This document shows positions 1 to 21,429 of a stretch of DNA of 21,429 bases, piece after piece; the first letter of the stretch is position 1; each line of letters begins with the position of its first letter. Origin of the DNA: a virus. Under the pieces are notes generated by a model. It was not told the DNA's origin and searched no databases. It worked only from the letters and a program-made list of their open reading frames with translations. Both the position numbers and the translations under genes were made by a program. The stretch is from the IMG/VR virus record IMGVR_UViG_3300028571_000144, positions 1 to 21,429 of that record. One strand, 5' to 3'.

Positions 1-61
1 GTGCTTGGAATCTCTCTCCCCGCGAGAGCCAAAACTGTTTAGAAAAAAATAAATAACTTTT
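1..61 (+). promoter_or_regulatory. Leader upstream of the packaging genes
   Basis: No convincing gene fits here. A small hairpin (CTCTC at 14-18, GAGAG at 24-28, 5-base loop) is the only structure visible. All three + frames are open from base 1 to stops at 40-42, 50-52 and 54-56, so the tail of a gene entering from outside the window cannot be excluded. If the window is a circular contig, the TATAAT at 21423-21428 would place a transcript start near base 6 and this would be the 5' leader of the packaging and head operon. Confidence 0.35.
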
Positions 62-322
62 ATGAAAACTCTAAATAGCAGGAAATACAACGCGAATTAC
101 AAGAAAATAAGGGAAGTTGTTTTGGCTCAAAAGCCGAAATGTTTTTACTGTAAAAAGGCTGTCGCAACCACGCTAGACCATGAACCACCCATTGATTCCT
201 TTCCGTCACCGGAACTTTGGGTGGGTTCATTGCGGCCATCATGTGCGACTTGTAACTATTCAAGGGGGGCTAAATATGGAAATGCAAAACGCAAAGCAAT
301 TAAAAATAGTCGCAAGTGGTAA
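62..322 (+). CDS. HNH endonuclease
   Basis: An 86-residue HNH-family (beta-beta-alpha-metal) nuclease. Two Cys pairs frame the active site: CFYC at 27-30 and CATCN at 61-65, giving the usual structural zinc site. The catalytic LDH motif is at 38-40 with His40, and Asn65 is a candidate for the N of HNH. The C-terminus is Lys/Arg-rich and probably contacts DNA. HNH proteins beside terminase genes of HK97-type phages are known to assist terminase cutting during packaging, and this one directly precedes the small terminase and overlaps it by 47 bases. I see no strong Shine-Dalgarno before this ATG (only an A-rich run), so the start is the least certain part. A free-standing homing endonuclease is the alternative, but the short size and packaging position favour a packaging role. 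Confidence 0.85.
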   Translation: MKTLNSRKYNANYKKIREVVLAQKPKCFYCKKAVATTLDHEPPIDSFPSPELWVGSLRPSCATCNYSRGAKYGNAKRKAIKNSRKW

Positions 323-548
323 GCCTAAAAAGAAGTTAGGCCGACACACTACTGCAATGGTTAAAGCCATTACAGGCCGTAATGACATAGATACGGTTAA
401 GCGCGAAATGCTGTTAGGCCTGGCACGCGCCTGGGATCGTATTGAAGAATCCGGTAAAGGTGGGCATACCATCCCATCTATATCTAAAGAGTTACGCGAA
501 ATATGGGATTCATGTGCATTACCTGATGAGGATGATTTGTTTGAATAA
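276..548 (+). CDS. terS: Terminase small subunit
   Basis: A 90-residue protein directly before the large terminase, the usual place for the DNA-recognition subunit of the packaging motor. The start at 276 is preceded by AGGGGG (263-268) at good spacing. An earlier in-frame ATG at 180 lies inside the HNH gene and has no ribosome site. The N-terminus is basic (KPKKKLGRH at about 17-25). The middle is predicted helical (VKREMLLGLARAWDRIEES). The C-terminal half has ISKELREIWDS followed by an acidic tail, a pattern common in short actinophage small terminases where the tail may bind TerL. No catalytic residues are expected. Assignment rests on size, position and this helical pattern rather than a diagnostic motif. 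Confidence 0.65.
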   Translation: MEMQNAKQLKIVASGKPKKKLGRHTTAMVKAITGRNDIDTVKREMLLGLARAWDRIEESGKGGHTIPSISKELREIWDSCALPDEDDLFE

Positions 549-1947
549 AATCTTATGTAAGCCTAGATGGGCATCATTAAGAGATGAAGCATGGGATACA
601 GAAGGTGACAAATTAGCCCAGGTTGCAAGATTGTTAGGTTTTGATTTATTTGATTGGCAACGCTATGTAGCAGATGTAGGTTTAGAAAAAGATGAAACCG
701 GTTTGTATAAATACCGTACAGTGGCCGCCCAGGTAGGCAGGCAAAATGGAAAGTCAAAATTAATTGAAACGCGCATTGCTTATGAATTATTGCAACCTAA
801 AAGACATGTTGCCTATACTGCCCAGGATCGTAATATGGCTAAAGGTAAATGGGAAGAACATTTATTAAGTTTTCAGTTATCGCCTAAATTTGCAAAACGC
901 ATTGCTAGGGTGTCCAGGGTAAATGGCAGTGAGAAGATTTACATGCGCAATGGATCAACTTATGGAATTGTTACACCTAACGATAAAGGCGCACGCGGTT
1001 TAAGTTTGAACCTAATGGTTATTGATGAAGCACTTACGCACCCACTATCACTAATCGCTAACTTACAACCAACCCTGGCAACAAAGCGCAATGGGCAGTT
1101 GTGGATTTTGTCTAACGCAGGCAGGCCTAATCAATCTGAGTTATTAGAGCATTACAGAGAGATGGGTCATAGAGAAATTGCCGAACCACAAAACAAACTT
1201 GCATGGTTTGAATGGTGTCCGGCAACAGATGATTTTGATTACCTAGATGAAGAAGTTTGGTATCAGGCAATTCCATCATTGCATGAAGAAAAAGGTGTTT
1301 TGCTAGATGCCGTTAGAGAAGCGGCGGCAACTAATAGCCCTGAGATATTTACAAAGGAATGGTTAAATGTTTGGCCATCTAGGGATGCCGTACAAGTTAT
1401 CAATACCGAACTTTGGGATTCATTGGCTAGAACCGATATTACAATTGGCAATCAAATAGTGTTTGGCGTTGATATATCGCGTGAGCGTGATCGGGCTTCA
1501 ATTGGCGCATCCGGGCTTGTAAGAGATTACACGCCCTTAGAGTTAATAGAATCTAAAGAAGGCACATCATGGGTATTGCCACGCTTAGTTGAATTATGTA
1601 AAAGATATAACACTAAGGTAGTCATTGATACAGGATCACCTGCCGCATCTTTAATTGTTGAATTAGAAAAGCAAAACATTGGGGTAATGTCTATCCACCT
1701 ACGCGATTACGCTAGAGCGTGCGGTTCATTTTATGATGCGGTACAAGCAAAAACTATAAGCCACTTAGATGATCCTAATTTAAGATCAGCCATATTAGGT
1801 TCAACCAAAAGGCCGTTAGGTGATTCCTGGGCATGGAATCGCCAAAGCACAACTAACATAACACCACTTGTAGCCGTTACACTGGCACGGTATGGAGTGG
1901 TAACAAAAATAGAAGATCAGCCGGTTGCAAGGAGTAAAATCTACTAA
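541..1947 (+). CDS. terL: Terminase large subunit (ATPase-nuclease)
   Basis: The motor ATPase and headful/end-cutting nuclease that pumps DNA into the prohead through the portal. From the chosen start it is 468 residues. Walker A is GRQNGKS at 66-72, Walker B VIDEA at 160-164 (catalytic Glu163), and the coupling motif SNAG at about 191-194. The RNase H-like nuclease follows, with acidic residues at Asp311 (FGVDIS), Asp363 (VVIDTG) and Asp410/411 (HLDDP). The order and spacing fit the Terminase_1 family of HK97-like phages. I place the start at TTG 541 because GAGGA (528-532) lies 8 bases upstream. ATG 532 and 526 are in frame but have no properly spaced ribosome site. It overlaps terS by 8 bases and ends in a TAATG overlap with the next gene. 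Confidence 0.95.
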   Translation: MNKILCKPRWASLRDEAWDTEGDKLAQVARLLGFDLFDWQRYVADVGLEKDETGLYKYRTVAAQVGRQNGKSKLIETRIAYELLQPKRHVAYTAQDRNMAKGKWEEHLLSFQLSPKFAKRIARVSRVNGSEKIYMRNGSTYGIVTPNDKGARGLSLNLMVIDEALTHPLSLIANLQPTLATKRNGQLWILSNAGRPNQSELLEHYREMGHREIAEPQNKLAWFEWCPATDDFDYLDEEVWYQAIPSLHEEKGVLLDAVREAAATNSPEIFTKEWLNVWPSRDAVQVINTELWDSLARTDITIGNQIVFGVDISRERDRASIGASGLVRDYTPLELIESKEGTSWVLPRLVELCKRYNTKVVIDTGSPAASLIVELEKQNIGVMSIHLRDYARACGSFYDAVQAKTISHLDDPNLRSAILGSTKRPLGDSWAWNRQSTTNITPLVAVTLARYGVVTKIEDQPVARSKIY

Positions 1948-2093
1948 TGAAATACTTACCATCCGCTTTACAGGTTGCAGGTTCTTTTCTTATAGTTGCA
2001 GGTGTCGCAACATTTTACCCGATAGTGGCAGTAATATTATCAGGTGTGTTTTTAGTTTTATTTGGTATTGCTTTGGAAAACAGAGGTAAATAA
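1947..2093 (+). CDS. Small two-helix membrane protein
   Basis: A 48-residue protein with start and stop both in TAATG overlaps (terL stop/own ATG, own stop/portal ATG), which argues strongly that it is translated. AAGGAG at 1929-1934 is a plausible but distant ribosome site. Residues about 7-22 (ALQVAGSFLIVAGVA) and 25-42 (PIVAVILSGVFLVLFGIA) are two hydrophobic segments separated by a Tyr-Pro turn, followed by a short charged tail (ENRGK). No family is recognised. The position between terminase and portal suggests early assembly, for example membrane tethering of the prohead or motor, but that is speculation. A holin is less likely because the lysis cassette at 13458-14322 already holds candidates. 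Confidence 0.7.
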   Translation: MKYLPSALQVAGSFLIVAGVATFYPIVAVILSGVFLVLFGIALENRGK

Positions 2094-3280
2094 TGCTAGG
2101 CCGATTGCTCAAAAGACAAATACAGCCATCAATGGTTTATACCTCACAAGGGTATATTGATTCTTTAGGTCGCGTTGGCCGATTCTTTGAAGGTAACTGG
2201 GCAGGTACTTATGTAGATCAAAATACCGCGTTGGGAATACCTGCCATTTATCGCGGTATAACTTTAATTAGTGATGCGATTGGTGCGTTGCCACTTTGTG
2301 CATATCGCAATAAGCGCAAGGTAGTACCAACACCACAAATATTAATGCGCCCAGTACCTAATGAAACAAGGATGGAAACAATTAGCGCAATGGCCGCCGC
2401 TTTAATTGTTCACGGTAACTACATTGCAGTGTTAGGTGAACCGGGTGCTAATGGATTACCTGATTCAATTTATCCTGTGTCACCGGATCGCGTAGAAGTA
2501 TCCAAATCAAATGGGCGCATAACTTACAAGATTGATGAAAAATCTTATGATCAATCAGAGATCATGCACATTAAGAATTTTACAATGCCGGGTGATTTAG
2601 TTGGTAAAGGTATTCTTGCCGTAGCCAAACAAGCATTAGGTAAAGAGATTGCTATCAATGAGTACGCATCAAGATACTTTGATGGTGGCGTGAATCCTAC
2701 CGCCGTTATTAAATCTGCTAATCCTGATCTAACTCAGGAAGAAGCGGATGCACTCAAAAACGCTTGGATGGCAATGTATTCATCACGCAATAGATCACCT
2801 GTTGTAATGAACTCAACAACAGATTTTGAAGTATTAAGTAGCAATGCGGCAGAATCACAATTAGTAGAAGCACAAACAGCCGGGCTTACAGAAGCGGCAA
2901 ATATTTTAGGATTGCCACCATACTTTTTAGGTTCACCTAATTCCAGCCGCACTTATTCAAATGTTGAACAAGAAAATTTACAATTGGTTAAATGGTCAAT
3001 TCAACCAATAGCCGAAAGAATAGAAGCGGCATTTTCTGATCTACTTGTTCGCGGTCAAATAGCCGCATTTGAATATGAATCATTATTAAAAACAGATACG
3101 GCAAGTAGATATGATGCGTATGCAGTTGCATTATCTAATGGCTTTTTAACTGTTGATGAAGTAAGAGATTATGAAAACCTTGATCCTATGGATCACGAAG
3201 AAGAAGATATAAACCCTGAAGTTGAAACTTCATTACAAGATGATGTTGAGGATACAGTAGAGGATAACAACTATGCCTGA
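2093..3280 (+). CDS. Portal protein (HK97 gp3-like)
   Basis: A 395-residue portal forming the dodecameric DNA channel at one capsid vertex, where terminase docks and the connector later binds. The N-terminal pattern (GIPAIYRGITLISDAIGALP at about 46-65) is typical of the HK97-type phage portal family: a helix entering the wing domain, followed by a strand-rich region (DRVEVSKSNGRITYKID and EIMHIKNF). The helical stem comes around residues 190-300, and the acidic, low-complexity C-terminus probably lines the interior. Length matches the family (about 380-420 residues). It starts in a TAATG overlap with the small membrane protein and overlaps the protease by 8 bases, as in many HK97-like head operons. 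Confidence 0.92.
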   Translation: MLGRLLKRQIQPSMVYTSQGYIDSLGRVGRFFEGNWAGTYVDQNTALGIPAIYRGITLISDAIGALPLCAYRNKRKVVPTPQILMRPVPNETRMETISAMAAALIVHGNYIAVLGEPGANGLPDSIYPVSPDRVEVSKSNGRITYKIDEKSYDQSEIMHIKNFTMPGDLVGKGILAVAKQALGKEIAINEYASRYFDGGVNPTAVIKSANPDLTQEEADALKNAWMAMYSSRNRSPVVMNSTTDFEVLSSNAAESQLVEAQTAGLTEAANILGLPPYFLGSPNSSRTYSNVEQENLQLVKWSIQPIAERIEAAFSDLLVRGQIAAFEYESLLKTDTASRYDAYAVALSNGFLTVDEVRDYENLDPMDHEEEDINPEVETSLQDDVEDTVEDNNYA

Positions 3281-3824
3281 TGAAAAAATGGAAAATAGAA
3301 ATTACTCAGTTAATTTAGAGTTGCGTGCCAATAGTGATGGCCGTACCATTTTTGGTATTGCCGTGCCTTACAACAAAGAACAGCGCATAACTAGCACTAT
3401 GGTTGAAGTTTTTAGAAAAGGTGTTTTCTCAGAAGTTATTAAAGCACCGCACCGAGTCAAACTTCTTAGGGGTCATGGTGAGAATAATGTGTTAGGCCGT
3501 GCCACATTGCTAAAGGAAACAGATGATGGCCTTTATGCTGAGTTCAAAATCTCAAAAACGCGTGAAGGTGATGAAGCGTTGGAATTAGTTAAAGATGGTG
3601 CATTAGATCAATTATCAGTTGGATTTATGCCAATTAAAAACAAGAAAAGGCCGGATGGGGTAATGGAAAGACTTAAAGCCCATTTAGCAGAAGTGTCACT
3701 TGTTACCTTTGGTGCTTATGGCGAATTAGCCGCTATTACAGGCATGCGTGAAGGCCAACCACAATTAACACCTAGACTAGATGAAGCAAGGAAGATATTA
3801 AATGCCATACAGCGTAGTAAGTAA
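3273..3824 (+). CDS. Prohead maturation protease (peptidase S78)
   Basis: A 183-residue serine protease that cleaves the scaffold-like delta domain of the capsid protein and then itself during prohead maturation. The catalytic set of the S78/U35 family is visible: His68 in LLRGHGEN, Ser115 in LDQLSVGF, and Glu140 in HLAEVSLV. The strand-rich N-terminus (GIAVPYNKE) is also typical. A GAGG lies a few bases upstream of ATG 3273. A second ATG at 3288 would remove five residues only. It sits between portal and capsid, the normal place. The last 20 or so residues (ARKILNAIQRSK) are coded in sequence that also encodes the start of the next gene. Confidence 0.93.
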   Translation: MPDEKMENRNYSVNLELRANSDGRTIFGIAVPYNKEQRITSTMVEVFRKGVFSEVIKAPHRVKLLRGHGENNVLGRATLLKETDDGLYAEFKISKTREGDEALELVKDGALDQLSVGFMPIKNKKRPDGVMERLKAHLAEVSLVTFGAYGELAAITGMREGQPQLTPRLDEARKILNAIQRSK

Positions 3825-4038
3825 CCATCCTGATTGTGAAGGGTATGCAGTTGTAAAAGATGCAACCAATGAAGTATTGGGTTGCCATAAAACACAGGCT
3901 CAGGCAGAAGATCAATTAACTGCAATAAACATTTCAGAGTATGGCGAAAGCCGCACTGAAAACCTTGAATCGGTAGAAGATAAAAGTAGATTTAACACGG
4001 CAGTACAAATACTAAAACAACTAAAAAAAGAGATATAA
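3802..4038 (+). CDS. Small protein between protease and capsid genes
   Basis: A 78-residue protein that overlaps the protease gene by 23 bases and has AAGGA (about 3789-3793) upstream. Residues 1-42 form a recognisable small module (NHPDCEGYAVVKDA ... LGCHKTQAQAEDQL) that I associate with short proteins or protein tails next to head genes in actinophages. Cys12 and Cys28 with His9 and His29 could bind a metal or simply be structural. The C-terminal half is charged and probably helical (FNTAVQILKQLKKEI). No enzymatic function can be assigned. The context suggests a head-assembly accessory factor. Confidence 0.65.
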   Translation: MPYSVVSNHPDCEGYAVVKDATNEVLGCHKTQAQAEDQLTAINISEYGESRTENLESVEDKSRFNTAVQILKQLKKEI

Positions 4039-4119
4039 TAATAACAAGTCGTAGAACACCTAACCCCGCTTGCCGGCGCGTTACACCTTCTCACTACAAA
4101 AACTACTAATAGGAGAACT
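4034..4119 (+). promoter_or_regulatory. Capsid gene leader with candidate -10 box
   Basis: A perfect TATAAT lies at 4034-4039, straddling the end of the preceding gene. No good -35 is seen at 16-18 bases upstream (ACTAAA-type sequence), so a promoter is only possible. The following 80 bases are gene-free and end in a strong ribosome site (AGGAG at about 4111-4115) before the capsid ATG. A GC-rich patch around 4064-4082 can form a weak AAC/CGC to GCG/GTT stem. An extra promoter or stabilised leader would fit the large amount of capsid protein needed. Confidence 0.3.
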
Positions 4120-5478
4120 ATGTCAAATACATTTCTTGCTTCTCTACGCGAGAAGCGCGAATCAAAGACATCACTCATTCAATCAACTTTAGATCGCGCC
4201 GCAGAAGAAGCACGCGACCTATCTGAAATTGAGTTGGCTAATGTTGAAGCCCTCAATTTAGAAATCAAAAAGTTAGATGAAAGAATTGAGCAAATGTCAG
4301 ATATTGAAATTCGCAATCAAAAGGCGGCTGATTTAGCGGCTAAGGTTGATGCGAATGTTGAGCCAAAGAAGGAAGTTCGCGCAGGTGGCTTCAGTGTTAC
4401 ACGCGAGGAACTAACTTACTCAGAGCGCACCGCAGATAAATTCTTAGGTGATGCACTAAAAGCACAATTTGCAAATGACTATGAAGCATCAGAGCGTATT
4501 CAACGCCACCAAAAAGAGATGGCAATTGAAAAGCGTGCATCAGATTCAGGCAATTTTGCAGGCCTTGTAGTACCTCAGTATTTAGTTGATCTTTATGCAA
4601 AATTAGCACGCGCCGGTAGGCCGTTCGCTGATGCCGCACGCAAGCATCCACTACCTACACAGGGCATGTCAGTAGTCATATCTCGTATCACAACTGGTAC
4701 AAATGTGGCTTACCAAACATCAGAAAACACTGCCGCAGTAAGCACTGATCCTGATGACACAACACTCACAGTAAATGTGAACACAATTGCTGGACAAAAC
4801 AGCATTTCAAAGCAAGCATTACTACGCGGATACAACATTGAAAACATTGTATTAGCAGACTTGTTACGCGCTTATCACACAAAACTTGATGATGCCCTTA
4901 TCAATGGATCAGGATCAAATGGACAACCATTAGGTCTAAAGAGCATGACAACAGGAATCTTGGTAACTTACACAGCGACCACAGGTACAGTTGCCGGCCT
5001 TTATCCAAAAATTGCAGATTCAATCCAACAGATTCAATCAACAATTTATGCTAATCCAAATGCAATCATCATGCACCCACGCCGCTTAGGATTCCTATTG
5101 GCTGGAGTAGATGGTTCAAATCGCCCACTTGTAGTACCAAACGCTTACAATCCAATGAACGCAATTGGAACAGGCAATGGAACACCACAATACGGCAATA
5201 GCGGTTATTCAATTCTTGGATTGCCAATTATTACTGATGCGAATGTTGCAACAAATATTGGCGCAAGCACAAATCAAGATACAATCTTTGTGGTTGATCT
5301 TAATGAGTGTCATCTTTGGGAAGAAGCCGGTTCACCAACTTATGTTAAGTTTGAAGAGCCAAACGGCAAGGTTGCAATCAACATTGTTATGTTTGGAATG
5401 TCAGCCTTCACAAGTTTGAGATACCCAGGCGCAATTGCGCAAATTAATGGAACTGGTTTGGCTTCACCTAGTTTCTAG
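4120..5478 (+). CDS. Major capsid protein (HK97 fold)
   Basis: A 452-residue major capsid protein of the HK97 gp5 family. The first 80 or so residues are charged, probably coiled coil (LNLEIKKLDERIEQMSDIEI at about 46-65), and correspond to the delta/scaffold domain. The linker VEPKKEVRAGGF at about 81-92 is a plausible protease cleavage region. The mature domain follows from about residue 130 (GNFAGLVVPQYLVDLYAKL), through the P-domain and E-loop (TTGTNVAYQTSENTAAV) to the A-domain (NAIIMHPRRLGFLLAG, GYSILGLPIITDANV) and a C-terminal strand (VMFGMSAFTSLRYPGAIAQI). The ribosome site AGGAG is the best in the head region. A strong hairpin follows the gene. Confidence 0.95.
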   Translation: MSNTFLASLREKRESKTSLIQSTLDRAAEEARDLSEIELANVEALNLEIKKLDERIEQMSDIEIRNQKAADLAAKVDANVEPKKEVRAGGFSVTREELTYSERTADKFLGDALKAQFANDYEASERIQRHQKEMAIEKRASDSGNFAGLVVPQYLVDLYAKLARAGRPFADAARKHPLPTQGMSVVISRITTGTNVAYQTSENTAAVSTDPDDTTLTVNVNTIAGQNSISKQALLRGYNIENIVLADLLRAYHTKLDDALINGSGSNGQPLGLKSMTTGILVTYTATTGTVAGLYPKIADSIQQIQSTIYANPNAIIMHPRRLGFLLAGVDGSNRPLVVPNAYNPMNAIGTGNGTPQYGNSGYSILGLPIITDANVATNIGASTNQDTIFVVDLNECHLWEEAGSPTYVKFEEPNGKVAINIVMFGMSAFTSLRYPGAIAQINGTGLASPSF

Positions 5479-5490
5479 GCTAAATAAGTT

Positions 5491-5520
5491 TCCAGGCCGC
5501 TACCCTTCCAGTGGCCTGGA
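5491..5520 (+). terminator. Strong hairpin after the capsid gene
   Basis: An 11-bp stem (5491-5501 with 5510-5520: TCCAGGCCGCT against AGTGGCCTGGA, one G-T pair) closes an 8-base loop. It begins 13 bases after the capsid stop. The downstream bases are TTCTAACTAT rather than a T run, so it may be a leaky terminator, an RNA-processing site or a 3'-end stabiliser that keeps capsid mRNA in excess over the downstream tail genes. Confidence 0.6.
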
Positions 5521-5528
5521 TTCTAACT

Positions 5529-5597
5529 ATGATTGGTATTTAGAGAATGGAGTTTGTCTAATGTCCCAGGGCGATTCAGGATTTGGATACCAATCAT
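5529..5597 (+). repeat. 11-bp inverted repeat enclosing a leader ORF
   Basis: ATGATTGGTAT at 5529-5539 is the exact reverse complement of ATACCAATCAT at 5587-5597. Wobble pairs could extend the stem inward (T540-G586, T541-G585, A542-T584). In mRNA this would pair across a 47-base loop and hide the AUG at 5596-5598 of the connector gene, while leaving the ribosome site and start of the short ORF at 5561 exposed in the loop. Confidence 0.6.
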
Positions 5598-5605
5598 GGC
5601 TATAG
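5561..5605 (+). CDS. 14-codon leader peptide before the connector gene
   Basis: The frame encodes MSQGDSGFGYQSWL and stops. It has a better ribosome site than the gene that follows: GGAG at 5549-5552, 8 bases before ATG 5561. It ends 7 bases beyond the connector start codon at 5596, so a ribosome finishing it would unwind the 3' arm of the inverted repeat and end near that start codon. This looks like a translational-coupling leader rather than a functional peptide. It is short enough to be chance; only the arrangement of ribosome site, repeat and overlap supports it. Confidence 0.4.
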   Translation: MSQGDSGFGYQSWL

Positions 5606-6219
5606 TAAATGGATATGCAACATTAACTCAGATTAAGGCTTACATGTCTATATCAGATAATACTGATAATGACTTGTTAGAAGATTTAGTTGAATCAGCA
5701 TCTAGGTCAATTGATCGGATTGCTAACCGTAGATTTTATTTAGATTCCACTGCATCAGCCCGGCTTTACCGTGCCTACTCTAATATTTTTGTTTTTGTAG
5801 ATGACATTGGAACTACAAGTAGTTTAGTTGTAGCAATGGATGAAGATGGCAACGGTACATATTCTAAAACATTAACATTAAACACAGATTATATTTTAGA
5901 CCCATTAACATCACAATCTTTGAATAGGCCTTTTACCCAATTAACAATGGTATCTAATACTGAATCATGGCCAATATTCCCAGGCATTACATCAAATGGA
6001 TTACGCCCAGGTGTACAGGTAACTGCAAGATGGGGTTGGCCTTCAGTGCCGGATGATATAAATATGGCCTGTTTAATATTAACTGCCGACCTATACAAGC
6101 GTAAAGATGCCCCAGGTGGAATCTTAGGCTTAGGCGATCTAGGCGTTGTAAGAATGTCACCTATTGGTAGAGATGTAACCGCAATGGTTAGAGCCTACAA
6201 AAAAGAAGTTATTGCATGA
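5596..6219 (+). CDS. Head-tail connector (HK97 gp6-like)
   Basis: A 207-residue head-completion protein that would form a ring under the portal. The N-terminal helical region (YATLTQIKAYMSI, LLEDLVESASRSIDRIANRR) is the hallmark of gp6/gp15-type connectors: a helix, a DNDLLEDLVESAS-like acidic helix, then a basic RIANRRFY. A strand-rich middle (LVVAMDEDGNGTY, DYILDPL) and a C-terminal basic segment follow. I start it at ATG 5596. A TTG at 5533 would add 21 residues, but it has no ribosome site and an unusual Arg/Trp-rich sequence. The ATG itself has no well-spaced Shine-Dalgarno and lies in an inverted-repeat arm, suggesting coupling to the leader ORF. It overlaps the next gene by 4 bases (ATGA). 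Confidence 0.8.
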   Translation: MAIVNGYATLTQIKAYMSISDNTDNDLLEDLVESASRSIDRIANRRFYLDSTASARLYRAYSNIFVFVDDIGTTSSLVVAMDEDGNGTYSKTLTLNTDYILDPLTSQSLNRPFTQLTMVSNTESWPIFPGITSNGLRPGVQVTARWGWPSVPDDINMACLILTADLYKRKDAPGGILGLGDLGVVRMSPIGRDVTAMVRAYKKEVIA

Positions 6220-6626
6220 ATCCCAGTACAGTTAGAGATAATCTAAAAACTGCACTGCAAACAATTAGCGGTATGCGTGTATTTGATTATGTCCCTGATT
6301 CTACAAACATACCAACAAATAACGCTTTTGCGATAGTTGGCCAATTATCTATGAATTATGATTACACATTAAATAGAGGATTTGATTCTGCATCATGTCA
6401 GATCATTGTTGTAGTCGGTAGAATGAGTGAAAGAAATGGGCAGGAAAGATTGGATGGGCTACTTGCTTCATCCGGTTCAACTTCAATTAAAGCCGCCGTT
6501 GAAGTTGATAAAACTTTAGGTGGTGCTGTACAAACACTCAGGGTTGTGTCTGCAAGCCCTGGAACAATAACATCCGCTAATATTGACTACTTAAGTTATC
6601 AATATTCAGTAGAGTTGATAGGTTAA
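6216..6626 (+). CDS. Tail terminator / head-tail joining protein
   Basis: A 136-residue protein between connector and tail tube, the place of the tail terminator (tail-completion) protein that caps the tube at the head end. The pattern fits that fold: an N-terminal helix (VRDNLKTALQTI), a strand with VFDYVPD, AFAIVGQLSMNYDYTLNRG, then CQIIVVVGRMSERNGQERLDGLLAS with a following helix, and a C-terminal strand pair (QTLRVVSASPG, YQYSVELIG). No diagnostic motif exists for this family, so the call depends on position, size and secondary-structure order. It starts in an ATGA overlap with the connector. Confidence 0.65.
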   Translation: MNPSTVRDNLKTALQTISGMRVFDYVPDSTNIPTNNAFAIVGQLSMNYDYTLNRGFDSASCQIIVVVGRMSERNGQERLDGLLASSGSTSIKAAVEVDKTLGGAVQTLRVVSASPGTITSANIDYLSYQYSVELIG

Positions 6627-6641
6627 TACGAAAGGAAAAAT

Positions 6642-7049
6642 ATGGCCATATTTATGGGTAATAAAGTTGCCGTGATTGTTGGTACAACTACTATCACTAG
6701 TTTTGTCAGCACCGTCAGCCTTGCAAGAGAAATTGATCAGGTAGAAATCACCGCCATGAATGATACGATAAATAACATGATAGGTGGGATTGAACGCCCG
6801 ACACTAAATCTGGAACTTTACAATGATTTTGCATCATCATCAGTAAACTCATTGTTTGAAGATGCACTAGGTACAAAACTTAATATTAAGTTGATACCAG
6901 TATCAGGTACAGTAACTGCTACCAATCCAAGTTACACAATGTCATGCTTAATTTCATCATGGACACCTATTAACGGTGCTGTGGATGCAGTTGCATCAGT
7001 TAGCGTTTCGCTTCCTGTAACGGCATTAACAAAATCAACAAGCGCGTAA
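6642..7049 (+). CDS. Major tail tube protein
   Basis: A 135-residue, strand-rich protein. GNKVAVIVGTTTITSFVSTV at the N-terminus, a central VEITAMNDT, and the closing VDAVASVSVSLPVTAL are typical of short actinophage tail tube proteins that stack as hexamers on the tape measure. The ribosome site AAAGGA (6631-6636) is strong; the same ACGAAAGGAAAA string precedes the gene at 13231, so both may be made at high level. It directly precedes the tail assembly chaperone pair, which supports the call. Confidence 0.82.
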   Translation: MAIFMGNKVAVIVGTTTITSFVSTVSLAREIDQVEITAMNDTINNMIGGIERPTLNLELYNDFASSSVNSLFEDALGTKLNIKLIPVSGTVTATNPSYTMSCLISSWTPINGAVDAVASVSVSLPVTALTKSTSA

Positions 7050-7066
7050 AAAGAAAGGGTGGGACA

Positions 7067-7324
7067 ATGCACAAGATTGAGATTGTTAAAAAGGATGGTA
7101 AAAAAGTAACTTATGATCTTACGCCATCTGCTAAGGTGGCTTTTGAAGCCGAATTTAAGACCGGTTGGCGTAAGAGATTAAGTGAACTACAAATGGAATC
7201 TGATTTGTGGTGGTTCGCTTGGCGTTTAGAAAAAGATGCCGGCAAAACCGATTTAGCCTTTGGTGATGATTACATCAATCAATATTCAGATGTTGATTTG
7301 GTTTATGACTCAAAAAATGGATAG
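7067..7324 (+). CDS. Tail assembly chaperone, short form (lambda gpG-like)
   Basis: An 85-residue protein: strands at the N-terminus (HKIEIVKKDGKKVTYDLTPS), then helices (AKVAFEAEFKTGWRKRLSEL, ESDLWWFAWRLEKDAG). It sits between tail tube and tape measure, the invariant place for the chaperone that coats the tape measure during tail assembly. A GGGTGGGA stretch upstream serves as ribosome site. The stop TAG (7322-7324) is 4 bases past an A AAA AAT slippery site, so a minority of ribosomes would make the longer form listed separately. The sequence itself is not a strong family match; order and frameshift carry the assignment. Confidence 0.82.
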   Translation: MHKIEIVKKDGKKVTYDLTPSAKVAFEAEFKTGWRKRLSELQMESDLWWFAWRLEKDAGKTDLAFGDDYINQYSDVDLVYDSKNG

Positions 7325-7485
7325 ACCGTCACGGCCAAATTTACGAAATCGCATCTGTGGCGGTAAGTACCGGGATTAGCCCTAAAGATTTATTAGAAGT
7401 TGATCCAGCGATTTATTCAGCAATAAAAGCCATCTTGCAAGAACGCTATTACAACAACAAGAAGGCAACAGTTAGGCGGAAATAA
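7067..7485 (+). CDS. Tail assembly chaperone, -1 frameshift long form (lambda gpGT-like)
   Basis: Slipping back one base on A7312 AAA AAT7318 joins the short form to a second frame that runs to TAA 7483-7485, giving 139 residues in all. The added part begins KKWIDRHGQIYEIASVAV and includes GISPKDLLEVDPAIYSAIKA and a basic tail (NNKKATVRRK). That second frame opens only after a TGA at 7306-7308, four bases before the slippery site, and has no ATG near its beginning, so it cannot easily be translated alone. The DLLEVDP..Y.AI..IL pattern resembles the C-terminal part of other actinophage chaperones. It ends in a TAATG overlap with the next gene. Coordinates are the span; reading shifts at 7312-7318. 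Confidence 0.8.
7312..7318 (+). other. Programmed -1 frameshift slippery site
   Basis: The heptamer AAAAAAT is read as ..A AAA AAT in the chaperone frame and fits the X XXY YYZ rule. After slipping, Lys codons re-pair with AAA AAA. The zero frame stops 4 bases later and the -1 frame stays open for 56 more codons. A short stem (CCG/CGG around 7326-7334) lies downstream but no strong stimulatory structure is obvious. Confidence 0.8.
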
Positions 7486-8156
7486 TGCAACCTTTGTATG
7501 CAAGATTACCTGGCCGAACTAGATCATTGGCCGCAGTACCTTCTATCTATGTTGAAAATTTAGATGAACTTATGGCAACTATGAAAAAGATAGAACCCGA
7601 TTTACACAAAGAATTTAGAAGAGAATTAACTAAGGCTGTAAAACCTGTTGCAAAATTGGCACAAGATTTTGTACCACATTCACCATTCCCAGGATGGCGT
7701 GATGTTGAGCCTTCATATCCGCCTGCATGGGGATGGGCTAATGATCAAGCACATAGGGGTAGAACTTATGGCGAAAATAAAAGAAGTCGTTGGAAATGGT
7801 CACAAACAGAAGTTGTGCGTGGCATAAGAGTAAGCGCGGCTAAAACTAAAGTTCAAAGAGTTAAAGGCACTACATTTTCTGTAACTGCATTAGCAGTGAT
7901 TAATAAATCTGTACCAGGTATAATTTATGAGTTAGCAGGATTTGGTACATCAAAATCAAGAAGTAAAACTAGGCGTATTAGTCGTAACCCAAATGCTAGT
8001 GAATCTTTTATTGGCAAATTACAAGGTACTGCTAAAGCGCAAGAATACAAAGAAAAAAGATTGATTTATAGGGCATCAGAACAATTAGGTGGTCAAGTAA
8101 ATGATAATCTATACGGAGTATTAAAAAAATATCTAGGCGAAAAATTTAGGGGTTAA
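7485..8156 (+). CDS. HK97 gp10-like tail/neck component
   Basis: A 223-residue protein between the chaperone and the tape measure. Residues about 26-66 (ENLDELMATMKKIEPDLHKE ... KAVKPVAKLAQDFVPHSP) match the N-terminal helix plus VP-turn pattern of the HK97 gp10-like family, whose members act at the head-tail joint or in tail completion. A Trp/Pro/Tyr-rich loop follows (PGWRDVEPSYPPAWGWAND) and then strands (VVRGIRVSAAK, GIIYELAGFG). The extended length compared with typical gp10 proteins (about 120-150 residues) and its place after rather than before the tail tube are atypical but occur in actinophages. The ribosome site AGGCGGA is 4 bases from the ATG, and the stop of the chaperone long form overlaps the start by one base. 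Confidence 0.55.
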   Translation: MQPLYARLPGRTRSLAAVPSIYVENLDELMATMKKIEPDLHKEFRRELTKAVKPVAKLAQDFVPHSPFPGWRDVEPSYPPAWGWANDQAHRGRTYGENKRSRWKWSQTEVVRGIRVSAAKTKVQRVKGTTFSVTALAVINKSVPGIIYELAGFGTSKSRSKTRRISRNPNASESFIGKLQGTAKAQEYKEKRLIYRASEQLGGQVNDNLYGVLKKYLGEKFRG

Positions 8157-8158
8157 AC

Positions 8159-9970
8159 ATGGCATTAAGTCAGTATGTTGCAATTAACTTCCTTACTAAG
8201 TTTGATAAAAAAGGCCTAGAGCGTGCCACAAAAGAATTAAAGGGTTTTGACAAAGTAGTTGCAACTGGCGCATTTAGATTAAAGGCATTTGCCAAAGTCG
8301 GTGGAATAGCCGCCGCCGCAGGCATGGCTATATTTGCAAAAAACTCTATTGAAGCCGCTTTAGCCCAGGAAAGATTAGATAAGCAATTACAATTGACTTT
8401 AAGAAGTATTGGGCAAGAGTTTGAATTGCCAGGTGTTAAAACATTTATAGCCGATTTACAACGCGCTACAAACATTACAGAAGATCAATTAGTACCAGCA
8501 CTACGCCAATTGATTGCACAAACTGGAGATTTACAATCTTCGCAAGTTTTATTAAGCAAGGCATTAGACATATCAGCCGGTACAGGCGCAGATTTAAATA
8601 GTGTATTAAACGCTATAAATAAAGCCGCAATAGGTAGTTATGATTCAATTGGAAAATTAGGTATTGGCTTTACATCTACTGAAGCCAAATCAATGGGTTT
8701 TGTAAAATTAATGCAGAATTTAGATAAATATGCCGGATCAGCCGAAGCACAAACTAAAACATTTGCAGGTCAATTAGTATCATTCAAGAATAGCGCAGGT
8801 GAAGCCACTGAAACATTGGGCCAGGGATTTATTACCGCCGCATCATTGATAGCAACCGGATCAGATCAATTAGATGTGTTTGGCTATAAACTAGAAGAAG
8901 TTGCTACTCAATTTAGCGACATCATGGTTGGTACATCTAAATCTTTTGGTGATAAAGGATTAGGTGGATATTTAGATGTAGCAATTGTTTTACTACAAGG
9001 CTTAGTTGGTGAATCAGGTAAGTTGCAACAATTAGAAAAAGATGGAATTAAGTTAAGGCAAGAGCGCATATTAAAAGAAAAAGGTTTGTATGGCCTATCC
9101 GGTTCAGTTTTAAGCGAACTTGAAAATCAAAGAAAAACATCAAAAAAGCAATTGACCTATGCTGAAATGTTAAGAAAAATACAGGCTGATATTTTGCTTA
9201 GAGAGAAAAAATTAACATCCGAAAAAACAGCACAACAGGCATTAGACAAAAAGAAGAATGAATTAGCGGCTATGTTTGATATTGATAAGATCAATTTACA
9301 GGTTGCGCTTAGCCGTAAGTTATCCGGTGAGGATGAGTTGCGTGTAAAGATATTACAGAAGTTGGCGGATGGTACTAAAAATGCCGTTGATGAAGCGGCA
9401 AGGTACGCGGATGTATTAAAAGTTATTGAGGATGGTCAGATAACCACAGGTGAAGTTGAAATGTTGGCCAAAAAATGGGGTATTACCACTGCCGAAGTAT
9501 TGATTTATTTAAGAGTATTATTTTCTGCTAATGATGAATTGCGCAAGATGTTAGCGTTGTTGGATGAAATGAATAAGAAGAAAACAACCCCTACTACCGG
9601 TGCTACTATGTTTGATCCAGGTTACTTCACAGACTTGGGAAATAAATTAGTTGGCACGGTAGGTTATGCCGGAATGTCAGCCGCAGAAATTACGGCTGAA
9701 AGATATAAGGAAAGTGGTGCGGCAAGGCGTGGCATACCACTTATGGCAGAAGGTGGAATTGTAACTAAACCTACGCTAGCAATGATTGGTGAAGCCGGAT
9801 CAGAAGCGGTTATACCATTAGATAAAATGGGTAGCATGGGTACTATTGTTAATGTAAATGTAGCAGGATCAGTTATATCTGAAGGCCAATTACAATCTGT
9901 AATTCAGGATGCTTTGTATAACCTAAACAGATCAGGTGCAGTAACTCAATTAACTAATTTAGGAAGATAA
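8159..9970 (+). CDS. Tape measure protein
   Basis: A 603-residue helical protein that sets tail length and is ejected ahead of the DNA. The N-terminal GLERATKELKGFDK and the hydrophobic patch GGIAAAAGMAIFAKNSIEAAL (about 49-69) are typical, as is the ITEDQLVPALRQLIAQTGD segment. Long Lys/Glu/Gln-rich helices fill 250-450. The C-terminus has AEGGIVTKPTLAMIGEAGSE followed by AVIPLDKMG, a hallmark of tape measure C-termini. AGGGG lies 6 bases before the start. At about 1.5 angstrom per residue the tail would be roughly 90 nm. It ends in a TAATG overlap with the tail-tip gene. Confidence 0.92.
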   Translation: MALSQYVAINFLTKFDKKGLERATKELKGFDKVVATGAFRLKAFAKVGGIAAAAGMAIFAKNSIEAALAQERLDKQLQLTLRSIGQEFELPGVKTFIADLQRATNITEDQLVPALRQLIAQTGDLQSSQVLLSKALDISAGTGADLNSVLNAINKAAIGSYDSIGKLGIGFTSTEAKSMGFVKLMQNLDKYAGSAEAQTKTFAGQLVSFKNSAGEATETLGQGFITAASLIATGSDQLDVFGYKLEEVATQFSDIMVGTSKSFGDKGLGGYLDVAIVLLQGLVGESGKLQQLEKDGIKLRQERILKEKGLYGLSGSVLSELENQRKTSKKQLTYAEMLRKIQADILLREKKLTSEKTAQQALDKKKNELAAMFDIDKINLQVALSRKLSGEDELRVKILQKLADGTKNAVDEAARYADVLKVIEDGQITTGEVEMLAKKWGITTAEVLIYLRVLFSANDELRKMLALLDEMNKKKTTPTTGATMFDPGYFTDLGNKLVGTVGYAGMSAAEITAERYKESGAARRGIPLMAEGGIVTKPTLAMIGEAGSEAVIPLDKMGSMGTIVNVNVAGSVISEGQLQSVIQDALYNLNRSGAVTQLTNLGR

Positions 9971-11220
9971 TGCCAGCCGCAATATTTAGAGCCGAGATAG
10001 ATTTTGCCGGCGGTGCAAGTTTTGATCCGAGCCTTGTACTTGACGATCCTGCAACGCCATTAGATGTAGCGGTATTAGGTACAGCCGCCGCAGAGGTAAT
10101 AGATATAACACAATTTGTAACTCAGTGTTATATTCGGCGTGCTTTTAATAGATCATCAGATTCCTTTACCGGTGGTACAGCACGCATTACATTTGTGGAT
10201 GAAACAGGCGAATTTAATCCAGCCAATACCGGTTCTAGTTTATATGGCAAGATTAAACCTATGCGCAAGATTCGCTTTACGGCTGAGTATTTAGGCACAA
10301 CATATAACTTAGGTTCTATGTACATACAAGAGTGGAACTACCAAAGCCCTACTGGATTTGATCCAGCGTATGTAACTTTATCTTGCGTAGATGGATTCCA
10401 ATTACTTAATCTCACAACCGTTACATCTGTTAGCGGTGGTACTGCCGGGCAAACAACCGCACAAAGAATTACAAGTTTGTTGGATGCCGGGGAATGGCCA
10501 GGTGGTATGCGTGATATTTCAACTACTGCAACTACAACGGTACAGGCAGATACCGGATTATCAAGATCATTATTAGCGGCCTGCCAGGAAGTAGAAGCCA
10601 CCGATCTAGGTTCTTTTTATATGGATCAACGCGGCTACGCAAAGTTCTTATCACGCACAGACATTATTGCCGCATCCGGTGGTACGGCAACAGCCTTTAG
10701 TGATGTGCCAGGATCAGGTGATGTTACCTATCAGGCAGTGGAATTTGATATTTCAGATTATCAAATGATCAATAAGGTAACTGTGACGCCAACTGGGTTA
10801 AGTGGTCAGACCGCAAGCGATTTGGCAAGCATTGATGATTATTTTCAGCATAGCCGGGTTAGAAGTGGCATTATGCAAACAGAAGCGGATGCGCTAAATC
10901 AGGCACAAATGATTATTGCAAGCCGAAAAGAGCAAGGCGTAGATTTACAGTTGAACTCATTAACAGTTGATGCCTTTGGTGAGGATGATTCTAGCCGGGT
11001 TGTAGCGGCCTTAAATTTAGATGTATTTGATCCAATAGAAGTAACTCAAACTTTACCGGCCGGCAATGTAATTACAGATAGCGTAATCACGGGCCTTACC
11101 TATCAGATAACACCTAAAACTTTTCTTGTAACCTTTACTTGCGCTCAGCCTTTTGCGTCAGGTTTATTGCTAGACTCTACCGTTGATGGAATTCTAAATG
11201 AAGATTCTTTGGCTTATTAG
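9970..11220 (+). CDS. Minor tail protein (distal tail / hub type)
   Basis: A 416-residue protein next to the tape measure, so probably part of the tail tip. The N-terminal half (about 46-140) is strand-rich with QFVTQCYIRRAFNRSSDSFT, GTARITFVDETGEFNPAN, PMRKIRFTAEYLGTTYNL and VTLSCVDGFQLLNL. This resembles the first domain of actinophage minor tail proteins that combine Dit-like and hub-like parts. The middle (QRITSLLDAGEWP, LLAACQEVEATDLGSFYMDQRGYAKFL) fits a hub domain, and the C-terminal third (DVFDPIEVTQTLPAGNVITD) is again strand-rich. No enzymatic motif is seen. It is not recognised to a named gene, but the tail-tip role is well supported by order. Confidence 0.75.
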   Translation: MPAAIFRAEIDFAGGASFDPSLVLDDPATPLDVAVLGTAAAEVIDITQFVTQCYIRRAFNRSSDSFTGGTARITFVDETGEFNPANTGSSLYGKIKPMRKIRFTAEYLGTTYNLGSMYIQEWNYQSPTGFDPAYVTLSCVDGFQLLNLTTVTSVSGGTAGQTTAQRITSLLDAGEWPGGMRDISTTATTTVQADTGLSRSLLAACQEVEATDLGSFYMDQRGYAKFLSRTDIIAASGGTATAFSDVPGSGDVTYQAVEFDISDYQMINKVTVTPTGLSGQTASDLASIDDYFQHSRVRSGIMQTEADALNQAQMIIASRKEQGVDLQLNSLTVDAFGEDDSSRVVAALNLDVFDPIEVTQTLPAGNVITDSVITGLTYQITPKTFLVTFTCAQPFASGLLLDSTVDGILNEDSLAY

Positions 11221-11233
11221 GGAGTATAGATAA

Positions 11234-11614
11234 ATGGCAACCTTTTCCGTTGGTCAAGTTTTAACGGCGGCTCAAATGAACTCTATCGCCAATCTAAGCG
11301 TTAGAGCAGTGACGGCTACATCAGACACATTAGTTGTAACAGATGCAGATAATAAACTTATTACTTATTCAAATACCGGCGCAACTACAATAACAGTGCC
11401 GCCATTTTCAAGCGTAGCAATGACTACTGGATCAGTTGTAAATGTAATCAAAATTGGATCAGGTGGCACAGTATCTATTGTGCAAGGTGCAGGCGTAACA
11501 ATTGCTTCATCCGGTGCAATCTCTACAAGCCCTGTTATTACTGCTCAATATAAAGCCGCAAGTTTGGTAAAAGTCAGTACCGATTCCTGGTATATCGTTG
11601 GTGGCATTGCCTAA
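11234..11614 (+). CDS. Small beta-rich tail-tip protein
   Basis: A 126-residue protein with a GGGAG ribosome site (11219-11223). The N-terminus FSVGQVLTAAQMNSI is a motif I associate with phage tail-fibre and baseplate proteins. The rest is strand-rich and Thr/Ser/Val-heavy (ADNKLITYSNTGATTITVPP, GSVVNVIKIGSGGTVSIVQG) and closes with SWYIVGGIA. It probably contributes to the host-contact structure together with the three paralogues that follow, and its stop overlaps the start of the first of them by one base (TAATG). A decoration role on the virion is the alternative. Confidence 0.6.
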   Translation: MATFSVGQVLTAAQMNSIANLSVRAVTATSDTLVVTDADNKLITYSNTGATTITVPPFSSVAMTTGSVVNVIKIGSGGTVSIVQGAGVTIASSGAISTSPVITAQYKAASLVKVSTDSWYIVGGIA

Positions 11615-12183
11615 TGTCTTTAATTCTTGGGATATTAGATAGCGGTGGTGCGGCGGCAGGTGCGGCAGGTACTTATGAATCTATTTCAACCGTAACTGTT
11701 GGCGCAGGTGGAAGTTCAACTATTACTTTCAGTTCAATACCTTCTACCTATACACATTTACAATTAAGAGGAATTACAAGAAGCACTAGAGTAATAACAC
11801 AAACGGCATTTAGAGTTAGGTTTAATTCTGACTCAGGAAGTAATTACAGTTATCACGGACTTTATGGCGACGGTTCAAGTGCTCAAGCCGACGCAGGCGC
11901 TAGCACTACCTACATACAGTTACCTAGGTTTTCAGGTGAGAGTGCTACGGCTGGAATATTTGGTGCAGGTGTAATTGATATTTTAGATTATGCCAATACT
12001 AATAAGAATAAAACATTAAGGGCTTTGGCTGGAGTAGATCGTAATGGCGGTGGTGATATTTGGCTCAATAGCGGTGCTTGGTATAACACTAATGCCATTA
12101 CTTCTATTACATTAACAGAAGCATCTACTGGAGATTTTGCACAATATTCACAATGGGCTTTATACGGAATTAAGGGGTCATAA
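11614..12183 (+). CDS. Tail-tip paralogue 1 (candidate receptor-binding)
   Basis: A 189-residue protein, first of three tandem relatives. After a Gly/Ala-rich start (SGGAAAGAAGTYES) it shows the shared N-terminal signature SISTVTVGAGGSSTITFSSI and PSTYTHLQLRG, then a variable middle (NSDSGSNYSYHGLYGDGSSA), and the shared C-terminal signature TNAITSITLTEASTGDFAQY ending in ALYGIKGS. The strand-rich, Ser/Thr/Gly-rich make-up suits a jelly-roll-like carbohydrate-binding or fibre domain. Conserved ends with divergent middles suggest that the middle faces the host. It is joined to both neighbours by one-base TAATG overlaps. I do not recognise a named family. Confidence 0.6.
   Translation: MSLILGILDSGGAAAGAAGTYESISTVTVGAGGSSTITFSSIPSTYTHLQLRGITRSTRVITQTAFRVRFNSDSGSNYSYHGLYGDGSSAQADAGASTTYIQLPRFSGESATAGIFGAGVIDILDYANTNKNKTLRALAGVDRNGGGDIWLNSGAWYNTNAITSITLTEASTGDFAQYSQWALYGIKGS
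11728..11753 (+). repeat. Direct repeat copy A (paralogue 1)
   Basis: A 26-base segment beginning TTCAGTTCAATACCT, identical at 25 of 26 positions to 12758-12783 in paralogue 3. It encodes the FSSIP.TYT signature. Identity this high among otherwise diverged genes marks recent duplication or gene conversion. Confidence 0.65.
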
Positions 12184-12692
12184 TGACAGCCACATATGAA
12201 AAGATAGCAACAACTACTTTAGGTAGTGCCACAACAAGTGTTACCTTGAGTTCCATTAGCGGCAGTTACACAGATTTAGTTTTAATTATGCAAATTGCTT
12301 CTAATTCTAGTAACACTCTTTTTGCTAGATTTAATGGAGATTCTGCTACTAATTACAGCACTACTAGATTAAGTGGTACTGGTAGTTCTGCTGTATCAGA
12401 TAGAGAATCTAATTCCTCAACTATGGCACTAAGTAATTACGCCTATCCATTATCTACACTTGGTACTACTACACACATATTTCAAGTCTTTAACTATTCA
12501 AATACTACAACTTTCAAAACTGCTATGTGTAGAGGTAATTCAGCCTCAGATGGTGTAGATGCCACAGTTAGTTTATATCGTTCAACAAGTGCTATAACTT
12601 CTTTAAGTATTAGTACTAATGGATTCGGTGGCACTTCTAGCCTTCTTACAGGTTCAACCTTCACACTCTACGGAATACTTAAGGAAGCATAA
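12183..12692 (+). CDS. Tail-tip paralogue 2 (candidate receptor-binding)
   Basis: A 169-residue protein, the most diverged of the three. It keeps the layout: YEKIATTTLGSATTSVTLSS followed by ISGSYTDLVLIM at the N-terminus, FARFNGDSATNYSTTRLSGT in the middle, and SAITSLSISTNGFGG with TLYGILKEA at the end. Ser and Thr are very abundant, typical of exposed beta structures. Linked by TAATG overlaps on both sides, so the three would be translated in series from one message in similar amounts. It may form homo- or hetero-trimers with its neighbours at the tail tip (inference). Confidence 0.6.
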   Translation: MTATYEKIATTTLGSATTSVTLSSISGSYTDLVLIMQIASNSSNTLFARFNGDSATNYSTTRLSGTGSSAVSDRESNSSTMALSNYAYPLSTLGTTTHIFQVFNYSNTTTFKTAMCRGNSASDGVDATVSLYRSTSAITSLSISTNGFGGTSSLLTGSTFTLYGILKEA

Positions 12693-13216
12693 TGGCTAAT
12701 ACATATACTTTAATTTCTAGTGTTACGGTTGGTAGTGGTGGTACTACTAGTATTGCATTCAGTTCAATACCTGCTACCTATACGGATTTAGTATTAGTTT
12801 TATCTTTAAGACAAGACCAAACAGCGGCTAATGATGGACAAATACCCGCAATACAATTTAACGGCTCATCTAGTAATTTTTCTAGTAGAACTCTCAGGGG
12901 TACTGGAAGTGCGGCAAGTTCATTTTCTGCTATTACAAACATATTAACTTATGGCTCAGACCCTAGTGATTTTACTTCAAATACTTTTGCCAATACTCAA
13001 GTTTATATCCCTAATTACACTTCAAGTAATAACAAATCATTTAGTTTAGATGGTGTAACAGAGAATAATGCGACAAACGCACAAGCGGCTTTACAGGCTA
13101 ATCTTTGGTCACAAACTGCCGCAATAACTTCAATTACATTAACGCCCTTTATTGGTGGTGCTGCCGTTTTTGTTCAATACTCAACCGCTTATCTATATGG
13201 AATATCTAACGCATAA
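12692..13216 (+). CDS. Tail-tip paralogue 3 (candidate receptor-binding)
   Basis: A 174-residue protein closest to paralogue 1 at its ends: YTLISSVTVGSGGTTSIAFS with SIPATYTDLVLVLSL at the N-terminus and AAITSITLTPFIGGAAVFVQ with YLYGISNA at the C-terminus. The middle (QTAANDGQIPAIQFNGSSSN, FANTQVYIPNYTSSNNKSFS) differs clearly from both neighbours. A 26-base stretch at 12758-12783 is nearly identical to paralogue 1. The start is again in a TAATG overlap. The gene ends 14 bases before the next, which has its own strong ribosome site, marking the end of the coupled series. Confidence 0.6.
   Translation: MANTYTLISSVTVGSGGTTSIAFSSIPATYTDLVLVLSLRQDQTAANDGQIPAIQFNGSSSNFSSRTLRGTGSAASSFSAITNILTYGSDPSDFTSNTFANTQVYIPNYTSSNNKSFSLDGVTENNATNAQAALQANLWSQTAAITSITLTPFIGGAAVFVQYSTAYLYGISNA
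12758..12783 (+). repeat. Direct repeat copy B (paralogue 3)
   Basis: The partner of 11728-11753, one mismatch in 26 bases, about 1030 bases apart. Recombination between the two copies would fuse paralogues 1 and 3 in frame and drop paralogue 2. Confidence 0.65.
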
Positions 13217-13230
13217 CGAAAGGAAAAACA

Positions 13231-13446
13231 ATGGCAACTAAACTAATCGTAGACTGCTCAACAGGGGAAACTACTGAGGTGGAATTAACTGCCGAAGAAG
13301 TAGCCGAGCGTGAAGCAATGGCCGAAGAATACGCCACACAAAAGGCGGCAGAAGAAGCACAAAAGGCGGCAGATGCAACAGCCAAGTCTGCCCTGTTAAA
13401 AAAATTAGGCATAACCCAAGAAGAAGCACGGTTATTGCTTTCATAA
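13231..13446 (+). CDS. Small helical tail-region protein
   Basis: A 71-residue protein with a strong ribosome site (AAAGGA about 8 bases upstream). A short N-terminal strand part (TKLIVDCSTGETTEVEL) leads to a long Ala/Glu/Lys helix with two copies of QKAAEEA/QKAADAT, coded by a 16-base direct repeat (13337-13352 and 13358-13373). The C-terminus LLKKLGITQEEARLLLS is a pattern seen in small proteins behind tail-fibre genes of many phages. It may be a tail-fibre chaperone or small virion protein. No specific function can be proven from sequence. Confidence 0.6.
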   Translation: MATKLIVDCSTGETTEVELTAEEVAEREAMAEEYATQKAAEEAQKAADATAKSALLKKLGITQEEARLLLS

Positions 13447-13457
13447 GCATGTAACTA

Positions 13458-13931
13458 ATGGCGAACATAAGAGAACTCACTAGCCCTAATGGATGGCCGG
13501 CTAGTGAGGATCGCAAGGCATTAGGCATTGAATCTTTTACAGTACCGGGTACAAAGATCAAGTTCGCTTGTGCCAAAGCGGTTGCGCCATTACTTGTAAA
13601 TTTTGCTAAAGAATTTAATGAATTAGTTGAGCCAATAGATGTAGGCCAACTAGATGATTGGGGTTTTGCTTTTCGCATGACCAGGGGATCAGAGAAGGTT
13701 TTAAGCAATCATTCATCCGGTACGGCGATTGACTTAAATGCAATTAAACATCCTTTGGGCAAGTCAAATACATTTAATAAAGATCAGCGTAATATGATTA
13801 ACCTACTGATAACTAAATATGGTTTGGCCTGGGGTGGCAATTACAAGAAGCGTAAAGATGATATGCACTTTGAGATTGCGTTAGATCAAAAACAAGTTAA
13901 ACTTAAAATCAAAGAGTTAGGATTAGAATGA
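13458..13931 (+). CDS. Endolysin, M15 peptidase (VanY-type)
   Basis: A 157-residue zinc peptidase expected to cut peptidoglycan stem or cross-link peptides at lysis. The metal-binding set of the M15 family is clear: His85 and Asp92 in SNHSSGTAIDLN, and His137 in DDMHFEI with Asp134/Asp135 just before it. Arg73 (FAFRMTRG) is in the usual place before the His. No cell-wall-binding domain is attached, so it is a single-domain enzyme. No good Shine-Dalgarno is seen before ATG 13458, so it may depend on coupling to the gene ending at 13446. It overlaps the holin-like gene by 4 bases (ATGA). Confidence 0.9.
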   Translation: MANIRELTSPNGWPASEDRKALGIESFTVPGTKIKFACAKAVAPLLVNFAKEFNELVEPIDVGQLDDWGFAFRMTRGSEKVLSNHSSGTAIDLNAIKHPLGKSNTFNKDQRNMINLLITKYGLAWGGNYKKRKDDMHFEIALDQKQVKLKIKELGLE

Positions 13932-14122
13932 AAATTAACAAGAAGCAAAAAGAGATTTTTAAGTCATACCTAAGAAGCGTTGCAGTGGCAACAGTTACAA
14001 CCGTATTGGCTTTAGTTGCTGATATGCGCCCTGAATTAGCGATTTTGGCAGGCGCGGTAGTTGCACCTTTGATCCGTTTTCTTGATCCTAAAAATGAGCA
14101 ATTTGGCGTAAATAGCAAATGA
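13928..14122 (+). CDS. Holin-like membrane protein
   Basis: A 64-residue protein: a Lys-rich cytoplasmic start (MKINKKQKEIFKSYL), two hydrophobic segments (about 17-30 VAVATVTTVLALVA and 35-49 ELAILAGAVVAPLIR), then RFLDPKNEQFG. This layout and the closing NPxxxxFG-like motif are common in actinophage holins that sit next to the endolysin. It overlaps both neighbours by 4 bases (ATGA), forming a tight lysis cassette. Function is inferred from topology, size and neighbourhood. Confidence 0.75.
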   Translation: MKINKKQKEIFKSYLRSVAVATVTTVLALVADMRPELAILAGAVVAPLIRFLDPKNEQFGVNSK

Positions 14123-14322
14123 CCGCTAATGATTGGATGGCATTAGTCGTATCTATGATCACAATAGTTGGATCATTTATTGCTTCAGTGCGTTGGCTTG
14201 TTAAGCATTATCTAAGCGAGTTAAAACCTGATGGTAATGGTGGGCATAATTTAGAAGGCCGGGTTGCAAGGATTGAAGCCAAAATAGACACGCTTTACCA
14301 AACACTCATTTCTAACAAGTAA
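14119..14322 (+). CDS. Second small membrane protein of the lysis cassette
   Basis: A 67-residue protein with one clear transmembrane segment (about 6-24, WMALVVSMITIVGSFIASV), then RWLVKHYLSELKPDGNGG and a C-terminal helix (LEGRVARIEAKIDTLYQTL) that could form a coiled coil. Proteins of this plan follow holins in many actinophages and are candidates for a second holin, an antiholin or a spanin-like helper. It starts within the stop of the holin-like gene (ATGA). Confidence 0.65.
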   Translation: MTANDWMALVVSMITIVGSFIASVRWLVKHYLSELKPDGNGGHNLEGRVARIEAKIDTLYQTLISNK

Positions 14323-14343
14323 GTCAGCCCTATCCCTTACCCT

Positions 14344-15027
14344 ATGGCCATGAAGATGTGCGTGGTTGTACCCAGTAGGGGTAGGCCTGAAAATGCCGAA
14401 AGGCTAGCCCAGGCGTTCAAAGATACCGGGGCAGAAGCCGATCTTTACATTGTTATAGATAATGATGATCCTAAATGGAATGAGTACGCCAAAAGTGAAA
14501 ACTATAAAAAATTACCGGCGGATAATAAAACAGGTGGTTGTGCTAAATCTCTTAATACCGGTGCAGTTCTTCTTTTGGATATTACTAAATATCCTTTATA
14601 TGATTATTTTGTTTTCATGGGTGATGATCACCTTCCTAGAACGCCGGGTTGGGATAAAGCCTTTATTCAGGCGTTAGGCCAAAACACTGGAATAGTTTAT
14701 GGCAATGATTTGTTACAAGGCGCGAATCTGCCAACAGCCTATGGCATGAGTAGAGATTTAGTTAATGAACTACGCGGTATGACATTTCCAGGTTGCATAC
14801 ATTTATTCTTTGATAACTTTGTAAAACAACTAGGCCTAGATTTAGAGTATCTAAAATATTTACCTGATGTGATTATTGAACACATGCACCCAGTAGCCGG
14901 CAAGGCCGAAATGGATGAAGGTTATGAAAGGGTTAATCAACCTAAATGGTATGAAAAAGATTTATTGACATTACAAAAATATTTATCAGATATGGAATAT
15001 GCAAGTTTGGTAAGAAAATTTAGATGA
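14344..15027 (+). CDS. Glycosyltransferase (GT-A type)
   Basis: A 227-residue protein beginning CVVVPSRGRPENAERLAQAF, the nucleotide-binding opening of family-2-like GT-A transferases. A YIVIDNDDP segment (35-43) and GDDH at 93-96 give the acidic metal site, with His170/His172 (IEHMHP) near the C-terminus as further metal or catalytic candidates. No membrane segment is seen, so it acts in the cytoplasm. It lies between lysis and epimerase genes and overlaps the epimerase by 4 bases, so the two probably work together, either decorating virion proteins or altering host surface glycans. No Shine-Dalgarno is visible; ATG 14350 and 14356 are alternative starts. Confidence 0.78.
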   Translation: MAMKMCVVVPSRGRPENAERLAQAFKDTGAEADLYIVIDNDDPKWNEYAKSENYKKLPADNKTGGCAKSLNTGAVLLLDITKYPLYDYFVFMGDDHLPRTPGWDKAFIQALGQNTGIVYGNDLLQGANLPTAYGMSRDLVNELRGMTFPGCIHLFFDNFVKQLGLDLEYLKYLPDVIIEHMHPVAGKAEMDEGYERVNQPKWYEKDLLTLQKYLSDMEYASLVRKFR

Positions 15028-15902
15028 ATATTTTAATTACCGGATCACATGGCTTTGTAGGCCGTGCCTTTAGGCGTGCTTTACCTAACGCCAACCTAAC
15101 CCTTGTAGATTTGAAGGCTGGTATTGATTGCCGCAAATTCTTTCAGTTAGAAAAAAAACAATATGATCTTGTAATTCATTTAGCCGCTTTAGTTGGTGGC
15201 CGTATGATGATTGAGAATGAGCCATTAGCATTAGCGGTTGATCTAGCCATTGATGCTGAATTTGCAACTTGGGCAATGCGTACTGAACAACCTTATGTTG
15301 TTTATTTTTCATCATCAGCCGCATATCCAACCGAATTACAAACATTATCAAAGAAGCGTAAGTTAAAAGAAAAAGATATTAATTTTAATAAGATGGGCAA
15401 GCCTGATATGTCCTACGGTTGGTCAAAACTAACCGGCGAAATGTTAATGAATTATTTGCGTGAAAAAGGTACAACTGTATTAACGCTTAGACCATTTAGC
15501 GGATATGGCACTGATCAAGATTTAGATTATCCATTTCCTGCAATTATCCAACGCGCAATAATGAACAGTAATCCATTTGATATATGGGGTAAGGCAACTA
15601 CTACTAGGGATTTTATTCACATTGATGATGTAGTGGATGCAGTAATTGAGATGGTCAAAAACAATTGCAATCAAACAATCAACCTATGTACTGGTAGGCC
15701 TACAACATTTTTAGATTTAGCGGTTATGGCTTTGAACACCCTGGGATATGAGAAAACACCTGCCAAGCGATTTAAGATATTAACCGACAAGCCGGCAGGT
15801 GTCGCCTATCGCGTTGGTGATCCTAGTATGATGAGTGATTACTACACGCCCAAAATTAGCCTTGAAGAAGGTGTTGAGCGAGCAATACGCGGAATCGTAT
15901 AA
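15024..15902 (+). CDS. NAD-dependent epimerase/dehydratase (extended SDR)
   Basis: A 292-residue extended short-chain dehydrogenase acting on nucleotide sugars. The Rossmann motif GSHGFVG has Gly7, Gly10 and Gly13, with Asp29 after the second strand favouring NAD. HLAALVGG is at 52-59, the catalytic Ser in YFSSSAAYP (96-98), and the Tyr131-Lys135 pair in SYGWSK. LRPFSGYG and TRDFIHIDDVVDA are also typical of the family. The C-terminal DKPAGVAYRVGDP resembles GDP-fucose synthases and related epimerase/reductases, but the substrate cannot be fixed. It follows the glycosyltransferase (ATGA overlap) and probably supplies its donor sugar. Confidence 0.88.
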   Translation: MNILITGSHGFVGRAFRRALPNANLTLVDLKAGIDCRKFFQLEKKQYDLVIHLAALVGGRMMIENEPLALAVDLAIDAEFATWAMRTEQPYVVYFSSSAAYPTELQTLSKKRKLKEKDINFNKMGKPDMSYGWSKLTGEMLMNYLREKGTTVLTLRPFSGYGTDQDLDYPFPAIIQRAIMNSNPFDIWGKATTTRDFIHIDDVVDAVIEMVKNNCNQTINLCTGRPTTFLDLAVMALNTLGYEKTPAKRFKILTDKPAGVAYRVGDPSMMSDYYTPKISLEEGVERAIRGIV

Positions 15903-15918
15903 AGTAAAATTGGTGGTT

Positions 15919-16182
15919 ATGGCTACTAAAAAACCTAGAAAAGCACCACAGCGTAGGCGGCGTACGCCACGCAAGGCTGATGCGTTGAACAAATTAGAAA
16001 ATCATTACATAACCTTAAATGAACTTTTCCGGGCGGCCAAAGCGGCAGGCTTTAGCCATGAGGTTGCATTTTGGTTAATAACAGAGCCGGGTGCATCAAT
16101 GCCTGATTGGATCAATCCAAGTAATCAACCCACTGAGATCATTCCCCGAATTGATCCTACAGAAGATGAGGATAATGATTAA
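15919..16182 (+). CDS. Unknown protein, basic N-terminus and acidic C-terminus
   Basis: An 87-residue protein. The first 20 residues are strongly basic (KKPRKAPQRRRRTPRK), the middle is helical (NKLENHYITLNELFRAAKAA, GFSHEVAFWLITE), and the tail is acidic (DPTEDEDND). A GGTGG lies just before ATG 15919; earlier in-frame ATGs lie inside the epimerase gene. The basic end suggests nucleic-acid contact. No family is recognised. It overlaps the phosphoesterase gene by 8 bases. Confidence 0.6.
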   Translation: MATKKPRKAPQRRRRTPRKADALNKLENHYITLNELFRAAKAAGFSHEVAFWLITEPGASMPDWINPSNQPTEIIPRIDPTEDEDND

Positions 16183-16939
16183 TAAGCGAGATAAATCATT
16201 TAATGCTAGGTATTTAGTAGTCAGTGATATGCAAGTTCCGTTTCAATTTAATGAAGCGATCAACAACCTAAAAAAGTTAGTCAATGCGTTTAAGTTTGAT
16301 TTAGTTCTTAATACTGGTGATGAAATGGATTTCAATACCATCTCTAGGTTCAGTGATGGCAAGGCAGAATCATTTATGCAGACCCTTGATGAAGATCGGA
16401 CTACCTGCCAAAATATTCTTTATGATCTAAAAACTGATGTAGTTAGTAGATCAAATCATTCCGATAGATTGTACAAATCCTTACAGCGCATCCCAGGGCT
16501 CATGGGATTGCCGGAATTACAGTATGCAAACTTCATGGGATTTGATGATCTTGGAATCCATTACGCTAGACAGCCTTATGCAATACCTGGTACTAACTTT
16601 GTCCTATGTCATGGGGATGAAGGTGTCATATCTAACATAGCCGGCCAAACCGCGCTTAACCTTAGTAAAAGGTGGGGGCGCTCAGTAATTTCGGGGCACA
16701 CGCACAGGTTGGGCTATACATGTGCTTCAGAAGCCTTTAATGGCCGTTTAGAGCGTGTTTTAGTAGGAATTGAATGTGGACATACATGCGACCTAAAAAA
16801 GATGTCCTATACCCGAGGATACGCCAATTGGCAGGCCGGGGCAGTTATCATCCATATTAAGCGTGGCAATGTAAGCGCAGAGATGATCCCATTTAATGTT
16901 GATGGGTCATTTGTGGCTATGGGTAAGGCCTTTGGGTGA
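16175..16939 (+). CDS. Calcineurin-like metallophosphoesterase
   Basis: A 254-residue member of the calcineurin-like phosphoesterase superfamily. Motifs in order: SDMQVPF (11 residues past RDKSF; the usual DxH appears as DxQ), LNTGDEMDF (GDxxD), RSNHSDR (the GNHE/D motif with Ser in place of Gly), LCHGDEG, and SGHTHR (GHxH). The set is nearly complete, so two-metal hydrolysis of a phosphoester, perhaps a nucleic acid or nucleotide, is likely. The Gln in the first motif is seen in part of the family. I start it at ATG 16175, as 16091 would run far into the upstream gene. It is the last gene before the promoter gap at 16940. Confidence 0.82.
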   Translation: MINKRDKSFNARYLVVSDMQVPFQFNEAINNLKKLVNAFKFDLVLNTGDEMDFNTISRFSDGKAESFMQTLDEDRTTCQNILYDLKTDVVSRSNHSDRLYKSLQRIPGLMGLPELQYANFMGFDDLGIHYARQPYAIPGTNFVLCHGDEGVISNIAGQTALNLSKRWGRSVISGHTHRLGYTCASEAFNGRLERVLVGIECGHTCDLKKMSYTRGYANWQAGAVIIHIKRGNVSAEMIPFNVDGSFVAMGKAFG

Positions 16940-16950
16940 GGTAGATCACA
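16935..16950. promoter_or_regulatory. Candidate CRP/GlxR-type operator 1
   Basis: GGTGAGGTAGATCACA matches the actinobacterial CRP/GlxR consensus TGTGANNTANNTCACA at all but the first fixed position, including the central TA. It overlaps the phosphoesterase stop codon. Its centre is about 62-64 bases upstream of the start predicted from the -10 at 16994, close to the class I activator position. Confidence 0.45.
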
Positions 16951-16966
16951 TAACACGCCGTGCTAG

Positions 16967-17018
16967 GCAATTGCATTTGTCAGCCCCCTAGTGTTTAATT
17001 GCATTTACAAAGGCAATT
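16967..17018. repeat. AATTGC/GCAATT repeat cluster in the promoter gap
   Basis: AATTGCATTT occurs twice as a direct repeat (16969-16978 and 16997-17006). The first copy is part of the palindrome GCAATTGC (16967-16974). A third, inverted GCAATT is at 17013-17018 and forms a 6-bp inverted repeat with 16997-17002. The copies flank the -35 and -10 boxes, so they could be repressor half-sites. Confidence 0.45.
16971..16999 (+). promoter_or_regulatory. Candidate sigma-70-type promoter for the replication genes
   Basis: TTGCAT (16971-16976) and TTTAAT (16994-16999) are separated by 17 bases, a good match in hexamers and spacing. Transcription would start near 17006, giving a leader of about 31 bases with a strong ribosome site (AGGAAGG at 17023-17029). 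It lies in the largest gene-free gap of the right half. Confidence 0.5.
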
Positions 17019-17036
17019 GACCAGGAAGGGTTAATT

Positions 17037-17201
17037 ATGTTACTTAGTAAAGTTATAGATAATGCAGGAACAAATGTTGCGTTACAAATTTGTGATGATA
17101 ATGATTGGTGTAATAGTGCCAAATTATTAACACCAAATCCAACTAAAACTAGATTAGGTTTTTGTTCATGGTGTTGGTCATCAATTAAGGTGAACGCATG
17201 A
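17037..17201 (+). CDS. Small Cys/Trp-rich protein
   Basis: A 54-residue protein, first gene after the candidate promoter, with AGGAAGG 7 bases before the ATG. It has four Cys: Cys19 and Cys25 (QICDDNDWCN) and Cys43-x2-Cys46 (FCSWCW), a likely zinc-binding knuckle. The stop overlaps the next start (ATGA). No family is recognised; its size and position fit an early phage protein that binds a host factor or DNA. Confidence 0.65.
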   Translation: MLLSKVIDNAGTNVALQICDDNDWCNSAKLLTPNPTKTRLGFCSWCWSSIKVNA

Positions 17202-17467
17202 AACTTACACCAAATCAATTTGAAGGTTTAACAGAAGCACAAATGGAGTGGGCAACTGAAACAGATTGGTTAAGTCAGAAGGATCGCTTTGAGGATTCAA
17301 TCTGTTGGTCACATCTGTTTATTTACTGGGTAGAAAATTATGCTTCTGCATTATTGGCTACTGAGTTTTTGAAGCAAAATAAATATGATTACAGTATTTC
17401 TTTTGATAACGCTGTTGGTCAATATTGCTTTACTACTAATTATCGCGGCTCATGGGTGTACGCATGA
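17198..17467 (+). CDS. Unknown early protein
   Basis: An 89-residue acidic protein joined by ATGA overlaps to both neighbours. It has a predicted helical N-terminal half (LTEAQMEWATETDWLSQKDR) and an aromatic-rich centre (SICWSHLFIYWVENYASALL) that is amphipathic rather than a clear membrane helix, then DYSISFDNAVGQYCFTTNYR. No motif is recognised. The place just before the primase suggests a role in early infection, nothing more. Confidence 0.6.
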   Translation: MKLTPNQFEGLTEAQMEWATETDWLSQKDRFEDSICWSHLFIYWVENYASALLATEFLKQNKYDYSISFDNAVGQYCFTTNYRGSWVYA

Positions 17468-17952
17468 ACGCCTTAGCCTACGCAGAAAAGGGTTGGTGGG
17501 TTCTACCACTTAAACCACAATCTAAAGAGCCATGTAAGTTTTTAAGGCATGGATATCTTGATGCCAGTAATGATAAATCAATGATTAAAAAATGGTTTAA
17601 GGATGATCCTGAATTAAATATTGGCCTAGCAATTGTGCAATCAAATCTTGTAGTTTTAGATTTTGATATACGCAATATCTCATCAAGAATATTATGGGAA
17701 CAATACCGCCGGATATGTGTGACATCTAATACGCATACAGTTAAAACAGATAACGGCTATCACTTCTATTACCTTGCCAATAAAGAAAAGCAATTCAAAG
17801 GCAAGTTAATATCAGGTATAGATATTAAACACAAAGGTTATGTTGTGTTACCACCATCTATACATCCAAATGGCACTGTTTATGAAGTAATAAATAATGT
17901 TGATCCGGTTGAATTACCGGCTGAATTAGAAAAGGTAATGAGTTGGAATTAG
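17464..17952 (+). CDS. Bifunctional primase-polymerase domain protein (prim-pol)
   Basis: A 162-residue protein that is essentially only the N-terminal prim-pol domain (archaeo-eukaryotic primase superfamily). The opening ALAYAEKGWWVLPLKPQSKE is the family hallmark, followed by LNIGLAIVQSNLVVLDFDIR with catalytic Asp66-x-Asp68. TDNGYHFYY (95-103) has the His100 of motif II, and SGIDIKHKGYVVLPPSIHP (117-135) has Asp120 and the nucleotide-binding strand. No helicase domain is attached and none is found in the window. It should make primers and perhaps short DNA, with the host supplying polymerase and helicase. ATG 17452 is an alternative start, but 17464 gives the ATGA overlap. Confidence 0.88.
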   Translation: MNALAYAEKGWWVLPLKPQSKEPCKFLRHGYLDASNDKSMIKKWFKDDPELNIGLAIVQSNLVVLDFDIRNISSRILWEQYRRICVTSNTHTVKTDNGYHFYYLANKEKQFKGKLISGIDIKHKGYVVLPPSIHPNGTVYEVINNVDPVELPAELEKVMSWN

Positions 17953-18140
17953 TCAAATATGACAAACAATCCGGTGCTTATGTTGATGAAAAGCGTAAGC
18001 ATTTTGTAAAGGCTTCTTTAATTCGCAAACACGCTAAAAAAGCAATAGGCGCAAGGCAGATTAAAGGAAGGCTATCAGCCAAAATGGTTGAAGCATATTG
18101 GTTAGACAAGTTCAAGGAAGCGGTGAAATATGAACTCTGA
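17943..18140 (+). CDS. Small basic protein (TTG start)
   Basis: A 65-residue protein rich in Lys/Arg (KRKHFVKASLIRKHAKKAIG) with a C-terminal helix (KMVEAYWLDKFKEAVKYEL). The start is TTG 17943 with AAGG about 6 bases upstream, overlapping the prim-pol gene by 10 bases. No ATG is available near the beginning. It overlaps the next gene by 11 bases. The charge suggests nucleic-acid binding alongside the primase. No family is recognised. Confidence 0.55.
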   Translation: MELVKYDKQSGAYVDEKRKHFVKASLIRKHAKKAIGARQIKGRLSAKMVEAYWLDKFKEAVKYEL

Positions 18141-18408
18141 AATATATGGATGGTTAATAACAATCATCCTATTTACATTAGTAGCACTGTTAATTGGTGT
18201 TACTTGGATGGTCGCAGTTGAAAATGGCTACGACAAAGGCTTTAAGAGTGGTTACAAGCGTGGGTTAGCAGATTCTAAGCAATCAAGTGTAAAGGTGGAA
18301 AAATTTACTGTAAGAACACATCCATCAATGCGCCAAAAGATGCTTGAAGCCGATAATGAATATTTAATGGAAAAGGTTGTAAATCTTTGGGATAGGGAAA
18401 ACAGATAA
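18130..18408 (+). CDS. Membrane-anchored small protein
   Basis: A 92-residue protein with one N-terminal transmembrane segment (about 7-29, GWLITIILFTLVALLIGVTWMV) and a soluble tail. Right after the membrane comes a repeated Gly-Tyr/Phe pattern (NGYDKGFKSGYKRGLADSK), a motif common in small phage membrane proteins, and then a charged helix (MRQKMLEADNEYLMEKVVNL). It could tether replication proteins to the membrane or act in host takeover; sequence alone cannot say. Its stop overlaps the next start by one base (TAATG). Confidence 0.6.
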   Translation: MNSEIYGWLITIILFTLVALLIGVTWMVAVENGYDKGFKSGYKRGLADSKQSSVKVEKFTVRTHPSMRQKMLEADNEYLMEKVVNLWDRENR

Positions 18409-19142
18409 TGAACATGAACGATTATGTTGATGTGGCTGAGCGTATAGCCCAATTAAAAGAAGCCTATCCTGAAGCATCATTGCAACCATACAATCCCAAT
18501 AAGCCCTATGACATTGTGCAGGTTGAAGGTAAAACCTATGTGGTTTATACCGCCGCTTGTTACCGTGATCCACATGATGTAAGGCCAGGTGTTGCATGTG
18601 CCTGGGAGCAAATACCAGGTAAAGGCATGACCGCCGGTAGTGAACTTATGATATGTGAAACGAGCGCATGGGGGCGAGCCATAGTTGCGGCCATGAAGTC
18701 TGCTACAAAGCGGATTGCATCTAAGCAAGAAGTAATGGCATCTAAGGCAAGGCAATCCTGGGCTGTTACACCTAATCAATCTTTGGATTCTGAATTATTG
18801 TCTAGGCCAGTTGAACCAACACCTGAGCCAAAGGCCATGTATGGCAAGCCTGGGTCAAAGTCAGCGTTAATGGAAAGGGTATTGCGTGAATCTTTTGCAG
18901 AAGATAAAGCGCAGGTAGCCGAACCAATACCTATGAACTTAGATCAGGTAGTTGATGCAGTTGCAACTAGTACACCGGCTGTTCAATATTGTGAACATGG
19001 CGAAATGGTACTTAAAACCGGAATTGCCAAAGGTCGCGGTACGCCGTACTACGGATACACCTGCCCTAGAGGATGTGCGGCTAGATGGGCGGTTATGTCA
19101 AAAGATGGCAAGTGGTACTACCCTGGTACTAATAATGGGTAA
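18408..19142 (+). CDS. Erf/single-strand-annealing-like recombination protein
   Basis: A 244-residue protein. The N-terminal domain (5-110) has YVDVAERIAQLKEAYPEASL, VQVEGKTYVVYTAACYRDPH and, as core, GSELMICETSAWGRAIVAAM followed by KRIASKQEV. This matches proteins that I know from actinophages as single-strand DNA annealing or binding (Erf-like) proteins. A linker rich in Pro/Glu/Ser follows. The C-terminus (about 201-235) has Cys and His in CEHGE and YTCPRGCAARW, a probable zinc ribbon. It likely coats or anneals single-stranded DNA during replication together with the prim-pol. Family membership is by pattern memory, so the exact superfamily should be treated as provisional. Confidence 0.65.
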   Translation: MNMNDYVDVAERIAQLKEAYPEASLQPYNPNKPYDIVQVEGKTYVVYTAACYRDPHDVRPGVACAWEQIPGKGMTAGSELMICETSAWGRAIVAAMKSATKRIASKQEVMASKARQSWAVTPNQSLDSELLSRPVEPTPEPKAMYGKPGSKSALMERVLRESFAEDKAQVAEPIPMNLDQVVDAVATSTPAVQYCEHGEMVLKTGIAKGRGTPYYGYTCPRGCAARWAVMSKDGKWYYPGTNNG

Positions 19143-19326
19143 TATGGAAATGATTGGGGCTGATGGGGTTAGAGCCACATTTACAGATAACGGCGTTGAG
19201 TTAGACATTGTGCCGTTAAATGAATGTTGTGAATGGTGTAATGATCCCAGGATGCTTAACATCAATGGCGTACGCAAGTGTGCCGGCTGTGGCTGTGTTA
19301 ATCACATTGAGTATAAAAAATCATGA
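19135..19326 (+). CDS. Small zinc-ribbon-like protein
   Basis: A 63-residue protein: a short strand part (GVRATFTDNGVELDIVPL) and two Cys knuckles (ECCEWCN and CAGCGCVNH) spaced for one zinc. ATG 19135 overlaps the previous gene by 8 bases; ATG 19144 and 19150 are possible starts and none has a clear ribosome site. It overlaps the nuclease-like gene by 4 bases (ATGA). Its function is unknown; it is one of three short Cys-knuckle proteins in this operon. Confidence 0.6.
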   Translation: MGNMEMIGADGVRATFTDNGVELDIVPLNECCEWCNDPRMLNINGVRKCAGCGCVNHIEYKKS

Positions 19327-19829
19327 GTAAATTTGATTATCACAAAGCCATGCGTGAAGGTCATGGTTACAACCTATATGTAGCCGATTTACTACAACAC
19401 TTTGGTGTGCCAAAGGTTGATGTGCCTGCCTTCTCAATTGCTACAACACATGATCAGATTAGGGATAAAACTCTAAATGAGAAGGATGTAATAGTTGATG
19501 ATTTGGTATTAGAGATTAAAAGTAGTAGCCGATCCTTTACCAATGCTGATGATTTCCCATTTAATCCGGTAATGATTGATACGGTAAGTGGCTTTGATAG
19601 CAAGATTATCAAGCCATTTGCCTATGTAATGATCAGCCAAATTACCCAGGGAATCTTTGTAATCCCTACATCAACTAAGTATGATTGGACAATTCGGACA
19701 TACTTTGATGCAGATAGGGAAATAGAAGAACGCTTCTATATGGTTAAGAAGCGCCACTGCCGACCATTTATAGAGATGGTTGATGTACTGTTAGAGAGAG
19801 CCAATGAGCGAACCAATCAGATGCAATAA
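19323..19829 (+). CDS. PD-(D/E)XK-like nuclease
   Basis: A 168-residue protein with the outline of a PD-(D/E)XK nuclease. An N-terminal helix has Glu12 (REGHGYNLYVADLLQHFG), then acidic Asp55 and Asp59/Asp60 (EKDVIVDD), then LVLEIKSS with Glu64-x-Lys66, followed by a strand/helix core (FAYVMISQITQGIFVIP). This is the pattern of Holliday-junction resolvases and of phage exonucleases. Beside an annealing-like protein, an exonuclease or junction-resolving role is reasonable. A restriction-like endonuclease is the alternative. It overlaps the next small gene by 26 bases. Confidence 0.65.
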   Translation: MSKFDYHKAMREGHGYNLYVADLLQHFGVPKVDVPAFSIATTHDQIRDKTLNEKDVIVDDLVLEIKSSSRSFTNADDFPFNPVMIDTVSGFDSKIIKPFAYVMISQITQGIFVIPTSTKYDWTIRTYFDADREIEERFYMVKKRHCRPFIEMVDVLLERANERTNQMQ

Positions 19830-19908
19830 ATGTGGTAACTGGATTATTGATAATCAATCTTGTTACATCTGTTACTTACTTACAAGAACTGCAAAAAGAT
19901 TAAGTTAG
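19804..19908 (+). CDS. 34-residue zinc-ribbon peptide
   Basis: The frame reads MSEPIRCNKCGNWIIDNQ, then SCYICYLL and TRTAKRLS. Two CxxC pairs (Cys7/Cys10 and Cys20/Cys23) form a compact zinc ribbon. It starts inside the nuclease-like gene, with a purine-rich GAGAGAG just upstream, and ends directly before the second CRP-like site. Short proteins of this type are common in actinophage early regions. Its role is unknown. Confidence 0.6.
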   Translation: MSEPIRCNKCGNWIIDNQSCYICYLLTRTAKRLS

Positions 19909-19924
19909 TGTGTTATAGATCACA
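19909..19924. promoter_or_regulatory. Candidate CRP/GlxR-type operator 2
   Basis: TGTGTTATAGATCACA matches TGTGANNTANNTCACA at all but the fifth position and shares TAGATCACAT with site 1 (16942-16951). It begins at the base after the preceding stop codon. It lies 45 bases upstream of the transglycosylase ATG. Confidence 0.45.
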
Positions 19925-19940
19925 TCTCATATAGTGAGAT
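19924..19940. promoter_or_regulatory. Inverted repeat over a possible -10 box
   Basis: ATCTCA (19924-19929) and TGAGAT (19935-19940) form a 6-bp inverted repeat around TATAG. TATAGT at 19930-19935 resembles a -10 box, though no good -35 is found at standard spacing. It adjoins CRP-like site 2 and precedes the AGGAG ribosome site (19947-19951). It could be an operator or a 5' hairpin. Confidence 0.35.
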
Positions 19941-19961
19941 AGATTTAGGAGTTACGCTAAA

Positions 19962-20414
19962 ATGATTTGCATAGATACTGTAGGCTCTAGTAAGCATTTG
20001 CCCCAAAGGCAAAAACGCGAACCCTGCAAGGGTGAGTTCGCGAGGTGCTGGCGATTCGGGATAACTCTATGTTTATTTGTAACATTATCCTTTGATATAG
20101 GTGTATCTGATTCAAATTACAAACCTACACACTATAAGCAATACATATTAATGACATTAAACGATTTAGATCAGACCTATTGCTTAATTGATCTTTATCA
20201 AAAGGAATCAAATTTCAACCCAAAAGCACGGAATGGTAGTCATTATGGGATACCGCAGGGTAGATCAACATACCTTGCAAAAGTTGGCGGAATAAAACAA
20301 ATTCAATGGGGCGTGCGTTATATTGGCGCAAGATATGGTTGGGTAGATAAAGTAAATCAAATTCCAAATGCGTGTGCCGCATGGAAACATTATTTAACGA
20401 AGGGATGGCATTGA
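19962..20414 (+). CDS. Lytic transglycosylase (SLT/lysozyme-like), membrane-anchored or secreted
   Basis: A 150-residue protein. The C-terminal 80 residues form a minimal lysozyme-like domain: catalytic Glu82 in LYQKESNFNPKARNGSHYG, IPQGRSTYLA, IQWGVRYIGARYGWVDK, and the closing AAWKHYLTKGWH seen in actinobacterial transglycosylases. Residues about 34-49 (ITLCLFVTLSFDIGVS) are a hydrophobic signal or anchor segment after a basic stretch. AGGAG lies 10 bases before ATG 19962; ATG 20151 is the next in-frame ATG and would remove the hydrophobic segment. Residues 12-27 are coded by a GC-rich double hairpin, so the true start or use of this 5' part is less sure. It may be a virion-associated or secondary lysis enzyme. 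Confidence 0.75.
   Translation: MICIDTVGSSKHLPQRQKREPCKGEFARCWRFGITLCLFVTLSFDIGVSDSNYKPTHYKQYILMTLNDLDQTYCLIDLYQKESNFNPKARNGSHYGIPQGRSTYLAKVGGIKQIQWGVRYIGARYGWVDKVNQIPNACAAWKHYLTKGWH
19997..20042 (+). other. GC-rich double hairpin in the 5' part of the transglycosylase gene
   Basis: Hairpin 1: TTTGCC (19997-20002) pairs with GGCAAA (20008-20013), 5-base loop. Hairpin 2: CGCGAAC (20016-20022) pairs with GTTCGCG (20036-20042), with extra inner C-G pairs. Bases 20016-20060 are 30/45 G or C, far above the surroundings. This looks like selected RNA structure rather than ordinary coding sequence. Confidence 0.5.
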
Positions 20415-21145
20415 AAGATACAGAGAAAATTACAATAGGAGTTACATCACCTGGGTATGTAGTTACAGACTTTATGACAAGCATTTTAGATGTGGCAAGA
20501 TCACAGAAGCAATTGGGTCAGTTCATATCATTACAAGGATCAGGTGTTATTAGTAGGTTACGCAATCAGATTGTTGCAACCTTTTTAGAGAAAACAACAG
20601 ATGATTGGCTATTGCAGATAGATACTGATCAAAGATTTACAGTAGATCATTTTAAGAAGTTAGTTAGTGCGGCTGATAAAGATGAACGGCCTATTGTGTC
20701 AGGTGTTGTGCATGGTGGTTGGGAAGTCGGTGAGTTATACCTTGAACCTGTACCTTGCATATTTAAGATGGGTACTGATAATGGTTTGTATGCTATCCAT
20801 GACTATGAAGAAGATTCAATCATTGAGATAGATGCGTGTGGTACAGGTGCTATCTTGATTCATAGATCAGTGTTTGAAAGATTTGTTAAAGAAGCCGACC
20901 CGGTACATCAAGGTGATAAGTGGGGCTTCTACCAGGATATGCCATTGCATAAAGAATGGGTTGGTGAGGATTTACTGTTTTGCATTAGGGCTAAGAGTTT
21001 TGGGTATAAACTATATGCACATACAGGTGTTCAAATGGAACATCAGCGCAAGATGTGGATAGGTGCTAAACAGCACAAAGACTTTGACCGCTTTAGGCGC
21101 AAGAGATTACAAAGTGAGGAACAGATAAATGGCGATAACAACTAA
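20411..21145 (+). CDS. Glycosyltransferase (GT-A fold)
   Basis: A 244-residue GT-A transferase. The DxD motif is Asp71-x-Asp73 in WLLQIDTDQRF, preceded by SRLRNQIVATFLEKTTDDW. ACGTGAILIHRSVFE (132-146) and WVGEDLLFCIRAKSFGYK (183-200) with Glu186-Asp187 are typical acceptor and base regions. His204 and His211 (YAHTGVQMEHQRK) are likely metal ligands. No membrane segment is present. I prefer TTG 20411: AAGGG (20400-20404) is 6 bases upstream and the start overlaps the previous stop as TTGA. ATG 20405 is in frame but touches the ribosome site. It may decorate virion or cell-surface targets. Confidence 0.8.
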   Translation: MKDTEKITIGVTSPGYVVTDFMTSILDVARSQKQLGQFISLQGSGVISRLRNQIVATFLEKTTDDWLLQIDTDQRFTVDHFKKLVSAADKDERPIVSGVVHGGWEVGELYLEPVPCIFKMGTDNGLYAIHDYEEDSIIEIDACGTGAILIHRSVFERFVKEADPVHQGDKWGFYQDMPLHKEWVGEDLLFCIRAKSFGYKLYAHTGVQMEHQRKMWIGAKQHKDFDRFRRKRLQSEEQINGDNN

Positions 21146-21386
21146 ACAGGTTGCAGTAACGGCAACAAGCCAATCAATCATTAGTGTTGATAATGTACAA
21201 AGAGATGTATTGTTGCACGCTAAACATGAAGTGTACATTGGTAATAGCGGTGTAACTTCTAGCAACGGCTATCTTATGGATAATGGTGATGAAGTCAGGT
21301 TGTCTTTAACCGAGGGTGAAGATTTATGGTGCGTTAGTGCCGCAGGTACAGGCACGCTTCATGTGCTGGTAAGTAAAGTAGATTAA
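21129..21386 (+). CDS. Small beta-type protein
   Basis: An 85-residue protein overlapping the glycosyltransferase by 17 bases. It is strand-rich throughout: TTKQVAVTATSQSIISVDNV, RDVLLHAKHEVYIGNSGVTS, GDEVRLSLTEGEDLWCVSAA, and TLHVLVSKVD. This resembles small beta-sandwich virion or decoration proteins of actinophages (VTVT..PQ.I...D..RDV pattern). No assignment beyond that is safe. Being beside a glycosyltransferase, it might be a glycosylated surface protein (inference). Confidence 0.6.
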   Translation: MAITTKQVAVTATSQSIISVDNVQRDVLLHAKHEVYIGNSGVTSSNGYLMDNGDEVRLSLTEGEDLWCVSAAGTGTLHVLVSKVD

Positions 21387-21389
21387 ATA

Positions 21390-21429
21390 ATGAGCCTGTT
21401 TTTTCCTATTTTGAGCGTGGCTATAATAC
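21390..21429 (+). CDS. Start of a gene running off the window (partial)
   Basis: ATG 21390 opens MSLFFPILSVAII and continues past the last base; the visible part is hydrophobic. If the window is a circular contig, the frame would continue into bases 1-56 and end after 31 residues. The ribosome site is weak (GTAAAG-like), so this may be chance. Confidence 0.25.
   Translation, partial: MSLFFPILSVAII
21423..21428 (+). promoter_or_regulatory. Candidate -10 box at the window end
   Basis: A perfect TATAAT with TGGC just before it. The expected -35 position (about 21400-21405) is TTTTTC, a weak match. Transcription would begin beyond the window, or near base 6 if the ends join. Confidence 0.35.

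Follow-up and report, generated by a model that had tools for sequence, protein, structure and literature searches.

A putative leader ORF inside a hairpin that buries the connector start: a candidate for translational coupling in one family of HK97-type phages

Genomic setting of the capsid-connector junction

The window, i.e., the whole stretch of 21,429 nucleotides that was analysed, is a 21.4-kb virus record that carries an HK97-type head module in the standard layout: portal, protease, capsid, connector, tail terminator, and tail tube. The major capsid gene (4120–5478, + strand; phrog_2263 major head protein, E 3.2e-45) lies upstream of, and in the same direction as, a gene for an HK97 gp6-like head-tail connector or adaptor (5596–6219, + strand; phrog_442 head-tail adaptor, E 2.7e-15), the protein product of which can be aligned with a phiPsal1 protein annotated as neck protein and with adaptors of Rhodococcus phages. 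The start of the tail terminator gene (6216–6626, + strand; phrog_17840, E 9.4e-24) overlaps the connector stop (ATGA) and its translation is therefore probably coupled to that of the connector in turn; this junction (6216–6219) is kept in relatives as ATGA, TAATG, or TAAATG. The tail tube gene has a strong Shine-Dalgarno (SD) sequence of its own.

We gathered relatives of this locus by a protein-only search, which returned 80 close relatives, and enlarged the set by later searches. Alignment A2 holds 58 distinct leader-bearing sequences, and counts of structural ensembles and ORFs refer to 88 distinct regions.

A conserved hairpin follows the capsid gene

Just downstream of the capsid stop lies a first hairpin (hairpin 1; 5491–5520, + strand), in which an 11-bp stem (5491–5501/5510–5520) is closed by the octaloop ACCCTTCC (5502–5509). 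Across 16 distinct versions, 100% of cells in the stem are paired, eight of the 11 pairs have changed on both sides, and covariation is 0.696 vs 0.241 for shuffled data. The octaloop ACCCUUCC is invariant in the same 16 versions; it served as the search anchor in some searches, and the loop also appears in the protein-only searches. In L364, a member of the divergent lineage described below, the stem is extended to 13–14 bp with the same octaloop. We considered whether hairpin 1 is an intrinsic terminator and rejected this, given that it has no T tract and that a terminator scan finds none. No other ACCCTTCC hairpins occur away from the capsid-connector junction in the fetched loci, the window holds no excess of complements that might pair with the ACCCUUCC loop, and hairpin 1 matches no Rfam family. 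Hairpin 1 is also retained in relatives that lack the leader described below. Being kept in such variants, position-specific, and without T tract or Rfam match, it is separable from the leader device.

A long hairpin is predicted to bury the connector start

The earlier note had described an exact 11-bp inverted repeat with the connector start codon in its 3' arm. Both observations proved exact: ATGATTGGTAT (5529–5539) is the reverse complement of ATACCAATCAT (5587–5597), and the connector ATG lies at 5596–5598. The repeat lies at the heart of a longer RNA stem of 18 bp (hairpin 2; 5527–5544/5582–5599, + strand), in which the 5' or anti-start arm (5527–5544) pairs with a 3' arm (5582–5599) containing both the connector ATG and a weak SD, GGA (5585–5587). 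An apical hairpin, TTGTCT/GGGCGA (5554–5574, + strand; stem 5554–5559/5569–5574), presents the ATG of a short leader ORF in a 9-nt loop.

Folding of the RNA had been proposed as a check, and its outcome agrees with a stable structure. The 76 nt from 5525 to 5600, folded alone, reach −29.1 kcal/mol (z −4.9) and none of 200 dinucleotide shuffles is as stable, which indicates that hairpin 2 is not a product of chance; its arms are among only a few of at least 16 nt in the 21 kb. In predicted ensembles, the probability that the connector start is unpaired is 0.002 for the window and averages 0.005 over the 88 regions, with a maximum of 0.03. The connector start and SD region combined are the most closed of 20 gene starts tested in the window. 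The leader start, by comparison, is predicted to be unpaired with a mean probability of 0.89 over the 88 regions, but the leader SD region with a probability of only 0.39. Rfam yields no match at or above the gathering score in the window, and the best sub-threshold matches at 5450–5640 are at chance level.

The earlier note had further held that the connector has no well-spaced ribosome site. This needs amending, since GGA (5585–5587) lies 8 nt before the ATG; what stands is that the site is weak and inside the stem. The connector SD reads GGAG in the relatives L293–L297.

The loop carries a short ORF with a kept start, frame, and stop

The leader ORF (5561–5605, + strand) consists of 14 codons, MSQGDSGFGYQSWL, followed by the stop TAG (5603–5605), which lies 10 nt into the connector gene. 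It is preceded by the SD sequence GGAG (5549–5552, + strand), and the ends of the ORF are as first described. GGAG is invariant in 58 of 58 sequences, with AAAGGA in the lineage of L364 and L486; its spacer to the leader start is 6–8 nt in the 58 sequences, and its duplex with the anti-SD has an energy of −7.4 kcal/mol.

The leader start is present in all 88 distinct regions (87 ATG, one GTG) with no in-frame stop, and the leader stop, with its 10-nt overlap with the connector, in 87 of 88; the sole exception is L216, where the stop is lost (TAC). Eight gapped columns precede the leader in the alignment and none falls inside it, save for one whole codon in the divergent L486. Two neighboring mini-ORFs serve as an internal control for this conservation: that from ATG 5529 varies in length (4, 10, 14, or 25 codons), as does that from ATG 5547 (4, 8, or 18 codons, or no start), and both were rejected as conserved ORFs on these grounds.

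The leader stop is formed by the third codon of the connector (Ile3). This codon is ATA in 58 of 58 leader-bearing sequences, whereas ATA makes up 29% of the remaining Ile codons in these genes. Among distant relatives without a leader it is ATA in four of 61, and L292, a close relative without a leader, has ATT; these counts are not phylogenetically independent of one another. Part of the conservation of the leader comes free, as it sits in a conserved stem and overlaps a conserved gene.

The encoded peptide behaves differently from the ORF, which is under selection. In leader codons 4–7 and 10–12, substitutions at positions 1 and 2 are as frequent as at position 3, giving residue changes such as S/T/F, Q/T, G/D/S, D/S/N/T/K/E/A, Y/D, and Q/R/W. 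Residues 2–7 and 10–12 vary freely, and the peptide of L486 reads MSNDSRGRGQSWL. The constant tail, WL followed by the stop, mostly follows from the connector's ATGGCTATA and from the stem. The leader peptide is thus not evidently selected and its sequence does not appear to be required. Since the peptide is not conserved, the function probably lies in translation itself, i.e., it is probably the act of translation, rather than the product, that is kept.

Stem pairing is maintained by compensatory changes

The same layout was found in every one of the 80 close relatives from the protein-only search with upstream DNA present. The earlier note had looked to aligned relatives for compensatory changes in the arms, and these are present: 98.7% of basal-stem cells are paired across the 58 distinct sequences, five basal-stem pairs show change on both sides, and the observed covariation was reached by none of 500 shuffles. 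The apical stem also shows a double change (CG in 41 sequences, UA in 16) at columns 73–85. When changes were counted on a tree of 133 connector genes, pair 48–107 toggled between U-A and C-G about 12 times, with both sides always changing together, although recombination could inflate this count; seven independent contrasts are placed on branches with good support, and in each of them the partner changes as well.

The variants that occupy the same stem positions across phages illustrate this pattern: GATTGG/CCAATC, GATCGG/CCGATC, GGCCGG/CCGGTC, GGCCGG/CCGGCC, GGCCAG/CTGGCC, GGTTGG/CCAACC, and GGTCGG/CCGGCC. The basal U-G pair adjoining the start codon is replaced by C-G in L377 and L364. All leader-bearing sequences come from one phage family.

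A divergent lineage keeps the device and three close relatives have lost it

The L364/L486 lineage, found in three contigs, has connector DNA that is 76% identical to that of the window, and its hairpin 1 stem and hairpin 2 loop are largely different. It nevertheless keeps a 10-bp core of the stem (CCATGATTGG/CCAATCATGG). Its leader, which begins with GTG in the apical loop behind the SD AAAGGA, is 13 codons long and again overlaps the connector by 10 nt.

Relatives with unpaired arms or no leader ORF had been named as findings that would speak against the reading of the locus. For the family as a whole, arms are paired and the leader is present, except in three close relatives (L257, L292, and L370), where hairpin 2 and leader are both missing. 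As these phages do without either element, the device is dispensable. In L370, AAAAAGGA lies upstream of the connector ATG, the connector has its own SD, and its start is predicted to be open (0.84–0.91 unpaired). In L257 and L292, folding predicts a paired connector start within another local structure, and these two are therefore no simple open-start controls. Hairpin 2 without a leader start was not seen among the relatives, though the position of the leader within the loop makes joint loss in part a geometric necessity.

A connector protein starting upstream of 5561 had likewise been named as a contrary finding; distant connectors instead align from the same Met. No cultured phage with similar DNA was found. 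The protein relatives phiPsal1, Jflix2, and Madraxi share 31–33% identity and the same gene position; the two junctions read, those of phiPsal1 and Jflix2, have an SD before the connector start and no leader. Approximately 75 phiPsal1-like viral contigs (31–43% identity) have no leader either, and a covariance model gave no match in those searched. Among genome contigs, one relative was found (45% identity), in a MAG labelled Nocardiaceae, and it has no leader.

Some observations on these relatives stand apart. The phiPsal1-like phages (L087–L166) often have TAGACT or TAGAAT a few nucleotides before the connector ATG, which fits the expected −10 element of a leaderless transcript, and in phiPsal1 itself glycosyltransferase and methyltransferase genes separate capsid from connector. 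In L385, around position 1501, the capsid 3' end joins the connector 5' end almost directly, without stop, hairpins, or leader; this suggests either a deletion variant of the capsid-connector region or a chimera produced in assembly, and L385 was left out of the analysis.

Leader translation would open the hairpin and start the connector

The earlier note had proposed that leader translation opens the hairpin and delivers ribosomes to the connector. The compensatory changes, together with the kept leader start, frame, and stop, support this proposal, and we consider a translational-coupling leader of this kind to be the probable explanation of the locus (roughly 77%). In this model, a long hairpin would form in the mRNA downstream of the capsid gene and close off the connector AUG together with its weak SD. 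Ribosomes could start at the leader AUG because the apical loop exposes it and a good SD lies shortly before it. A ribosome translating the 13–14 codons would cross the 3' arm, melt the stem, and terminate at the leader stop, 7 nt past the connector A(+1); the connector would then be started either by the terminating ribosome, through a short backward move aided by GGA, or by a second ribosome. We infer leader translation and coupling from comparative sequence data and modelled folds: the lock, leader start, and leader stop are kept while the peptide varies, which suggests that leader translation probably opens the lock and sets the amount of connector.

The likely purpose of such an arrangement would be to throttle a low-copy connector, and with it the coupled tail terminator, that is encoded beside the capsid gene. 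From neighbouring genes, tailed phages have to supply capsid subunits by the hundred and connector subunits by about the dozen, and it is from the stoichiometry of HK97-type virions that we infer a connector dose set by the leader below that of capsid. The locus is a compact, evolutionarily supported candidate for translational setting of the capsid:connector ratio in one phage family.

Other readings of the same structures are considerably less probable. Hairpin 2 might act only in mRNA processing or stability, e.g., as an RNase III-type site where the capsid message gives way to that of the connector, with the leader incidental. The stem, about 18 bp long and almost perfect, would suit such a role, as would the second strong hairpin directly after the capsid gene; however, the stem is placed exactly on the connector start, and processing leaves unexplained the leader start, SD spacing, frame, and stop, the fixed ATA, and the codon-sized indel. 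We regard this reading as improbable.

Somewhat less probable again is that hairpin 2 serves as a translational operator: a phage structural protein or some other factor would bind it and so regulate the connector without leader translation. The coat protein of MS2 binds the replicase start hairpin, and here too the connector start lies in a hairpin, adjoined by hairpin 1 with an invariant octaloop that something may recognise. Yet L486 replaces both the loop and the apical stem of hairpin 2, so that no conserved recognition site is left in it, and an operator would not account for the features of the leader ORF.

A functional small peptide, or an arrest peptide with a sensing role, is another conceivable product of the leader. 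This has little to commend it beyond the common C-terminal SWL or PWL, as residues 2–7 and 10–12 are free to change, up to the MSNDSRGRGQSWL of L486, and the overlapping connector gene and the stem leave little choice for the final residues; we hold it to be very improbable. Least credible is a promoter that gives the connector its own short transcript, with TATGAT (5528–5533) as −10 element: the motif is near consensus and distant relatives have TAGACT or TAGAAT just before the connector start, but it becomes TATGGC, TATGGT, or CATGGT in relatives with pairing kept, and no promoter-like pair was found on either strand of 5300–5750, for which reason this reading was rejected.

A more elaborate form of regulation can be proposed tentatively. 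Hairpin 1 and the leader hairpin might be two parts of one composite RNA device, so far undescribed, by which environmental phages separate capsid from connector output, the octaloop being read by a phage or host factor. We consider this unlikely, if less so than the alternatives to coupling above; were it true, connector synthesis would be conditional and not merely low.

Comparison with known coupling systems

The resemblance to known translational-coupling leaders that the earlier note had pointed out is borne out structurally. Every structural feature of such leaders that could be tested is found here, i.e., a start and SD predicted to be buried, a short ORF with its own SD and a start predicted to be accessible, and an overlapping stop, as in systems of the tap-repA and S004-repA kind. 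For tap-repA of the IncFII plasmid R1, Blomberg et al. are said to have found in 1992 that translation of a short leader opens a hairpin over the downstream start, and the phage leader is proposed to do likewise. The R1 leader is also the target of the antisense RNA CopA, whereas no antisense RNA is known at the phage leader; a scan for consensus promoters on both strands of 5300–5750 found none.

The same plasmid system is cited as the classic leader-repA case in a study of Salmonella Genomic Island 1 (SGI1), where the final four codons of S004 run into repA, within a long inverted repeat by which the repA SD and start are masked, and where S004 translation in cis is required for RepA (PMC7826253). 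The phage locus is similar in that a leader overlaps its target within a structure hiding the target's start. The S004 leader is longer (at least 24 codons), starts upstream, and serves a replication protein; here, in contrast, the setting is a phage structural operon, and no part of the leader falls outside the loop and 3' arm of its own hairpin. A trick of plasmid copy control appears to be used in a virion operon.

Among phages, MS2 coat-lysis and f1 gene VII are coupling pairs in which a start that is inactive alone or closed by structure is activated by ribosomes from an upstream ORF (PMC12548453). That upstream ORF is a real gene, whereas the phage leader is a dedicated mini-ORF without conserved product. 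A 2025 review describes short ORFs that only deliver ribosomes as a proposed, possibly widespread mechanism (PMC12548453). The leader resembles this proposed class in being a short ORF that would serve solely to drive the gene after it, and goes beyond that class in having a covarying sequestering hairpin and comparative evidence. A search of the open-licence literature turned up no description of such a leader at the connector of a dsDNA phage, which does not prove absence. By analogy with these systems, the locus appears to represent a known kind of mechanism in a new setting, the HK97-type connector, and it adds a motif of mini-ORF and RNA hairpin that annotation misses.

Other structures in the window

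Two further loci in the window carry inverted repeats. The first is a tail assembly chaperone-like pair (7067–7485). Its first frame ends at 7324 after CAAAAAAT, likely a −1 slippery site that gives access to the second frame, the end of which lies near 7485. Within the first frame there is an 18-nt inverted repeat (7109–7183). The second is a 14-nt inverted repeat (12598–12611/12674–12687), the 3' arm of which (AATACTTAAGGAAG) contains the SD of an ORF at 12692–13216 that starts at a TAATG overlap with the previous stop. It is possible that 12598–12687 forms a second start-locking structure, opened by translation of the upstream gene.
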